A DNA stretch of 64,000 bases from Coleofasciculus sp. FACHB-1120 (GCF_014698845.1 NZ_JACJTV010000015.1:62001-126000), one strand, 5' to 3'; shown: positions 1-64,000, numbered from the stretch's first letter. The notes: a model not told the origin generated them from the sequence alone. Numbers and translations are program-made.

Positions 1-1
1 A

Positions 2-3000
2 GATTACGCTCCGATTAAGCTAGACACGAATTCTCTGGCTCATAATGCCGCCAAAATCTGCTGTACAACAGTTGATTTTCCTAGAATTATTCATCGTGTC
101 TACGAAGATGGTGCCAGAATCTTCATTGAGCTAGGCGCAGGAAACAACTGTTCCCGATGTATTAGCGAAACGCTTAAGCAACAAGAGTATGTTGCCATGT
201 CCATCAATACAAAAGGCGTTGATGACCATACTGGGGTGGTCAGGGTTTTAGCAAAACTCGTGAGTCACGGTGTCTCCGTGGACTTGTCACCGCTTTATAG
301 TCAACCACCAGAAAAATCCATCCAACGTCAATCAATTGTCAAAAAAGTTACTTTGGGTGGAAGCCGAATTTATTCTAAAATATTGACCGCTGAAAATTGT
401 GAAACTTTCCAAAAAGAGATAGCAAACACGGGGAACAAATCAAAAATCATGACAATAGCCAAAGATCCACAACAGACAACTAACCATCAAGAGCAAATGA
501 TGAAGATATTTCAGCTACAAATCGCTGTAGCCGAACAATTATTGAATCAAAATATATCCGTTAAAGACAAGGGTCAGATAGCCCCTGCAACTTCAGATTC
601 GCAGCGAAATAGTTACACAAAGCCTTCTAATATTGTTTGGGATGAAGCAGATTTACTGGAATTTGCTGAAGGGAAAATATCCCGTGTCTTCGGTCAAGAC
701 TATGACATTATCGATTCTTATTCCCGGCGAGTGCGGCTGCCAGTTCCTCCCTATCTCTTGGTGAGCAGAGTTACTAAACTCGATGGTGAAATAAATAGCT
801 TTAAACCCTCTTCAATCACAACCGAATACGATATTCCCCAGAATGCCTGGTACGCTGTTGATGGTCAAGCGCCTTGGGCAATCAGCGTAGAATCAGGTCA
901 ATGCGATTTATTATTAATCAGCTACCTAGGAATCGATTTTGAAAATAAAGGCGAACTGGTTTATCGCTTGCTTGATTGCACCCTGACGTTTCTAGATGAT
1001 TTACCCAAAGAAGGACAAACCCTACGTTATGACATTAGCATAAATTCTTTTGTGCGAAGCGGAGATAACCTACTATTTTTCTTTAGCTACGAGTGCTTTG
1101 TTGGGGATAAAATGATCCTCAAAATGGACGGAGGATGTGCTGGATTCTTCTCCGATGAACAACTCGAAAATGGAAAGGGAATTATTGTTTCCGATAAAGA
1201 GCTTGAAGAGCGAAGTAAGATTCCAAAGCAAAAGTTTGAGCCTCTGCTAATCTGCCAGAAAACAAGCCTTGATGAGTCAGATATGTTACGCCTTACCGAG
1301 GGTAATATTGCTGCCTGTTTAGGAGACCATTATTGGCAAGACGGCTTAAATCCCTCCTTGCGCTTGCCCCCGAAGGCAATGCTCATGATCGATCGGGTTA
1401 CATCAGTAGAACCCACTGGAGGGGCTTGGGGTCTAGGTCTAATTATCGGCGAAAAATTTCTCGACCCAGATCATTGGTATTTCCCCTGCCACTTCAAAGA
1501 CGATCAGGTGATGGCTGGTTCCTTGATGGCAGAAGGCTGTGGTCAACTCTTGCAATTCTATCTCCTCTATTTAGGATTGCAAACCTACACAACCGATGCT
1601 CGATTTCAACCAATTCCAGGTTTGCCACAGGTAGTCCGTTGCCGAGGACAGGTGACTCCCATTTCTGGCAAACTAATCTATCGGATGGAAATTACTGAAA
1701 TCGGCATTACACCAAAACCTTATGCAAAATGTAATGTTGAAGTCATCCTGAACGGCAAAATCGTTGTTCACTTCAAAGATTTGGGCTTGCAGTTATCTGA
1801 AAAGAACCCTAATCATTCAATTTCTGCTGAACAAGCGATAAACAACTCTCAACAAAAGGCAGGATTACCCCGGAAACCAGCCTTATTAAATGAAGATCAA
1901 GTCAACGAATTTTGTCTGGGTTCGGTTGCTAAGTGTTTTGGGCCAGAATTCGCAATTTATGACAACGGTAGCGTCAAAGCTTCGCGGATGCCCAATACTC
2001 ACCTCAATTTGGTGCATCGCGTTTTGGCAGTGAATGGTAAACGCCATGAACTAACAAAAAATTCCAGTATTGTTACTGAATATGACGTTCCCCCAGAGCC
2101 TTGGTATTGCCGCCAAAACTCATCTCCGACGATACCGTACTCAATTTTAATGGAGATAGCTCTGCAACCCTGTGGTTTTCTTTCGGCTTATTTAGGAACC
2201 ACTTTGTTGTATCCAAATCAAGACTTGTACTTCCGCAATCTTGATGGGCAGGGTCGCCTTCTCAAGGATATAGATGTCCGAGGAAAGACGATTACGAATA
2301 CGGCAAGATTACTTTCTTCATCTAATATCCAGGGAGTGATTATTCAAAGCTTTGATTTTCAAATGGTTTGTGATGGCGAACCATTTTATGAAGGAACTGC
2401 CGCATTTGGTCATTTTAGCCCCCAATCTTTGGCAAATCAGGTAGGACTGGATCGTGGTAAGGATGTTCCACCCTGGTACGAAACTGAAAATACAACTGGA
2501 CTCCTTAAAGCAAAAATCGATTTAAGGAGCCAAGAAACTAGAGCCAAGTTTTATCACATTAATGAGGCTCGACCCTATTATCGTCTTGCTCAGTATCAGT
2601 TAGACCTCCTGAATGAAGTACGCATTATTGAAGGAGGAGGAAACTATCAGCAAGGCTACATCTATGCCAGAAAAGAGGTAAAGCCGAATGACTGGTATTT
2701 CAGATGCCATTTTTACCTTGACCCAGTCATGCCTGGTTCATTGGGAATTGAGGGGATTTTGCAAGCGATGCAAGTCTATGCCTTGCAGTTTGATTTAGGA
2801 AAACAATTCAAATCTCCCCGTTTTGTCCAAGCCATCGACCATCCAATCGTTTGGAAATATCGCGGACAGATTCCTCATGGTCATACTGAGATGTATTTAG
2901 AGGTTCATATTTCCAAGGTGGATATTACCCCAAACAAAGTCACCCTAATCGGTGATGCCAGTTTGTGGAAACCTAATTTGAGAATCTATGAAGTTAAAGA

Positions 3001-3031
3001 CATTGCTCTTTGTTTAGTGGAGTCTGATTAA
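2..3031 (+). CDS. PfaC/HglD-like polyketide/PUFA synthase subunit, C-terminal part (5' end outside window)
   Basis: The reading frame is open from base 2 to the stop at 3029-3031, so the ATG at 197 is internal and the gene begins left of the window. The first ~85 visible residues look like the end of an acyltransferase domain (IFIELGAGNNCSRCI, then VSHGVSVDLSPLY). They are followed by four FabA/PfaC-type hotdog dehydratase-like domains in two pairs. The second and fourth carry the active-site-like CHF motif (His497 and His903 counted from base 2), followed by QVMAGSL and DPVMPGSL. The first and third lack it and are probably structural partners. In PUFA and heterocyst-glycolipid synthases such domains dehydrate the 3-hydroxyacyl-ACP intermediate during chain building. 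The PfaD gene follows 167 bp downstream, the usual order. Whether the product is a heterocyst glycolipid, a PUFA or another lipid cannot be decided here. Confidence 0.88.
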   Translation, partial: DYAPIKLDTNSLAHNAAKICCTTVDFPRIIHRVYEDGARIFIELGAGNNCSRCISETLKQQEYVAMSINTKGVDDHTGVVRVLAKLVSHGVSVDLSPLYSQPPEKSIQRQSIVKKVTLGGSRIYSKILTAENCETFQKEIANTGNKSKIMTIAKDPQQTTNHQEQMMKIFQLQIAVAEQLLNQNISVKDKGQIAPATSDSQRNSYTKPSNIVWDEADLLEFAEGKISRVFGQDYDIIDSYSRRVRLPVPPYLLVSRVTKLDGEINSFKPSSITTEYDIPQNAWYAVDGQAPWAISVESGQCDLLLISYLGIDFENKGELVYRLLDCTLTFLDDLPKEGQTLRYDISINSFVRSGDNLLFFFSYECFVGDKMILKMDGGCAGFFSDEQLENGKGIIVSDKELEERSKIPKQKFEPLLICQKTSLDESDMLRLTEGNIAACLGDHYWQDGLNPSLRLPPKAMLMIDRVTSVEPTGGAWGLGLIIGEKFLDPDHWYFPCHFKDDQVMAGSLMAEGCGQLLQFYLLYLGLQTYTTDARFQPIPGLPQVVRCRGQVTPISGKLIYRMEITEIGITPKPYAKCNVEVILNGKIVVHFKDLGLQLSEKNPNHSISAEQAINNSQQKAGLPRKPALLNEDQVNEFCLGSVAKCFGPEFAIYDNGSVKASRMPNTHLNLVHRVLAVNGKRHELTKNSSIVTEYDVPPEPWYCRQNSSPTIPYSILMEIALQPCGFLSAYLGTTLLYPNQDLYFRNLDGQGRLLKDIDVRGKTITNTARLLSSSNIQGVIIQSFDFQMVCDGEPFYEGTAAFGHFSPQSLANQVGLDRGKDVPPWYETENTTGLLKAKIDLRSQETRAKFYHINEARPYYRLAQYQLDLLNEVRIIEGGGNYQQGYIYARKEVKPNDWYFRCHFYLDPVMPGSLGIEGILQAMQVYALQFDLGKQFKSPRFVQAIDHPIVWKYRGQIPHGHTEMYLEVHISKVDITPNKVTLIGDASLWKPNLRIYEVKDIALCLVESD

Positions 3032-3085
3032 AATCTACCAAGCTCACTCTACGGTTCAGTTAGGGCTAGAAAATCCTCTCCCTCC

Positions 3086-3157
3086 GTAGGTCTGGTTGAA
3101 GTACGAAACCCAACAAATACTTATTTTTTCTGGGTTTCGTACCTCAACCCAACCTAC
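3086..3157. repeat. Long inverted repeat between the PfaC-like and pfaD genes
   Basis: Two 27-nt arms (3086-3112 and 3131-3157) match at 24 of 27 positions around an 18-nt loop. The arms read GTAGGT..GGTTGA and GTACGAAACCCA. Hairpins built from this GTAGGTTGGGTTGAGG-type sequence recur in cyanobacterial genomes (family knowledge, not searched). It could act as an RNA stability or attenuation element between the two co-directional genes. Confidence 0.75.
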
Positions 3158-3198
3158 AATCTAAAATGCGTTATTGATCTGAATAGAAGGAATAAACG

Positions 3199-4854
3199 AT
3201 GTTGGCAGTACCTTTAACCCAAAACAAAAATGGTCTTCGTTTCTCAGGAAACCCAAACAACCAAAATCCAGTATGGCAGGGTTCTTTAAATTCTGTGGCT
3301 TTTGATGAAGAAGGTATCAAGACTAAACTGCTGAATTTAGAGAAACCCTGTTACATCGTTAGCAAGCAAGGTCAAATTGGTATTACTAACGAAGGTTATT
3401 TAGGCGATGCTAATAACGGCAAAGCTGAATCAGTAGAAACTTTGACGGCGGTGCCACCGCTACTTCCTCAACAGTTGGGAGACCCCAGTTTTCTGACTTT
3501 TCACGGCGTAAAGTATGCCTATAGTACCGGGTCAATGGCGAATGGCATTTCCTCAGAAGAAATGGTGATTGCCCTTGGTAAAGAGAAAATTCTCAGTGCC
3601 TTTGGTGCTGCTGGCTTAGTTCCTTCTCGCATTGAAACTGCTATCCATCGCATTCAGCAAGCACTTCCCGAAGGACCTTATGCATTTAATTTGATCCACA
3701 GTCCTAGTGAAGCTGCAATCGAGCGAGGCGCGATCGCTTTATATCTCCAACATGGCGTAACAACAGTAGAAGCTTCCGCATTTCTCGATTTGACACCCAA
3801 CATTGTTTATTATCGGGCGGCTGGACTTAGCGTCAATTCGGCAAATCAAATCGAGATTAAAAACAAAATCATTGCCAAAGTTTCTAGAACAGAAGTTGCA
3901 ACTAAGTTTTTGCAACCAGCACCCACTAGAATGCTCAAGCAATTGGTCGCTCAAGGGCTAATTACTGAGTTGCAAGCTTCCTTAGCCGAAAAAATTCCAA
4001 TGGCTGATGATATCACTGTAGAAGCCGATTCTGGCGGTCATACAGATAATCGTCCGCTGGTTTGTCTCCTGCCTTCGATTCTGGCTCTCAGAGATGAAAT
4101 TCAGGAAAAATATGGTTACGAACAACCTGTTAGAGTTGGAGCTGCTGGAGGAATTGGTACACCACAGTCAGCATTAGGGGCATTTATGATGGGAGCCGCT
4201 TATGTGGTGACTGGCTCCATTAACCAATCCTGTCTCGAAGCTGGAGCTTCTACTCATACCAAAAACTTACTAGCTCAAGCGGCTATGGCTGATGTCAGTA
4301 TGGCACCAGCGGCGGATATGTTTGAAATGGGCGTGAAATTACAAGTTCTCAAACGTGGCAGTCTCTTTCCAATGCGGGCGCAAAAACTTTTTGATTTCTA
4401 CAAGAACTATGACTCCATTGAAGAAATTCCGCTTGGGGAAAGAGAGAAATTAGAAAAAGAAATCTTCAGGAAGAGTCTAGAGTCAGTTTGGCAAGATACG
4501 GTTGCTTATTTTTCTCAACGCGACCCTGATCAAATAACCAGAGCAGATAACAATCCCAAACGTAAAATGGCTCTAATTTTTCGCTCGTATTTGGGATTAT
4601 CTTCCCGCTGGTCTAATGCAGGCGAGAAAGGGCGCGAAATGGATTATCAAATCTGGTGTGGCCCCTCGATGGGCTCGTTTAATGAATGGGTGAAGGGTTC
4701 TTATCTGGCTCAAGCAAATAATCGTCGCGTAGTTGATGTTGCAGAGCACATAATGATTGGTAGTGCCTTTTTGTATCGGCTGCAAAACTTGAAACTACAG
4801 GGGTTATCGATGCCTGCACAATACTGGAACTACTGTCCAAAACCTCTTTTTTAG
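3199..4854 (+). CDS. pfaD: PfaD-family enoyl reductase / nitronate monooxygenase-like TIM-barrel flavoprotein
   Basis: 551 residues, the size expected of PfaD. The FMN-binding barrel shows DDITVEADSGGHTDNRP, VRVGAAGGIGTPQSA and MGAAYVVTGSINQSC, which are hallmarks of the PfaD/2-nitropropane-dioxygenase-like family. A long C-terminal helical part ends in MPAQYWNYCPKPLF. PfaD is the trans-acting enoyl reductase that saturates double bonds made by the PfaC-type dehydratases, so it works directly with the upstream gene. GAAGGA at 3187-3192 lies 6 nt before the ATG at 3199 and supports this start. In heterocyst-glycolipid clusters a similar enzyme would give a fully reduced chain; which pathway applies here is inference. 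Confidence 0.92.
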   Translation: MLAVPLTQNKNGLRFSGNPNNQNPVWQGSLNSVAFDEEGIKTKLLNLEKPCYIVSKQGQIGITNEGYLGDANNGKAESVETLTAVPPLLPQQLGDPSFLTFHGVKYAYSTGSMANGISSEEMVIALGKEKILSAFGAAGLVPSRIETAIHRIQQALPEGPYAFNLIHSPSEAAIERGAIALYLQHGVTTVEASAFLDLTPNIVYYRAAGLSVNSANQIEIKNKIIAKVSRTEVATKFLQPAPTRMLKQLVAQGLITELQASLAEKIPMADDITVEADSGGHTDNRPLVCLLPSILALRDEIQEKYGYEQPVRVGAAGGIGTPQSALGAFMMGAAYVVTGSINQSCLEAGASTHTKNLLAQAAMADVSMAPAADMFEMGVKLQVLKRGSLFPMRAQKLFDFYKNYDSIEEIPLGEREKLEKEIFRKSLESVWQDTVAYFSQRDPDQITRADNNPKRKMALIFRSYLGLSSRWSNAGEKGREMDYQIWCGPSMGSFNEWVKGSYLAQANNRRVVDVAEHIMIGSAFLYRLQNLKLQGLSMPAQYWNYCPKPLF

Positions 4855-5064
4855 AGATAATCTAAAATCCTTAGTACCAGGGGCTGGCATTGTAAAGAAC
4901 TTTGCTGAAAAAAGCCTCTGGACTGTCTTTAGAGACGCAATCTAAAACCCTTCAGTGGGGGTGATTTCTATCGTCATATTCAGCAATCAGATATCACCTT
5001 GATGGATTTCTGATTGACCAGTGCAACCGCAAAGATCCTCTAGCCCCCACTGTCCTAATCATTT

Positions 5065-5670
5065 TTAATTGCTTTTGACTTGGCTACCGTGGCTGCGAGG
5101 GTCATCTTGACTGGCTTTGGCGGGTGTAACGGGTGATTGGAAGGCAGAAACCTGTCCCCCAGCTTGGGCGTAAGGCAGAGGTACAGAGGCAACTAGGGCG
5201 TCAATGTTTGCCTGCATGACGGGACGAGGCACCTCGCCAATCGTTTGAGCGATCGCGTCTCCGTTGTTGCCGAAATAGACAAAATGGGGAATTCCATCAA
5301 CGCGGTAGCGCGTCATCTCTGGCAACCATTTATTGTTATCTACATTCAGCATCACAAAATTCATCGAATCAGCATACTGCTCTTTTAGTTCGCCCAGATC
5401 CTTTGCCATCGCCTGACAGCTGGTACACCAGTTCGCATAAAATTCCATCAACGTCGGCTTGCCATTACTCAAAGCCACTTCTAACGGTGTAGATTGCTCA
5501 GCTTGGGTGTCGAGGGAAACTGAACTTGTCTCAGTTTGCAGTCCCAAGAATAGGAGAACGCTGAGGACAATCGCTACTATGGCAATCAAGAAGTTTGTGA
5601 CCCGTTTCGCGCCGGTTCCTGGCGACGGCGGCTGGGAGCTTGTAGTTGATTCAGGTGAATTCACAGCCAT
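5065..5670 (-). CDS. txlA: Membrane-anchored thioredoxin-like protein (TxlA/HCF164 type)
   Basis: From the ATG at 5668-5670 the product is 201 residues: a short cytosolic tail, one transmembrane segment (about residues 24-44), a linker, then a thioredoxin fold with the redox motif WCTSC (81-85) and the cis-proline stretch VDGIPHFVYFG. The longer frame up to 5865 adds 65 residues without family features and would run into the divergent neighbour, so MAVNSPES is preferred. Homologues in chloroplasts (HCF164) and cyanobacteria (TxlA) pass reducing equivalents across the thylakoid membrane for cytochrome b6f and c-type cytochrome assembly; that role is inferred. It is divergent from the NIL-ferredoxin, with 72 bp between starts. 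Confidence 0.88.
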   Translation of the reverse strand: MAVNSPESTTSSQPPSPGTGAKRVTNFLIAIVAIVLSVLLFLGLQTETSSVSLDTQAEQSTPLEVALSNGKPTLMEFYANWCTSCQAMAKDLGELKEQYADSMNFVMLNVDNNKWLPEMTRYRVDGIPHFVYFGNNGDAIAQTIGEVPRPVMQANIDALVASVPLPYAQAGGQVSAFQSPVTPAKASQDDPRSHGSQVKSN

Positions 5671-5742
5671 CGAAGATTTTTTCACGATTGTTATAGATGA
5701 GCTACCTTTAGTGTACCAACTCCCTCCAGAGCTACCTTTGCT

Positions 5743-6147
5743 GTGAAAAAACGAGTAACGCTGACGTTTCCCAAACGAGCTATTCAGATGCCAGTGACTT
5801 ATCGACTGGCAAAGGATTTTAATGTCGCGGCGAATATTATTCGCGCCCAAGTAGCACCCAATCAAATAGGGAAGCTAGTGGTGGAACTTTTGGGCGATAT
5901 TGATGCAATAGATGCGGCAATCGAGTGGATGCGATCGCAAGACATCAGCGTTTCTTTTGCCAGCCGCGAGATCGTGATTGATGAAGACGTTTGCGTTCAC
6001 TGTGGGTTATGCACTGGCGTTTGTCCCACAGAAGCTCTGACATTAGAACCGCAGACATTTCGGCTTAATTTTACGCGATCGCGCTGTATTGTCTGCGAAC
6101 AGTGCATTCCCACCTGTCCTGTAGAGGCAATTTCTACCAATTTTTGA
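5743..6147 (+). CDS. NIL domain / 2x[4Fe-4S] ferredoxin
   Basis: 134 residues with a GTG start. The first ~75 residues form a NIL-type ligand-binding domain (MPVTYRLAKDFNVAANI, then IGKLVVELLGD). The C-terminal half has two classical 4Fe-4S motifs, CVHCGLCTGVCP and CIVCEQCIPTCP. NIL domains are otherwise found on methionine ABC transporter ATPases, and NIL-ferredoxins occur widely in cyanobacteria and in methanogens, where related proteins take part in sulfur and amino acid metabolism. The electron partner is not evident from the context. The GTG is the first start codon seen after the divergent promoter region; no strong ribosome-binding site is visible. Confidence 0.9.
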   Translation: MKKRVTLTFPKRAIQMPVTYRLAKDFNVAANIIRAQVAPNQIGKLVVELLGDIDAIDAAIEWMRSQDISVSFASREIVIDEDVCVHCGLCTGVCPTEALTLEPQTFRLNFTRSRCIVCEQCIPTCPVEAISTNF

Positions 6148-6184
6148 ATTGAAAATGCTTCTTTTTGGCGAATTGAGTCCAAGA

Positions 6185-8338
6185 CTAGGCGATCGCATAA
6201 TTGTAGTAACCGCATCGCTCTTGAATGGCAGCGATCGCGTCCAGTATCGTGCTAAGAGCAACGCTATTCTCCGGTTTAAATAGCATCTGGCGCAGATAAG
6301 GCAATGCTCCAGCGCTGCCGATTTTCCCTAGACTATAGGCAGCCTTCTCCCGAACGCTAACGTCTTCGTGGTTAACAGCTTGCCTGAGCGCCCCTACTGC
6401 CGACGGGCTACGGATTTGACCTAATGCCCAGGCAACACTCCCCCGAACGCTAGCATCTGGGTGATTGAGAGCTTGTCGCAGTGCCGCTACCGCCGCCGGA
6501 GTGCCGATTTGACCTAACGCCCAAGCTGCACTGCCACCCACAGTTGCATCCTCATCGTTCAACGCCTCCAACAGCCCCACCACCGCAGCCGGAGAGCCAA
6601 TTTCGCCTAAAGCCTCCGCAGCCTTCTCGCGCACCCGATAGTCTCGATCGTGCAAAGCTTCCAGAAGTCCGGCAACAGCAATCTGGCAGCGAATGCTCCC
6701 TAAAGCAGAAGCAGCATTTTCACGCACCCGATAGTCTCGATCGTGCAAAGCCTCCAGAAGTCCGGCAACAGCTGCCGGGGAGCCAATTTTTTCTAACGCA
6801 GCCGCAGCACTTTGACGAACCCCAAAATCTTCATCCTGTAACGCTTGTCGCAGCCCCACGACGCTCTCTTCACTGCCGATTTTCCCTAAAGCCTCAGCCG
6901 CTTTCTCTCGAACATCAAAGTTTGGATGGTTTAAAGCTTGCAGCAGCGCCGCTACGCCTTCCGCTTTGCCCATAGAACCCAGAGCATAAGCAGCCATCCA
7001 ACCCACCCAGGAATCGTCATCATCCAAAGCTTCTAAAAGCCCAGCTACCACTGCTTGGGCATGTGCAGCCGCGATGCCCCTTCTGCCGATTTTCCGTAAA
7101 GCATAGGCAGCACCCCTCCGAACATAAAAATCTTGATCCTTTAAAGCTTCTAGTAACCCTGACATTGCTGCCGGAGAGCCGATTAAACCCAACCCATAGG
7201 CAGCACAACTGCGAACCTCATAATCTTCATCTTTCAGAGCCTCCAGCAGCCCCGACACTGCCAACGAGCTGCCGGTAACGCCTAAACCGAATGCAGCCCT
7301 CTCGCGCACCCGATAGTCTCGATCTTTCAAAACATCCAGCAGCGTCGCCACCGCCTCCTCGCTGCCAATTTTCCCTAAAGCATAGGCAGCTCTTCGGCGA
7401 ACATCAAAGTCATCATCGTTCAACGCTTTCCCTAGGACTATCACCGTCTCTTGGGTGCCAATCGAACCTAACGCTTCGGCGGCTTTTTGACGTACCCGAT
7501 AGCTTTCATCATTTAACGCTTGTAGTAGTGCCGATATCGCCTGGTGGGTGGGAATTTGACCTAAGGCATAGGCAGCATTGTAACGCACCCGAAAATCTGC
7601 ATCGTTCAATGCTTCTAGCAGCGCCGATACCGCCTGCTGGGTGGGGATTTGACCTAAAGCATAAGCAGCTCTCCCACGCACATCAAAGTCCTCATCGTTC
7701 AATGCTTGCCGTAGCACCTCTACGGCTGCCTGAGTGCCAATCGAACCCAGAGCATAAGCTGCACTCTCGCGTACCTGAAAGTCTTCATCGTTCAAGGCTT
7801 GCCGTAGTCCCAGCACTGCCGCATTGGTGCCGCTAGAACCTAATCCATAGGCTGCACTCAACCGAACTCCAGAGTCCTCATCGTTCAATACTTCCAGTAG
7901 TGCTGTCACAACGGCATCGGTGCCGATAGAACCCAACCCATAAGCGGCACTTTCACGCACCTTCGCATCTGAGTGGTGAAGCGCTGGGAGTAGGCTGGGA
8001 ATTGCACTATCAGAGCCAGTGATGCCTAAAAGTTGAAACTTCAACTCTTGAGGAACTTCTAGAGACGCAACTAAATCAACGGTTGCGGCTTGAAACTCCG
8101 GTTTAACGGCTCCTGCCAGCTGTGCGCCTAACCTTAAATCCACTTCTAAGGCTAACTTCACGACTCGCACTACCTGAGCTTTTTCCTCCAAGCCCTGTAA
8201 CATCTGCATTATGGAGTCTGTCCATTTCAGATAATTTAAATACTCCTGTTTGAGCAGGTTATCACTCAGTAGGAGTAGGTGTTGGAGGGGGTTTTCGGCG
8301 GTGTAAGATTCCTGAATCGGTTGGTGATGCAATTCCAT
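6185..8338 (-). CDS. HEAT-repeat protein (about 19 PBS-lyase-type repeats)
   Basis: 717 residues. From about residue 105 to the end it consists of ~31-residue HEAT repeats of the form DEDFxVRESAAYALGxIGTxxAVxxLxxAL. The ~100-residue helical N-terminus (PLQHLLLLSDNLLKQEYL...KAQVVRVVKLALEVDLRLGA) resembles, from memory, the linker found between NACHT-type ATPase and repeat domains in cyanobacterial STAND proteins. No ATPase is encoded here, so it may be a stand-alone sensor or scaffold arm. HEAT arrays of this type occur in phycocyanobilin lyases (CpcE/F), but the array is too long and too uniform to call a lyase. Neighbouring units are nearly identical in DNA (49 nt with one mismatch at 6631-6679 and 6724-6772), so the array is still being homogenised. 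Confidence 0.9.
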   Translation of the reverse strand: MELHHQPIQESYTAENPLQHLLLLSDNLLKQEYLNYLKWTDSIMQMLQGLEEKAQVVRVVKLALEVDLRLGAQLAGAVKPEFQAATVDLVASLEVPQELKFQLLGITGSDSAIPSLLPALHHSDAKVRESAAYGLGSIGTDAVVTALLEVLNDEDSGVRLSAAYGLGSSGTNAAVLGLRQALNDEDFQVRESAAYALGSIGTQAAVEVLRQALNDEDFDVRGRAAYALGQIPTQQAVSALLEALNDADFRVRYNAAYALGQIPTHQAISALLQALNDESYRVRQKAAEALGSIGTQETVIVLGKALNDDDFDVRRRAAYALGKIGSEEAVATLLDVLKDRDYRVRERAAFGLGVTGSSLAVSGLLEALKDEDYEVRSCAAYGLGLIGSPAAMSGLLEALKDQDFYVRRGAAYALRKIGRRGIAAAHAQAVVAGLLEALDDDDSWVGWMAAYALGSMGKAEGVAALLQALNHPNFDVREKAAEALGKIGSEESVVGLRQALQDEDFGVRQSAAAALEKIGSPAAVAGLLEALHDRDYRVRENAASALGSIRCQIAVAGLLEALHDRDYRVREKAAEALGEIGSPAAVVGLLEALNDEDATVGGSAAWALGQIGTPAAVAALRQALNHPDASVRGSVAWALGQIRSPSAVGALRQAVNHEDVSVREKAAYSLGKIGSAGALPYLRQMLFKPENSVALSTILDAIAAIQERCGYYNYAIA

Positions 8339-8415
8339 CTAGTGCCTTCTCACATTTGAATCAATGGGTGCTTGAGCAAATCGCCTAGGCTACGTCCGAC
8401 TCAGCAAAAAAATAT

Positions 8416-9093
8416 ATGACTTTGATTTTAACGAACGACGACGGAATAGACGCTCCTGGAATCCGAGCGCTGCACAAGGCGATGAATGGCAAGGGGGTGA
8501 TTGTGGCTCCTAGAGACCATTTATCGGGATGCGGTCATCAGGTGACGACAACTCAAGGGATTCATGTCCGGCGACGCTCGGATTTTGAATATGCGATCGC
8601 GGGCACTCCCGCTGATTGTGTTCGTATTGCGCTGACACATATCTGCCCCGCTGTCAATTTTGTCCTTTCTGGCATCAACGCCGGTGGTAATATGGGAGCC
8701 GATGTTTACATTTCCGGCACCGTCGCCGCCGTGCGCGAAGCAGCCTTTCATGGCGTTCCGGGGATTGCCGTTTCCCACTATCGCAAAGGCAAACAAAATG
8801 TTGATTGGGATGTGGCGGCGAGGTGGACGGCTGGACTTTTAGCCGATCTCCTCAACCGTACCATCGAACCGGGAACGTATTGGAATGTAAATTTGCCCCA
8901 TTTGTTACCGGGAGATCCCGATCCGGAAGTGGTGTTTTGCGAACCCTGCCGGCAACCTTTGCCAGTGAACTATCGCATTGAAGGCGATAATTTTTACTAT
9001 GTCGGAGAATATGCCAAACGCGATCGCACTCCCGGTAGCGATGTTGATGTCTGCTTTTCCGGCAAAATCGCTGTCACTCAACTGAGGCTGTAA
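8416..9093 (+). CDS. surE: 5'/3'-nucleotidase SurE
   Basis: 225 residues starting MTLILTNDDGIDAPG. The TNDDG metal-binding loop, the APxxxxSGCGHQ segment, SGINAGGNMGADVYISGTVAAVREA and GIAVS are all standard SurE motifs. SurE is a divalent-metal-dependent phosphatase acting on nucleoside 5'- and 3'-monophosphates and is associated with stress survival. The 225-residue length is on the short side of the family but complete, ending after a C-terminal CFSGKIAVTQLRL strand. It is divergent from the HEAT-repeat gene, with 77 bp between starts. Confidence 0.96.
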   Translation: MTLILTNDDGIDAPGIRALHKAMNGKGVIVAPRDHLSGCGHQVTTTQGIHVRRRSDFEYAIAGTPADCVRIALTHICPAVNFVLSGINAGGNMGADVYISGTVAAVREAAFHGVPGIAVSHYRKGKQNVDWDVAARWTAGLLADLLNRTIEPGTYWNVNLPHLLPGDPDPEVVFCEPCRQPLPVNYRIEGDNFYYVGEYAKRDRTPGSDVDVCFSGKIAVTQLRL

Positions 9094-9124
9094 GATAAGC
9101 TTTGGCGAAAATGCAAATTAACTT

Positions 9125-9310
9125 GTGGAACCGACAGAAGAGCAATATTTAATTCTCAACGCTTTAGATACCTTGGAGCTGCTAGGAAATACAATTTATG
9201 ATGGAGCTACTGGTATTTGGTTAATTGAAACACCTAGCCCTATCTTGCTAATTTCCCGCTTATTGCAAAGCGGCGATATTGTTCCTATTGAACCGGAGTC
9301 AGAACTATGA
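9125..9310 (+). CDS. Small unknown protein, first gene of an overlapping pair
   Basis: 61 residues from a GTG start; an in-frame stop at 9119-9121 excludes a longer product. The sequence MEPTEEQYLILNALDTLELLG...LLISRLLQSGDIVPIEPESEL is acidic and mixed helix/strand, with no signal peptide or membrane segment and no family that I recognise. Its TGA stop overlaps the ATG of the next gene (ATGA at 9307-9310), a sign of translational coupling. It lies 31 bp after surE on the same strand and may be read through from it. A two-gene layout of this size is also seen in toxin-antitoxin cassettes, but nothing in the sequence shows that activity. Confidence 0.55.
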   Translation: MEPTEEQYLILNALDTLELLGNTIYDGATGIWLIETPSPILLISRLLQSGDIVPIEPESEL

Positions 9311-9594
9311 CAGAGTCTACTGAACTACGGAAACAAAAGTATGAAAGATTTAAAGAGCTTTTTGCCCTATCTCGACAGCGTTACTTAGATGCAGGAGGCG
9401 ATCCTCGGCGTTCATCAGGTAGTCTTCATGGGAATGACTACTTGACAGAGGAAGAACGAAAGGAATTGTTCGCTCTGGGAAGGGAACTGGGAGACGTTAA
9501 AATCGTTGATGGTTACATTCATACTCACGGGCGAACCTGGAAATTACCTGAAAATTCACCTTTACTCAAAAATCAAACTAAATTTCAAGCATAA
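9307..9594 (+). CDS. Small unknown charged protein, second gene of the pair
   Basis: 95 residues, rich in Lys, Glu, Arg and Leu. It has a repeated-looking helix motif: RFKELFALSRQRYL near the N-terminus and RKELFALGRELGD near the middle, both containing KELFAL. The C-terminal part (IVDGYIHTHGRTWKLPENSPLL) has several His and Trp residues. No family recognised. Its ATG overlaps the stop of the preceding gene, so both are probably translated from one message. The following reductase gene starts 33 bp later on the same strand. Confidence 0.6.
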   Translation: MTESTELRKQKYERFKELFALSRQRYLDAGGDPRRSSGSLHGNDYLTEEERKELFALGRELGDVKIVDGYIHTHGRTWKLPENSPLLKNQTKFQA

Positions 9595-9627
9595 TTGTAA
9601 AATTAGCTGATTTGAATGAAGGTGAAA

Positions 9628-10563
9628 ATGCGAATATTAATCATGGGTGGCACCCGGTTTATCGGGGTTGATTTAACAAAAACTTTGGTGGCGCAAGGGC
9701 ATGAAGTGGTGCTGTTTAATCGCGGAAATAAACCAGCACCCGTAGAGGGAGTTAAACAAATTCACGGCGATCGCACGGATGCTTCGCAACTAAAAGAAAA
9801 GTTATCTCAAGAAAAATTTGATGCGATTTTCGATAACAATGGTCGGGAATTGAGCGATACCCAACCTTTAGTAGAAATTTTTAAGGATGGGGTGCAGCAT
9901 TTTATTTACATGAGTTCTGCTGGTGTGTATCAAAAGTCAGATCAGATGCCCCATGTAGAAGGGGATGCCGTCGATCCGAAAAGCCGTCACAAGGGTAAGC
10001 ATGAAACGGAAGCTTACCTGGCACAGCAGAAAGTGCCTTTTACAGCGATTCGCCCAACGTATATTTACGGCCCACAAAATTATAACGATCTGGAAGCTTG
10101 GTTTTTCGACCGGATTGTGCGCGATCGCCCAATTCTGATGCCCGGACACGGCTTCCATCTCACCCAACTCGGTCATGTAAAAGACTTAGCAGTGGCAATG
10201 GCAGCAGTTTTGGGCAATTCTCAGGCAGTGGGACAGATTTATAATGTGTCGGGCGATCGCTATGTTACTTTTGATGGTCTAGCGCGTGCTTGTGCTGTTG
10301 CTGTCGGGAAGTCACCAGAGAATTTACAAATTCTCCACTACGATCCCAAAAAATTTGACTTTGGCAAACGCAAAGCTTTCCCTTTCCGACTTCAGCACTT
10401 CTTCGCCTCAGTAAATAAAGCTAAGGCTGAACTAGAATGGCAACCAGAATATGACTTAATTTCTGGGCTAAAAGACTCGTTCCAGAAAGATTATCTTGCC
10501 TCTGGTCGTGACAAAGCCGAGATAGATTTCTCAGTTGATAACGAAATTCTAGAAGCAGGCTAA
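9628..10563 (+). CDS. NAD-dependent epimerase/dehydratase, CSP41-like atypical SDR
   Basis: 311 residues from the ATG at 9628. A GAAGGTG ribosome-binding site sits about 6 nt upstream, so this start is preferred to the in-frame ATG at 9616. The N-terminal Rossmann motif is GGTRFIG (residues 7-13), followed by HGDRTDASQL, YMSSAGVYQKSDQMPH and RPTYIYGPQNYND. These are typical of the atypical SDRs related to plastid CSP41 (chloroplast stem-loop RNA-binding protein). The YxxxK catalytic pair of classical epimerases is not evident, so enzymatic activity is uncertain; plant relatives bind RNA and ribosomes. Confidence in the family is high, in the role low. Confidence 0.9.
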   Translation: MRILIMGGTRFIGVDLTKTLVAQGHEVVLFNRGNKPAPVEGVKQIHGDRTDASQLKEKLSQEKFDAIFDNNGRELSDTQPLVEIFKDGVQHFIYMSSAGVYQKSDQMPHVEGDAVDPKSRHKGKHETEAYLAQQKVPFTAIRPTYIYGPQNYNDLEAWFFDRIVRDRPILMPGHGFHLTQLGHVKDLAVAMAAVLGNSQAVGQIYNVSGDRYVTFDGLARACAVAVGKSPENLQILHYDPKKFDFGKRKAFPFRLQHFFASVNKAKAELEWQPEYDLISGLKDSFQKDYLASGRDKAEIDFSVDNEILEAG

Positions 10564-10729
10564 ATGAGCCACAAAGACACGAAGATACAAAAAAACGATA
10601 GTAATCCTAGCTTGTGGGAATATCGCTTTTTAAACGAACCGAGTTAGGGTTTCCGCTTTAGACGCAAAGAACACGAAGAAAAGAGAGAAAGAGAGTTCTC
10701 AACTCCTGCACGGATTGCTATATCACGTG

Positions 10730-10757
10730 GTAGAGATACGATTCATCGTGTCTCTAC
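10730..10757. repeat. Hairpin overlapping the pgsA stop codon
   Basis: GTAGAGATACGA and TCGTGTCTCTAC are 12-nt arms (11 of 12 pairs) around TTCA. The right arm contains the pgsA stop codon (10754-10756 on the minus strand). Hairpins of the GTAGAGAC-type are common dispersed repeats in cyanobacteria. This one probably ends or stabilises the pgsA transcript and may also serve the oppositely oriented reductase gene. Confidence 0.65.
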
Positions 10758-11284
10758 TGGCTAACCGCGGAGGGTTGCTCGCTTTTTTGGGGTAGAAGGT
10801 AAATAACTCCAGAAATCAAAGTGAAGGCAACGGAAATCCAGAAAGCAATAATGGCAGGAATTTGCCAAGAAACCGGCAGGGGTGCGATCAAAAGCGCGAT
10901 CGCAATAATTTGACTGACTGTCTTTAACTTGCCCCAAATATTTGCTCCAGTAATCGTCGTTTTGTTAACGCGCCAACCAGCGATCGCTAACTCTCTTGCC
11001 AAAATTAGAAATACGCCCCATGCCGGTACTTGACCAAGTTGAATGAGTGGCAGTAGCGGAGCCAACACCAGTAATTTATCAACTAGCGGGTCAAGAAATT
11101 TACCCAAATCTGTAACTTGATTAAGTTTACGAGCCAAGTAACCATCCAACCAATCTGTAGCAGCCGCAATCAGAAAAATTACCAGCCCCACCGTGCGAGT
11201 TTCAGTCGTTGGGTTATCTAGGCAATAAAGCAGAACTGGCAACGCCAGTAAACGAGATAAAGTAATCCAATTGGGCAGCGTCAT
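10754..11284 (-). CDS. pgsA: CDP-diacylglycerol--glycerol-3-phosphate 3-phosphatidyltransferase
   Basis: 176 residues from MTLPNWITLSR (an upstream in-frame ATG at 11293 adds three residues). The CDP-alcohol phosphatidyltransferase signature is complete: TDWLDGYLAR, then GKFLDPLVDK, matching D-x2-DG-x2-AR-x8-9-G-x3-D-x3-D. Several hydrophobic helices place it in the inner membrane. It makes phosphatidylglycerophosphate, the first committed step to phosphatidylglycerol, which photosystems require. It lies downstream of and parallel to the sugar transferase gene, with a hairpin between them, so they are probably separate transcripts. Confidence 0.95.
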   Translation of the reverse strand: MTLPNWITLSRLLALPVLLYCLDNPTTETRTVGLVIFLIAAATDWLDGYLARKLNQVTDLGKFLDPLVDKLLVLAPLLPLIQLGQVPAWGVFLILARELAIAGWRVNKTTITGANIWGKLKTVSQIIAIALLIAPLPVSWQIPAIIAFWISVAFTLISGVIYLLPQKSEQPSAVSQ

Positions 11285-11312
11285 AACAAGCATCGATTTT
11301 ATTAAGTTAAAA

Positions 11313-11356
11313 AGACTGTAGACTCCGAACGGTTTCGCGTCCAGAGCCTACAGTCT
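11313..11356 (-). terminator. Intergenic hairpin after the sugar transferase gene
   Basis: AGACTGTAG (11313-11321) pairs perfectly with CTACAGTCT (11348-11356) and can extend by a few bases, with an ~20-nt loop. Read on the minus strand it is followed by TTTTTAAC, which suits termination of the upstream sugar transferase message before pgsA. Confidence 0.55.
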
Positions 11357-11396
11357 GAAATTCTAAATTTACAGTTAGCGATTCGCCATTCGCTTT

Positions 11397-12098
11397 TTAA
11401 CAAGCGCCCTTTTTATTCACAACTGCCATCACAGTCTTGACAATCAAGCTGAGGTCGTACATCACAGACCACTTGTGCTGGTAGTTAATATCCATGCGAA
11501 CGATATCTTCAAAGTCTTGGACGCTGGAACGACCATTCGCCTGCCACTCGCCTGTAATTCCCGGCTTAACATTCAATCGTTCCCAGTGATGATCCTCGTA
11601 GCGCATGACTTCATCAACGGTCGGCGGACGGGTTCCCACTAAGCTCATATCCCCGATCAGAACGTTCCAAAACTGTGGGAATTCATCTAAGCTAGTGCGA
11701 CGTAAAAACTTACCGACGCGGGTGATCCGAGGGTCATTTTCGTTTTTAAAAATATGCCCTTTCGCTTGGTTGTTGACCAGATGCTTGAGCTTCTCCGCAC
11801 CAACCACCATTGAGCGGAATTTCCAGATGCGAAACTTGCGTCCATTCAAACCACAGCGAGTCTGGCTGTAAAAGATAGGCCCTGGGTTATCCAATTGCAT
11901 GGCGATCGCAATTGGAATTGTAATTGTTGCTGCGATCGCTAACCCCGCGACAGCTCCCAAGATATCAATCAGGCGCTTCTCTTTGCTGGTGACAGATGGG
12001 TGACAGGTGGGCTGTTTTGCAACATCAACCCGATAGATTTCATCAATCGCCGACGAAGCAACGTCGAGGGATTCGGGGAGGTGGGAAGTCGTAATCAC
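11397..12098 (-). CDS. Sugar-phosphate transferase, bacterial sugar transferase family (WcaJ/RfbP type)
   Basis: 233 residues. One transmembrane helix (about residues 47-67, LGAVAGLAIAATITIPIAIA) is followed by the standard catalytic domain: NPGPIFYSQTRCGLNGRKF, RIWKFRSM, RRTSLDEFPQFWNVLIGDMSLVGTRPP and KPGITGEWQANGRS. Such enzymes load the first sugar-1-phosphate onto undecaprenyl phosphate to start exopolysaccharide or O-antigen repeat units at the inner membrane. It has the minimal single-helix form, without the four-helix N-terminal region of WcaJ. No other polysaccharide genes lie nearby, so its polymer is unknown. Confidence 0.93.
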   Translation of the reverse strand: MITTSHLPESLDVASSAIDEIYRVDVAKQPTCHPSVTSKEKRLIDILGAVAGLAIAATITIPIAIAMQLDNPGPIFYSQTRCGLNGRKFRIWKFRSMVVGAEKLKHLVNNQAKGHIFKNENDPRITRVGKFLRRTSLDEFPQFWNVLIGDMSLVGTRPPTVDEVMRYEDHHWERLNVKPGITGEWQANGRSSVQDFEDIVRMDINYQHKWSVMYDLSLIVKTVMAVVNKKGAC

Positions 12099-12357
12099 TG
12101 TTTTTTAGTTGGCTAACTATAATCAGGCTGCTCTTATGTCAATATAGGCAACGTCTCCTACAGATGAATCGTTGAAAGCCCTGACTTTACTGAATCTTTA
12201 AGGGGATCGGAGTTTCTTAAAATTCTGTTAAATTTACGGTTGACAGGCTACATACTCTTAGGATTTAATCCTCTGCCTGTGGAGGGATAGAGAAGAGTAA
12301 TTCTTTTTACCTGGAATTATCTCTCCCTAGCCCTTGGGCAACAAAGGTATATATTTG

Positions 12358-14274
12358 CTAAACCGTTGCCGGTACTAACAAGTCAAAAACTAATGGTTCC
12401 TCTAGTTTTTGGTAAGTGCTTGTCAGGATGGTGTTTAAATAGCGAAGATAGCGATCGCCCTGCTGAGCATTCAATCGATACATCTGCGTCGCTTCTTTCT
12501 CAAAAAGTGGAGCCGATGCGATCGCTTGATAGTCAGGATTTTGCTCAGAGCTGGAACTCAGCAGTCCAAACTCGGCTTCCGATGGCACGATACCCGCAGG
12601 CAGCTTGCCTTCCAAAAGCGCCATGATGCGAGAATAACAAACCCGCGTATTGATGCCGCGATACTCTAATAACTGCATAATTTCCTGAAGCGGCAGCGGT
12701 TCTTCGGGTAACGCGCGTAAAAGTTCCAAAAGCAGAAAATAATCACTGTACTGCTGTGTTTGTTGCTCCAACATTTGAGGATACAGCGGTACTGTAGCCA
12801 AACCGTAAGCGACTGGACTACAGTTTAGGGTTGAGTCGTTTGAGCCTGTGTCCCGAATCAAGACGGCTTTTGGGAGTTTTTGTCGCAGCCATTGAGCGAT
12901 TTCCCCGACGGCGGCGGTTCCGCCAGTACAGATAATTTGATGAATTCCCGACGCGGGTATCCCTGCCTGAGTTACCAGCGCATTCAATTCTTGATTCAGT
13001 TTTTCAATAAACGGTTTGAACACGCGGTTTTCTAAGTCTTGGCGTGTCACCAAACAGGACTTTCCGCCTACTTCCACGGTATAGCTGTCTTGCTGTTGCA
13101 GAATTCGTTTGAGAGAATTGGCAGCTTCTAGAAGCGCTTGTCCGAGGGGAGAACTTTGCAATAACGATGCTAAGCGATCGCGCGTTGCTAAATCGGGTTC
13201 TCCGGCTTTGGGAAGGATCAAGGATGAAGAATGCAGGATGAAGGATGACTCGAATTCATCTTTCATCTTGCCCTCTTCATCGTTCAACAGTAATTGCCCG
13301 ATGATGTCTTGATCGATAGCGTTACCTGCATAGGCAAGACTCCGACAAGCAAACTGAGAATAAGTTAAGTCTTTAAGATTTTCGGGCAAATTCACCAAAG
13401 CGAGTTCAATCGTCGTAGCACCCGCATTAATCACCAGAGTCCCGCCTTGCCAGGGTACTCCCGGTAGGGTTGCACCTTCAATCCCTGCCAACAAAGTAGC
13501 GATCGCATCCTCAAGAAAGAAGATTTCCTCTGGATTTTCCACCAGATGGGCACCCAGTACGGCTTCGCGGATGTTAAAGCGGTAGGTATCTCCCCATTTA
13601 GCAGGACAACCGACAATCACACCACTCAAGCAACTCATCGCTGCATTCAGCGTCGAGGGCTTTAAACCAGCGGCACCCACCAAATTAGCTCTAGGTTGTT
13701 CTGGGGGTGATAGGGGGTTTCTCTGACCTGCTAGGGGTCTGAGAGTGGCAAATAATGCTTGCAAGGAGCGCCCCAGCCAGTAAAGAGAAATTGGCTGGTC
13801 GAGAGACCACTGCAATATCGGCTCCCATTTTTTGGCAGATGAATAGTAAGGAATTCCCACCTTCAAATAGGGTTTAAAACCTTGGATAAAGATTCCTTCT
13901 TGGCGATTGGCAAGAGAAGACGCCAGGACACCCACAGCGATCGCTGCTGGCGTATGCGAGGAAGCGCTACTCGCGGCTGGCATATCGGCGGAATCGCTAC
14001 TGGCAACCTCCGATGACGGCACGGAACTTCCCCAGGCTGGCCCCGTGTAAGTCACCGCTGGTAAACGGAAGCTGGTTTTGGTAGATTCTGTCTGTCCTTG
14101 GGTTATCCAATAGATGGGATATCGTTCACCCGTCGAACCATTTAACAAAACAGCGGAAACGCCAGTTGTCCCAAAGTCAATTCCTAAGTACCAGGCATAC
14201 TTGCTGACATTTTCCGCAGGAGAGCGTTTTGCAGACGGAAGGATAGTAGAAGAAGGAATTGAATTTGGATTCAT
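12358..14274 (-). CDS. Hsp70-like actin-fold ATPase without a canonical substrate-binding domain
   Basis: 638 residues. After a ~28-residue Ser/Pro-rich lead, WYLGIDFGTTGVSAVL is the phosphate-1 loop of the Hsp70/actin family. VINAGATTIELAL occupies the phosphate-2 position but is degenerate compared with DxGGGTxD. IICTGGTAAVGEIAQWL matches the adenosine-binding region. The residues after about 500 form a helical tail unlike a DnaK substrate-binding domain, so it is not DnaK. The stretch KMKDEFESSFILHSSSLIL in the middle looks like a translated dispersed repeat (see 13213-13275). It lies 74 bp downstream of the large coiled-coil gene on the same strand, which suggests a common transcript and function. 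What it acts on is unknown. Confidence 0.85.
   Translation of the reverse strand: MNPNSIPSSTILPSAKRSPAENVSKYAWYLGIDFGTTGVSAVLLNGSTGERYPIYWITQGQTESTKTSFRLPAVTYTGPAWGSSVPSSEVASSDSADMPAASSASSHTPAAIAVGVLASSLANRQEGIFIQGFKPYLKVGIPYYSSAKKWEPILQWSLDQPISLYWLGRSLQALFATLRPLAGQRNPLSPPEQPRANLVGAAGLKPSTLNAAMSCLSGVIVGCPAKWGDTYRFNIREAVLGAHLVENPEEIFFLEDAIATLLAGIEGATLPGVPWQGGTLVINAGATTIELALVNLPENLKDLTYSQFACRSLAYAGNAIDQDIIGQLLLNDEEGKMKDEFESSFILHSSSLILPKAGEPDLATRDRLASLLQSSPLGQALLEAANSLKRILQQQDSYTVEVGGKSCLVTRQDLENRVFKPFIEKLNQELNALVTQAGIPASGIHQIICTGGTAAVGEIAQWLRQKLPKAVLIRDTGSNDSTLNCSPVAYGLATVPLYPQMLEQQTQQYSDYFLLLELLRALPEEPLPLQEIMQLLEYRGINTRVCYSRIMALLEGKLPAGIVPSEAEFGLLSSSSEQNPDYQAIASAPLFEKEATQMYRLNAQQGDRYLRYLNTILTSTYQKLEEPLVFDLLVPATV
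13213..13275 (-). repeat. Dispersed hairpin-forming repeat read in frame inside the Hsp70-like gene
   Basis: On the minus strand this reads ATGAAAGATGAATTC, a spacer, then TTCATCCTGCATTCTTCAT, two complementary halves. It encodes a MKDEFESSFILHSSSL-type peptide that looks unrelated to the ATPase fold. A relative lies in the oxidoreductase gene near 48308-48364. Confidence 0.6.
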
Positions 14275-14348
14275 TATCCCGATTGGAAGCGCTTTTATAC
14301 TCTCTAAAACAAATGGAGATTCAAGGGTAATTCCCTGATTGGGTATCC

Positions 14349-17300
14349 CTACGGAGTTTTTTTTTCCGGGTTGGATGACTCTGAGAATAGATCCAGATCG
14401 GAATCGTCAGTTTGAGGCAGCATCGGCTCGGAAACGGCTTCTTCCTGCGGTTCGACAGACGAATTGTTGGGGAACTGAGCGATCGCGTCATCTGGTGGAG
14501 TGATGAGTTCTTCCAAGCGCAATAATTCTTCCTCCCAATCCGCTTCCCCTAGCTGTGTTATTTCCACTTGAGAATTTTCTGGCATTTCCTCAAATTCCCA
14601 GTCGCCTAAGTCTTCTTCCTGCAACGCTGTTAGCGCATCAATGTCGGCAGCGATCGCCCTTTCTCTGGGGAATTCTAGACTCTGTTCCTCATCGGCAAAT
14701 AATTCCCACGATTCATCGAACTCAATCGATACGGTTGTCTCCCCGTCAGTAATTTCTGGCGTCTGTTGTTCTTGCGAGTCAGCGATGTATTCTGGCTCTA
14801 GCGCCGCCGTTTCTGTTTCTGTTTCAGTGGGTAGCTCTAGATTGAGTTCTTCTTCAGTAAACAATGCCAACGATTCATCAAAATCGATGGCGGCTGGTGC
14901 CTCTCTTGAGGGAGTGGCTGACTCTTCCCACTCCCAGTCAGCAACGTATTCTTGCTCCAGCGCCGCTGTTTCTGTTTCTGTTTCAGTGGGTAGCTCTAGA
15001 TTGAGTTCTTCTTCAGGGAAGAATGCCAACGATTCATCAAAATCGATGGCGGCGGGTGCCTCCCTTCGCGGATTGGCTGGCTCTTCCCACTCCCAGTCAG
15101 CAACGTATTCTTGCTCCAGCGCCGCCGTTTCTGTCGGTATCTCTAGATTGAGTTCTACTTCGGGGAACAATCCCAACGATTCATCAAAATCGATGGTTTC
15201 TGGCGTCTCTTCTAGTGTCTCGGTTGAAGTGATTCCTAACGTCTGTTGCTGCGAGTCGCCTATATATTCTTCTATATATTCTGGCTCCTCCGGTGTTCCT
15301 AATTCTGCTTCTGTTATCGAACCTAGCGAGAGCGATACTTCCGACGCTTCATCAGGGTTCGCGGGGGGAAGGAAAGCGATCGCTTTGTCTGGAGGTGGAT
15401 CTAAGGGTTCTACAGGAAACAAAGAAGCCAAATTCCAATCTGGTCTTTCATCGGATACTGCTGCCGTGTTCGCTGTATCCGGCTCCTGATGGTTCGAGGT
15501 TTGTGGCTGGTGAGCGATCGCGGTTTCGGTTTCTGCTAGGCTGAATTCCTCAGACGGCAATCGTTCCGACTCCTCATCTGTCTGGGGAAGCAAATCCTCC
15601 TCCACAAAGCTATCTAAGGCGAGATCGTCCCAATCTTCCATCAACAACTCATCCAGTTCTGTCACTGGCGCTTCCTGGAAAAATTGAATTTCAACTTGTG
15701 GGTGTCTCGTCCTCTGGGTTGTTTCTGACGCTTGTTCCGCTTGTGTTTCAACAGCGTCAACCCTCTCCCCTTCTATCTCCGTCCCAAAAAGCTCTTCCCC
15801 CTCTGCGAACCAGTCAGCTTGAGTCTGGTTTTCTGTACCGTTATTATTAAATGCTTCTACATGGTTTTCCTGCTCCCTTGATTGCGGGAACACGCCCCCC
15901 TGCGGTGCCTCAAAGCTAGACAGGTCTTCACTCAGCAGTTGCAGTGTATCTCGATCCAGCCAAAAAAATTCGTCTTGGTCAACTGAGAAAGTATCCATCG
16001 CCAGCAGATTCTCGTCTGGAGAAGCTGGAATGTAGATATCTTCGTCCAGACTGGCAGATTCCTCGGTCGCAGGTTGCTCCGTGTCCTGGGTTTGAATGTC
16101 CTGGATCTGAGTATTCTGGATCTGAGTATTCTGGATTTGAGTGATTTCCTCCAGACTAGGAAGTGTAGCGATTGCTAAGGGAGATTCCTCTGCTAGTATT
16201 TCCGGCTCCTGCAACAGATCCTCTTGCAATAGATCAGTTAGTGCCGAAATGACCAGATCCCCTTCTTCCACGGTTTCCGTAATGAAGGCTTCATTCGTTT
16301 CGACATTTTGATCGTCTCTGGCAATTGTCGGATCGCTTGCCCAATTCCCAGCTTGGACAACAGTAATATCCCAATCTTCTGGAAATAAAACATCTTCCCA
16401 AGACTCCTCGACTTCCTCTCCTCTAGCAGATGGTTGCGCGATCGCGGCATCTTCAGCGGGGTCTCCCAAGCCTGCAAACAGGGCATCCTCTAAAGAGTCC
16501 TGACTACCATAGGAACGGGGTTTTCTTTCCCCTGCTGAGTCTTGAGGGATAATTGGCTCTTTACTTTCCGCCTGAACTTGGGTATCTCCAGCAGGAGCAG
16601 CCCCCGGTTTCTCAGCACTTTGCTCTGGTGGTTCGGAACTCTGTGGGAGCGGCGGTGTCCCAAACAAGCTTTCAAAAAAATCGTCGATTTCGTCGCGCTT
16701 CCTTTCGGGAGTGTCTGGAAGGATAGGCTCCGTCTGGAAGATAGTTTTCATATCATCGTCATCAAGCGATGCCACATCCAGATTGCCCAGGTTCTCCAGG
16801 TTAAAGTCTTCTAGAGCGCTACTCCCGGAACCAGCACCTGGGTTCGATGAAGTGCTAGGCAATATTGTCCCGAAGAAATTGTCCCGTTGAGAGAGTTGCC
16901 CTTGAACCGACTCCCCTAAGCTGTCTCCTGGTAGATTGAACGGGGGACTTTGCGGCTGTACCTGTTCCACCGAGCGGAGGGGCAATTCAACACCCGGATA
17001 AGGCAATGGTTCTCTGGAGACAGGAACATCATTCGCCAAGTTGAGTTCGTTGCGATTAGAGGGTGCTGAGGGGGGTTGATCCAGAGGAGTTCGGGGTTCT
17101 CGCTGGGGATAGGAAAGTTGCGGATTGCCTCTTCCTGGCGTTGTTGCAGCCGTACTCGCGCTGCTGGCATCTCCTTGTGAAATCTGCCGCGATGATTGCA
17201 AAATTGCTGAGGCTTCTTGTTGTAACTGCTCGGTGAGCTGATTCACCAAATCTGTAAACATCACCTCGCTCTGGTGCCCCAAGTTGTGCATTTTATCAAG

Positions 17301-18038
17301 TCCTTGGGCCAAAGATTCTTGATAGCTAAAAAGATTGCGTTGTAGTGCCTCGAAGACTGTACGAATGGTTGAATCCAGCGTTGCTAGCAGTTGATCGGAT
17401 TTTGCCTGTAAAGTTTGCAGTTGTTCCAGACGCTCTCGCGGATGTAAAGGCAAAGAATTGCTGGATATCGCGTCTGAATAGCTAGGCGAGGAATTATAGA
17501 GTTGTTTCTGACTTTCTGAAGGGAGTATCTCAGCACTCAAAAACTGAGTTTCTAGATTTTTCAGGGTTTGAGCCATCTGTTGCGTGAGGCTTTCCTGCAA
17601 ACGGCTAGAAAGTACCTGCAAGAATTCGGAAATCAGTTGCTGCTGTGCCGCTTGTTGCTGGGCAAGGGTTCGATGGTGCAGCCGATAACTCTCCATCTGC
17701 CGAATCTCTAGAACCAGAGACTCCCGCTGTTGGCGAAGATTCTCCAGATCGCGCTGCAAGGAGTGCATCAAGCTGGTTCGCACAGCTTCCATATCTTGTT
17801 CAACCGCTTGCACAATCTGTCGTGCTGTTGCCTGCGGTTGGTAATTTTCCTGATGCCGAGCTTCATCTCCAGCACCTGATTGTTGCCGTGAGACTAAATA
17901 GGTACGAACCTGCTCCAGAAGCCGACGCTGCTCTTGGACATCAACTGACCTGAGCCAAGGCCGACGGGAGTTGGCCTTGTGGAGGATGCTGTCGATGTCG
18001 GCGATTAGTGTAGAAATCGCATCCGTCTCGTGAGTCAC
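14349..18038 (-). CDS. Very large coiled-coil and acidic repeat protein of unknown function
   Basis: 1229 residues. Residues 1 to ~290 are helical and Gln/Leu/Arg-rich with strong coiled-coil character (DLENLRQQRESLVLEIRQME, QQAAQQQLISEFLQVLSSRL). Residues ~290-410 are Pro/Ser-rich. The rest is very acidic and apparently disordered, with regularly placed aromatic-acidic motifs. Four tandem units of 49-53 residues (near residues 930-1110) carry IDFDESLxxFxEEELNLE, then ADWEWEE. There is no signal peptide or membrane segment, so it is probably cytosolic. I recognise no family. The adjacent downstream Hsp70-like gene suggests the repeats are client or docking sites for that ATPase, which is inference. 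The start MTHETDAIS is the first ATG of the frame after the promoter region. Confidence 0.85.
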   Translation of the reverse strand: MTHETDAISTLIADIDSILHKANSRRPWLRSVDVQEQRRLLEQVRTYLVSRQQSGAGDEARHQENYQPQATARQIVQAVEQDMEAVRTSLMHSLQRDLENLRQQRESLVLEIRQMESYRLHHRTLAQQQAAQQQLISEFLQVLSSRLQESLTQQMAQTLKNLETQFLSAEILPSESQKQLYNSSPSYSDAISSNSLPLHPRERLEQLQTLQAKSDQLLATLDSTIRTVFEALQRNLFSYQESLAQGLDKMHNLGHQSEVMFTDLVNQLTEQLQQEASAILQSSRQISQGDASSASTAATTPGRGNPQLSYPQREPRTPLDQPPSAPSNRNELNLANDVPVSREPLPYPGVELPLRSVEQVQPQSPPFNLPGDSLGESVQGQLSQRDNFFGTILPSTSSNPGAGSGSSALEDFNLENLGNLDVASLDDDDMKTIFQTEPILPDTPERKRDEIDDFFESLFGTPPLPQSSEPPEQSAEKPGAAPAGDTQVQAESKEPIIPQDSAGERKPRSYGSQDSLEDALFAGLGDPAEDAAIAQPSARGEEVEESWEDVLFPEDWDITVVQAGNWASDPTIARDDQNVETNEAFITETVEEGDLVISALTDLLQEDLLQEPEILAEESPLAIATLPSLEEITQIQNTQIQNTQIQDIQTQDTEQPATEESASLDEDIYIPASPDENLLAMDTFSVDQDEFFWLDRDTLQLLSEDLSSFEAPQGGVFPQSREQENHVEAFNNNGTENQTQADWFAEGEELFGTEIEGERVDAVETQAEQASETTQRTRHPQVEIQFFQEAPVTELDELLMEDWDDLALDSFVEEDLLPQTDEESERLPSEEFSLAETETAIAHQPQTSNHQEPDTANTAAVSDERPDWNLASLFPVEPLDPPPDKAIAFLPPANPDEASEVSLSLGSITEAELGTPEEPEYIEEYIGDSQQQTLGITSTETLEETPETIDFDESLGLFPEVELNLEIPTETAALEQEYVADWEWEEPANPRREAPAAIDFDESLAFFPEEELNLELPTETETETAALEQEYVADWEWEESATPSREAPAAIDFDESLALFTEEELNLELPTETETETAALEPEYIADSQEQQTPEITDGETTVSIEFDESWELFADEEQSLEFPRERAIAADIDALTALQEEDLGDWEFEEMPENSQVEITQLGEADWEEELLRLEELITPPDDAIAQFPNNSSVEPQEEAVSEPMLPQTDDSDLDLFSESSNPEKKTP
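14712..15230 (-). repeat. In-gene tandem repeat, four units of about 147-159 bp
   Basis: Units begin near 15180, 15031, 14872 and 14712 (GATTCATC..AATCGATGG on the plus strand). The two middle units are almost identical in DNA as well as protein, including a TTTCTGTTTCTGTTTCAG stretch. Spacing is a multiple of three, so the frame is kept. Confidence 0.85.
16088..16143 (-). repeat. Short 15-bp in-frame tandem repeat
   Basis: Repeated CTGGATCTGAGTATT units encode QIQNTQIQNTQIQDIQ inside the large acidic protein, consistent with slippage in a tolerant disordered region. Confidence 0.7.
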
Positions 18039-18571
18039 AATGGAATCCCTGGCTAGAACGATTGCACAGTTATGAGAAGTTACTATACTGCCACTGCCTA
18101 TAATGTTAGACTGCCCAACAAGAACAACTTATATTAAACAGGGTGTTACATCTACCGGGTGAATTATTTCAAGACTGGTAATTCTAAATGTAGATAGATT
18201 TCTGGGCTGTAGCATTTTGTCACCAAAAGGGGACAAAGAAAGCGATCGCCCAAAATCAAAGCGTTTTGGATTAAGATGTGAGTTTTGCTAGATGCGCCAG
18301 CAGCGAGTCGCGGGTTTCCTCTATGAGGATAATAAAGATAGGGTCACTCGCCAATGGGTGCCTTCCAGCTTTGGTTGGTACACTGCCAAGAGCCTCCTGT
18401 TCAGCCTAATTATCTTCGAGAGTGTAAACGAACACCCTATTCTGGTGATGCCGACCTGATTGCTAAAAGTTTCCAGCTTAACGGTTGCTCTTGATTCAAA
18501 CGCTACCAGCCAGCCCCACTCCAGTGGGCCACTCTTTATCAGTTCTTAGCTTTTTCATTTGTGTTGGCCCA
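18039..18571. other. Intergenic region between the coiled-coil gene and the Crp/Fnr gene
   Basis: This 533-bp stretch separates two divergent genes and should hold both promoters. It has one HIP1 site (18242-18249) and one small candidate reading frame (18292-18459). I see no clear hairpin terminator or RNA gene. Confidence 0.5.
18292..18459 (+). CDS. Candidate 55-residue small protein
   Basis: ATG at 18292 to TGA at 18457-18459 gives MRQQRVAGFLYEDNKDRVTR..., ending ESVNEHPILVMPT. A hydrophobic middle (KSLLFSLIIFESV) could be an amphipathic or short membrane helix. There is no convincing ribosome-binding site and no family that I recognise. It may be a chance frame or a leader peptide ahead of the regulator gene. 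Confidence 0.22.
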   Translation: MRQQRVAGFLYEDNKDRVTRQWVPSSFGWYTAKSLLFSLIIFESVNEHPILVMPT

Positions 18572-19279
18572 ATGGAAGACCGATACACCCCCCGCGAACC
18601 GAACTCTAACATGAATGCGTTGATTCGCTCCACACCTTTATTTACCGGCTTACCCGATGCCGTTGTGGAGAAAGCCATTTCTCATGTCGTCACTCGTACC
18701 CATCCGGCAAATCAGGTGATTTTGCTGGAAAATGACTGGGGCGGCTCTGTCTACTTTATTTTGGAGGGTTGGGCGAAAATTCGCACCTACAACCTCGATG
18801 GTAAAGAAGTAACGCTGAATATTCTTGGGAAAGGAGAACTTTTTGGCGAAATGGCAGCGTTGGATGAAGTCCCTCGTTCAACCGATGTGATAACGCTAAC
18901 TCCTACGACGATTGGCAGTATGCCTGCTCAAGATTTTGTTCAGTTAATTCATAACGAACCACTCGCAGGCGTTCGCTTGGCTCAGCTGATGGCAAAACGC
19001 CTGCGTCAAGTCAACCGTCGTCTCCGATTGCGAGAATCAGATAGTATGTCCCGTGTTGCCGACACGTTATTATTTTTGGCAGAAGGACAGGGAAAAACTG
19101 CCCAAAAAGGAACGATGATTCCGAATTTACCTCATCGTGAGTTAAGTAGCCTGAGCGGTCTGGCGAGAGAAACGGTGACGCGGGTGTTAACAAAGCTGGA
19201 AAAAAAGGCGCTGATTATGCGCGACCACGAGATCCTGTGCATTCCCGATTTGGCGGCTTTGGAACGGCTAATCGTCTAG
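18572..19279 (+). CDS. Crp/Fnr-family transcriptional regulator
   Basis: 235 residues from MEDRYTPREP (the frame is open to 18485, and a later ATG at 18611 is also possible). An N-terminal cyclic-nucleotide-binding-type beta barrel (VILLENDWGGSVYFILEGWAKI, GKGELFGEMAALDEVPRSTDV) is followed by a dimerisation helix and a winged helix (LPHRELSSLSGLARETVTRVLTKLE). The FGEMAALDEVPRST segment resembles the cAMP phosphate-binding cassette (GELALxxxxPRxA), so a small-molecule ligand is plausible but unproven. No FNR-type iron-sulfur cysteines are present. It is followed 55 bp later by a universal stress protein. It is not NtcA as far as the recognition helix shows. Confidence 0.9.
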   Translation: MEDRYTPREPNSNMNALIRSTPLFTGLPDAVVEKAISHVVTRTHPANQVILLENDWGGSVYFILEGWAKIRTYNLDGKEVTLNILGKGELFGEMAALDEVPRSTDVITLTPTTIGSMPAQDFVQLIHNEPLAGVRLAQLMAKRLRQVNRRLRLRESDSMSRVADTLLFLAEGQGKTAQKGTMIPNLPHRELSSLSGLARETVTRVLTKLEKKALIMRDHEILCIPDLAALERLIV

Positions 19280-19334
19280 TTAATGTACAGCAGTGGCACC
19301 TTGAGTGCCCAACTGCAATTTATCTGGGTGCCTA

Positions 19335-19865
19335 ATGATGGGTTTTCAGAAAATATTGGTTGCTATCGACGACTCTTCTGGATGTCAAGCTGTCTTCGCT
19401 CAAGCGCTGGAATTGGCGCAGGCGAATCGCGGGGCAATGATGCTGCTGCATTGCCTCAATAGCGAGATACTGGGTGAAATAACGCCACGCCTCTCTGGTG
19501 AGATGGGTTTTTATCCCCCAATGGTGACAACCTATGAAAATCACCACCTACTCATGGAAAGGCGAATCCAGGAGGTGCAAGATTTGCTACGAAGTTACTG
19601 CGAAAAATCCACCAGTCAGAAAGTGCCGACGGAGTTTGATTATAAAGTGGGCGAGGCTGGGCAAATGCTCTGTCAAGCGGCTGAGAATTGGGGTGCCGAT
19701 TTGATTGTGATGGGACGCCGGGGGCACAAGGGATTGACAGAAGCGTTACTAGGGAGTGCGAGTAACTATGTACTGCACCATGCTCCTTGTTCTGTGTTGG
19801 TAATTCAGGGCATGGATACGGAGCATCCTGAGTTACTGGCAACGGAAGAAATAGCGGATGGATAA
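19335..19865 (+). CDS. Universal stress protein (UspA family)
   Basis: 176 residues from MMGFQKILVAIDDSS; the ATG at 19338 is an equal alternative and the longer frame from 19305 adds unlike residues. The ATP-binding motif is present near the C-terminus (GRRGHKGLTEALLGSASNYV, then CSVLVI), so it belongs to the nucleotide-binding Usp subclass. Such proteins accumulate in stress and are usually dimers in the cytosol. Position just downstream of a Crp/Fnr regulator suggests, but does not show, regulation by it. Confidence 0.92.
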   Translation: MMGFQKILVAIDDSSGCQAVFAQALELAQANRGAMMLLHCLNSEILGEITPRLSGEMGFYPPMVTTYENHHLLMERRIQEVQDLLRSYCEKSTSQKVPTEFDYKVGEAGQMLCQAAENWGADLIVMGRRGHKGLTEALLGSASNYVLHHAPCSVLVIQGMDTEHPELLATEEIADG

Positions 19866-19979
19866 AGGGATACTGGGAATTGGTAATGGGTCTTCCGATT
19901 TTCTCCTGAAGCTGCTGACGTTCGGCTCAAAAGTGGAATAGAGGTTAAATTTAGGATCTGGCTTTGTTTTTTAATCTGC

Positions 19980-20735
19980 ATGAGAGATCCTTTTGAAGAC
20001 AGTCAAGCTTCCGGTCTGGGTAATTCTCAGAAAATCGAAGAGAAGGCGGATCTAAGCGAAATGCCCCCGGCAACCAGTGCCCAAGGCGACAATTATTCCG
20101 AACCCCAGGTGAAGGCAGTTGCGCCCCTGATCATGGTGGAAACTGCGTTTCTAGCGAGTACCTGTAGCCTGATTTGGCTGATTAATTATTATTTTCCAAT
20201 GGGACCGCTGCTGCGGATGTTTTTCCCAATCCCGATTGCCCTCGTTTACCTGCGGTGGGGATACCGGGCGGCTTGGATGGCAGCGTTGGTTTCTGGGTTG
20301 CTGTTGTCCGTCCTGATGGGGCCAACTCGCAGCATTCTGTTTCTGATCCCCTACGGTCTCATGGGTGTCCAACTGGGGGCTTTGTGGCGGCGCAGGAGCA
20401 GCTGGCTGTTCTCGATTGGGACGGGGACAATTATTGGTACGTTTGGATTCTTTTTTCGGTTTTGGCTGCTGTCGATTTTACTGGGGGAAGACCTCTGGGT
20501 TTACATGACTAGCCAGGTGACGGGATTGGCAGAGTGGGCATTTGTCAAGATAGGCCTACTGCAAGAGCCTAGTCTATCTTTGATTCAGGCGATCGCATTC
20601 GGCATGATCGTTCTTAATAATGTTATCTATCTGTTTGTCGTGCATCTGGTAGCTTTGCTGCTACTCGATCGTTTGGGCAACCCGATTCCCCGCCCCCCTC
20701 ATTGGGTACAAGTCCTGCTGGATTATGAAGAATAA
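19980..20735 (+). CDS. DUF2232-type multi-pass membrane protein
   Basis: 251 residues: a ~45-residue polar, acidic N-terminus, then about six hydrophobic helices (for example PLIMVETAFLASTCSLIWLI, AAWMAALVSGLLLSVLM, AIAFGMIVLNNVIYLFVVHL). The arrangement, with PIPIALVYLRWGYRAAW early and a C-terminal LLLLDRLG, fits DUF2232 (YybS-like) proteins, which are related in fold to ECF transporter substrate-binding subunits. No ECF ATPase lies in the window. The CobT-like gene starts 88 bp downstream on the same strand, so they may form an operon. Confidence 0.8.
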   Translation: MRDPFEDSQASGLGNSQKIEEKADLSEMPPATSAQGDNYSEPQVKAVAPLIMVETAFLASTCSLIWLINYYFPMGPLLRMFFPIPIALVYLRWGYRAAWMAALVSGLLLSVLMGPTRSILFLIPYGLMGVQLGALWRRRSSWLFSIGTGTIIGTFGFFFRFWLLSILLGEDLWVYMTSQVTGLAEWAFVKIGLLQEPSLSLIQAIAFGMIVLNNVIYLFVVHLVALLLLDRLGNPIPRPPHWVQVLLDYEE

Positions 20736-20823
20736 GGGTTAAAGGTTAAAGGTTGAAGGTTGATTTCGCCTTTTTCCAGTTGCTTTGCGCCTCGCCACGA
20801 CTCAACCCTCAATCCAAAACTCG

Positions 20824-21936
20824 ATGATTCATGTCTACACTCAGATAGAACAGGGACATCGATGGCTCCAGCGATATCGGGGACGCTCATCGGTGTTTGC
20901 TTGTGTTTTAGGCTTTACCGCCACCGGGCTGATCCCCGGTATTTCAGCGGCTGGAGCAACGCCAGAGGATCGACGATATACAGCGATCGCAGATGCGGAA
21001 TTTTTGTATAAAGGTCCTCAGCCTCAGCCCCAATATCCCCTGCCTCCTCTGCAAGCGGGTGCCTCTCCAGTGCTAATTTCCCGCGCGGTGGTTGAAGCAC
21101 TTGGTATTCCCGTTTATCTGTTCAATGCCGGATTGCCCCAGCCGCCAACTGTCCCAGTGATTGATTTGGGAGGTGCCCCTGCTCAATGTCTCAGCGGCGG
21201 AAATGCTTTACCTGTCGCGACTGTGAAACATCTGTGGGAACAAGGATTGATTTGGGGGGAAAAACTCGCCGCAAGTCTCCCTGATGGATATTTAATTCTG
21301 GGCGAGTGCGTGGTGGGGGGAACCACAACGGCTTTAGCGATTTTAACGGGCTTAGGTGTCCCTGCTGCCGGTAAGGTCAACAGCAGCCATCCTAGCTGCA
21401 ATCACGCGCAAAAGTGGGCTGTGGTGGAAGCTGGGCTGCAAGCCCTGAGGAGCAGAGAGGCTCAGGGGCACAAGAGTAACGTTCATACACAAGACCCTTT
21501 ACATCTGGTTGCGGCAATTGGCGATCCGATGCAAATTGCAGTAGCGGGGATGGCGATCGCTGCGAGTCGCACTTGCGGCGTCATGCTGGCTGGTGGAACG
21601 CAAATGCTGGCTGTCTATGCCTTGATGCAAGCGCTGGGGCGTCAATATTCCCTATCCTGGGAACCCGAACAAGTTGTGGTGGGAACGACTCGCTGGGTGG
21701 CAGAAGATCCGACTGGCGATACGGTCGGCTTAGCAAAAACAATTAGCCCAGTCCCTCTACTGGGAACTGGGCTAAGTTTTGCACCCTCTCGTTATCCTCA
21801 ACTGCGGGCTTATGAGCAGGGATATGTTAAAGAAGGCATGGGTGCGGGCGGATGTGCGATCGCGGCTCATTTAACTCAGGGTTGGCAGCAGGAGCAATTA
21901 CTCCAGGCCATTGAAATGTTAATCGAGCGTTGTTGA
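20824..21936 (+). CDS. CobT-like protein of the TIGR00303 family
   Basis: 370 residues from MIHVYTQIEQGHRWLQ; the preceding in-frame start at 20785 adds 13 unlike residues. Segments such as GFTATGLIPGISAAGATPEDRRYTAIADAEFL, LGECVVGGTTTALAILTGLG and AGGTQMLAVYALMQALG match the nicotinate-nucleotide-dimethylbenzimidazole phosphoribosyltransferase-like family found in cyanobacteria and archaea. Family members are assigned to activation of the cobalamin lower ligand, but activity is less certain than for true CobT; here the usual catalytic glutamate region was not identified. Start choice rests on family-like sequence, not on a ribosome-binding site. Confidence 0.85.
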   Translation: MIHVYTQIEQGHRWLQRYRGRSSVFACVLGFTATGLIPGISAAGATPEDRRYTAIADAEFLYKGPQPQPQYPLPPLQAGASPVLISRAVVEALGIPVYLFNAGLPQPPTVPVIDLGGAPAQCLSGGNALPVATVKHLWEQGLIWGEKLAASLPDGYLILGECVVGGTTTALAILTGLGVPAAGKVNSSHPSCNHAQKWAVVEAGLQALRSREAQGHKSNVHTQDPLHLVAAIGDPMQIAVAGMAIAASRTCGVMLAGGTQMLAVYALMQALGRQYSLSWEPEQVVVGTTRWVAEDPTGDTVGLAKTISPVPLLGTGLSFAPSRYPQLRAYEQGYVKEGMGAGGCAIAAHLTQGWQQEQLLQAIEMLIERC

Positions 21937-22042
21937 AGTCTGAAATATGAAGTGTGAAGTATAAAGTATCAAGTCCGTCTTTATTCTTTCTCTCTATCTG
22001 CAAGCCTTCATTCTTTCTAGCTTTATCCCGCCTGCCGAATGT

Positions 22043-22456
22043 TTAAGAGTGGATTCTCTGAGAGAGTAACTGTTCTTCTAAAGCAGCAATGCGATTATAG
22101 GCGGCGGTGAGCTGTGCCGTTAGCCGTTGGATTTGAATTGTCGGAGACAAATCTTTCTCACTGCTATGAGAGTTACTATCTACACAGTTTGTATCAACTA
22201 AGACATCTTTGTGCTCCATTACTGGAGATTGATTACTGTAACTTTTATAGGCATAGCGGCTATTACTCATCCCTAAGGGCGGGGGAGTACCTCCTTGGAT
22301 AGGCGCTGCTTTGCTTTTAGATAAAGCTTCAGAGACTTTTTCACTCAACTGGTCAATCATTTCGTAAAGGACATCAACTTTATGATTTAAAGTGATGACT
22401 TGCTTTTGAAGTGAATCCATGCAATTCCCACTAGGCGTTAACTTGGTTTCCTTCAT
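22043..22456 (-). CDS. Small coiled-coil protein of unknown function
   Basis: 137 residues. Two helical, heptad-like segments (DSLQKQVITLNHKVDVLYEMIDQLSEKV near the start and IQRLTAQLTAAYNRIAALEEQLL at the end) flank a Ser/Asn/Pro-rich linker. An internal ATG (22420, MDSLQKQ) with GGGA upstream is an alternative start. No signal peptide, no recognised family. It may be a cytosolic dimerising or scaffold protein, which is inference from the coiled coils. Confidence 0.65.
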   Translation of the reverse strand: MKETKLTPSGNCMDSLQKQVITLNHKVDVLYEMIDQLSEKVSEALSKSKAAPIQGGTPPPLGMSNSRYAYKSYSNQSPVMEHKDVLVDTNCVDSNSHSSEKDLSPTIQIQRLTAQLTAAYNRIAALEEQLLSQRIHS

Positions 22457-22895
22457 ATTATAAAAAAACCTTTAAAATTCGGGTTTATTTACAAATTATT
22501 TAACGATTGAGCAAACTGAATTTATGAAGCTGGAGTTGGGATCGATAAAGTCTTTTTATGTCAGGGCTGCATAGACACGAATAGCAGTTTTTCTGGCAGG
22601 ATTTGTGATGTAGGAATTTTAAATTATGGATTCTGAAGATTTATTGAGAATTTCCGCGATCTAGCCCTATATTCAGCCTATTTTGATTTTCATCAATGAG
22701 AAGTTCCTCTGTCAAAAGGAGGAACGGAAAATCTACTTACTCAGTAGAAAAAGAAGATGGCAACGGCGATCGCAGTTAAAAAACGGTAGCAATGGCTAGA
22801 ACCTTTATCAGTACCCAAGAACACGGGCGTATGTTAAGTTAATCAAGCAAGCCAATTACCTTTCACTTGCGTTAAATTTTGCTTTTTTGAAAAAA
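22457..22895. other. Intergenic region before the phycobiliprotein lyase gene
   Basis: This ~440-bp region lies between divergent genes. It is AT-rich next to the coiled-coil gene and has one HIP1-like site. I see no gene, RNA or strong hairpin in it; it should contain both promoters. Confidence 0.5.
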
Positions 22896-23531
22896 ATGCT
22901 CAGCATCAGAGAGTTTTTTACCGCTTGCACAGGGGTATGGACAACAGAAAGAATGTATCATTCTGTCCTCAGCGGTCAGATTGAACGGTCTCATACGGAA
23001 TATTCGGTAAAAGCCCTGACACTGGAACAAAAGCAGCAAATTTTGTCATCTTCTTCATTAAATGGCATAAAGGTAAATCTTGCCCAAGCAATGGAAGAAG
23101 AAAATGCCTGTCCTGGGTTTGCGATCGCCTTTGATACCGTCTCGGAAACGGGCGAACGAGTATCGATGAGTTTGAAGGCTTTATTTGTGCCGGATGCCTA
23201 CGTGGTGCCGGGGGAATCGCCCGCCGAAATCCCCCCTCCACCCACCGTGGCGGAAGTTGTAGATGGGGAAGCGATTAAAGGTTTTTATCTGCGGGATGAG
23301 GGATACTCAGAAGCGGGAGCGATCGCAGGACGCTTTACCTATCAGCCGACTCGCCAAACCCTGGAAATGATCACCTACTATCGACGTTCTGTTGCAGTCG
23401 ATCAAATGAGGATTGTAGCGCCCGATACCCGACTCAGAACGATTATTACTTACCAACGACCCGAACCCGGAGAACAACCAACGGTAATCGATTTGGTCGG
23501 CTTTGGTGTCGAGCGCCGACAAGCGCTATGA
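22896..23531 (+). CDS. Phycobiliprotein chromophore lyase, CpcS/CpeS family
   Basis: 211 residues from the ATG at 22896 (the in-frame TTG at 22887 adds MKK). The N-terminal SIREFFTACTGVWTTERMYH matches the family signature in which a Trp and the RxYH segment begin a lipocalin-like barrel. The later AGAIAGRFTYQPTRQTLEMITYYRRS and RTIITYQRPEPGE are also family-like. CpcS/CpeS lyases attach bilins, commonly phycocyanobilin to Cys84-type sites of phycobiliproteins. A Pro-rich insert (VVPGESPAEIPPPPTVAEV) between barrel strands is notable. No phycobiliprotein genes lie nearby. Which subunit it serves cannot be told. Confidence 0.9.
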   Translation: MLSIREFFTACTGVWTTERMYHSVLSGQIERSHTEYSVKALTLEQKQQILSSSSLNGIKVNLAQAMEEENACPGFAIAFDTVSETGERVSMSLKALFVPDAYVVPGESPAEIPPPPTVAEVVDGEAIKGFYLRDEGYSEAGAIAGRFTYQPTRQTLEMITYYRRSVAVDQMRIVAPDTRLRTIITYQRPEPGEQPTVIDLVGFGVERRQAL

Positions 23532-23573
23532 ATAGCGAATTGCTAATCAGAAGGATTGCTAGTTGCTACAACT

Positions 23574-24728
23574 ATGAAGAGACGGTCTTTTCTGCTGGGT
23601 GCTGGAACGCTGACCTTGAGTCAGATGCTTGCAGGGTGTGGAAGTTCCCAAAACCCCACACTAAGAGTTAGACTTCTAAAAAATTCCATTCCCGCTCAGC
23701 TATTAACTACATTTCGCCGGAGCCTCAAGCAATCGGCGACTCTAGATTTTACGCCAGCAACACAGTTAAAAGATTTATTTGCGAGTCTAGAAACTTGGCA
23801 GAATCCCGGTAAAGCGAACCAGGGGTGGGGTCGCAACTTACCCCTGATTACACCCAAAAAACCCGTCATTGCCGATCTGGTGACTTTGGGGGATTTCTGG
23901 TTAGCACAGGCAATTGAGCAGAAACTCATTCAACCCCTCAAACTTACACAGGAGGGAGGGTGGAATCAGTTGCCGAGCCGATGGCAAGAACTGGTGAAAC
24001 GCAATACTCAAGGTCAATTTGACCCTGCTGGACAAATTTGGGGTGCGCCCTATCGCTGGGGAAGCACGGTAATTATCTATCGCCGCGACAAATTCAAATC
24101 CTTGGGATGGACACCGACGGATTGGCAAGATTTGTGGCGAGAAGAACTGCGCGATCGCATTTCTCTTTTAGATCAACCGCGAGAAGTGATTGGTCTAACC
24201 TTAAAACGGTTGGGTTATTCTTACAACACGGAACGGATCGATAGAGTTCCAGAGTTGGAAAATACCCTGCAAAAGTTGCACCAGCAGGCGAAATTTTACA
24301 GTTCCGATACCTATCTGCAACCACTATTGATAGGGGACACTTGGCTGGCGGTGGGTTGGTCAACGGATGTATTGTCGGTGATTAAGCGCGATCGCAACAT
24401 TGCGGCGGTGGTTCCTTCGTCTGGAACCGCCTTGTGGTCAGACTTATGGGTGCAACCTGCTGGTGCTGCTGCGAATCCTCTGTTGCAAGATTGGATTAAT
24501 TTTTGTTGGGAATCCAAACCGGCTACAGAAATTTCTCTGTTCAGCCGTGCCGCCTCACCGATTGTTGTTGACATGAAGCCAGCAGAGTTACCTGAATTTT
24601 TAAAAACAAACTCCGTCTTGCTACCAGATGCTCAGGTACTGGATAAGAGCGAATTTCTGTTTCCGCTTCCCGAATCTACGGCGCTTGCGTATCGTTCCCT
24701 GTGGCAGCAGATCCGCCCAACGGTTTAG
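23574..24728 (+). CDS. Extracellular solute-binding lipoprotein (PotD-like), probable Tat substrate
   Basis: 384 residues from MKRRSFLLGAGTLTLSQ (ATG at 23574; the TTG at 23556 is less likely). The N-terminus combines a twin-arginine-type RRSFLLG motif with a lipobox (LAGC, Cys22), so it is probably exported folded and lipid-anchored. The rest is a periplasmic-binding fold of the polyamine/iron-type class (IWGAPYRWGSTVIIYRRDKF, GDTWLAVGWSTDVLSV). No permease or ATPase gene is adjacent, so it is an orphan binding protein and its ligand is unknown. Its last 53 bp overlap the converging gene on the other strand. Confidence 0.88.
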   Translation: MKRRSFLLGAGTLTLSQMLAGCGSSQNPTLRVRLLKNSIPAQLLTTFRRSLKQSATLDFTPATQLKDLFASLETWQNPGKANQGWGRNLPLITPKKPVIADLVTLGDFWLAQAIEQKLIQPLKLTQEGGWNQLPSRWQELVKRNTQGQFDPAGQIWGAPYRWGSTVIIYRRDKFKSLGWTPTDWQDLWREELRDRISLLDQPREVIGLTLKRLGYSYNTERIDRVPELENTLQKLHQQAKFYSSDTYLQPLLIGDTWLAVGWSTDVLSVIKRDRNIAAVVPSSGTALWSDLWVQPAGAAANPLLQDWINFCWESKPATEISLFSRAASPIVVDMKPAELPEFLKTNSVLLPDAQVLDKSEFLFPLPESTALAYRSLWQQIRPTV

Positions 24729-25350
24729 AACGAACTCGCAGACTATCTTGACCAGAGGAGACAATATCCAGATCGCAGACAGATGGACTGGTAGTGAAAT
24801 TACAAGTGTAGGTTGCTAGCGGTTCTTGTGGTTGATTGGCAATAAACACCCTGGTGTTATAGCCATAATCTCTCGCAACCGTCCCAAAGCTGTTGACAAA
24901 GCTATAGCGTCCTATATAGTTCAGAAGGCTCCAGAGTTGTCGGTTTACCACCAAATCCACCCGCTGGCGATCCGGGTACGCTAGCCAGTTTTCTAATAAT
25001 TTGCCGCCAAACTGTTCCTCAGCCCACCAAAGGCTGGGAACCGTCGGTTTAGCTTGAGACATACTATCGGCTCTAATGACTTGACTTCTCGGTGGGCGAG
25101 ACTCTGGATCAAGTAGTTTTAAGTCTAAGGGTTCGGCAGAAGGCAGCAGTGTGGGTGGTGTTTGTGCCTGCGTTAACAAAGGGACAAGACCCGATGCAAG
25201 AATTGTCAAAGCGGATAGCAGGAAGGAAGAAGCAATCTTTTTCCCTGTTTGGTGGATCTGACATTTAGCAGCTTTGTTATCTGCCAGATACATCTGCCTA
25301 AATTGTTTAAGTTTCGCTCCAGATTTGCTTGGTTCCTGTAGAGGTTCCAT
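24676..25350 (-). CDS. Exported protein of unknown function, convergent overlap
   Basis: 224 residues. A basic N-terminal stretch of ~40 residues precedes a hydrophobic segment (ASSFLLSALTILASGLVPLL) ending in TQAQ, a plausible signal-peptidase site or membrane anchor. The mature part contains LWWAEEQFGGKLLENWLAYPD and VDLVVNRQLWSLLNYIGRYSFVN, a conserved-looking core, then two cysteines (CNF, VCDLD) that could form a disulfide. No family recognised. The stop lies inside the 3' end of the solute-binding-protein gene on the opposite strand (24676-24728). Confidence 0.75.
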   Translation of the reverse strand: MEPLQEPSKSGAKLKQFRQMYLADNKAAKCQIHQTGKKIASSFLLSALTILASGLVPLLTQAQTPPTLLPSAEPLDLKLLDPESRPPRSQVIRADSMSQAKPTVPSLWWAEEQFGGKLLENWLAYPDRQRVDLVVNRQLWSLLNYIGRYSFVNSFGTVARDYGYNTRVFIANQPQEPLATYTCNFTTSPSVCDLDIVSSGQDSLRVRSKPLGGSAATGNDTQAP

Positions 25351-25449
25351 TTTTACTCACGCTAATTCATGCAGTTATTGTCTGGTAAGAATTGCTAATG
25401 GTTCCGGCAATTGATTCAGTCAATGGTTTATGAATAAACGTAGATTACT

Positions 25450-27258
25450 TCATACAACTTGCATTGGCAACCGTTTACCTGCAATCAACAATGTTTCCAA
25501 TTCTGCTGCGGGTACGGGACGGCTAAACAGATAGCCTTGCATGGCATCGCAATGCTGCTGGCTTAAGAAAGCCAATTCAGCGCGAGTTTCTACCCCCTCA
25601 GCCGTAACTTTCAGATTGAGATTGTGAGCGAGTTGAATCACGGCGGTCATAATCGCTCGGTTTTGGGTATCGCTCGTAACATCCTGAACAAAGCATCGGT
25701 CAATTTTCAAAGTGTCAAAGGGAAATTGTTTGAGATAGCTTAAGGAAGCATAGCCAGTGCCAAAATCATCAATTGCAATATGAATCCCCAACTGTTTCAA
25801 TTCATTTAAAGTAGCGATCGCCATCGAAGCATTTTGCACGAGGATACTTTCAGTCAGCTCTAATTCCAAAGCATCTGGGTTCAAACCTGTAGTTTCCAAT
25901 ACTTGGACAATTCGCTGGCTTAAATCAGCTTGGCTAAATTGACGCCCCGACAGATTCACTGACACCCGAAACGATGTAAATCCAGCTTCTCGCCATTTTT
26001 GCGTTTGGGCACTGGCAGTTTGCAACACCCATTCACCCAACGGGACAATTAAACCCGTTTCTTCTGCCAGAGGAATAAATTCAGCGGGTGAAACCAGTCC
26101 CCGCGTCGGGTGCTGCCAACGCACCAAGGCTTCTGCACCGCTAATTTCTCCGGTTTGAAGATTTACTTGGGGCTGATAGTACACTTGAAATTCACTTTGT
26201 TCTAAGGCACGACGCAAACTCGCCTCTAATACCAGTGCTTCGCCGTAATCAGTCTTAATATCCGTCGCATAAAACTGATAGTGATTTCCTCCCAGCTTTT
26301 GGGTGTAGGACATCGCCGCCGCTGTCATCTTCATCAGGATGTCTAAATCTTGCCCGTCGTTGGGATAGAAGGTAATGCCAATGCTGGCAGTGAGGAAAAT
26401 TTGACCGCCTTCTAGGGAGAAGGGTTCATTCAACGATGACAAAATAGCTTGGGCGACACTGGCAACCGTTTGTCTTTGACTTAAGGTTGCCAGAATAATT
26501 GCAAATTGATCTAAATTCAATCGCGCAATCGTGTCCTGTCGGCTGAGACAGGAGGTGATTCGTTCGACAATTTGTTGGATTAACCTGTCACTCCCTGGAT
26601 TTCCCAAACTGTCACTAATCCGTTGAAATCGGTCGATTCCCAGAAACAGCAGTGGGACAGGTTGAGCGCTGAATGGCTTCTGGGCAGAGGCGAGGGGCGA
26701 TTCATTCGCCTGGCTTTTGGCATCGCTTTTGTGTTCATCTTGCCGCTTGCTGATAACTTGATTAAACCGTTCTCGCAATAGCAGGCGATTGGGAAGGTTT
26801 GTCACGCTATCGTAATGAACTAAGTGATTGAGTCTTTCTGCTGCTTGTCTCAGCGCTAAGGTATAGGGTTGAGTAATCGCTCTTTGTCTTTCGAGCCGGG
26901 CTGCGATCGCTTTGAGTATTTCACCGGGCGTACAAGGCTTGGTTAAAAAGTCGTCTGCCCCTAATTCCATTGCTTGACGCAAATCAGCTTTTTCAGCTTT
27001 GGCAGTCAGAAAAATAAAGGGAATTGTTGCGGTGACAGGATCTTGACGCAGTGCCGTCAAAACACCAAAACCGTTCAAATCGGGCATCATGACATCGCAA
27101 ATAATTAAATCTGGGCCAATCGTCCTTGCCATCTGCACCCCAGCGAGACCATTTCCTGCCCCTGCCGCCTCGAACTCTTCTGCCTCCAAGAGTTCTAATA
27201 AGTTTTCGCGGATTGCTTCTTCATCTTCAATAACTAGAATTTTTACCATTTCTCGCAT
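25450..27258 (-). CDS. Response regulator with degenerate GGDEF and intact EAL domains
   Basis: 602 residues. Residues ~1-125 form a receiver domain (VIEDEE, phospho-acceptor in IICDVMMPD, Lys in LTKP). The GGDEF-like domain (~150-330) has NLDQF where GGDEF is expected, so cyclase activity is unlikely. The EAL domain (~350-590) keeps AEALVRW, LELTES, IDDFGTGYASLSYL, TLKIDRCFV, TAEGVET and QGYLFSRP, consistent with an active c-di-GMP phosphodiesterase. The degenerate GGDEF may be allosteric, as in other such proteins. AAGG lies 4 nt before the ATG at 27258, which supports that start. The large PAS-histidine kinase is upstream on the same strand, about 510 bp away, and is a candidate partner. 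Confidence 0.95.
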   Translation of the reverse strand: MREMVKILVIEDEEAIRENLLELLEAEEFEAAGAGNGLAGVQMARTIGPDLIICDVMMPDLNGFGVLTALRQDPVTATIPFIFLTAKAEKADLRQAMELGADDFLTKPCTPGEILKAIAARLERQRAITQPYTLALRQAAERLNHLVHYDSVTNLPNRLLLRERFNQVISKRQDEHKSDAKSQANESPLASAQKPFSAQPVPLLFLGIDRFQRISDSLGNPGSDRLIQQIVERITSCLSRQDTIARLNLDQFAIILATLSQRQTVASVAQAILSSLNEPFSLEGGQIFLTASIGITFYPNDGQDLDILMKMTAAAMSYTQKLGGNHYQFYATDIKTDYGEALVLEASLRRALEQSEFQVYYQPQVNLQTGEISGAEALVRWQHPTRGLVSPAEFIPLAEETGLIVPLGEWVLQTASAQTQKWREAGFTSFRVSVNLSGRQFSQADLSQRIVQVLETTGLNPDALELELTESILVQNASMAIATLNELKQLGIHIAIDDFGTGYASLSYLKQFPFDTLKIDRCFVQDVTSDTQNRAIMTAVIQLAHNLNLKVTAEGVETRAELAFLSQQHCDAMQGYLFSRPVPAAELETLLIAGKRLPMQVV

Positions 27259-27768
27259 TTTCCTTTAATTTATTGTTTATCTTACAAAAACAAGCGGTTT
27301 ATTTCCCTCATCATTATGCAAATTGTTTAATTTACAAAGTTAATTCTGCTTCTTGTATTTGAATTTTGTTAATCTGTAATAATATCTGTTTTGATTTAGA
27401 ATATGTACCCCTTCACTAAATAAAAATCTATTTATCTGTTCCTTTAAAGCAAAATTTACCAGTATAATTTATGAAAAGTTTTATAAGCATTACACGTTAA
27501 TTTATTATAATTTTACTCTCAAAAAATTAAAATTATTAGATTTAAAAATTTTATATCTAATACTTATCAAAATTAAATATAAGAAGTTCTTGCCTGCCTA
27601 TGATAACTAACCTTATTAATTAAACCTAGGTAGCTGTCAAGCCACCTAGAATGAAAAAATCAGCGAAGACAGGAAAACAATGTAGAGGGAGATTCTTTCC
27701 CAGCCTGGTATATAAAGATACCGTTATTAAGATCCCTGCAATAACGGGTAAAAACCAACCCCTGAAGC
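27259..27768. other. AT-rich intergenic region between the two signalling genes
   Basis: 510 bp of strongly AT-rich sequence. It has one convincing hairpin at its right end (27719-27750). The rest should hold the promoter of the response-regulator gene. No gene or RNA is evident. Confidence 0.5.
27719..27750 (-). terminator. Probable terminator of the PAS-histidine kinase gene
   Basis: Arms TACCGTTATT and AATAACGGGTA form a stem with an 11-nt loop. Read on the minus strand it starts 19 bp past the kinase stop and is followed by TCTTTATAT, a weak U-tract. Confidence 0.6.
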
Positions 27769-30700
27769 TTAACAATCCTCATTCAACGGTAACTTAATCG
27801 TAAAGGTTGTACCTACTCCGACTTCACTTTCTACGGTAATTTGACCTTTGTGTAAGTCTACGAACTTTTTAATAATCGCTAATCCTAAGCCCGTACCCGG
27901 AATATTGCCAACATTAGAAGCTCTATGGAAGGTTTCAAATAATCGTTGGCGATCTTGTGGAGGAATGCCAATACCTTGATCTTTAATCTGGAAGGTAGCT
28001 TCCCCATTGTGGCAGGTAAGCTCGCATTTTATAATGCCCCCCCCAGGGGTATATTTAATACCATTTGAAAGTAAATTACTGAGGATGTGGCGCAGCAGTT
28101 TCTCATCGATCGAAGCGGCGGGACAGGCTCCCTTACTTGTAAAAATCAGGGAATGGCGATCGCCCGCTGTCAGTTGCATTTCTGCTACAAGGTCTTGGCA
28201 GAATGTTTCTAGCTCTATCGGGGCAGGATTAAACTCTGTCTTGCCAGCTTCGGTTTTGCCAATCAGCAGCACTTCATCTAGCATCCCGTTCATCCGTTGA
28301 ACAGCAGTCTGAATCCGATGCAGATGAATCTTTTTCTTGTCTTCTGTCCATTTAAAGCCGTAATTTTCAAGCAATCCAGCAGAAAATAAAATCGTTGCTA
28401 ATGGGGTGCGAAATTCGTGGGAAGTCATAGAAACAAAACGGGATTTGAGTTCGTGGAGTTCCTTTTCTTTTTCCAGTGCGCTATGAATTTCTTCTTCTGC
28501 CCGCTTGCGTTGCATGAATAATCCCAATTCAGTTGAAGCGGAAATTAGCTCGATGAGTCGTTCGTCCTCCTCACGAGATTCAAACATATAAAAGACGAGG
28601 ACGGTTAGGACACTATCATGATTCACAATTGGAATTCCTAGCGCGGCTTTCAGTCCAGCTTTCATCGCCTGCTGACCACGCAGATAAACTTGATTGGACT
28701 CAATTGAAACATCTCGTCGCCACTCTGGTTGTTTCGAGACCCAGACGCGCCCAGGCAACCCAGTACCTGGGGGAAATGTATACACTTGGCTAGATTTTCG
28801 GAATTCCTCTAGACTATCGGCACGGCTATACCAAGCGGGACTGCATTCGAGAACACTGCCATCGGAACGTGGAATCCAGGCTTCCCCAAAATCCCAGCCA
28901 GTTGCTTCACAGACTTTCTGGAGTGCTATGAATAGCGCAGAGTGAAAGTCTTGAGACTCAAAAATAGCGTGGGTCATGGTTTGCAGGAAACGAACCTCCT
29001 CCTCCGTTCGCTTGCGCTCGGTGATATCTTCTGCAATCCCAGCAATTCGATAGACTTGCCCTACCTCGTCTCGAACTGGAAAGGAGCGATCGCGTATCCA
29101 TCGAATCGTCCCATCCGGGCGGATAATCCGATATTCGTAGTCGTCCACTTCTTGCTGGCGTTTTTCAAACCCATCTATCACCGACTGCCGATCTTCTGGA
29201 TAAATCGAATCCAGCCAAGATTCAGGCTGCTGATAAAGGCTTTCGCAAGTTTGTCCCCATACTTGCTCGTAAGCGGGACTGATATAGAGCATCTGTTTCT
29301 CATCGGGAGTCGTCATCCAGAAAACTTGCGGAATATTTTCCGCTAGTTGGCGGAAGCGCTCTTCCGATTCCCGTAGCGCTGCTTCTATCTGCTTGCGTTC
29401 GGTAATGTCTTGAATGGTAGCAGTACTAAATTGCGGGGCACCATTGGCAGTGCGAATCAAAGAAACGGTCAAATAGCCCCAAGCCACATGACCATCTTTG
29501 CAGATATAGCGCTTTTCCAATTGGTAAGAATCCCGGTTTCCAGCAATTAACGCTTGGTAAAGTTCCCAGTCTGTCATCACATCATCTGGATGCGTCAACT
29601 CAGTGAAAAGCATCCCTTGTAGTTCTTGTTCGCTGTAACCTAAAATTTCCTGAAACTTAGGATTACTCGCCAACAGCCGCCCCTCTAAGGTGGTCAGGAC
29701 AACACCCATCGCTTCTCTTTCAAAAATTGTTCGGAATCGCTCTTCGCTTTCCCTCAGCGCCTCTTCAGCTTGTTTACGTTCGGTAATGTCCCGATCGATA
29801 CCGCGATAGCCACGAAACTTTCCAGAGGCATCAAAAATTGGGACGCCACTGGTTTCGAGAACAACTCGATGACCGTTTTTAGGGATGTTGATATTTTCTA
29901 GGCAAGAGAATGGAATTGCTTGGGCAGCAATTGGCCCAAAAGTGTTCGCAATCCGAAAGGCCTCTTCCGGCGGCATGAAGTCAAAGGGAGTTTTTCCCAA
30001 CACTTCTTCAGGTTCGTAACCTAAGATGTCGCGCACTTTGGGACTTGAGTAAGTGTAAATAGCGTTTTCATCCAGTTCCCACACCCAATCACTGGTGGTT
30101 TCCAGCAAATTGCGGAACCGTTCCTCGCTTTTTTGCAATGCCTCCTCTGCCAGTTTGCGTAGCGTGGCGTGCCGGAGGCTTTCGCTGATATCCCGAATAA
30201 TACTTAATAAAACTCTTTGATTATCAATTACCCAGCTTTGGCAACTAACTTCTACTGGAAAAGTGCTGCCATCTTTGCGGCGGTGAGTGGTGGTAAATAA
30301 GATGCCCCGATCTTCTGCTTGCTCCAGTGCTTGGGCGATCGCTATTTGCGTTGGAGGATCTCGTAAGTCCTGAATGTTTAAGGTTAAAATCTCTTCGCGT
30401 TCGTAACCGTATGCCTGAATTGCTGCTTGATTCGCTTCGATAATTTGCCCTTGATGACCAATAAACAAAACAATGTCACGAGCGTGTTCCGACAGCAATT
30501 GATAATGCTTTAGGGTTTCTTGGGCAAGCTTGCGTTCGGCAATCTCCCCTTGGAGTGCTTGGACAACTTCTTCTAACTCAGCAGTACGCTCTTGAACTCG
30601 GATTTCTAACGCTTCATTTGCTTGTCTTAAGGCTGTTTCTGCCTGCTTGCATAACATCGTCTGCTGCTGCCTTTCGCTGATATCTGCGGTGCTGCCGTAG

Positions 30701-32001
30701 TAATAGAGGATACCGTCTTCTATAACAGGTCGAGCTGTAATTTCAAACCAGCGATCGCCTCTATGAAGAGTGTGAAAAAGATAAACAACCTGATAGGGTT
30801 CGCCTTTAGTAATCGCTTCCCAAGCTATCCGAATTGCTTCTTGGGATTCATGTCCCAAATCGACTCGATCATCCCAAACTTGATAATTCTCAAAAAATGC
30901 CTCTGTAGAAATGCCACTAAGTTCGGTCAGGATCTCACTGGCATGGATAAACTGGGTGGTGGCAGGGCAAAACTTCCAGACAAAACTGGGCAGCATATTG
31001 AAGATTTGATTAATCTCGCCACTACTTCGCTGGATTAACGCTTCAGCGGCTTTGCGCTCTGTAATATCTTCCAATGTTCCCAAAATCCGAATAACTCTTT
31101 GTTGTGGTTCATCCCACTGCGATCGCGCAGAATCTCGCAACCATCGAATCTCACCACTTCGGGTCACGATCCGGTATTCGGTAATCCCAGAGTGACCAGA
31201 AACCAGGTTAAGCAAGTTTTGCTGGACTTTTAACCAATCATCCGGATGAATGAGCTGCCGCCAGCCTTCAGGAGTGCTAATTTCGGCGAAAGTGTAACCG
31301 CTAACTTGCAAAAAGGCTTCTGATACCCATTCGGTTATTATTTGACCGTCAGGGGCAACTCTGATGCAATAAGCATCAGAGGTCAGTTCTGAGATAACGC
31401 GATATTGTTCCTTACTGTCGAACAGTGCTTGCTCTGTTCGCCTACGACTGGTAATGTCTTCAACGGTGCCTTCGTAGTAAAGTAGCTTGCCATTGCGATC
31501 GCGCACAGCACGGACATTAGAAGAAGTCCAAATGCAACTGCTGTCAGGACGATTGACTTGAGATTCAAATCCCGTTACGACATCAGATTTTTGAAGTAAC
31601 TGGTACAACTCCAAGTTGCTAGCGTGCCAATGAAAATTGCTAATTAGGTCACTCGGTGAGTTGTAACCATAAATGCGTGCCAGTGCTGGATTTGCACTGA
31701 TATAGCGTCCATCGTTTGTAACTTGATAAATCCCCTCAGCGGCGTTCTCAAAGAGCCGGTGGTAATTCTGCTCGGATTGTTGCAATTGTAAGCTAGTGCG
31801 AATTAGAACATACAGCAAACCGCTAGTAGATAGAATAAACCCCCAATCTTTTAGTATCTCTACCTGGATGGAAAAAGCTAATTTATTTGTAAAAAGATTG
31901 AAAATTATATCAGCAAAAATAATAGAAATGCTGCTAAGTAAAGTATAGATAAATACAAGTTTATAAACTGGATTTTCTGTTGAGGCAAGCTGACTTTTCA
32001 T
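27769..32001 (-). CDS. Multi-PAS/GAF sensor histidine kinase
   Basis: 1410 residues. Two N-terminal hydrophobic helices (LVFIYTLLSSISIIFADIIF and ILSTSGLLYVLIRTSL) anchor it in the membrane without a large periplasmic domain. Seven PAS domains follow (openings near YHRLFENAAEGIYQ, YRVISELTSDAYCI, INQIFNMLPSFVWK, YQLLSEHARDIVLF, FRNLLETTSDWVWE, FRTIFEREAMGVVL, FRQLAENIPQVFWM), mostly with a PAC tail ending DITERK. A GAF domain (ALFIALQKVCEATGWDFGEAW) precedes HisKA (SMTSHEFRTPLATI, phospho-His in SHEFRTP) and HATPase_c (NLLSNGIKYTPGG, DQGIGIP, GTGLGLAI). All kinase boxes are intact. The response-regulator-EAL gene downstream may be its target. Confidence 0.95.
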   Translation of the reverse strand: MKSQLASTENPVYKLVFIYTLLSSISIIFADIIFNLFTNKLAFSIQVEILKDWGFILSTSGLLYVLIRTSLQLQQSEQNYHRLFENAAEGIYQVTNDGRYISANPALARIYGYNSPSDLISNFHWHASNLELYQLLQKSDVVTGFESQVNRPDSSCIWTSSNVRAVRDRNGKLLYYEGTVEDITSRRRTEQALFDSKEQYRVISELTSDAYCIRVAPDGQIITEWVSEAFLQVSGYTFAEISTPEGWRQLIHPDDWLKVQQNLLNLVSGHSGITEYRIVTRSGEIRWLRDSARSQWDEPQQRVIRILGTLEDITERKAAEALIQRSSGEINQIFNMLPSFVWKFCPATTQFIHASEILTELSGISTEAFFENYQVWDDRVDLGHESQEAIRIAWEAITKGEPYQVVYLFHTLHRGDRWFEITARPVIEDGILYYYGSTADISERQQQTMLCKQAETALRQANEALEIRVQERTAELEEVVQALQGEIAERKLAQETLKHYQLLSEHARDIVLFIGHQGQIIEANQAAIQAYGYEREEILTLNIQDLRDPPTQIAIAQALEQAEDRGILFTTTHRRKDGSTFPVEVSCQSWVIDNQRVLLSIIRDISESLRHATLRKLAEEALQKSEERFRNLLETTSDWVWELDENAIYTYSSPKVRDILGYEPEEVLGKTPFDFMPPEEAFRIANTFGPIAAQAIPFSCLENINIPKNGHRVVLETSGVPIFDASGKFRGYRGIDRDITERKQAEEALRESEERFRTIFEREAMGVVLTTLEGRLLASNPKFQEILGYSEQELQGMLFTELTHPDDVMTDWELYQALIAGNRDSYQLEKRYICKDGHVAWGYLTVSLIRTANGAPQFSTATIQDITERKQIEAALRESEERFRQLAENIPQVFWMTTPDEKQMLYISPAYEQVWGQTCESLYQQPESWLDSIYPEDRQSVIDGFEKRQQEVDDYEYRIIRPDGTIRWIRDRSFPVRDEVGQVYRIAGIAEDITERKRTEEEVRFLQTMTHAIFESQDFHSALFIALQKVCEATGWDFGEAWIPRSDGSVLECSPAWYSRADSLEEFRKSSQVYTFPPGTGLPGRVWVSKQPEWRRDVSIESNQVYLRGQQAMKAGLKAALGIPIVNHDSVLTVLVFYMFESREEDERLIELISASTELGLFMQRKRAEEEIHSALEKEKELHELKSRFVSMTSHEFRTPLATILFSAGLLENYGFKWTEDKKKIHLHRIQTAVQRMNGMLDEVLLIGKTEAGKTEFNPAPIELETFCQDLVAEMQLTAGDRHSLIFTSKGACPAASIDEKLLRHILSNLLSNGIKYTPGGGIIKCELTCHNGEATFQIKDQGIGIPPQDRQRLFETFHRASNVGNIPGTGLGLAIIKKFVDLHKGQITVESEVGVGTTFTIKLPLNEDC

Positions 32002-32301
32002 GACTACCAGATATCTCTATGTAATATTCATCACCTTCCAAAATTCAAGCCTTAACCTAACCTTAACGACTGCGTTGGCAAAATTCTTTTTTCAAGCTAT
32101 TTTAACGAAATTAACTTGTCGGTAATCTAGATCACGAAACATCTTAACAGCTACACATCTTTAGATAGATGTAAAAATTAACTCAACAAATTATAGCTAT
32201 TGTTCATCGTCAGCGCGATGACAGCAACATCAGACAAGGGCAGAGAAAATGCTCTGCCCCTAAACTAAAAATTTCTGATTTTCCTAAAAATCTCTTGACG
32301 C
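32002..32301. other. Intergenic region between aldo/keto reductase and histidine kinase genes
   Basis: 300 bp. It should contain the promoter of the kinase gene and the 3' end of the reductase transcript, with a hairpin at 32238-32259. Nothing else is seen. Confidence 0.5.
32238..32259 (-). terminator. Hairpin downstream of the aldo/keto reductase gene
   Basis: GGGCAGAG and CTCTGCCC form a perfect 8-bp stem around AAAATG. It lies about 43 bp beyond the reductase stop. There is no good U-tract, so it may be a dispersed repeat acting as a 3' stabiliser. Confidence 0.5.
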
Positions 32302-33429
32302 TTATTCCCAAAGCCGACGCCTAGGTTGCCCATTCAGACGCTGGTGAGAATCTCGCAAAAGTGCTGGAATGTCCAACTGTTCAGGGCATCGAGGTAGACA
32401 GTCACCACAGTCAGTGCAGCGATCGCCTTTCATCCCCGGAAACCAGTGACCGGCATTTTCAAACATTCGGTAGCGGTATTGACCATAGTCCGTCATGTCA
32501 TAGGCAACCGCTAAATTACGCAGACGCAATATTTCTGGAATATTGATGTTTTCTGGGCAAGGCAAACAAGCGTAGCATTGACTACATAAATCTGGGGAGA
32601 TTCCGCCTAAATGAGCTTGTAAGCGGTCAAAAACGGTAATTTCCTGCGGTGTCAGGGGTTTATCGCACTCAGCGACCGCCAAACATTCCTTTAACTCCTT
32701 GGGGTTCGCAGGACCAAGGCTGAGGGTAGTAATGCGGCGATCGCTCAACAGAAACCGATAAGTTAGTTCTAGAGGGGAGAAAGGATGGCACAGATGTTGA
32801 AGCGTTTCCGGTGGCGTGTAGAGTAACCCCCCCTTATCCGCTGGCGAAATAATAAAAATTCCCATATCCTTTTGGTTGGCTAACTCAACCGCCGGAGCAT
32901 GGCGCTGGAAGAAGTAATAATAATGCAGGTTGATGAATTCAAACAAATCTGTTTTAATCGCCGCTAGAATCACCTCCAGCGACCCGTGGGTGGAGAAGCC
33001 AACGTGTCGAACTCTGCCATCTGCCACGGATTCCTGTACCGCCTGCATACAGCCTCCATCCGCTTGCACCCAGTTTAAATGTTCCCAGGTGTTGAGACCA
33101 TGAATCGCCAGACAATCCACAAAGTCAGTCCGTAGGTTCAATAGCGACTCATCAATCCACCGACGCATCGTATCAGCGTCACTGCTTGGGGGAAGTTTGG
33201 TAGTGATGTAAAGCTGTTCTCGCGACTGGGGCAATCCCGCGGCTAAAGCGGCACCGAGATACTCTTCGCTTTTGCCGTAACCCCTCGCAGTTTCTAAGTG
33301 ATTAATTCCCAAAGCAACGGCTTGATGCACCGTCTGGTAGGCATCTTCAAAGGAAGCCAGACAGCGCATCGTCCCGCAGGAAAACACTGAAAGCGGTAAA
33401 TTCGTTTTTCCAAACCGCCGATAACGCAT
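32302..33429 (-). CDS. Aldo/keto reductase with C-terminal 4Fe-4S ferredoxin domain
   Basis: 375 residues. The TIM barrel starts MRYRRFGKTNLPLSVFSCG. The catalytic positions are visible, with a conservative change: ETARGYG in place of DTAxxYG (Glu for Asp, Tyr kept), the lysine in YITTKLPP and the histidine in DCLAIHGLN. The C-terminus carries two cysteine clusters, CSQCYACLPCP and CTDCGDCLPRCP, enough for two 4Fe-4S clusters. Such fusions are common in bacteria and archaea and are presumed to link ferredoxin to carbonyl reduction; substrate unknown. Confidence 0.93.
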   Translation of the reverse strand: MRYRRFGKTNLPLSVFSCGTMRCLASFEDAYQTVHQAVALGINHLETARGYGKSEEYLGAALAAGLPQSREQLYITTKLPPSSDADTMRRWIDESLLNLRTDFVDCLAIHGLNTWEHLNWVQADGGCMQAVQESVADGRVRHVGFSTHGSLEVILAAIKTDLFEFINLHYYYFFQRHAPAVELANQKDMGIFIISPADKGGLLYTPPETLQHLCHPFSPLELTYRFLLSDRRITTLSLGPANPKELKECLAVAECDKPLTPQEITVFDRLQAHLGGISPDLCSQCYACLPCPENINIPEILRLRNLAVAYDMTDYGQYRYRMFENAGHWFPGMKGDRCTDCGDCLPRCPEQLDIPALLRDSHQRLNGQPRRRLWE

Positions 33430-33529
33430 AAAAAGTAAAAAGAAAGAGCAAGAGAAAGCTGCGCTCGCCCAAGTAAAAAGTCCATTTTCTTGCTTTTGGC
33501 TTTTGCCTTTTACTTTTACCTTAGGTGTG

Positions 33530-34030
33530 CTACGATTCCGTGCTGGAGCCTCCTCGCTGGATCAAATCTTCCGGTCGCAGCCTCGAGACAAAATCACGGA
33601 AAGCTCGGCGTTCTGCCTCATCGGCATCCCGGTCAACGGGGATAGAAGCATCGGCAATGACTTCTTCCATCACCCAAATCGGGCTGCCAGTGCGGATGGC
33701 GATCGCGATCGCATCACTAGGCCGAGCATCAATCTCCTTTTTTACCTCACCCTGCCGGACACTCAGGATCGCATAAAAGGTATTGTCCTGAAGCGAGTGA
33801 ATGATGATCCGCTCTAAGGTCATATTCCAAACGTCCAGGATATTAACCAGGAGGTCATGAGTTAGGGGACGGGGAGGGGTTTGTTTTTCCAAAGCGCTGA
33901 TAATTGCCTTTGCCTGATCTTGTCCAATATAAATTGGCAAGGCTCGTCGCTCCGAGGCATCTTTGAGCAACACTATCGGACTGCGCGTCACAGCATCTAA
34001 TGCAATTCCAGCGACTTTCATTTCAATCAT
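33530..34030 (-). CDS. Bifunctional nuclease (BFN/DUF151) family protein
   Basis: 166 residues. MKVAGIALDAVTRSPIVLLKD, RRALPIYIGQDQAKAI, RPLTHDLL and EIDARPSDAIAIAIRTGSPI are the conserved blocks of the family. Plant and thermophile members show both DNase and RNase activity; the role in cyanobacteria is not settled. AGAGG lies 8 nt before the ATG at 34030 and favours this start over the ATG at 34021. The C-terminus is acidic and ends after RLRPEDLIQRGGSSTES. Confidence 0.93.
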   Translation of the reverse strand: MIEMKVAGIALDAVTRSPIVLLKDASERRALPIYIGQDQAKAIISALEKQTPPRPLTHDLLVNILDVWNMTLERIIIHSLQDNTFYAILSVRQGEVKKEIDARPSDAIAIAIRTGSPIWVMEEVIADASIPVDRDADEAERRAFRDFVSRLRPEDLIQRGGSSTES

Positions 34031-34422
34031 CAGCTTGGCCTCTAGAACACGGTAGGCGTCGGGGGGGATAAAGCAAAGCTATAAACTGGTACTGGAGGTA
34101 GTGGGTTCTAACAAACACGCTTGCGGTTCTAATCACCTTACCAAGCGACGGTACAACCAGCTATGAAGACTCGGTTAAGTTGGGATCAACAAAGCTGTAT
34201 CTCCCAGTATGCCTCAGTCTTAGAACGATTCGCTGGAGATTTTACTAAAAAATATAGACCGATTGCCTTCATCCCTCAGCTTGTTGTTCGCTATCAGTTA
34301 TCAGTGGGTCGAAATTGGGTTAATTACATCGAAAATCGAGTTGTTTTTCCGTTTTTCCACTGAAATCATGACCGATGAGTGTTTGCCAATGACCGTTATT
34401 TAGTTAATTTCACTTAAAAACA
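34031..34422. other. Intergenic region before riboflavin synthase
   Basis: 392 bp between divergent genes. A 66-residue frame (34163-34363) was judged to be chance. I see no FMN riboswitch motif and no strong hairpin. Confidence 0.5.
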
Positions 34423-35130
34423 GTGTTTACCGGATTAATTCAAGCTCTAGGAACTATTAATTCTCTCGGAGAAGACCGTTTTGGGCTTTCCTGCCTGGGG
34501 GATACTTGTCAGCGGATGCTGGCAGATTTAGCCATCGGCGATAGTGTGGCGGTAGATGGCGTTTGTCTGACGGTAGAGGAAATTTCGCCTCAAGGCTTTG
34601 TGGCAACCGCTTCTCCGGAAACTCTCAGTCGCACCACCTTAGGACAACGAGAACAAGCCGCCGCCTACGTGAATTTAGAAACCTCTCTCCGGGTTGGCAG
34701 CAAGCTAGGGGGGCATTTCGTGACAGGTCACATAGACGGAATCGGCTGTCTGCAAGAGTCGGTACAAACCGCGACTTCCTGGGAAATGCGGTTTGAGGTA
34801 CCGGCAGCAGAGGATGCGGGGCAGCGCCAGATTGCTCGGTACATCATCCCCAAAGGCAGTATTGCCGTCAATGGCGTGAGTCTAACGGTGGCAGAGTGCG
34901 ACCCTGATGGCAGTTGGTTTAAGGTGGCGGTAATTCCTCATACTTATGCGGAGACAAACCTACCTTATTTACAGACTGGCAGCTTGGTGAATTTGGAAGG
35001 AGATATTCTGGGCAAGTACGTAGAAAAATTTCTGCGTTATCCAGCACGAACTGCTGGGCAGGATGCACCCGCTACGATCGGGATGGATGGAATTACACCC
35101 GCTTTCTTGGTAGAACACGGGTATCTTTAA
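34423..35130 (+). CDS. ribE: Riboflavin synthase, alpha subunit
   Basis: 235 residues from a GTG start giving MFTGLIQALGTI, the invariant N-terminus of the enzyme. Two lumazine-binding repeats are clear: VAVDGVCLTVEEI then GGHFVTGHIDGIG, and IAVNGVSLTVAEC. It dismutates two 6,7-dimethyl-8-ribityllumazine molecules to riboflavin, as a trimer. The C-terminal ~25 residues (ATIGMDGITPAFLVEHGYL) extend a little beyond the minimal enzyme. The RibD-type reductase of the pathway is encoded separately near 44.6-45.3 kb. Confidence 0.97.
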   Translation: MFTGLIQALGTINSLGEDRFGLSCLGDTCQRMLADLAIGDSVAVDGVCLTVEEISPQGFVATASPETLSRTTLGQREQAAAYVNLETSLRVGSKLGGHFVTGHIDGIGCLQESVQTATSWEMRFEVPAAEDAGQRQIARYIIPKGSIAVNGVSLTVAECDPDGSWFKVAVIPHTYAETNLPYLQTGSLVNLEGDILGKYVEKFLRYPARTAGQDAPATIGMDGITPAFLVEHGYL

Positions 35131-35171
35131 CAATCAAAAATTAAAAATTCATCTTTTTTAATTTTTAATTC

Positions 35172-36863
35172 TTAGCTACCTGGTTGAGGAGCTAACGGAG
35201 CTGATGATGTTGACGGAGCTGCGGGAGCGGAATGGGCTGTTTGCAAGGCTTTGATCATTTGCGCCAGACCATATTCCAAGTAGGCATCTGAGTCTATTGC
35301 TATCCAGCCTTCTTGCGTTAGCTGGCGGATTTCAAAGTGCAGGTGGGGACCTGTGGAATTGCCGGTACTCCCAACCCGCCCAATCACGGTTCCTTGTTCG
35401 ATCTGTTGACCAGGTTGAACCAAAATTTCCGACAGGTGAGCATAGAGAGTTTCTTCGGTTCCGTTGTGTTTGAGGACAACGGCTTGACCATAGCCGCCCA
35501 TCCAGTCAGCGATCGCAACCTTCCCTGCAAAAGCTGCCAAAACAGGTGTACCCAGAGGTGCCCCCAAGTCAGTACCCGCATGGAACCGGCGAGTACCAGA
35601 AATCGGATGCGTCCGCCAACCGAAAAGCGAGGTAATTGGCGCAGGAATCGCCAGTGGGAAAATTAAGCTGGTATTGCCGTTAGCCAAGCCCCGGAAAATG
35701 GTCGGAATCGGAGCTTTGTATTCGGGCACATTGAACGGAATAGAGCTTTGGCTGGTTCCGACGTTATTAGAAGCGATCGCAGTCGAGTGAGTAGCGGTAG
35801 AGGAACCCAAAGACCTGGCTCGACGACGGTTAACTGAGCGAATGCCCTGAGAGCGATCTCTTCTTGAGCCAATTGCCACAGGATTAGCAGAGGCAATCAA
35901 GATTTGCTGACGGATCTCCCGTTCTGGCTGGTTTACCCCCAAACGAGCGCGGCTGAGTCTACGATTCGCGTCCCCAGAAGTCCGGAATACTTCTGGTACG
36001 TCTGTGTCACTTGCGTACTCCCTACTACCTCTAGTCGGGTAGGTTAATCTAGCCGTTTCCCTCAGACGGTTGGTGTTCCTAGAGGGTATCCGTGCAACAC
36101 CACAGCCTCCGCCAGACAAACCCTGTCCGCTCTGCAAGACTCTTTGACATCCTGTTGACCGTTCCGACAGGACAACGGCAGGTCGTTCATCGTAATCACG
36201 AATCGGTTCCTTGGCTCTACCCGTGGCACCAAGATTATAGTCAGTCGGATCGATATAGCTATTGTTGTAGTCGCGGGAATTCATCCCACTCTTTTCAGCT
36301 TTGCTCGGTCTAAGCTTGGGAGGCTTCACATAAGAAATTGTGTTTGGCTCCACCAACCTGGGAGCAGCAAGTTTTGCTTTTCTGGGAACGGCGACCGAGG
36401 TTTCTGGTGCTGATACTGGAAGCGAGCGACGACGGACAACAGCGGGTTCTGGAGCTGAACGTGAACGGCGGCGGACAGATGTTGCCTCTAACGCACGCTG
36501 ACGCGCCAAGCGGCGGCGACGGACACCCGATGAAGCGTTCTCTGCTGCTGGAGTCGAGCGACGGGGTACAACATTTTTCTCTGGTTCTGGTGCTGAAGCT
36601 GAACGGCGACGAACAACCGTCGGCTCAATTCCTTTTCGGGAGTTCGTCTCCATTTTTACAGTAGGCGGTGCCTCTTGAGTGGCACCGCCTACTGTGTCTA
36701 TGCTTGGATCGCTTTGTGCCCAAACTAAGCCGCTGCTGAGGACACCGAGACCTCCAATCCAACTGAGTCCCTGCACCAGGGGACGGCGGCAAAACAGACC
36801 AAACGGAGTACAACTAGGGTGGTTTCGCTGGCTCATTTCCGAATCACTCCTCATCTCACTCAC
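35172..36863 (-). CDS. Exported M23 (LytM/NlpD-type) peptidoglycan endopeptidase
   Basis: 563 residues. An N-terminal hydrophobic segment (LSWIGGLGVLSSGLVWAQ) is a probable signal sequence. Residues ~40-330 are low-complexity and very Arg/Ser/Pro-rich, with repeated VRRRSxSAPEP-type motifs. The C-terminal LytM domain has the complete zinc set: HAGTDLG, then HLHFE in GPHLHFE, with YAHLSEI between. It should cut peptide cross-links in peptidoglycan during growth, division or septal-junction formation. The basic linker might bind the acidic wall polymer, which is inference. Confidence 0.93.
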   Translation of the reverse strand: MSEMRSDSEMSQRNHPSCTPFGLFCRRPLVQGLSWIGGLGVLSSGLVWAQSDPSIDTVGGATQEAPPTVKMETNSRKGIEPTVVRRRSASAPEPEKNVVPRRSTPAAENASSGVRRRRLARQRALEATSVRRRSRSAPEPAVVRRRSLPVSAPETSVAVPRKAKLAAPRLVEPNTISYVKPPKLRPSKAEKSGMNSRDYNNSYIDPTDYNLGATGRAKEPIRDYDERPAVVLSERSTGCQRVLQSGQGLSGGGCGVARIPSRNTNRLRETARLTYPTRGSREYASDTDVPEVFRTSGDANRRLSRARLGVNQPEREIRQQILIASANPVAIGSRRDRSQGIRSVNRRRARSLGSSTATHSTAIASNNVGTSQSSIPFNVPEYKAPIPTIFRGLANGNTSLIFPLAIPAPITSLFGWRTHPISGTRRFHAGTDLGAPLGTPVLAAFAGKVAIADWMGGYGQAVVLKHNGTEETLYAHLSEILVQPGQQIEQGTVIGRVGSTGNSTGPHLHFEIRQLTQEGWIAIDSDAYLEYGLAQMIKALQTAHSAPAAPSTSSAPLAPQPGS

Positions 36864-36955
36864 TCTATAAAGTCATTCTGGCTAGTGTTTTTGGTGTAAA
36901 GACATGCTTATTGTCGTTTACCCCATCCATTTTCACTTCCAGAGCTTATGTAAAA

Positions 36956-37783
36956 TTACTGATCGTAGCCAAGACTGATTGTACCGGGCTGGAGGCAGAT
37001 TTCCTCGGCAGCTCCTAAAGAGTTCAAGCGGACTTGAAGTTCGCCGGTGGATGCGACACCCACAATAACTCCAGAACGTCCATCTACGATGACAGAACGC
37101 CCTCTGCAACTGAGAAGCTCCACGTAAGCGGGAAGTAGGGCGTCTATTCCTTCTAGGGAAACGTGTCGATATCCGGATAAAATGCCCTGCAACGTTATTG
37201 CCGCTAATCTTTCCAAGGCGTTAGCGATCGCTGTGCCTAGGGCATTCGCTTCGATTGGCTGCTGCTCCAAAAAGGATTCCAGATTGATGCCAGTTTCCGG
37301 GACTAGATTCGCCCAATTGATTCCCACACCTACGACTGCTTTGGTAATCCGTCCTTGTTGCACTCTCGTTTCGGTGAGAATGCCTCCTAATTTGCGTTTG
37401 CACAAGATTAGGTCATTCGGCCATTTAATCAACGCTGGAATGCCGTAACTCCGCAATGCGGTAGTAATTCCCCAGGCGCTGCATAGAGTCAAATGGGCGC
37501 TATTAGTTGCGACTAAATCGGGAGCTAGGGCGATAGATAGGTAAAGTCCACCTGTGCTGGATTGCCACTGGCGTCCCCACTGACCCCGCCCAGCAGTTTG
37601 TTGAAGGGCAATGACAACAGTTCCCGGTGTTGCTCCTTGGTCGAGCAGTTCCCAAAGGGTTTGATTGGTGGAAGGTAAAGTCTCAAAGATATGGAAAGAA
37701 AGCGGTAGAGAAACATCCCCTAAGAAGGCTTCCAGACAATGCCGATCGAATGCCACGGTTGCTAACAAATTAATTCGTAGCAT
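36956..37783 (-). CDS. birA: Biotin--[acetyl-CoA-carboxylase] ligase
   Basis: 275 residues without the N-terminal helix-turn-helix of E. coli BirA, so a monofunctional ligase. The core motifs are ETLPSTNQTLWELL, QQTAGRGQWGRQWQSS (biotinyl-AMP loop) and LIKWPNDLILCKRKLGGILTE, with a C-terminal SH3-like part (GRSVIVDGRSGVIVGV). It activates biotin and attaches it to the carboxyl carrier protein of acetyl-CoA carboxylase. It is divergent from pgeF with only 38 bp between start codons. Confidence 0.97.
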   Translation of the reverse strand: MLRINLLATVAFDRHCLEAFLGDVSLPLSFHIFETLPSTNQTLWELLDQGATPGTVVIALQQTAGRGQWGRQWQSSTGGLYLSIALAPDLVATNSAHLTLCSAWGITTALRSYGIPALIKWPNDLILCKRKLGGILTETRVQQGRITKAVVGVGINWANLVPETGINLESFLEQQPIEANALGTAIANALERLAAITLQGILSGYRHVSLEGIDALLPAYVELLSCRGRSVIVDGRSGVIVGVASTGELQVRLNSLGAAEEICLQPGTISLGYDQ

Positions 37784-37821
37784 AAGTTAGCATAATGTCA
37801 CCGATATTTCAGGAGTTCCGA

Positions 37822-38673
37822 ATGGCGATGCTTTCCCGCACCAATTTGAACCTGGGCGCAGGAGAATCACAAACTTCGATAAATACCTGGCACTGGCGGA
37901 CTTGGGAAGGATTGCCCTATCTAACTTGTAGTTTGCTCGAACGCTGGTCTCACGGATTTTTCACCCAACAATCTTCGCCCCGTTCTCCGGCAGAATTAGT
38001 CAGTGTTTTACACCCGGATGCTAAGGTGTATCGCGTGAAACAGGTGCATGGCAATACTGTAATAACGCCATCAGAAATAGAAGCGGCAATCAACGAGGTA
38101 CCAGAGGCGGGCGATTCCCTACCCCCTGCTGATGGGATTGTGAGCCAGCAGGCTCAGCAGGCAGTGTGGGTGTGCAGTGCGGATTGCACTCCAGTTTTAA
38201 TTGCCGACCAGCAGACGGGACAGGTGGCAGCGATTCATGCGGGTTGGCGCGGCACGGCTACCCGGATTGTTCCCCAAGCGATCGCTCGTTTCCTCGCTTC
38301 TGGGAGTCAAATCCAAAATCTACTGATTGCGATGGGTCCCGCGATCGCGGGTGATGTCTATCAGGTGTCTGTGAATGTGGCATCTGAAGTTGGGGCTAGC
38401 ATCGTACCAGATAAAGATCCACAGCAAGATACAGAATCCATTATTGATGCCTTGCAACAGTTACCACATTCACCGTTATTAGAAGATTCGCAACCAGGAC
38501 GGGTACGACTGGATGTGCGGCGAGTCAATCAGTTGCAACTCGAACAACTAGGAATTTCTAACGAACAGATAGCGATCGCGCCTCACTGCACCTACCAAGA
38601 ACCAGACTATTTCTTCTCTTACCGGCGGGACAAACTGAAAAAAGTCCAGTGGTCAGGGATTGTGAGTAGATAA
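37822..38673 (+). CDS. pgeF: Peptidoglycan editing factor PgeF (DUF152, laccase-domain)
   Basis: 283 residues from the ATG at 37822. AGGAG at 37811-37815 lies 6 nt upstream and decides this start over the in-frame ATG at 37795. The metal-binding motifs of the family are VKQVHGNTVI, CSADCTPVLI and AAIHAGWRGT. PgeF removes wrongly incorporated serine-containing UDP-MurNAc precursors in E. coli, and some relatives have polyphenol oxidase or purine nucleosidase activity. A Rho-independent terminator follows at 38692-38730. Confidence 0.95.
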   Translation: MAMLSRTNLNLGAGESQTSINTWHWRTWEGLPYLTCSLLERWSHGFFTQQSSPRSPAELVSVLHPDAKVYRVKQVHGNTVITPSEIEAAINEVPEAGDSLPPADGIVSQQAQQAVWVCSADCTPVLIADQQTGQVAAIHAGWRGTATRIVPQAIARFLASGSQIQNLLIAMGPAIAGDVYQVSVNVASEVGASIVPDKDPQQDTESIIDALQQLPHSPLLEDSQPGRVRLDVRRVNQLQLEQLGISNEQIAIAPHCTYQEPDYFFSYRRDKLKKVQWSGIVSR

Positions 38674-38691
38674 GCTGCTTTATCACTTCAG

Positions 38692-38730
38692 GAGGGGCGC
38701 ACTTTCAACGTGCGCCTCTTTGTTGTTTGT
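38692..38730 (+). terminator. Rho-independent terminator after pgeF
   Basis: GAGGGGCGCAC and GTGCGCCTC form a stem (with a two-base bulge) around TTTCAAC, followed by TTTGTTGTTTGT. It lies about 20 bp past the pgeF stop on the plus strand. Confidence 0.85.
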
Positions 38731-38740
38731 GGATATCTAC

Positions 38741-38776
38741 AAAAAAATCGCCTCCAAGTCATGAATTGGAGGCGAT
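38741..38776 (-). terminator. Rho-independent terminator of the repeat-rich exported protein gene
   Basis: ATCGCCTCCAA (38747-38757) and TTGGAGGCGAT (38766-38776) pair perfectly over 11 bp, with an 8-nt loop. Seven A residues on the plus strand (38741-38747) give a U-tract on the minus strand, directly after the stem. Confidence 0.88.
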
Positions 38777-38897
38777 CGCTAAACGATTTGTTTAACTCAA
38801 ACTAGAGATCCTTGTGTTGGTCTATTTCCCTGTTTTCAGGAGTGAGTTAAACGTTTGTCTTCAAACAGATAGCGATCGCCATCTGTTTGAGCTGTAA

Positions 38898-41438
38898 CTA
38901 TTGTTGAGTAGCAGGGGCTGTTGTATCGGATGGGATACCATTTAAGCCCTCTGTACCACCTGTGGTTGGAGAAGTAGTCGATGTGCTGGCGTCATCATCA
39001 TCGCCATCGTCATCGCCTTCATCATCGCCATCGTCATCGGCTTCAGGAGCTGATGTTTCGGCATCATCATCACCATCATCATCACCATCATCATCACCAT
39101 CATCATCGGCTTCAGGAGTCGATGTGTTGGTGTCGTCATCCTCAGAGGTGTTTGTAGGAGCTGGCTCACCCGGTGCAACAGTTGAGGGAGCAGTCTGAGT
39201 CGTGCCTTGAGTTTCCGTTGTGGTAGAAGTTTCTTCAGCGCCAGCGTCACCTTCGACATTAGAAACCTGCTCGGTCGAAATCTGACGGAGACCCATCATA
39301 CCGCCAAACAAACGGCTTTCTGGTCCTACTTGCTTATAGGCTGCGACTGCCCGACCTTTCTTCTGTTTGTAGGTACCGCGAGCTAGACCTCGGCTATTTT
39401 GGCGCACAACCAGCAATCTTTCCTTGCTACGACCTTTCTCCACAAAGACGCCAACAGGGCCACTAGACGTGGAAGCAACGTTGTAGACCGTATTAGAACT
39501 CTGGATGAAGGAATTAGACAGGGAGATTAGGTTGAAGGTTGTGTTGCTGTAAATGGTGACGGTTGTGTTAGCGCTACCACCTGTGCTGCCACCTGTGCTG
39601 CCACCTGTGCTGCCACCTGTGCTGCCACCTGTGCTGCCACCTGTGCTGCCACCTGTGCTGCCACCTGTGCTACCGCCGAAGCTACCTCCGCCGCTAGTGC
39701 CGCCGCTGGTGCCGCCGCTGCCACCGCTGAAGCTGCCGCTAGAGTTGTTGATAACGCTGTCGAAGTTACTACCATTTTGGAAGGTGGCGTTGTAGCTCAA
39801 GCTTGTTTTAGAACCAAAGCCTGTGTTTTGGCTAGCATTTGCGCCTGCGCCACTCGAGTAGTAGGTGCTGCTGCTGTAGTAGGAGCCAGCGTTACTGGAA
39901 ACATCGTATCCACCTCCACTCGTTCCACCTAATTGGCTGGCAACTGCACCAACAGTGAATTGGGTACGACCTTGACTTTCACCTTTGAGTTTGAAAGCAT
40001 TCGATCCTTCTTGCCCAAATTCAAACTGGGTTTTGCTGTTATCGCTCAAATAGCCAACCGTGGTGTTGCCATTTATCGTGGTGATGCCGTTCCCTTCGCC
40101 TTTAACTTTGAACTTGATTGCAGAATTACTAAAAGAGCTAGGATTTGTCAGCTCAAGCTTAGTGGTACCACCGAGTTTAATATCTGTGCCAACCCCGGTA
40201 CCCTCAATCTTGAATTTTTGACCGCCCTGGCTGCTATCACCTTCAATCTTGAATTTGGTTTGAGCATTATTGCTGCTGAAGGCTACTTTGTTAGTGCTGC
40301 TAAAGGTTTGTGCGTCGGCAGTGCCACTAGCGCTTGTAATTTGGCTGCTTGTTGAGTCGTCGCTATCGGTTGTGGTTGTGGTGTCACCCGTCGTGCCGCC
40401 GGTTGCAGTTGTGGTTGTGGTGTCACCCGTCGTGCCGCCGGTTGCAGTTGTGGTTGTGGTGTCACCCGTCGTGCCGCCGGTTGCAGTTGTGGTTGTAGTG
40501 TCACCCGTTGAAGTGGGAGCGGTTGCGTTTGTAGTAGTTCCGCCGGTTGTGCCGGTGCCGCCAGATGTGCCGGTGCCGCCGGTTGTGCCGGTGCCGCCGG
40601 TTGTGCCGGTGCCGCCAGTTGTGGAGCTTTGAGTTGTGGGTTGATCGGAAAAAGTGCTGCTTAAGGTTCCGAATCCTGCCCCTTCCAGCTCAAATTTTGT
40701 CTTTTGCCCCAAGCTAGTAGACGGAGGAAGAGTAACAGCGCCGCCTCCATTGAACTTCAGGGATGTCGGCAAACCAATATTGCCCGCAGTGAGTTTGCCC
40801 TCAAAATTACCAACTTCTAAAACCCCAGATTTGGCGGTGTAGTTAGCTTCAGACTGAGTAGATAGTTTGACGTTTGCAACCGGCAGGAAAAGTAGCGGAG
40901 CCGAACCCGTATCCTTAGGAGCAATCAGCGAACCGCCTAAAAAGGCGCTGCTTGCAAAGGAATTCAGAGTAAATTCTAGTTTCGTGGGGATGTTCGAGAA
41001 GGGAACAGCCGCGCCTTGAGAAGTGAAGGCTAGACCTGATAGGGTACCGATGAAGGTACCTTTGTCATCTTTTCCAGGACGACCAACATTTCCAGTACCG
41101 ACATCTTTGAAGTCTGCTGCCTGCGGTACGAAGCGAGCTGCGCTGGTGTTTCCGGAAGTCGTTTGCAGTTGCAGTGTGGTAACGGCAGCGTCAAACAAAA
41201 CCGGGCTACTTGTACCACCAGTAGTTCCGGTAGTGGTCTGTGACTGTAAAGGTGAAAAGAAGGCAGCTTGCCCTCCTAACATACCGCCTGTGATCGAGAT
41301 CGACTGAGATTGAGTGCTTGTAGTGGAAGTCGTAGGAGCAGCAGTCGTCGTCTGGGCGTGAGCTGTGGGAGCCAGAGCGATCGCTAAGCCTCCAGCGATA
41401 CCGAAACAAACAGCATACTTGGTTGATTTCGCAATCAT
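38898..41438 (-). CDS. Exported low-complexity repeat protein with Asp/Gly-rich tail
   Basis: 846 residues with a clear signal peptide (GIAGGLAIALAPTAHA, cleavage before QTT). The N-terminal ~270 residues look like a folded beta-rich domain (LEFTLNSFASSAFLGGSLI, VANVKLSTQSEANYTAKSG). A Thr/Gly tract follows with three 13-residue units of TTTTTATGGTTGD type, then beta-like TKFKIEG/FKLKGE motifs, then eight GGST units, and a basic stretch (VEKGRSKERLLVVRQNSRG). The C-terminal ~150 residues are Thr/Pro-rich with DDDGDDDGDDD blocks that could bind Ca2+. No sorting signal was recognised. It may be a surface, sheath or matrix protein, which is inference; I know of no named family. Confidence 0.85.
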   Translation of the reverse strand: MIAKSTKYAVCFGIAGGLAIALAPTAHAQTTTAAPTTSTTSTQSQSISITGGMLGGQAAFFSPLQSQTTTGTTGGTSSPVLFDAAVTTLQLQTTSGNTSAARFVPQAADFKDVGTGNVGRPGKDDKGTFIGTLSGLAFTSQGAAVPFSNIPTKLEFTLNSFASSAFLGGSLIAPKDTGSAPLLFLPVANVKLSTQSEANYTAKSGVLEVGNFEGKLTAGNIGLPTSLKFNGGGAVTLPPSTSLGQKTKFELEGAGFGTLSSTFSDQPTTQSSTTGGTGTTGGTGTTGGTGTSGGTGTTGGTTTNATAPTSTGDTTTTTATGGTTGDTTTTTATGGTTGDTTTTTATGGTTGDTTTTTDSDDSTSSQITSASGTADAQTFSSTNKVAFSSNNAQTKFKIEGDSSQGGQKFKIEGTGVGTDIKLGGTTKLELTNPSSFSNSAIKFKVKGEGNGITTINGNTTVGYLSDNSKTQFEFGQEGSNAFKLKGESQGRTQFTVGAVASQLGGTSGGGYDVSSNAGSYYSSSTYYSSGAGANASQNTGFGSKTSLSYNATFQNGSNFDSVINNSSGSFSGGSGGTSGGTSGGGSFGGSTGGSTGGSTGGSTGGSTGGSTGGSTGGSTGGSANTTVTIYSNTTFNLISLSNSFIQSSNTVYNVASTSSGPVGVFVEKGRSKERLLVVRQNSRGLARGTYKQKKGRAVAAYKQVGPESRLFGGMMGLRQISTEQVSNVEGDAGAEETSTTTETQGTTQTAPSTVAPGEPAPTNTSEDDDTNTSTPEADDDGDDDGDDDGDDDAETSAPEADDDGDDEGDDDGDDDDASTSTTSPTTGGTEGLNGIPSDTTAPATQQ
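38985..39115 (-). repeat. Asp/Gly-coding short repeat tract (two blocks)
   Basis: Runs of CATCATCACC/CATCGTCATC encode two EADDDGDDDGDDD-like blocks separated by TSAP. The simple-sequence nature points to length variation by slippage. Confidence 0.8.
39577..39672 (-). repeat. Eight 12-bp tandem units encoding GGST
   Basis: Unit CCACCTGTGCTG on the plus strand, eight in a row with only the last base of the last unit changed. A minisatellite of this perfection implies recent expansion. Confidence 0.93.
40372..40510 (-). repeat. 39-bp tandem units encoding the Thr-rich repeat
   Basis: Three full units (40372-40410, 40411-40449, 40450-40488) and a partial fourth. The three full units appear identical apart from edge positions. 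Each gives 13 codons of the TTTTTATGGTTGD type. Confidence 0.9.
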
Positions 41439-41906
41439 GTTAGGACTCCATCAGTGAGTAAAAGAGGACAGGGTAAGTAACAGAATCTAGCTCAATTCGA
41501 TAGTCAACAGGGGATCATAAGTTTCTTCAGCATTCATCCTGAGCATGCTCAGAACTAGAAGTATTAGAAGAGAGTAATAACAGCATCCTGATTGAATAAG
41601 CATTAGGGCAAGTGTGACCAGCATTAAGTAGAACTGGGTCATACTTGCTTGGCTTTGCTTGTGCCCTTGTTTGTCTAAATGACTGTCTGGTTTCTTAGCA
41701 AGTTCCCAGGGTTTTGCAAAGTTTTTGTAAACTTATTTACTAGTTTTATATACGTAAATACACTTAAAAAATCGTTTTATTTTCGGCTGCTGCGAGGTTT
41801 GCGTTGAAATTACTTACGAAGTTATTTGTAATGTTTTTATAAAGTAGTCAGGGAGATCCCCGAAGGAATCTCCCTGATAAAGCGATCGCTATTTTTCAGC
41901 CCACTT
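41439..41906. other. Intergenic region upstream of the repeat-rich exported protein gene
   Basis: 468 bp between two same-strand genes. It contains a perfect 14-bp palindrome CTGAGCATGCTCAG (41539-41552), a possible operator, and the terminator of the porin gene at its left-strand end (41849-41876). No reading frame stands out. Confidence 0.5.
41849..41876 (-). terminator. Terminator hairpin of the porin gene
   Basis: CAGGGAGAT and ATCTCCCTG form a perfect 9-bp stem around CCCCGAAGGA. It lies about 30 bp past the porin stop. The run after it on the minus strand is ACTACTTTATAAA, so the U-tract is weak. Confidence 0.65.
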
Positions 41907-44093
41907 TTAGAAAGTAAAAGTGGTTCGGATAGCACCAATTGTGATTGTGTCGTTGTCCTGGTTGTGAAGCGGATTAAACAATACCATCACCCCTGGTGTG
42001 ACCGTAATATTGTCAGAAACCCGGAAGCGGTAGAAAGCTTCTACGTGAGTTGTACTTCCTGGCTGACCGCCTTCTTCTCCAAAGCCACCCTCACTAATAA
42101 AGTTAGGGTAGTTCCTTCCAATTGGCAGGTCACTACTGGTAATTTTGGGCGGCTGACCGACATAAATACCGCCGAGGTTGCCTTCACCAAGCAGATCGGG
42201 GAAATTGAGGTAAGCCATCCAGTTGAATGTCTCTACATTGCCTGATATTCCTTGCGCGTCAGAAGTTGTGTAGCCGCCCCAACCGCCAATTGTAATGTTG
42301 GGCGTTGCTCGGAATTCTAAACTGGCACCAAAAGCATTCGTATTAATTGGCCCTCTGCCTGCCGGAGTCGGGAGGAGAACCAAATCATCGCCAACGCCAG
42401 TCCCCAATCTTCCAAACGGAGAGTAGGAGTTGACATATTGCAGACCAATATCAAGCGTATCTAGGGGCGATACGACTAACTGCAAACCAGCGGCGGTTTC
42501 TCCATCTTGTCCACCGCCGATACCTCCACGAAAAGCATCTGCGGGTCTGCTGGCAGAATAGACGCCTTGTAAGCTAATGCGTGGATTGACTTGCCAGTCA
42601 AAGCCTAAGCCTCCGCGCCCCCCGGTGTTAATAATCGGGTTGCGTTGAGCAAAGCGGGAAAGCGGCCCTTGACCAGCACTTTCTACGCGGTTTGCTCCCC
42701 GGAAAACGTTCACTGGGTTAACCCCTTCCGGTCCGATGATGAAGGCAAAGTTATTACCGATTAACTGACGATAAGTTAGGTCGCTCAGTACAATGTCGTT
42801 CCCAGTGTCTCCTTCATATCCCAAGAAGACCATGTCGTTGTTGAGCAAACGAGGTCCCGTATTTCCAGAACCCGCTTGCAATCCAGTCAGCAGCAGGCTG
42901 CGAGGACTGAACTGGGTGAACAAACTCAACTGGACGTTGCTAATGACATTGGGATTTGTATTCGGGTCTTCCAATCGGTTCCCAGTTGATTTTCGGTTCA
43001 GGAATAACTCAAATTCATTCTCATTGCGTCCCTGAACGCCGACGACTGCCTGCCCGAATAGCTTCGTCGTAGTGGAGAACTGATGGCTTTCCAAGAAGGC
43101 AGTCCGACCTTCCAGGTTATCTACCCGCGTCCGCAGAGTCGCCAGTTCCGGACCAAACTCATCAACGAGTCGTCGCAGGGTTTCTAAATCTGCTTCGGTA
43201 GCGGCATCAGCCGAACTAGCGGCAATTAATTTCTCAATTTGCTGGAGACAGGCATTCACGCCTGCGGCAAATTCATAGCGGCTGAGTGCCCGGTTGCCGC
43301 GAAAAGTACCATCGGGATACCCTGCGATACAGCCGTAACGCTCTACAAGACTTCGCAATGCTTCATAAGCCCAATCGCTCGGTTCCACATCGCTGAGCTG
43401 GGAAACATTGGTGACTTGATCCAATGGGTTGGCTTCCATGTCCTCTGGATTTCCCATTTCCAAAGGATCGCCCGCTGGTAGCACTTGTTCGCTAGACTCT
43501 TCAGAGGGCAGCGCTTGAGCTTGCAGGGTGTTGGGATTGCTAACAGTTGCTGCGTCTACAAGAGTGCGAACCTCTTTTGTTTCCGCAGATGCAGCGGAAG
43601 AGGCATCCAAGCTGCGACGGCTAGCAGATAAAATGGGAGACTTTGTGGATGTCGAAGTAGATGTCGAAAATTTTGGTAAGCTAGCTGCCGGTTGCAACTG
43701 GCTTGTTTCAGTTAGGGGCGTTAAATTTGCCGCAGTGGCAGATTCTTGAGTTGCCGCTACGGTGGGCGAACTTGCTGCTGGTTCGGAAAGCGATGCTTTT
43801 ATTTCTGGCAACACATTCGCCGATGCGAGTGTTCCCTCGGATGCAGCTACCGCCAGCGAATTTGCTGTTGGTTTTGCCTCGGTTACATCCGTTCCCGTTG
43901 CTAAATCTGTAGATGTCGAGAATCCCTGGGTTGAAGACTGGACTGCCTCAGCAGCTGTGGTCGGGTCGATATCGGTGGCTGCCATCGCCGGGGAGAGGCT
44001 AACTGCTAGCAAGCCAAAGGCTGTAAACACTAGCGCTGAGGATGCTGTTTTCTCTATTCTCCACTGGGATTTCACGGGTCTAAAACTCCTCAA
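41907..44093 (-). CDS. SLH-domain OprB-type outer-membrane porin with long N-terminal linker
   Basis: 728 residues. A signal peptide (ALVFTAFGLLAVSLSPAMA) is followed by ~180 residues rich in Ser, Thr and Ala. Next comes an SLH domain (about 224-290: VSQLSDVEPSDWAYEALRSL, YGCIAGYPDGTFRGNRALSR, YEFAAGVNACL), a short coiled coil (ETLRRLVDEFGPELATLRTRVDNLEGRT), then an OprB-like beta barrel to the terminal phenylalanine (GAIRTTFTF). This is the cyanobacterial porin architecture in which SLH binds pyruvylated wall polymer and ties the outer membrane to peptidoglycan. The long linker before SLH is unusual: typical members place SLH soon after the signal peptide. Confidence 0.94.
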   Translation of the reverse strand: MRSFRPVKSQWRIEKTASSALVFTAFGLLAVSLSPAMAATDIDPTTAAEAVQSSTQGFSTSTDLATGTDVTEAKPTANSLAVAASEGTLASANVLPEIKASLSEPAASSPTVAATQESATAANLTPLTETSQLQPAASLPKFSTSTSTSTKSPILSASRRSLDASSAASAETKEVRTLVDAATVSNPNTLQAQALPSEESSEQVLPAGDPLEMGNPEDMEANPLDQVTNVSQLSDVEPSDWAYEALRSLVERYGCIAGYPDGTFRGNRALSRYEFAAGVNACLQQIEKLIAASSADAATEADLETLRRLVDEFGPELATLRTRVDNLEGRTAFLESHQFSTTTKLFGQAVVGVQGRNENEFELFLNRKSTGNRLEDPNTNPNVISNVQLSLFTQFSPRSLLLTGLQAGSGNTGPRLLNNDMVFLGYEGDTGNDIVLSDLTYRQLIGNNFAFIIGPEGVNPVNVFRGANRVESAGQGPLSRFAQRNPIINTGGRGGLGFDWQVNPRISLQGVYSASRPADAFRGGIGGGQDGETAAGLQLVVSPLDTLDIGLQYVNSYSPFGRLGTGVGDDLVLLPTPAGRGPINTNAFGASLEFRATPNITIGGWGGYTTSDAQGISGNVETFNWMAYLNFPDLLGEGNLGGIYVGQPPKITSSDLPIGRNYPNFISEGGFGEEGGQPGSTTHVEAFYRFRVSDNITVTPGVMVLFNPLHNQDNDTITIGAIRTTFTF

Positions 44094-44612
44094 AACACAC
44101 CATATTTGCTGAAATTCTACAACAATATTGTGCCAGTCGCTACTAATGCTTTAGATCGCTTTTCATTCGCTAGGGATTGAGGTTGCCAGAGGACGTTTAC
44201 CCAGAAGGAAAGTTCCCGGCTAAGTTTCTTTCTTGTTTAGAATCACTGACTAAAAAAACGCTCCCAGATATTAACCGAGAAGCGATTTTTCTCCACAGAG
44301 GACTTATGCACTGAAAGATTGAAGCCTAGATCCCTTGAAATCCCCTTAAATGGGTCGATTCCAGGAGATTTCTGTGTCAGACCTACACAGAGGCTGGATA
44401 CTGTGAGTCTAATTACTCAAGGTCATCTGAGATAAGCGATCGCACGCTTGAGCAGAGCCAAAACCGGAGCAATCGCTTCTTGTTGCTTCAACTTAGTTTA
44501 TAAATCCTAACAATTAGTATCCGGTCGGTTTCCAACGTCATTGTTGTTTTGGAAGGGCAACAGAAGATAGTGCAAATAATTCTTAACTTCCATCTACAAT
44601 TGCCACATTCAA
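44094..44612. other. Intergenic region upstream of the porin gene
   Basis: 519 bp. It should hold the porin promoter and 5' untranslated region. One HIP1-like site is near 44437. A short 71-residue frame here shows no coding signs. I see nothing else. Confidence 0.45.
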
Positions 44613-45305
44613 CTAACGTTGCCGCCGGTAGTGTAAAAAAACTTCTTGCTCAATCGACTCAACTGACAACAGTTCCAGCCGAGGTGCAAAATCTGCCAAA
44701 AATCCAGACCCTTCTACTGGCGTTGGTGCGGTCGCTCCTCCTAAAATTAGCGGACAAACCGTGAGCCAGAATTCATCGATCAAATCAGCCGCCATCAAAG
44801 CACCTACGAGTTCTCCGCCCCCCAAGACAGCTAGATGTTCTAAACCTAGCTCATAGAATTGTTGAAACGCAGCAATCCAGCTAATTCCCTGTGTCGTCGC
44901 CTCCACTTTTAGAACCCGCTCAAATTCTGAGCATCCTTGCCAGCGCTTGTCACCCGCCTCTCCTGTCAGTAACCATCGAGGTACAGGTTGACGAAAAAAG
45001 CGCCATTGCAGATCGAGATTGGCGGATTGAGAGCAAACAATATGGACGGGTTGGAGCGATCGCCCTGCCTGTTGTCGCCAGCGCAGTAAATCGGGATTCG
45101 TGACGCTCAGCGTCGTACCGTAGGCGCGGAGAGTCCCCGCACCAAATAAAACTCCATCCGCTTGGGCAATTTGTTTCTCTAGGTGCGCCAGATCCCCTGG
45201 AGACGAGAATCGAGCGCGATCGCGACGAGTATCGGCAATCTTGCCATCGGCACTCATCGCCAAAACAACGGTTGTAGAAGGTCGTCTCCAGACAAATCCC
45301 GTCAT
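44613..45305 (-). CDS. RibD C-terminal-type reductase (pyrimidine reductase of riboflavin synthesis)
   Basis: 230 residues. STTVVLAMSADGKIADTRRDRARFSSPGD, then ADGVLFGAGTLRAYGTTLSV and LAVLGGGELVGALMAADLIDEFWLTVCPLILGG are the core of the RibD_C/HTP reductase family, a DHFR-like fold using NADPH. No deaminase domain is present, so it is a stand-alone reductase. In the pathway it would reduce 5-amino-6-ribosylaminouracil phosphate before lumazine formation; whether it is the main enzyme or a paralogue is unclear. It is divergent from the histidine kinase gene. Confidence 0.9.
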   Translation of the reverse strand: MTGFVWRRPSTTVVLAMSADGKIADTRRDRARFSSPGDLAHLEKQIAQADGVLFGAGTLRAYGTTLSVTNPDLLRWRQQAGRSLQPVHIVCSQSANLDLQWRFFRQPVPRWLLTGEAGDKRWQGCSEFERVLKVEATTQGISWIAAFQQFYELGLEHLAVLGGGELVGALMAADLIDEFWLTVCPLILGGATAPTPVEGSGFLADFAPRLELLSVESIEQEVFLHYRRQR

Positions 45306-45571
45306 TGCTGCTGGTCGCTCAAAACATTTAATTAAAGTTTAAGAATTGCTTATATTACAGGAAATAGTGTAGAGATTGCACAAAGTCAACCTTTCCTGAG
45401 TATACGAGGATCTGGAACCGTTCTAGGATGGAATGGATCTGTCAAACAGTATCGGTCTACCAAGCACGATTAACCCAGAAAAAAGTAGGCTAATCAATAC
45501 CCCCACCGTAATGGGGTGATTCATTGATAATTCTTGCTATTGGGTTTTACACCTCAAATTAGAGAAGTCCT

Positions 45572-47743
45572 ATGGCTAAGCCGGGTCAATCCTCCTTCCG
45601 TCGCATCCTGCTGTCACGCATCTTGCTTTTGAGCGTCCCGGTACTGCTGATGGGGGTGTATGTAACCTACAGAAAAGCACGATCTAGCATACTGGAGACC
45701 GCTCGCCAAAATCTCACCGAAAGTGCAGTGAGAAAAGGAGAGAGCATGAACGAGTCAATTAAAGCCCTCTCTAGCAACTTAGTGACCGCAAGTGAAGCTG
45801 TCGTGCTGCAATCGGGATCGCCCGAAGCTCATCAAAAATTTTTAAACCAACTCGCCCAACAATTACCGACGCAAGTCCAATGCATTCAACTCATCAATGT
45901 GGAGTCGGGAACGATTGCTGCGAGTACGTGTGGAGAGGAACCCATTAGTACGCTAGATGCAAACCAGTGGCCTCAGCAGCAAAACAAATTCCTGTTAGAC
46001 ACTTCCAATGTGCAGGTGAATTCGCTGCTGCCAGGAACTTCCCCGTCCAATTCACCCGTAAAAGAGAATCAACCCAGCCCGAAAAGCCAACTCAAATTAA
46101 TTTTCAGTGCGCCTGTTTATGACAGCACAGGCTCTCTGCGTTATGCCCTGAGTGTCCAATCAGCTCTCTTGAAACAAGAGCGTGCCAAACCAGGATCTCT
46201 AACTGGCTATCCAGTGGTGATTGACCAGGATGGAACCATTTTGGCGCATCCCATTACCCAGCGAGTTGGAAGAAATATTAAGCAGGAAGCAGATGGAGAA
46301 CGACTCGAAACGGTAATGAAAAACGCGATCGCGGGTAGAAATGATTTTCTGCACTTATTTTCTTTCGAGAAAAACGGTGTGGAATTACTCGCAGGGTATA
46401 CCCCGATTCCCAGCCCGATTAGCAACCAGCCGAATCGCCAATGGGTTATTTTCGCGGTTACTCGCTTAGATAGTGCCCTATCAGGTCTAAAAGAAATTCG
46501 ACAGGTGCTAGTGAATCTGACATTTGGATTAATCGCCGCTAGCCTACTGGCAACGCTGTATATCTCTCGCGAACTGGCGCTGCCATTGGAGAAATTGAGA
46601 GACTACGCTGGGTCAAAAGGACACTTTCACTCTACAGATCCGGTTCCTCACAACTTCAAAATTCGGGAATTCAATCAATTATCGGAAGCACTCGATAATA
46701 TGGTGGAGCGACTGAAAGCGTGGGCAGAAGAAATCGAAACAGCCTGGAAAGAAGCACAAGCAGCAAATCAGTTGAAAAATGAGTTTCTAGCAAATACTTC
46801 CCACGAATTAAGAACTCCCTTAAATGCAATCATTGGTTGCATTCGCCTAGTACGAGATGACTGCTGCGATGACCGCGAAGAAGAGATGGATTTCTTGCAG
46901 CGAGCGGATGATGCAGCAATTCACCTCCTAGGAATCATTAATGACGTTCTGGATATTGCCAAAATTGAAGCCGGTAAGCTTTCCGTCGTCCTAGAGCCAG
47001 TCGATCTGCGAAAGTTGCTTAAGGAAGTCATTGATTTACAGGCTGTTTCGATTCAGCAAAAAGGTTTGCAGTTTAATACCCCAAATTTGCCAGAATCAAT
47101 TTGTGTCCGTACTGACCCTGCAAAACTCAAGCAGGTGCTGCTAAATGTGGTTGGCAACGCGGCTAAATTTACTGAAAAAGGCAGTATCACGATTACCACT
47201 CGCATAGAGACCAGTCATGGCAAAGAACAGGCAGTGGGTAGTTCTATCCCGCCTAGCTCCCATGCATCGAATGGGGTCACTCAAGCCGCGACAGTGAGTA
47301 ATGAAGAAAAAACAAAAATCCAGGCTGCGGCATCTATGGGCAATGGGCAAGAAGTCAGAGAAGAATCTGCCTCTAGCGTCTCGAATGGAGCTTCTAACCT
47401 TTCTCAAACTCTTCTGGCAGGAACTGGGAACTCTCTCAAAGAGCGTCTCGTGCCTTCTGCTCGTGTTGTAGTAACCGTTCACGATACGGGGATTGGCATT
47501 GACCCGCATCAACAGCACAAACTCTTTCGCCCCTTTGTGATGATTGATGGCACGACGACCCGAAAATTTGGCGGTACAGGTCTGGGGCTAGCGATTTCTC
47601 GGAATTTAATGGGACTGATGGGAGGTAGCATTACGCTATCGAGTGCGGGAGCTGGTCTGGGCACGACCGTGGAGATTGCTGTGCCGATGATTGATAGTTC
47701 GGTGTTGCCAACTCTTGAGTCTTCTAATGCGTCAAAAAATTAA
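45572..47743 (+). CDS. Cache-domain sensor histidine kinase
   Basis: 723 residues. A first transmembrane helix (ILLLSVPVLLMGVYVTY) and a second near residue 325 (VLVNLTFGLIAASLLATLYI) flank an extracytoplasmic double-Cache-like sensor domain (DQDGTILAHPITQRVGRNI). A HAMP-like linker and coiled coil lead to HisKA (NTSHELRTPLNAI) and HATPase_c (VLLNVVGNAAKFTEKG, HDTGIGI, KFGGTGLGLAI). Between the N and G1 boxes is a Ser/Ala-rich insert of ~75 residues (QAVGSSIPPSSHASNG...SVSNGASNL) that is unusual for the ATPase fold. No response regulator gene is adjacent, so it is an orphan kinase here. Confidence 0.94.
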   Translation: MAKPGQSSFRRILLSRILLLSVPVLLMGVYVTYRKARSSILETARQNLTESAVRKGESMNESIKALSSNLVTASEAVVLQSGSPEAHQKFLNQLAQQLPTQVQCIQLINVESGTIAASTCGEEPISTLDANQWPQQQNKFLLDTSNVQVNSLLPGTSPSNSPVKENQPSPKSQLKLIFSAPVYDSTGSLRYALSVQSALLKQERAKPGSLTGYPVVIDQDGTILAHPITQRVGRNIKQEADGERLETVMKNAIAGRNDFLHLFSFEKNGVELLAGYTPIPSPISNQPNRQWVIFAVTRLDSALSGLKEIRQVLVNLTFGLIAASLLATLYISRELALPLEKLRDYAGSKGHFHSTDPVPHNFKIREFNQLSEALDNMVERLKAWAEEIETAWKEAQAANQLKNEFLANTSHELRTPLNAIIGCIRLVRDDCCDDREEEMDFLQRADDAAIHLLGIINDVLDIAKIEAGKLSVVLEPVDLRKLLKEVIDLQAVSIQQKGLQFNTPNLPESICVRTDPAKLKQVLLNVVGNAAKFTEKGSITITTRIETSHGKEQAVGSSIPPSSHASNGVTQAATVSNEEKTKIQAAASMGNGQEVREESASSVSNGASNLSQTLLAGTGNSLKERLVPSARVVVTVHDTGIGIDPHQQHKLFRPFVMIDGTTTRKFGGTGLGLAISRNLMGLMGGSITLSSAGAGLGTTVEIAVPMIDSSVLPTLESSNASKN

Positions 47744-47780
47744 AATTAGGCTTCTGTTCACTACGAAATAGAACCCCTTC

Positions 47781-47843
47781 CCCGTCAACGATGCATCTAT
47801 CCCAAAACCTACGGAATGTGGGATCGATGCGTCGTTGACCGGG
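47781..47843. terminator. Long hairpin between the convergent kinase and oxidoreductase genes
   Basis: CCCGTCAACGATGCAT and ATGCGTCGTTGACCGGG pair over about 20 bp, extending inward through ATCCCA/TGGGAT. Lying between two converging genes, it can serve as a bidirectional transcription stop. The length is more like a dispersed repeat than a simple terminator. Confidence 0.65.
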
Positions 47844-47892
47844 AGAAGTAAAAGTTCGCCCTCGCCTTGAAAGAGGAAAAATTGAAGAATCT

Positions 47893-48972
47893 TTAATTTT
47901 TTATTGACTGGGGAACTGTAATCGTAAGCCCTCCCTGTTGTAAAGATTCGCTCAGACATCTAAGAATCTGTACCAGCTGGGCACCCACCCATCCCGAAGA
48001 AATCTCTGAAGATTGGTTTTGGTGGATACAGCTCAAAAAGCGATCGCAAACTCGCCCTAAAGGTTCGCCTGGTTCTATGTTCAATACTTCCTGGCTTTGA
48101 TTGACGGGAGTATAAGGGCCAGCACTGGTATTTTCAAAGCGTCCATGCTGAATGGTTAGCGGTGCTGCTTGTAACTCATCAAAAATCAAGGTTCCCTCAC
48201 TCCCGACGACGCACAGGCGACGCTGTTTATCAGGATTCAACCAGCACAGATGAATGAAGGCTTGAAAGCCACTGGGGTAGGTGAGTGTCGCCCAAACAAG
48301 GTCTCTTAAAGGATGAAGAATCTGGGGTGAGGGAGGAGTGTGAGAATTGACTTCATCTTTCATTCTGGCTTCTTGGTGCAAAAAGACGGTGCCGCTAGCT
48401 TGCACCTGAGTTGGCGTTGCCTGAAGCCAATTGTTGAAAATATTAATGTCGTGGATGGCTAAGTCCCAGAGTGCGTCAACATCCTGGCGCACAGGGCTTA
48501 AGTGGGTACGGGTGGCGTAGCCATAGCGCAAATCTCCGAGAATTCCAGATTGGATTGCGGTTTTGCCGCGTTCAACTGCTGGGTGAAACAAATAGGTGTG
48601 GTCTACGAAGAGTTGCCGGTGTTGTTGTTCTGCTAATCGGCACAGCTCCAAGGATTCAGCCGGATCGAGGGTGAGAGGTTTTTCTGATAAGACATGATAG
48701 CCTTGCCGGAGAGCATCGGCGATCAAGGTGTAGTGCGTCGTGGCTGGGGTCGCGATCGCAACTGCCTCGACTTCCGACATCTGCTGCACCTGAGACCATT
48801 CGGTTGTTAACAGCACGCTATCATCTAGCTTAAACCGCTCTCGAAGTGCCTCCAGGCGCTCCAGGTTCGGGTCCAAGACCGCGACCAGGCGGGATTGAGG
48901 ATGCTCTAGAAAATTCCGCACTAGATGTACACCCCAGCGCCCAGCCCCCAACACAGCAATTCCAGTTTTCAT
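47893..48972 (-). CDS. Gfo/Idh/MocA-family NAD(P)-dependent oxidoreductase
   Basis: 359 residues. The N-terminal Rossmann motif is VLGAGRWGVHLVRNF, followed by VAIATPATTHY and the family signature GYHVLSEKPLTLD (the EKP lysine). A second alpha/beta domain holds HDINIFNNWL, with the usual catalytic-type histidine. Substrate unknown; relatives act on sugars or on wall and LPS precursors. A stretch MKDEVNSHTPPSPQILHP in the second domain seems to be a translated dispersed repeat. Downstream on the minus strand is the convergent hairpin. Confidence 0.9.
   Translation of the reverse strand: MKTGIAVLGAGRWGVHLVRNFLEHPQSRLVAVLDPNLERLEALRERFKLDDSVLLTTEWSQVQQMSEVEAVAIATPATTHYTLIADALRQGYHVLSEKPLTLDPAESLELCRLAEQQHRQLFVDHTYLFHPAVERGKTAIQSGILGDLRYGYATRTHLSPVRQDVDALWDLAIHDINIFNNWLQATPTQVQASGTVFLHQEARMKDEVNSHTPPSPQILHPLRDLVWATLTYPSGFQAFIHLCWLNPDKQRRLCVVGSEGTLIFDELQAAPLTIQHGRFENTSAGPYTPVNQSQEVLNIEPGEPLGRVCDRFLSCIHQNQSSEISSGWVGAQLVQILRCLSESLQQGGLTITVPQSIKN
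48308..48364 (-). repeat. Dispersed repeat read in frame inside the oxidoreductase gene
   Basis: On the minus strand it begins ATGAAAGATGAAGTC and ends CAGATTCTTCATCCTTT, the same ends as the copy in the Hsp70-like gene (13213-13275). It encodes MKDEVNSHTPPSPQILHP. The middle differs between copies. Confidence 0.5.
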
Positions 48973-49061
48973 CGTCGTTTATTGTTCGTTGTTCATTGAA
49001 GACTGGCTAATTGTTCTTTGTCATTCGCCATTAACCAGTCTTCAATTAGCCATGAACTAGG

Positions 49062-49769
49062 CTAATTGCTAATGGCTAAAAAAGCTTCCCTTGCCGCAGC
49101 TTGTTCAGCAGCTTTTTTAGAATGTCCCTTGCCTTGACCCAATCGACGCCCTTGCAGCCAAACCTCGGCGGTAAAACGCTCAGGATCGCCGTGAAATCGT
49201 CTGGTTTCCGTGACGCGATATTCTGGCAGCATTTGGTGATGACCTTGCGTCCATTCTTGGAGGGCGTCTTTGTAATTTTGGTAGGCTGGGTCAGTCCGAA
49301 TTTCGGATGCCAGTTTTTTAAAGTGAGAATCTAGCCAAGGACGCACCAGTTCTAAGGTATGCGTACTTAGGTAAAGGGCACCCAACACCGCTTCAAAGGC
49401 GTCTGCTAACCGCGAGGTAAGACCTGCTTTGTCACCTGCTGCACTTTCAGAAATTAACAAGTAGCGATCCAGTCCGTAACTATCTGCAATCCCAGCTAAG
49501 GTGCGATCGCTCACCAGCACTTTCCGAATTGCCGAAAATTCACCCACAGAACAATCAGGATACACTTCCCATAAAAATTCAGACGCCGCCATCCGCACTA
49601 CCGCATCCCCTAGGAACTCCAATTGCTCATAGTTCGCTGTTGTCGAAATTGTGGGGTGGGTGAGCGCTAAGTCGAGGAGTGACCACTGCACTGGTACCTG
49701 CTGTGGAAGCCCTAACTTTTGGATCAGACTTTGCAGCTGCTTTTGACGAGGAGGATAGCTGAGATTCAT
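49062..49769 (-). CDS. rnc: Ribonuclease III
   Basis: 235 residues. The catalytic domain has the signature NYEQLEFLGDAVV and a second acidic cluster (SRLADAFEAVLGALYL). The C-terminal double-stranded RNA-binding domain is YKDALQEWTQGHHQMLPEYRV...GKGHSKKAAEQAAAREAFLAI. It cuts double-stranded RNA, including rRNA precursors, and works as a dimer. The ATG at 49769 overlaps the DICT-GAF gene by 143 bp; the N-terminal residues MNLSYPPRQKQLQSLIQKLG look normal for the family, so the overlap lies in the other gene's tail. Confidence 0.95.
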   Translation of the reverse strand: MNLSYPPRQKQLQSLIQKLGLPQQVPVQWSLLDLALTHPTISTTANYEQLEFLGDAVVRMAASEFLWEVYPDCSVGEFSAIRKVLVSDRTLAGIADSYGLDRYLLISESAAGDKAGLTSRLADAFEAVLGALYLSTHTLELVRPWLDSHFKKLASEIRTDPAYQNYKDALQEWTQGHHQMLPEYRVTETRRFHGDPERFTAEVWLQGRRLGQGKGHSKKAAEQAAAREAFLAISN

Positions 49770-51036
49770 TAGAATGCGTTGGACTTAGGGGAACCCCAAT
49801 CATTGTTGCCACATCACTAAACAGTGCCTCGACCTGAGCCATCAGTTCTCGTTGAATCGGTAAGAGGTGAACTTCTTCCCGGAGTTTTTGCTGCAAATCA
49901 CGCAGGCGAGCGATGGGTTGACGCAACTTGGAGATTGTCTGCTCTAAGTGTTTGGCACGTCTGAGTTGTAACACGATATCACCGCTGAGCTGGGTCTTCT
50001 GTTCGATAAGTACCGCCAGCATTTTAGCGATCGCCATCACAGTCTGACCGTCTTCCTCAGTCCATTGCTTCGGCTCTCTACCACCAACAGTCACGACACC
50101 GTAAACGCGACGACGGCCTTGCAGTGGTGCTGCCATTAGCGTTTGAGCTGTAGGCATCAGGGGTTCCATCAAACCATTCTGGCGCACATCCTCAACATAA
50201 ATCAATCTACCCTCACTGATTGCTTTGCCGCTAGCTCCATCGCTAATGCCGACAATTGGTTTATTGGTGCTGATGTTTCCTGCTGCGGAAACCACCATAA
50301 AGTTGTCATTGTTCAAGTTGAGGGCGATGACGGCATCGGCGGCACCAAAATTGGTAAATAATATCTGCACCGCATCTCGCAATATACAAGGCAAAGGTTG
50401 ATACTGCGACAGCGCGGTGGCAAATTTATGCAAGGTAGAAAGCTGCACCCAACGGCGGTGACTCGTGAGTTCGGATTCTTTGAGCCGTCCCAGCAGGCGT
50501 CCATTAATTTCGGCAATGTGGGCACTTTGCTGAACGTAGTTTCGCTTTCGGATCGGCTGGTAAAACGTCCCCATGACTTGGGACATCAGCAATGAAACCC
50601 GCCCCACTACCTCTTCATCGTAAGACCACAGCCCATCAAAGCTTTGATTACTAGTGTTGCGTTCTGATCCTTCCACTGCTTGAGTCAATACCGCTGTCCA
50701 GAAATCGGGGGTATCAACCAGCCAAAACCGTTCCCTGGACAAGGCTGAGTTAGGCTCAAGCCCAATAAATTCGATTCCCGGAATTTCGGGGGGATGAACG
50801 TCGGGAACACCAAAGATAAATACCCGCCGACATACCTCACCTAGGTAACTATATCGACGGAGATGTTCGAGGAAGTGAGAGAAACGCTGGAAGCCAGCAA
50901 ACAAATCAACCGGAAGTTTGTGGTTGAGTAACTGATCTTCAAGCAGATCGCCGATAACGTTCATCGTTGCGATCGTGTGAATACCCCGCAATTCTTGGTA
51001 TTGGTTCGCAATCGAGCGGAACAATGATATGTCCAC
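49627..51036 (-). CDS. DICT-GAF sensory protein
   Basis: 469 residues. The N-terminal ~150 residues resemble a DICT sensory domain (SLFRSIANQYQELRGIHTI, RVFIFGVPDV, RFWLVDTPDF). A GAF domain follows (~200-350: LPCILRDAVQILFTNFGAADAVI, LMAAPLQGRRRVYGVVTVGG). Then comes a helical segment (LEQTISKLRQPIARLRDLQQKLREEV) and a Ser/Ala-rich tail of ~48 residues that overlaps rnc. DICT domains are associated with diguanylate cyclases and two-component systems, sometimes light- or redox-linked; here no output domain is present, so it may be a partner in a complex. It is co-directional with rnc and probably co-transcribed. Confidence 0.86.
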   Translation of the reverse strand: MDISLFRSIANQYQELRGIHTIATMNVIGDLLEDQLLNHKLPVDLFAGFQRFSHFLEHLRRYSYLGEVCRRVFIFGVPDVHPPEIPGIEFIGLEPNSALSRERFWLVDTPDFWTAVLTQAVEGSERNTSNQSFDGLWSYDEEVVGRVSLLMSQVMGTFYQPIRKRNYVQQSAHIAEINGRLLGRLKESELTSHRRWVQLSTLHKFATALSQYQPLPCILRDAVQILFTNFGAADAVIALNLNNDNFMVVSAAGNISTNKPIVGISDGASGKAISEGRLIYVEDVRQNGLMEPLMPTAQTLMAAPLQGRRRVYGVVTVGGREPKQWTEEDGQTVMAIAKMLAVLIEQKTQLSGDIVLQLRRAKHLEQTISKLRQPIARLRDLQQKLREEVHLLPIQRELMAQVEALFSDVATMIGVPLSPTHSNESQLSSSSKAAAKSDPKVRASTAGTSAVVTPRLSAHPPHNFDNSEL

Positions 51037-51473
51037 TAAGCCACCCTGACTAACAAGAGTTCAAAATCGTGTAAATATCGCTTCTGGCAGACAGATTACC
51101 GCTAAATGTTACGGGTGGCTATGCGAAATTTCTTGAAGTCTTGACTTTTGTACCTGCATCAAGAGAAAAACGAGTTCATTTTTAGATGAACTTGCGTCAC
51201 TGAATATATAAATTTAGATTGATTTATCCTGCGAAAGTGATTACTTTTTGAGCCGATCATTCTGCCATTCTCTGCAAGACGATGGCGATCGCGCTGACAA
51301 CAACGCTTCGCTGAGACTGTAGTGAAATCGATTTGCTGGGTAGACTCGATTGGCGATCGCTCAGTTTACCTAATTCTTTCAGATTCTTTCAGACGCCAGT
51401 TGACCTAGAGAGTCTCTCAACCTAGACTCACCCTCGGCTCTCTAGCTCTTGTGAATAACCGTTAAGCGATTAA
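51037..51473. other. Intergenic region between the DICT-GAF gene and rnpB
   Basis: 437 bp with two HIP1-like sites. It should carry the promoter of the DICT-GAF gene. No gene or strong hairpin is seen. Confidence 0.45.
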
Positions 51474-51886
51474 GGGAGAGAGTCGGTCATAAGCCGGGTT
51501 CTGTTCTCCACAGCAGCACTGCTGCTGGAAGGGTGGTTATCTATCTGGGACGCCTGTTACCAGACGCCTCAAGCGGTTTTAAAACGGAATCGGAAAAAGA
51601 CCAACCGTGATTCCCTACCTTGCTCCCAACCGGGGTTTACCGAGCCAGCGCCTCTCGACGCTGCTGGTGCGCTCTTACCGCACCTTTGCACCCTTACCGA
51701 GACAATTAAAAATTATTCATTTTGCATTTTTAATTTTTAATTTTCCCGGCGGTATCTTTCTGTGGCACTATCCTCACGGTCGCCCGCACTGGGCGTTACC
51801 CAGCAAGTCTGGTCTTTCGGGAGCCCGGACTTTCCTCAGACTCACACGAACGGCAAATCTGCAACCACCTGCGCCTACTCTCTCCC
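51474..51886 (-). ncRNA. rnpB: RNase P RNA (M1-type, cyanobacterial)
   Basis: About 413 nt on the minus strand, from GGGAGAGAGTAGGCGC (5' end) to GACTCTCTCCC (3' end), which pair to form helix P1. Conserved segments include GAGGAAAGTCCGGGCTCC, AGGATAGTGCCACAG, GGTAAGGGTGCAAAGGTGC, GGTAAGAGCGCACCAGC and the 3' element ACAGAACCCGGCTTAT. This is the catalytic RNA that matures tRNA 5' ends. The P12 arm holds an AT-rich palindromic repeat (51704-51744), as described for other cyanobacteria with tandem repeats in that helix. Ends are judged by helix P1 and are accurate to a few bases. Confidence 0.97.
51704..51744 (-). repeat. AT-rich palindromic repeat forming helix P12 of RNase P RNA
   Basis: AATTAAAAATTATTCATTTT and TGCATTTTTAATTTTTAATT form most of the stem of P12. 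Similar AT-rich stretches with TTTTTAATTTTTAATT lie at 35137-35171 and 54395-54422. Confidence 0.75.
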
Positions 51887-52057
51887 GTTCTTCAGTGTGG
51901 CATATTCAAGAGCCTTAGAGAGCGAATTCTCGCGTTTGAATTCTCACTTTGCCGATGGAGTTTCCAGGAAAAATTGAAGACCCCCGCCTAAATTTCGATT
52001 ATCCTGAATAAAGGGAATGATTTACGTAACTTAATAATTCTGCTGGTTACTGGACTT

Positions 52058-52936
52058 ATGAGATGCATCATCAACCGCCGCGCTCAGTTTTCGGCGAGCC
52101 ACCGTTATTGGCTGCCAGAACTGAGTCAAGCGGAGAATACACAAGCGTTTGGTCGCTGCACTCAATCGCCCGGACACGGACACAACTACGTTTTGTTTGT
52201 CTCTCTTGCCGGGGATCTGGATGAGTATGGCATGGTGCAAAACTTGTCGGAAGTCAAACGGGTGATTAAACAGGAAGTCACCAGCCAGCTAGACTTCTGT
52301 TATCTCAACGATGTTTGGTCAGAATTTCAACAAACCCTGCCCACTACAGAAAACATCGCGCGGGTGATTTGGCAACGTCTGGCACCCCACTTACCGCTGG
52401 TAAATATTCAATTATTTGAACATCCCGAACTCTGGGCTGACTATCAAGGAAACGGAATGGAAGCGTATCTGACAATTGGTACCCACTTTAGCGCCGCTCA
52501 CAGACTGGCTCATCCGAACCTGAGCTACGAAGAAAACTGCGAGATTTATGGCAAATGCGCTCGTCCCAACGGTCACGGGCACAACTACCATTTGGAAGTA
52601 ACAGTTCAAGGCGAAATTGATCCGCGCACGGGCATGGTTGTGGATTTAGGAGCCTTAAATAAGGTCGTGGAAGATTATGTACTTGAGCCGTTTGACCATA
52701 CTTTCCTGAACAAGGATATCGCCTATTTTGCCCAAGTTGTTCCTACGGCTGAGAATATTGCCATTCATATCCGAAATCTTTTGCAAGAGCCTATCCGGGA
52801 ACTGGGAGCAAAGTTGCATAAGGTCAAACTGGTTGAAAGTCCAAATAATTCGTGTGAAGTGTACTGTACCGAAACCGTTCAAGACTCAGTGGGAATTCAA
52901 GAGAGCGATCGCACTCTAATGCCTGTATCTCCTTGA
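52058..52936 (+). CDS. Tandem-duplicated 6-pyruvoyltetrahydropterin synthase/QueD-family protein
   Basis: 292 residues made of two related halves. The first has FSASHRYWLPEL and GRCTQSPGHGHNY, the second FSAAHRLAHPNL and GKCARPNGHGHNY. Both halves keep the zinc-binding histidines and a cysteine six residues before HGHN, so both may be active. They also share later segments (LPTTENIARVIW and VPTAENIAIHI). In bacteria QueD makes 6-carboxytetrahydropterin in the queuosine pathway, and PTPS enzymes act in pterin synthesis; cyanobacteria also make pterin glycosides. Which product this enzyme makes is not known. The C-terminal ~25 residues lack family features. Confidence 0.93.
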   Translation: MRCIINRRAQFSASHRYWLPELSQAENTQAFGRCTQSPGHGHNYVLFVSLAGDLDEYGMVQNLSEVKRVIKQEVTSQLDFCYLNDVWSEFQQTLPTTENIARVIWQRLAPHLPLVNIQLFEHPELWADYQGNGMEAYLTIGTHFSAAHRLAHPNLSYEENCEIYGKCARPNGHGHNYHLEVTVQGEIDPRTGMVVDLGALNKVVEDYVLEPFDHTFLNKDIAYFAQVVPTAENIAIHIRNLLQEPIRELGAKLHKVKLVESPNNSCEVYCTETVQDSVGIQESDRTLMPVSP

Positions 52937-53201
52937 AGTTTTAGTTGGGAGACGCAAATTGTTAGGGAATGCTGGGAACAAACCCGCTAGCAATTTGCGT
53001 CTACTGAAGTCCTAAGCAGCATTCGTCCAGTGGCAAGCAGGGGTGGCATTCCAACACTTGGCTCGATAACTTGTAAAATTTTTTGAAAAATTTATTCAAA
53101 GCATAGAAGGTTAACAAGCTGATCCGGGAACACTAAAAAGAGATGACCTAGCTTTATACCGAAAGTCGGTGCTAAGCGAATCAAGGTGTTAAGAAAAATA
53201 T

Positions 53202-54260
53202 ATGGATCGCCGCGTTAACCATCACAACAGCCAGCATGAGGGCGACCTACCTGAGGAGGAACGCATCACCGTGGTTCCTCCTACAGAGATTAGCGCTCAT
53301 CGCCAATATGTGCCAACAATCGATAATTATACGAAGGGAGAAGCTGACCGACTGCTGGAGCAAGGTGCCCAGCAGCACCAAAATGGTCAATTTGAGGCGT
53401 CGCGACTCTCTTTTCATCAAGCCCTCACAGTCTACTACGAACTTCAAGACCAGAGAGGAGCAGGAAGAACTCTTGGCAATTTGGGGCTAGTCTACTATGC
53501 CTTAGGAAATTTTGCCAAAGCGGTTGAGTATTCTGAGCAAAGTTTAGCGATCGCTCAAAGTATCAAAGATCAGCGATTGGAAAGTCAGGCGCTGGGAAAT
53601 ATCGGCAATTCCTACCGTCACTTAGGCAACCATGCCAAAGCCATTGAGTTTCAGCAACAAAGTCTGCTAGTCGTGCGGGAACTGAAAGACTTGAGTGCAG
53701 AGGTGGCGGCGCTGAACAATCTTGGACTGGCTTACAAGGCACTGGGAGACTACTCAGCAGCGATTGAATACCAGCATCAGAGTTTGATCGTCGCGCGGGA
53801 TCTTCAAGATCAGGAGGCAGAGGGTCAGATCCTGAGAAATTTGGGAAATGCTTGCTACGCTCTGGGAGACTATGTCAAAGCGATCGCTTACTATAAGCAG
53901 CGTTTAGCACTCGTGCAGCAGACGGGAGATCACCGCATTGAGGTACAGATTCTGAGAAATCTGGGGAATGCTTGCTACGCAATCGGGGACTACTCGGCAG
54001 CAATTGGCTACGGAGAGCAACGCCTAGCGATCGCTTCGGAAACTGATGACCTCCGCTCCCAAGAGCAGGCACTTTCGCATTTAGGAGTGGCTTACGAGGC
54101 ATTGAGCAACTACGCTAAAGCAATTGAGTATTACGAACAACGCTTGAGGATAGCGCGAACCCTCCAAGACAGCCGAGTAGAAGGGCAGGCTTTGGGAAGT
54201 CTCCGAGTGGCTTGCTATGCTTTGGGCGATTACGCCAAAGTGATGGAGTACGACCAGTAG
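53202..54260 (+). CDS. TPR-repeat protein (LGN/Kinesin-light-chain type)
   Basis: 352 residues. A ~45-residue polar N-terminus is followed by seven or eight 40-residue TPR units of the kind ALxNLGxAYxALGDYxxAIEYxxQxLxIA. No signal peptide or membrane segment is seen. Such arrays mediate protein-protein contacts and are abundant in large cyanobacterial genomes, often fused to CHAT or kinase domains; here no partner domain is fused. The frame ends abruptly at AKVMEYDQ where the repeat pattern predicts more (QSLxIA), so it may be truncated by a nonsense change at 54258-54260. Confidence 0.9.
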   Translation: MDRRVNHHNSQHEGDLPEEERITVVPPTEISAHRQYVPTIDNYTKGEADRLLEQGAQQHQNGQFEASRLSFHQALTVYYELQDQRGAGRTLGNLGLVYYALGNFAKAVEYSEQSLAIAQSIKDQRLESQALGNIGNSYRHLGNHAKAIEFQQQSLLVVRELKDLSAEVAALNNLGLAYKALGDYSAAIEYQHQSLIVARDLQDQEAEGQILRNLGNACYALGDYVKAIAYYKQRLALVQQTGDHRIEVQILRNLGNACYAIGDYSAAIGYGEQRLAIASETDDLRSQEQALSHLGVAYEALSNYAKAIEYYEQRLRIARTLQDSRVEGQALGSLRVACYALGDYAKVMEYDQ

Positions 54261-54634
54261 CATTTAATTAAAAATAAAAATTCATTAAGGCAATTTATGT
54301 ATTGCCGAGAGCTTAGTTGTGCCCGAAAAGCTTACTAGCTATATTTTTCAGCTTTAGTTTTTAATTTATATCCGTACAGCCTAGATTGAGCTAAAAAGTT
54401 TTTTAATTTTTAATTTTTAATTTTCTCCAGCTACGTCCCGCTTTTGGGAGATGCATGGAGACTGCTCGCCCGATTATTACTAAGTTTTAACAGAAAAATT
54501 CTGGACTCAGCGAAGTCACCTTGGGGTGTCTGATAATATGGGCAAGAGGAAATCACCCCGCAATTGTACCCAGCTATCTTGCCTAAACGATACACAAGCA
54601 TACCTAAAACAACGATATGGAGGATATAGACACC
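54261..54634. other. AT-rich intergenic region with short repeats
   Basis: 374 bp between the TPR gene and the CAAD gene. It contains AT-rich repeat stretches related to the rnpB insert (for example TTTTTAATTTTTAATTTTT near 54395-54422). It has no convincing frame. Confidence 0.5.
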
Positions 54635-55069
54635 ATGCAAACTGATTATTCCGCCCCAGACACCGAAAAAACCCAGGTAGAAGTGAAAATTGACGCCCCA
54701 GGCGAATTGGCAGCGCTACCCCCAGCCACGCAATCAACGGAAAAATGGCAGCAAATTGGAGAGCAAATTTCCGCATTTTTCGCAGAACTGCCAGAATATT
54801 TGGGTGAGTTCTTCTCGGAGTACCAGCGCCCTCTGACTACTGTGGGTTTAATATTAGCTGGCATCATCACCGTGAAGGTGACACTAGCGGTTCTGGATGC
54901 ACTCAATGATATTCCCCTGCTAGCGCCGACCTTTGAACTGGTGGGAATTGGCTACTCAGCTTGGTTTGTGTACCGCTACTTACTCCGAGCCTCTAATCGT
55001 CAGGAGTTGTCCGAAGAGTTTAAAACCCTCAAGGCGCAAGTGGTTGGCGGGGATTCCACTAACTCGTAA
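54635..55069 (+). CDS. CAAD/CURT1-like thylakoid membrane protein
   Basis: 144 residues from the ATG at 54635, with GGAGG 11-12 nt upstream; an in-frame ATG at 54617 is an alternative. A ~70-residue polar N-terminus containing an amphipathic helix (WQQIGEQISAFFAELPEYLGEFF) precedes two hydrophobic helices (TTVGLILAGIITVKVTLAVLDAL and PTFELVGIGYSAWFVYRYLL) and a short helical C-terminus. This matches CAAD domains and CURT1, which curve thylakoid margins or anchor aminoacyl-tRNA synthetases to thylakoids. No synthetase is fused, so the membrane-shaping role is more likely. Confidence 0.92.
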   Translation: MQTDYSAPDTEKTQVEVKIDAPGELAALPPATQSTEKWQQIGEQISAFFAELPEYLGEFFSEYQRPLTTVGLILAGIITVKVTLAVLDALNDIPLLAPTFELVGIGYSAWFVYRYLLRASNRQELSEEFKTLKAQVVGGDSTNS

Positions 55070-55379
55070 CTTACTCATTTCCACACAGCTTTCCGCACAG
55101 CATTGTTGCCTTGCTTCTCTAATGCTCTGATTTAGGGGTAGCACACCCGTGCCTGCCCCTAATGATTTGGGTCAGCAAACTATCGGCAACTAACTGTCAA
55201 CGCTGGCTAGAAAGCGCGTATGCGCCTAACTTGATGACTGATTTAATATTTCCAAGCGAGTCGAATCACAAAATATCATGGTGGAAGACTCGCAGTGATT
55301 GAATCTCTGCCACTAGGTCGGAGATAGGTTTGGGGTTTGGTAGTTAAATTTACCAGCAATGATTACCAGCCATAACGAA
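55070..55379. other. Intergenic region between the CAAD gene and the first pentapeptide gene
   Basis: 310 bp between converging genes, with a repeat-type hairpin at 55132-55162. Nothing else recognised. Confidence 0.5.
55132..55162 (+). terminator. Hairpin downstream of the CAAD gene
   Basis: TTAGGGG (55132-55138) pairs with CCCCTAA (55156-55162) and inner GCAC/GTGC bases extend the stem. This TTAGGGGCAGGCAC-like hairpin is a common dispersed repeat type in cyanobacteria and may end the CAAD transcript. Confidence 0.55.
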
Positions 55380-55988
55380 TTATTCGAGTTCGCTGGGTGT
55401 TTCGTCGGGTGTAAAGTGATCTATTGGCATAATTGTCTCGCTCATTTCCGCTCCACTTAAATCGGCTCCGTTCAAATCGGTTTCACTTAAGTCGGCTTGA
55501 CTCAAATTCGCCTTAATTAAGTCGGTTCTATTCAGATTTACGCCAATGAGTAGAGCGCTACTCAGGTTAGCTTCACACAAGATTGCATCGCTGAGGTTGG
55601 CATAGCTCAAGTTTGCCCTTCTCATATCTGCGCCAGTCAGATTTGCGCCGGTTAAGTTAGCTCCAGTTAGCTCAGCTCCAATCGGTTCAGTTTTCACTAG
55701 CCTTGTACCAATCAGTCTGGCTTTATCAAAATTCGCCCCGATCAAGTCAGCACCTGTTAGGTCAGCACCTGTTAGGTCAGCACGACTCAAGTTTGCCCCA
55801 CTCAGGTCAGCACCTGTTAGGTTTACCCCTCGCAGATTGGCTCCGGCTAGGTTAACTCCCTCTAGAATCGTTTCGCTAAAATCGACCTGAGGCAGGTTGG
55901 CTCCTTCCAGATTTGCCGCCTTCAAATCTAACTTCCGGAAATCGCGTTCTCCAGCGGCATATCGCGTTAAAACCTCATCCCCATCCAT
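55380..55988 (-). CDS. Pentapeptide-repeat protein (first paralogue)
   Basis: 202 residues. Residues 1-20 (MDGDEVLTRYAAGERDFRKL) form a short lead, and the rest is an almost uninterrupted series of A(D/N)LxG pentapeptides giving a right-handed beta-helix (for example GADLSGANLSRADLTGADLT). It is probably cytosolic, having no signal peptide. The biochemical role of most cyanobacterial pentapeptide proteins is unknown. The lead MDxDExxxRYAxGERDFR is shared with the neighbouring gene, so the two arose by duplication. Confidence 0.93.
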   Translation of the reverse strand: MDGDEVLTRYAAGERDFRKLDLKAANLEGANLPQVDFSETILEGVNLAGANLRGVNLTGADLSGANLSRADLTGADLTGADLIGANFDKARLIGTRLVKTEPIGAELTGANLTGANLTGADMRRANLSYANLSDAILCEANLSSALLIGVNLNRTDLIKANLSQADLSETDLNGADLSGAEMSETIMPIDHFTPDETPSELE

Positions 55989-56088
55989 TTCTATTGCCTC
56001 TAAATTGCTTCCGGTTAGCGTGGACTTAAAAATTTTGGATTTTAGATTGATTTTCGATAAATTGCCAATCTAAAATCTGGCTAGCGAT

Positions 56089-56150
56089 CGCGTACAGCCC
56101 TTTGGGCATGAAAACAGCGAAGCGAGGCGTTAGCCCAGCGCTGACTTATC
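56089..56150. repeat. Dispersed repeat, copy 1
   Basis: Contains GCGTACAGCCCTTTGGGCAT, then GAAAACAGCGA and AGGCGTTAGCC. The second copy lies at 57480-57533, also next to the pentapeptide genes. Its CCCTTTGGG core and flanks are partly palindromic. Confidence 0.8.
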
Positions 56151-56156
56151 AGTTTG

Positions 56157-56993
56157 TTACTCGTGCGTGGCTGCATTTGGCATGATGGCACCAGTCATAT
56201 CGGCGTCACGGAAATTGACCCGATTTAGATTAGCGTCAATTAGAACCGCTTCAACGAGAATCGCTCCAGTCAGGTTTGACCAGCATAGTTTTGACCTGTA
56301 CAAGTTAGCTCCAGTGAGATTCGCTCCTCGCAGAGTCGCCCAACTCAAATTAGCTCCCCTCAGATTTGCCTTAATCAAGATGACATTGGTTAGATTCGTT
56401 CCGCTCATCTTGGCACGGCTCAAGTCTGCTCCAGTAAGATTCGCTCCAATGGCACTGGCTCCATTTAAAATAGCGTTTGCTAAGTTGGCTTTCTCCAGGT
56501 TGGCTCCAATTAGGATGGCATTCGTTAAGTTAGCACCTTCCAGCACAGCTCCAATCAAAGTAGCATTCGTCAAGTTACTTCGACTCAGGGGCGCATCAAT
56601 CAGTTTGGCTCCAGTCAGATTGGCATCGCGAAGAATTGTCTCGCTCAAAAGAGCGTGACTCAGATTAGCCCCGGCGAGGTTGGCTCCGCTGAGATTGGCA
56701 GCTCGCAAACTTGCTTCAGTCAGAATCGCTTCGCTCAGGTTGACGTCAATCAGGCTAGCGCCGATAAGATTTGCCTCACTGAGGTTGGCGCGGAGAACGG
56801 CTCCATTTAGATTTGCCTCGCGTAGGTTCACTCCGATGAGGTATGCCCCAATTAGATTTGCTTCTCGCAGGTCTGCTCCCCGGAGGTTGGCTTCGCTGAG
56901 GTCAATTCCCATCAGGTCTGCTCTCCGCAGACTTACCTCGCGAAAATCTCTTTCGCCTTCTGCATAGCGCCGTTTCAGTTCATCGGCATCCAT
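56157..56993 (-). CDS. Pentapeptide-repeat protein (second paralogue)
   Basis: 278 residues. The same lead as the neighbouring gene (MDADELKRRYAEGERDFREV) is followed by A(N/D)LxxA repeats along the full length, in about 50 pentapeptides. Near residue 70 the series VLRANLSEANL skips one position, a small break in the helix register. No catalytic motif or signal peptide. Start MDADELKRR is well matched by the paralogue. It lies upstream of the first paralogue on the same strand, with 168 bp between them that include a dispersed repeat, so they may be co-transcribed. Confidence 0.93.
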   Translation of the reverse strand: MDADELKRRYAEGERDFREVSLRRADLMGIDLSEANLRGADLREANLIGAYLIGVNLREANLNGAVLRANLSEANLIGASLIDVNLSEAILTEASLRAANLSGANLAGANLSHALLSETILRDANLTGAKLIDAPLSRSNLTNATLIGAVLEGANLTNAILIGANLEKANLANAILNGASAIGANLTGADLSRAKMSGTNLTNVILIKANLRGANLSWATLRGANLTGANLYRSKLCWSNLTGAILVEAVLIDANLNRVNFRDADMTGAIMPNAATHE

Positions 56994-57187
56994 CTAGACC
57001 TCCCTTCAGGGTAATGCCGCTACAGTCATTAGGGATGGGGTTCAAACCCTCTCCTAGAGAGGCAGGGAAATAGCGATCGCAGTCTATGCCAAGAGCTGCC
57101 CACGGATGGGATAACAGACGCTCAAAGCCAAAAATAAAGGTTGTAATCGATGATTTGGATCGATACACAACCATGACACGTTGAGAC

Positions 57188-57229
57188 AGGAGGTTACACT
57201 CCCTAACCCTTGAGTGTGTAAAACCTCCT
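57188..57229. repeat. Inverted repeat AGGAGGTT...AACCTCCT
   Basis: AGGAGGTTACACTC (57188-57201) and GAGTGTGTAAAACCTCCT (57212-57229) are complementary apart from a bulge of about three bases, with a short loop CCTAACCCTT. It could fold as a stable hairpin in RNA from either strand. No gene abuts it directly. Confidence 0.65.
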
Positions 57230-57479
57230 GGGTACATAGGTAGAGCGAACATTTGTTTAGATCCTTCACTTCGAGCGGGACTCAAAAACGGTGGAACTCG
57301 CGTTTGGAGCCTGGGTCAGTTTCATGATTGGACATTCAGTGTAGATGCTTGAGCGAGTTTGCCTGTTGGATACTAGAACCAGTAACCGTGAGGTCGAGAG
57401 AGCCTACACTATAACCGTAAGGTTAAGTGTGGGATCAAGTCACTATGCTTCACCGTGCCTAAAATTTCATTGGAGGCGT

Positions 57480-57533
57480 TGCGATAGCGTACAGCCCTTT
57501 GGGCATGAAAACAGCGAGGCGTTAGCCTATCGC
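57480..57533. repeat. Dispersed repeat, copy 2
   Basis: Reads GCGATAGCGTACAGCCCTTT, then GGGCATGAAAACAGCGAGGC and GTTAGCC, close to the copy at 56089-56150. The main difference is a short stretch (GAAGC) missing here. Confidence 0.8.
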
Positions 57534-57827
57534 TGATTAAGTCAGTTCGCGCCTTTTCTATTAAAGATTTACAAGGGTGGAAACTCCTAGATAATCCTTA
57601 GAGCTAGAGTGCAAAATCTCGCTACTGAATCTTATTCCTAGCTTGAGCGATCAACTCCGCCCAATTAAATCTAATTGTTACAAAATAGCTGCCAGGTGGT
57701 AGCTGTCAGCGGGTAGCTCTTTGACAGGAAGATTCCTGTAATCTAGTTATATGGAGAGACCTTGTCTCAAACGCCAACTAGCAAAGAGAATAGCCGATCC
57801 ACCGAAAAGCAATCTTAAGGACAGAGA

Positions 57828-59513
57828 ATGCCGGAGAATTTGAGAAGCCAAGTCGTAACCCAAGGCGTACAGCGATCGCCCAACCGGGCTATGTTACGTG
57901 CTGTTGGTTTTGGAGATGAGGATTTTACGAAACCCATTGTGGGAATTGCCAATGGGTACAGCACCATTACCCCCTGCAATATGGGGTTAAATGATTTAGC
58001 GAAACGGGCTGAAGCTGGGGCAAAGGTGGCTGGGGCGATGCCTCAGATGTTCGGTACGATTACCATCAGCGACGGCATTTCGATGGGCACCGAAGGGATG
58101 AAGTATTCCCTGGTGTCGCGGGAGGTGATTGCCGACTCGATTGAGACTGTCTGTAACGGGCAGAGTATGGATGGAGTGCTGGCAGTTGGGGGCTGCGATA
58201 AGAATATGCCGGGAGCGATGATTGCGATCGCTCGGATGAATATTCCGGCTATTTTCGTTTATGGCGGTACGATTAAACCGGGGCATCACAACGGGCGCGA
58301 TTTGACGGTTGTGAGTGCCTTTGAAGCGGTGGGGCAACACAGCGCTGGAAAAATTGACACCAATGAGTTGCTGCAAGTAGAAAGCAAGGCTTGTCCGGGT
58401 GCCGGTTCTTGCGGCGGGATGTATACCGCTAATACGATGTCTTCTGCTTTTGAAGCGATGGGAATGAGCTTGCCTTATTCTTCCACAATGGCAGCAGAAG
58501 ATGCTGAGAAAGCAGAAAGTGCTGAGAAATCTGCTCTTGTCCTGGTAGAGGCAATCAAAAAACAACTTTTACCGCGACAGATTGTTACCCGAAAAGCGTT
58601 TGAGAATGCCATTTCTGTAATTATGGCAGTGGGCGGTTCTACGAATGCGGTGCTGCACTTAATCGCGATCGCTCATACAATTGGCGTCGAATTATGCTTG
58701 GATGATTTTGAAACGATTCGCGCCCGCGTTCCGGTTTTGTGCGATCTCAAGCCTAGCGGTCAGTATGTCGCCACTGACCTCCACAAAGCCGGTGGAATTC
58801 CCCAAGTGATGAAGATGCTCCTGGTAAAAGATTTGCTACATGGGGATGCCCTGACTATCACCGGACAAACCATTGCTGAAGTCTTGGCAGATGTCCCAGA
58901 ACAGCCCCGCGCTGACCAAGATGTTATCCGTCCCTGGGATAACCCGATGTATGCTCAAGGACACCTAGCCATCCTGAGAGGCAATCTGGCAACGGAAGGG
59001 GCTGTTGCTAAAATTACTGGCGTCAAAACCCCTTCAATAACAGGCCCAGCGCGGGTGTTTGAATCTGAAGAAGCTTCCTTAACAGCAATTCTGGCTGGCA
59101 AGATCAACCGTGGAGATGTCTTGGTGATTCGCTACGAAGGCCCCAAGGGGGGGCCGGGAATGCGAGAAATGCTGGCTCCCACTTCTGCCCTAATTGGTGC
59201 AGGATTAGGGGATTCTGTCGGCTTGATTACCGATGGACGCTTCTCTGGTGGGACTTACGGCATGGTTGTCGGTCACGTAGCCCCAGAGGCGGCTGTAGGA
59301 GGCACGATCGCTCTCGTTGAAGAAGGCGATACGATTACAATTGATGCACGCGATCGCCTGTTACACCTTCATGTATCCGATGAAGAATTAGAACGTCGTC
59401 GCGCTGCTTGGCAACCGCCTAAACCGCGTTATACAACTGGCGTACTGGCAAAATATGCCAAGTTAGTCTCTTCTAGCAGTGTCGGTGCCGTGACGGATTT
59501 AGGCTTGGGTTGA
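57828..59513 (+). CDS. ilvD: Dihydroxy-acid dehydratase
   Basis: 561 residues, the normal size. The iron-sulfur ligands are in [13 protein letters not shown] and [19 protein letters not shown], with an earlier cysteine at ITPCNMGLN. The C-terminal block [21 protein letters not shown] is also conserved. It dehydrates dihydroxy-isovalerate and dihydroxy-methylvalerate in valine and isoleucine synthesis, in the cytosol. AAGGACAGAG precedes the ATG at 57828. No other ilv genes are adjacent, as is usual in cyanobacteria. Confidence 0.98.
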
Positions 59514-59622
59514 GAACAGTCTTTAACTGTTAGATAAACAAAAAAATGAAGTGTAAAAGAAGAAACCTGGAGTTTCTATTTATACTTCATTTTTTTATAA
59601 CTTTTAACGAAGATTAACAATA

Positions 59623-60954
59623 ATGAACAGCGATAAACTTCCTCCTGGCAGGATGGGATTGCCAGTGCTTGGCGAAACACTTGCGTTTGTGTTCGACCCC
59701 AAATTTATCAAAAAGCGCTATCAGCAATATGGCTCTATCTTTAAGAGCCATGTTATTGGCAAACCTACAGTTTTTATGGTTGGACCGGAGGCAGCGGAAT
59801 TCGTCCTCTCTAGCCACATGGATTGTTTTTCGTGGCGTGAGGGATGGCCTGACAATTTTAAAATGCTGCTGGGCGAATCACTGTTTGTGCAAGATGGCGA
59901 GGAGCATCGTAGAAATCGCCGCCTGATGATGCCAGCTTTGCATGGCGCAGCGTTAGGAAACTACGTCGCCACAATGGAGTCAATTACGCAAAGCTATCTC
60001 CAAAAATGGCAGCAAAAACAGGAATTTACCTGGTTTGATGAGTTCAAACAGCTAACGTTTGATATCGCTAGCCAATTGTTGCTGGGTACCAATCCGGGGG
60101 CGGAAGGTGTTCGGTTGAGCCAGTTGTTTACAAGACTAACAAATGGGCTGTTTGCCATCAATCCGCTGCCTTTACCGTTTACGCAGTTTGGGAAAGCGAT
60201 CGCGGCTCGTAACGAAATCTTAGAACATTTGAGCAAAGTGGTGCGCGATCGCCAGCAACATCCGACTAAAGACGTTCTCAGCCTTTTATTACAAGCTAAG
60301 GATGAAGACGGTAACGGCATGAGCGAAAAGGAAATCCGCGCCCAAGCAATGCTGTTACTCTTCGCTGGGCATGAAACGACTACTTCAATGCTGACTTGGT
60401 TGTGCCTGGAGTTAGCCCGTCACCCAGAGGTGCTGCAACGCGCCAGGGAAGAACAGCAGCAGCTTGCGTCTAGGGGAGGGGTGAATTTAGAACAATTGGG
60501 GCAAATGCCCTATCTAGATCAAATTCTCTGCGAGATTGAACGACTGCATCAGCCCGTCGGGGGTGGTTTTCGCGGTGTCGTCAAACCCTTTGAATTTAAT
60601 GGCTTTCAGGTTCCAGTTGGGTGGCAGGTGGTGTACTCGATTATCGGGACTCACCAACTCGCAACGGTTTATCCCGAACCAGAGCGTTTCGATCCAGACC
60701 GCTTTAGCCCCCAACGGCAAGAACACAAGCAGCGTCCCTTTAGTTTAATTGGTTTCGGTGGTGGGCCACGAATTTGTATTGGAATCGCATTTGCGAAAAT
60801 GGAGATGAAAATTGTAGCTGCCCACTTACTACGCGGTTATCAGTGGGAACTATTACCGAATCAACGCTTAGATTCAGTAGAAGTTCCTACCAGCCACCCA
60901 AGAGATAAGCTGCGGGTTCGGTTTCAACCGTTGCAAGTGCTATGTGAAACATAG
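59623..60954 (+). CDS. Cytochrome P450, CYP120-like
   Basis: 443 residues. The I-helix motif is AGHETTT, the K-helix ExxR is EIER, and the heme-binding loop is FGGGPRICIG with the axial cysteine. The N-terminus LPPGRMGLPVLGETLAF is the proline-rich region and lacks a membrane anchor, so it is soluble. Length and sequence style resemble cyanobacterial CYP120A1, which hydroxylates retinoic acid; the substrate here is not known. It follows ilvD by 109 bp. No ferredoxin reductase gene is adjacent, so electrons would come from the general ferredoxin pool. Confidence 0.95.
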   Translation: MNSDKLPPGRMGLPVLGETLAFVFDPKFIKKRYQQYGSIFKSHVIGKPTVFMVGPEAAEFVLSSHMDCFSWREGWPDNFKMLLGESLFVQDGEEHRRNRRLMMPALHGAALGNYVATMESITQSYLQKWQQKQEFTWFDEFKQLTFDIASQLLLGTNPGAEGVRLSQLFTRLTNGLFAINPLPLPFTQFGKAIAARNEILEHLSKVVRDRQQHPTKDVLSLLLQAKDEDGNGMSEKEIRAQAMLLLFAGHETTTSMLTWLCLELARHPEVLQRAREEQQQLASRGGVNLEQLGQMPYLDQILCEIERLHQPVGGGFRGVVKPFEFNGFQVPVGWQVVYSIIGTHQLATVYPEPERFDPDRFSPQRQEHKQRPFSLIGFGGGPRICIGIAFAKMEMKIVAAHLLRGYQWELLPNQRLDSVEVPTSHPRDKLRVRFQPLQVLCET

Positions 60955-61060
60955 GTGTGACGCGATCGCACTTGTTCTGGAAAGCGATAACATCACGATT
61001 GAGGAACCAAAGGCTATAGAAGAACAAACGTCGCAAAAAGCGTTTTCCTCTGATAGTGCT

Positions 61061-61543
61061 ATGTCTAATCCCATTCAAACAGCGATCGCTTCTTCTATCA
61101 ATGAGTGGCTGCAAGCTCACCCCTCAGTCTTGCGGCTACTTCAGGTATTCATCTGGGCGACGAATCACCCAGTTGTTAGCTTAGTTATTTTGGTGTTCGT
61201 GGTAGCGATCGCTGGGAGCTTAATCAAAGCTGTCGGTCGCTTAATTGAAACAACTAGCTTATCAATATTGAAAGCTCCTTTTAAGCTAATTCAGCTCTTA
61301 TTTGGAGTTAGTTTTCAATCAATTTCCAAGTTTGGAGGCTTAGCTTTCAAACAGTTAACGGGTACTAAGAACGCTGAAATCCCAGCTTTACCAGATTCTA
61401 ATTCTCAGCCAATTGAGCCAGATAAACAGCAACGACTGGCAGAAATTGCTTCTAGGCTAGAAGCGATTCAAAAAGAGCAGAACGAGCTGTTACAAGAAGT
61501 GGCAACAATCCTCGGTTCTGACAAAGTTGATATAGAAGTTTGA
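61061..61543 (+). CDS. Small membrane protein of unknown function
   Basis: 160 residues from MSNPIQTAIASSINEWL (ATG at 61061). The frame is open upstream and its earliest ATG (60944) lies inside the P450 gene, but those 39 residues look unlike coding sequence. One strong transmembrane segment (HPVVSLVILVFVVAIAGSLI, about residues 36-55) is followed by a second, weaker amphipathic region (LKAPFKLIQLLFGVSF) and a C-terminal coiled coil (RLAEIASRLEAIQKEQNELLQEV). No family recognised. It ends about 75 bp before the groEL terminator, on the opposite strand. Confidence 0.75.
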   Translation: MSNPIQTAIASSINEWLQAHPSVLRLLQVFIWATNHPVVSLVILVFVVAIAGSLIKAVGRLIETTSLSILKAPFKLIQLLFGVSFQSISKFGGLAFKQLTGTKNAEIPALPDSNSQPIEPDKQQRLAEIASRLEAIQKEQNELLQEVATILGSDKVDIEV

Positions 61544-61617
61544 AATAATAGAAAGCGCAACGATACGCTCTCTCTTCCTTTGCGTACCTTTGTAATTCCC
61601 TTAGCGTACCTCTGCGT

Positions 61618-61646
61618 AAAAAAAAACTGCCTCGACTAGGAGACAG
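61618..61646 (-). terminator. Rho-independent terminator of groESL
   Basis: CTGCCTC (61627-61633) and GAGACAG (61640-61646) make a short stem next to nine A residues on the plus strand, which give a U-tract on the minus strand. A second hairpin (CTGGGCAGGCA...TGCCCACCCAG, 61659-61684) lies between this and the groEL stop. Confidence 0.75.
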
Positions 61647-61691
61647 CTTTTTAAACAACTGGGCAGGCAAGATGCCCACCCAGAGCGAGAA

Positions 61692-63335
<1,644 letters not shown>

Positions 63336-63343
63336 TCAGTTGT

Positions 63344-63447
63344 TTTGAGTTTTGAGTTTTGAGTTTTGAAGGAGTGTTGAGCGTTGAGTTTTGAGTGTTG
63401 AGTTAAGCAGATGTGTTTAACCGGGAACTCTCAACTCAGAACTCATA
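63344..63447. repeat. Heptanucleotide-type short tandem repeats between groES and groEL
   Basis: Repeats of GAGTTTT (TTGAGTTTTGAGTTTTGAG, then GAGCGTTGAG and TTTTGAGTGTTGAG) cover 63344-63402, followed by the complementary CTCAACTCAGAACTCATAAC at 63429-63448. The two sides can form a long hairpin. Short tandemly repeated heptamers of this kind are known from filamentous cyanobacteria. Confidence 0.8.
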
Positions 63448-63450
63448 ACT

Positions 63451-63762
63451 TTATGAAACGACTGCTAAAATGTCCTTCTCTGAAAGCAGAACATACTCTT
63501 CTGTGCCGAGTTTGATGTCTGTGCCAGCGTACTTGGAGTAGAGAACCTTGTCGCCCACAGAGACTTCCAACTCAACACGAGTGCCTTTGTCATCGCGCTT
63601 GCCAGGTCCCACAGCGACGACTTCCCCTACTTGGGGCTTTTCTTTGGCATTATCAGGAAGAAGAATTCCACCAGCGGTTTTCTCTTCAGCAGCGCTCACT
63701 TTTACAAAAACGCGATCGCCTAGTGGCTTAACAGTGGATACGCTTAGAGATACAGCTGCCAT
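63451..63762 (-). CDS. groES: Co-chaperonin GroES
   Basis: 103 residues from [22 protein letters not shown] (ATG at 63762; the frame is open to 63795 but the extra 11 residues are unlike GroES). The mobile loop is [19 protein letters not shown], the roof loop follows [13 protein letters not shown], and [26 protein letters not shown] closes the chain. It caps GroEL as a heptamer. It is preceded by a CIRCE element 58 bp upstream of the ATG. Confidence 0.99.
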
Positions 63763-63819
63763 ACAAACTTCGCTCCTATTACAGGTTTGACTCAAGACAC
63801 ACGATTAATTTGTTGAGAA

Positions 63820-63846
63820 TTAGCACTCTCAACCTCTGAGTGCTAA
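63820..63846 (-). promoter_or_regulatory. CIRCE operator (HrcA-binding) of groESL
   Basis: TTAGCACTC-N9-GAGTGCTAA, a perfect match to the CIRCE consensus, with both half-sites intact (63820-63828 and 63838-63846). HrcA binds here and releases on heat shock. It lies upstream of groES on the minus strand, close to the expected promoter. Confidence 0.97.
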
Positions 63847-64000
63847 TTTAGCCCAACCAGTGTGCGATCGCAACAAAATTCTTTGTACGGGTTCCCGAAC
63901 TTGTCCGGTTGCCGCAAAAGTCACGTAGAAATACTCAAGACAAAGGATGGTTAAATCCATTGGGATGGCATAGCGCGATCGCACTCAATCTGCTAAAAAA

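Follow-up and report, generated by a model that had tools for sequence, protein, structure and literature searches.

Whether an Hsp70-like ATPase and the giant coiled-coil protein encoded directly in front of it are two genes or one, and what such a pairing might do in a cyanobacterial cell, is the question raised by a locus of Coleofasciculus sp. FACHB-1120. The stretch of DNA analysed here (the window) comprises 64,000 nucleotides, and an earlier note on it had described two genes 74 bp apart. Coordinates and spacing were reproduced: on the minus strand, a frame of 1229 aa with a GTG start (14349-18038) is followed 74 bp downstream by a frame of 638 aa counted from an ATG (12358-14274; both ORF calls). 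The N-terminal coiled coil and the acidic tail reported for the longer frame are both present, the tail being rich in aspartate and glutamate. The separateness of the genes did not hold up in the same way, since both frames are open across a run of nine adenines and probably belong to a single gene. Both frames stayed below every Pfam and NCBIfam cut-off, and no Pfam match to a membrane domain or an EamA/DMT permease was obtained for the 1229-aa protein. The features of the locus are as follows.

17190..18038, minus strand: SepJ-type coiled-coil domain, about 280 aa (alignments, hhalign to the SepJ coiled coil, reciprocal profile searches)
14349..17189, minus strand: acidic, mostly disordered linker, about 950 aa (lengths and composition in 120 loci)
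14777..15196, minus strand: repeats described in the earlier note, 159-bp unit in 2.7 copies plus a diverged copy (Tandem Repeats Finder)
14357..14365, minus strand: A9 run, proposed slippage site, CCGG-AAAAAAAAA-CTCCG-TAG, both frames open across it
12358..14274, minus strand: Hsp70-like ATPase frame of 638 aa that remains open upstream as far as about 14406 (model and fold search)
12790..14202, minus strand: Hsp70/actin-fold nucleotide-binding core, residues about 25-495
12361..12783, minus strand: conserved C-terminal domain, residues 498-638 (alignment, model, fold search)
18485..19279, plus strand: divergent Crp/Fnr-type regulator (Pfam: cNMP-binding and HTH_Crp)

The Crp/Fnr-type regulator is a recurrent neighbour, with neighbour clusters in 13-15 of 19 loci, and its role within the unit is putative. 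Other neighbours of the pair are a DUF2232 protein and a CobT-like protein; like the regulator, none of them points to septa.

The description of the 638-aa protein as an Hsp70-fold ATPase is borne out by an AlphaFold2 model built from 66 homologues (pLDDT 84.4, pTM 0.88), which matched DnaK in the PDB with Z 22.2 and an rmsd of 4.0 over 375 residues (Foldseek E 7e-15). MreB followed in a near tie (Z 21.0), so the fold alone cannot part Hsp70 from other actin-fold ATPases. Profile-profile comparison with the DnaK proteins of the same genomes gave a match (91.6%, E 8e-7). The score against Pfam HSP70 (PF00012) was 10.1 bits, below the cut-off of 20.6; PilM_2 gave 18.1 bits (cut-off 27) and the MreB model 14.5 bits (cut-off 293), and no family-level match to MreB, FtsA or PilM was significant among the Pfam and NCBIfam models. 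A phmmer search of the ATPase against PDB chains returned no match.

The window ATPase carries a phosphate-1 motif (GIDFGTTG), a degenerate phosphate-2 motif (VINAGATT) and an adenosine motif (CTGGTA). Among the homologues, the phosphate-1 aspartate is kept in 66/66, the connect-1 glutamate in 65/66 and the glycines of the adenosine motif in 66/66 and 65/66. Lys 134, which on reading by eye appears equivalent to the catalytic lysine of Hsp70, is invariant (66/66). The phosphate-2 aspartate (DLGGGT type) is replaced by asparagine in 54 of the 66 homologues and present in one, in agreement with the degenerate loop noticed before. Judged by these motifs, the protein likely binds nucleotide with slow or no hydrolysis. 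A DnaK-type beta-sandwich substrate-binding domain with its lid, the absence of which had also been remarked, is not visible after residue 500 in alignment or model; in its place stands a domain of about 140 aa that is conserved across the homologues, small and mostly helical in the model, with a short beta hairpin. Modelled alone, this domain appeared weakly winged-helix-like, with PadR as best match (Z 7.3), a score level with unmatched controls; no fold is claimed.

A profile scan of the contigs of 84,980 species with the ATPase alignment yielded 414 relatives, of which the best 80 were kept, all of them in cyanobacterial records; a single-sequence query of the same contig set found none. 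Coiled coil, linker and ATPase share one open frame in 60 of these best 80, and in 14 the coiled coil and the ATPase are same-strand neighbours. A contig end interrupts the remaining 6, which leaves 74 testable named loci, and in 74/74 of these (drawn from the best 80 of 414) the coiled coil is directly upstream of the ATPase or fused to it. The two are thus anything but rare neighbours, and this constant adjacency or fusion speaks for the dedicated assembly proposed in the earlier note and makes a general chaperone unlikely. Whole-genome searches agree, with both parts adjacent or fused in most sampled genomes. Exceptions are an ATPase whose N-terminus is short or unrecognised (G118, G111, G123), a reduced ATPase (G095/G097) and a coiled coil without ATPase (G185). 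In the nearest relative, Trichocoleus (75% identity), the two parts are fused in frame.

The junction of the frames bears a conserved A-run, which the earlier note had overlooked, as it had the relationship to SepJ described below. In the window, the coiled-coil frame stops 8 nt past the A9 run, at a TAG that closes the linker, and the ATPase frame extends without a stop for 58 nt upstream of that TAG, through the run. By arithmetic, one extra A would join both frames into a protein of about 1890 aa. When the fused Trichocoleus gene was aligned to the window, an A11 run in frame was found at the place of the break. A run of A8-A11 lies in the linker of 52 of the 120 loci of the discovery set (A9 or longer in 47), and all 13 run-bearing split loci of this set are joined to the ATPase by a change of one A. 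By composition, an A9 run is unexceptional (2 seen in the 64-kb window, 3.5 expected), so that only the recurrence at the same site is unusual.

This recurrence was followed in a held-out set consisting of the junctions of 57 further loci, picked by family and unused before, of which 56 were testable. In 27/27 split loci there is an A9-A11 run that the ATPase frame traverses without a stop; among the fused loci, 4/29 have a run. Joining the frames takes one additional A (equal to a -1 frameshift) in 22 of the 27 splits and the loss of one A in the other 5. An in-frame ATG before the ATPase domain is absent in 18/27, and both ATG and GTG are absent in 8/27, so that in those splits an intact ATPase is hardly possible without a slip. 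In the window, an ATG lies 30 aa ahead of the ATPase domain, which makes separate translation possible. A third class in the discovery set consists of splits without a run, in which the ATPase has its own ATG, mostly 6-24 aa ahead of the domain; about ten loci (e.g. L122, L123, L124, L126, L129, L192, L114) are genuine splits in which the ATPase has an ATG and the A-run is missing.

In Microcoleus, the same A10 is found in a fused locus (L190) and in three split ones (L193, L197, L102), because the upstream phase changed. The A10 of Nostocaceae encodes E-K-K-K, AAA makes up 70% of the lysine codons, and the run could there follow from the protein motif; no AAG occurs in the first two lysine codons of the run in the loci listed, and many Nostocaceae have no run. 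In one clade (f25) all members are fused and none has a run. Here fusion is constitutive, so two products are not universally required.

Such an arrangement recalls dnaX, which yields the products gamma and tau by transcriptional slippage on an A9 run in Thermus thermophilus and by a -1 ribosomal frameshift in E. coli. The likeness lies in a conserved slippery A-run within a long gene, in the overlap of two frames of which one ends soon afterwards and the other continues for a long way, so that the products share their N-terminus. The proteins are unrelated, however, and the longer product is standard in dnaX whereas the long product would need a slip in most split species here. These features suggest a dnaX-like slippage that would give a product with the coiled coil alone and a product with coiled coil and ATPase. 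The sequence fits transcriptional slippage, for which the required directions are mixed, as well as -1 ribosomal frameshifting. Poly-A slippage has precedents in Thermus dnaX and in IS elements of Nostoc sp. PCC 7120 (PMC1088944). In the searched main text on GeneTack frame-transition clusters (PMC3711429), there is no mention of the present gene.

The part between coiled coil and ATPase is acidic throughout (median 20% D+E, 3% K+R in the 120 loci), varies in length from 0 to 1716 aa between loci and is variable in sequence between species as well. The earlier note had seen four near-identical units in it and had taken them for a multivalent docking array or a client. Tandem Repeats Finder reported 2.7 copies of 159 bp with 87% match, that is, three similar copies and one diverged copy, and ADWEWEE, said to belong to every unit, is exact in two copies only. 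The unit was seen in the window genome only, Trichocoleus carrying a different repeat of its own at that place, and the idea that the repeats are a docking array or client is not supported, as the unit lacks conservation and the fused proteins use the tail as a linker. Better docking candidates are four short linker motifs, DELDxxYxSLFG, YIPASPxENLL, LDxxxLxxLxxDLxxF and LTDLF, which recur in 13-20 of 42 non-Nostocaceae linkers and in 28-62 of 74 Nostocaceae linkers, with at most 0.34 expected after shuffling and with counts inflated by shared ancestry.

The coiled coil, with its conserved segment LDxTLxxVFExLQRNLxSYxxSLxQGLxxMHxLGxQxE in the alignments, leads to a known septal protein of filamentous cyanobacteria. 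Used as a query, it finds a second locus in most genomes, where the same coiled coil is joined to an EamA permease, and in 6/6 Nostocaceae loci examined this second protein adjoins the gene for HetR (299 aa; PDB 3qod, E 4e-180). The position of sepJ beside hetR is known (alr2338/alr2339; PMC4192349), so the EamA domain and the synteny identify the second protein as SepJ. HmpF, considered as the paralogue, was dropped when Pfam gave EamA and the hetR synteny gave SepJ. The two coiled coils are homologous: hhalign aligned them over 183 columns (99.5%, E 3e-23, 31% identity), the match takes in the specific segment YxxSLxxxLxxMHxLxxQGE beyond the heptads, and a SepJ profile finds SepJ and the coiled-coil-ATPase protein alone in nearly every genome. 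SepJ is present in 44 of 194 cyanobacterial genomes, and 43 of these 44 have the ATPase (the exception is G051); among the 150 genomes without SepJ it occurs in 7, all within two families (Fisher 2e-34, uncorrected for phylogeny). Members of one of these families (f5) in SepJ-less genomes are reduced, with either phosphate-1 or the C-terminal domain lost. Neither a signal peptide nor a membrane domain was seen in the coiled-coil-ATPase protein. In PCC 7120, no orthologue locus tag was found by way of the neighbour genes.

SepJ (FraG, Alr2338 in Anabaena PCC 7120) thus shares with our protein a homologous coiled coil at the N-terminus, a low-complexity linker of varying length behind it, and the same set of organisms. 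It ends, however, in a DMT/EamA permease, whereas the present protein ends in an Hsp70-like ATPase. This ATPase has the nucleotide-binding fold and the phosphate-1, connect-1 and adenosine motifs in common with Hsp70/DnaK and differs in falling below the Pfam HSP70 cut-off, in the lost phosphate-2 aspartate, in the lack of a substrate-binding domain and in being fused both to a coiled coil and to a C-terminal domain of its own. According to two papers (PMC12421839, PMC12096826), SepI (Alr3364, 521 aa) is a SepJ partner with coiled-coil and linker-like domains in a SepJ-like arrangement without the permease. Compared by this description, it is unlike the fused proteins of Nostocaceae in size (521 aa against 1150-1500 aa), and no ATPase is described for it there. 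SepI was also considered as the N-terminal half, given a similar spacing to sepJ in one genome (G042), but was provisionally set aside on a comparison by region and length, in which the G042 region was unmatched and 521 aa did not fit. In the mostly open-access literature searched, no description of the coiled-coil-ATPase protein was found.

Several other explanations have to be weighed. The pair may be two co-transcribed genes, with an ATPase that starts at the ATG of its own frame (14274) and works in trans on its coiled-coil partner, whose tail or repeats would be docking array or client. The ATG and the 74-bp spacing in the window, the true splits that have an ATG and no run, and the conserved short motifs of the tail agree with this, but both window frames are open across the A9, the closest relative Trichocoleus is fused, many run-bearing splits have no usable ATPase start and the repeat unit is unconserved; we consider two genes unlikely. 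The split might also be a sequencing or assembly error in the homopolymer, or a recent frameshift mutation, in a simply fused gene, as homopolymers are prone to both and the break sits in the A9 while the sister genome is in frame. This would leave the retention of the run itself unexplained. The run recurs in dozens of genomes, single-contig ones included (e.g. G286, G484, G513), and has mostly ten adenines; of 23 runs outside Nostocaceae, 22 have a stop within 3 codons in one of the frames that do not lead to the ATPase, as would about 29% of random linker positions, a contrast that is partly by construction for split loci. Such runs are otherwise avoided in coding sequence (the remaining coding sequence of these loci, 780 kb, has 7 runs of at least nine A). 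Error or recent mutation therefore appears quite improbable.

A weightier doubt concerns the functional tie to SepJ. The coiled coil could be a generic oligomerisation module, and the ATPase could serve shape, motility, polysaccharide export or a general scaffold. The link to SepJ is drawn from homology and co-occurrence, reduced forms exist in SepJ-less genomes (G143, G147, G183, G111, G123), and the Crp-type, DUF2232 and CobT-like neighbours are not septal. That the SepJ profile singles out these two proteins, that 43 of 44 SepJ genomes have the ATPase and that the 183-column match goes beyond heptads to the specific segment argues in the other direction. A function apart from SepJ is possible, though less likely than not.

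One gene encoding a cytosolic scaffold, with subunits made by slippage, co-assembly with SepJ at the septum and a nucleotide switch, is the joint reading that we regard, with some reservation, as probable. Slippage itself, the making of both products, the location at the septum, contact with SepJ and the role of the switch are what we infer from sequence for this reading, and for the septal location and the SepJ partnership we draw on the homology of the coiled coils and on co-occurrence. The gene product would begin with a SepJ-type coiled coil, continue as a long acidic disordered tether in which a few short motifs are conserved, and end in an Hsp70-like nucleotide switch that has its own C-terminal domain. 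In the window genome and many filamentous cyanobacteria, RNA polymerase or the ribosome would slip on the A9-A11 run and join the frames, so that subunits with and without ATPase arise from one gene, as gamma and tau do from dnaX; other lineages would rely on constitutive fusion or on two truly separate genes. At the intercellular septum the coiled coil would most likely assemble with further copies of itself, with SepJ or with both, only some subunits of the assembly would bear a tethered ATPase, and the nucleotide state of the switch may alter the assembly or its partners and so act on the assembly or state of septal junctions. As a tentative extension, filamentous cyanobacteria may possess in this protein an unrecognised Hsp70-like ATPase that is a partner of SepJ, in which slippage on the A-run sets the subunit ratio and which, from the cytosolic side, builds or gates the connections between cells.

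The mode of action of SepJ in bacterial multicellularity has been called elusive (PMC12096826), and cyanobacteria are without FtsA (PMC7766704). A cytosolic nucleotide-binding partner sharing the coiled coil of SepJ would offer the field a testable energy- or nucleotide-dependent component. The coiled coil of SepJ is predicted to pass partly into the periplasm (PMC12096826, 2025). If our reading is true, a SepJ-type coiled coil lies in the cytoplasm at least in the coiled-coil-ATPase protein; as the homologous domain is tied here to an ATPase that is necessarily cytosolic, this would argue, independently though indirectly, that the domain works in the cytosol, and bears on the debated periplasmic location in SepJ. 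The A9-A11 run would moreover represent a widespread case of programmed slippage in a cellular bacterial gene, of which, to our knowledge, few are known.

Besides the proposed coiled-coil-ATPase gene, the window contains:

18485-21936 (+), three genes: Crp-type regulator, DUF2232 membrane protein, CobT-like
6185-8338 (-), 717-aa protein, mostly HEAT repeats

In most of the loci sampled, the three plus-strand genes lie next to the proposed gene and diverge from it. Extracted loci of relatives (L) show these features:

L004:1027-2622 (-), separate Hsp70-like protein, 531 aa
L117:8736-9950 (-), stand-alone coiled-coil protein, 404 aa, genome G185
L209:5242-7242 (-), locus of the SepJ-bearing, ATPase-less genome G051
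L070:8664-10331 (-), mini-fusion
L071:8932-10689 (+), mini-fusion
L072:8396-10156 (+), mini-fusion

The L004 protein occurs widely among cyanobacteria; by ATPase profile it comes next as a weak relative. G051, a small Nostocaceae genome (3.8 Mb), is the sole one without the ATPase among 44 with SepJ. In G185, which carries the coiled-coil protein, the ATPase is absent and SepJ not detectable.

SepJ was likewise not found in the genomes carrying the mini-fusions. These proteins (555-586 aa) have almost no linker, no C-terminal domain and a degenerate phosphate-1 motif (FLGIDLTSEQ); they are possibly pseudo-ATPase relics.
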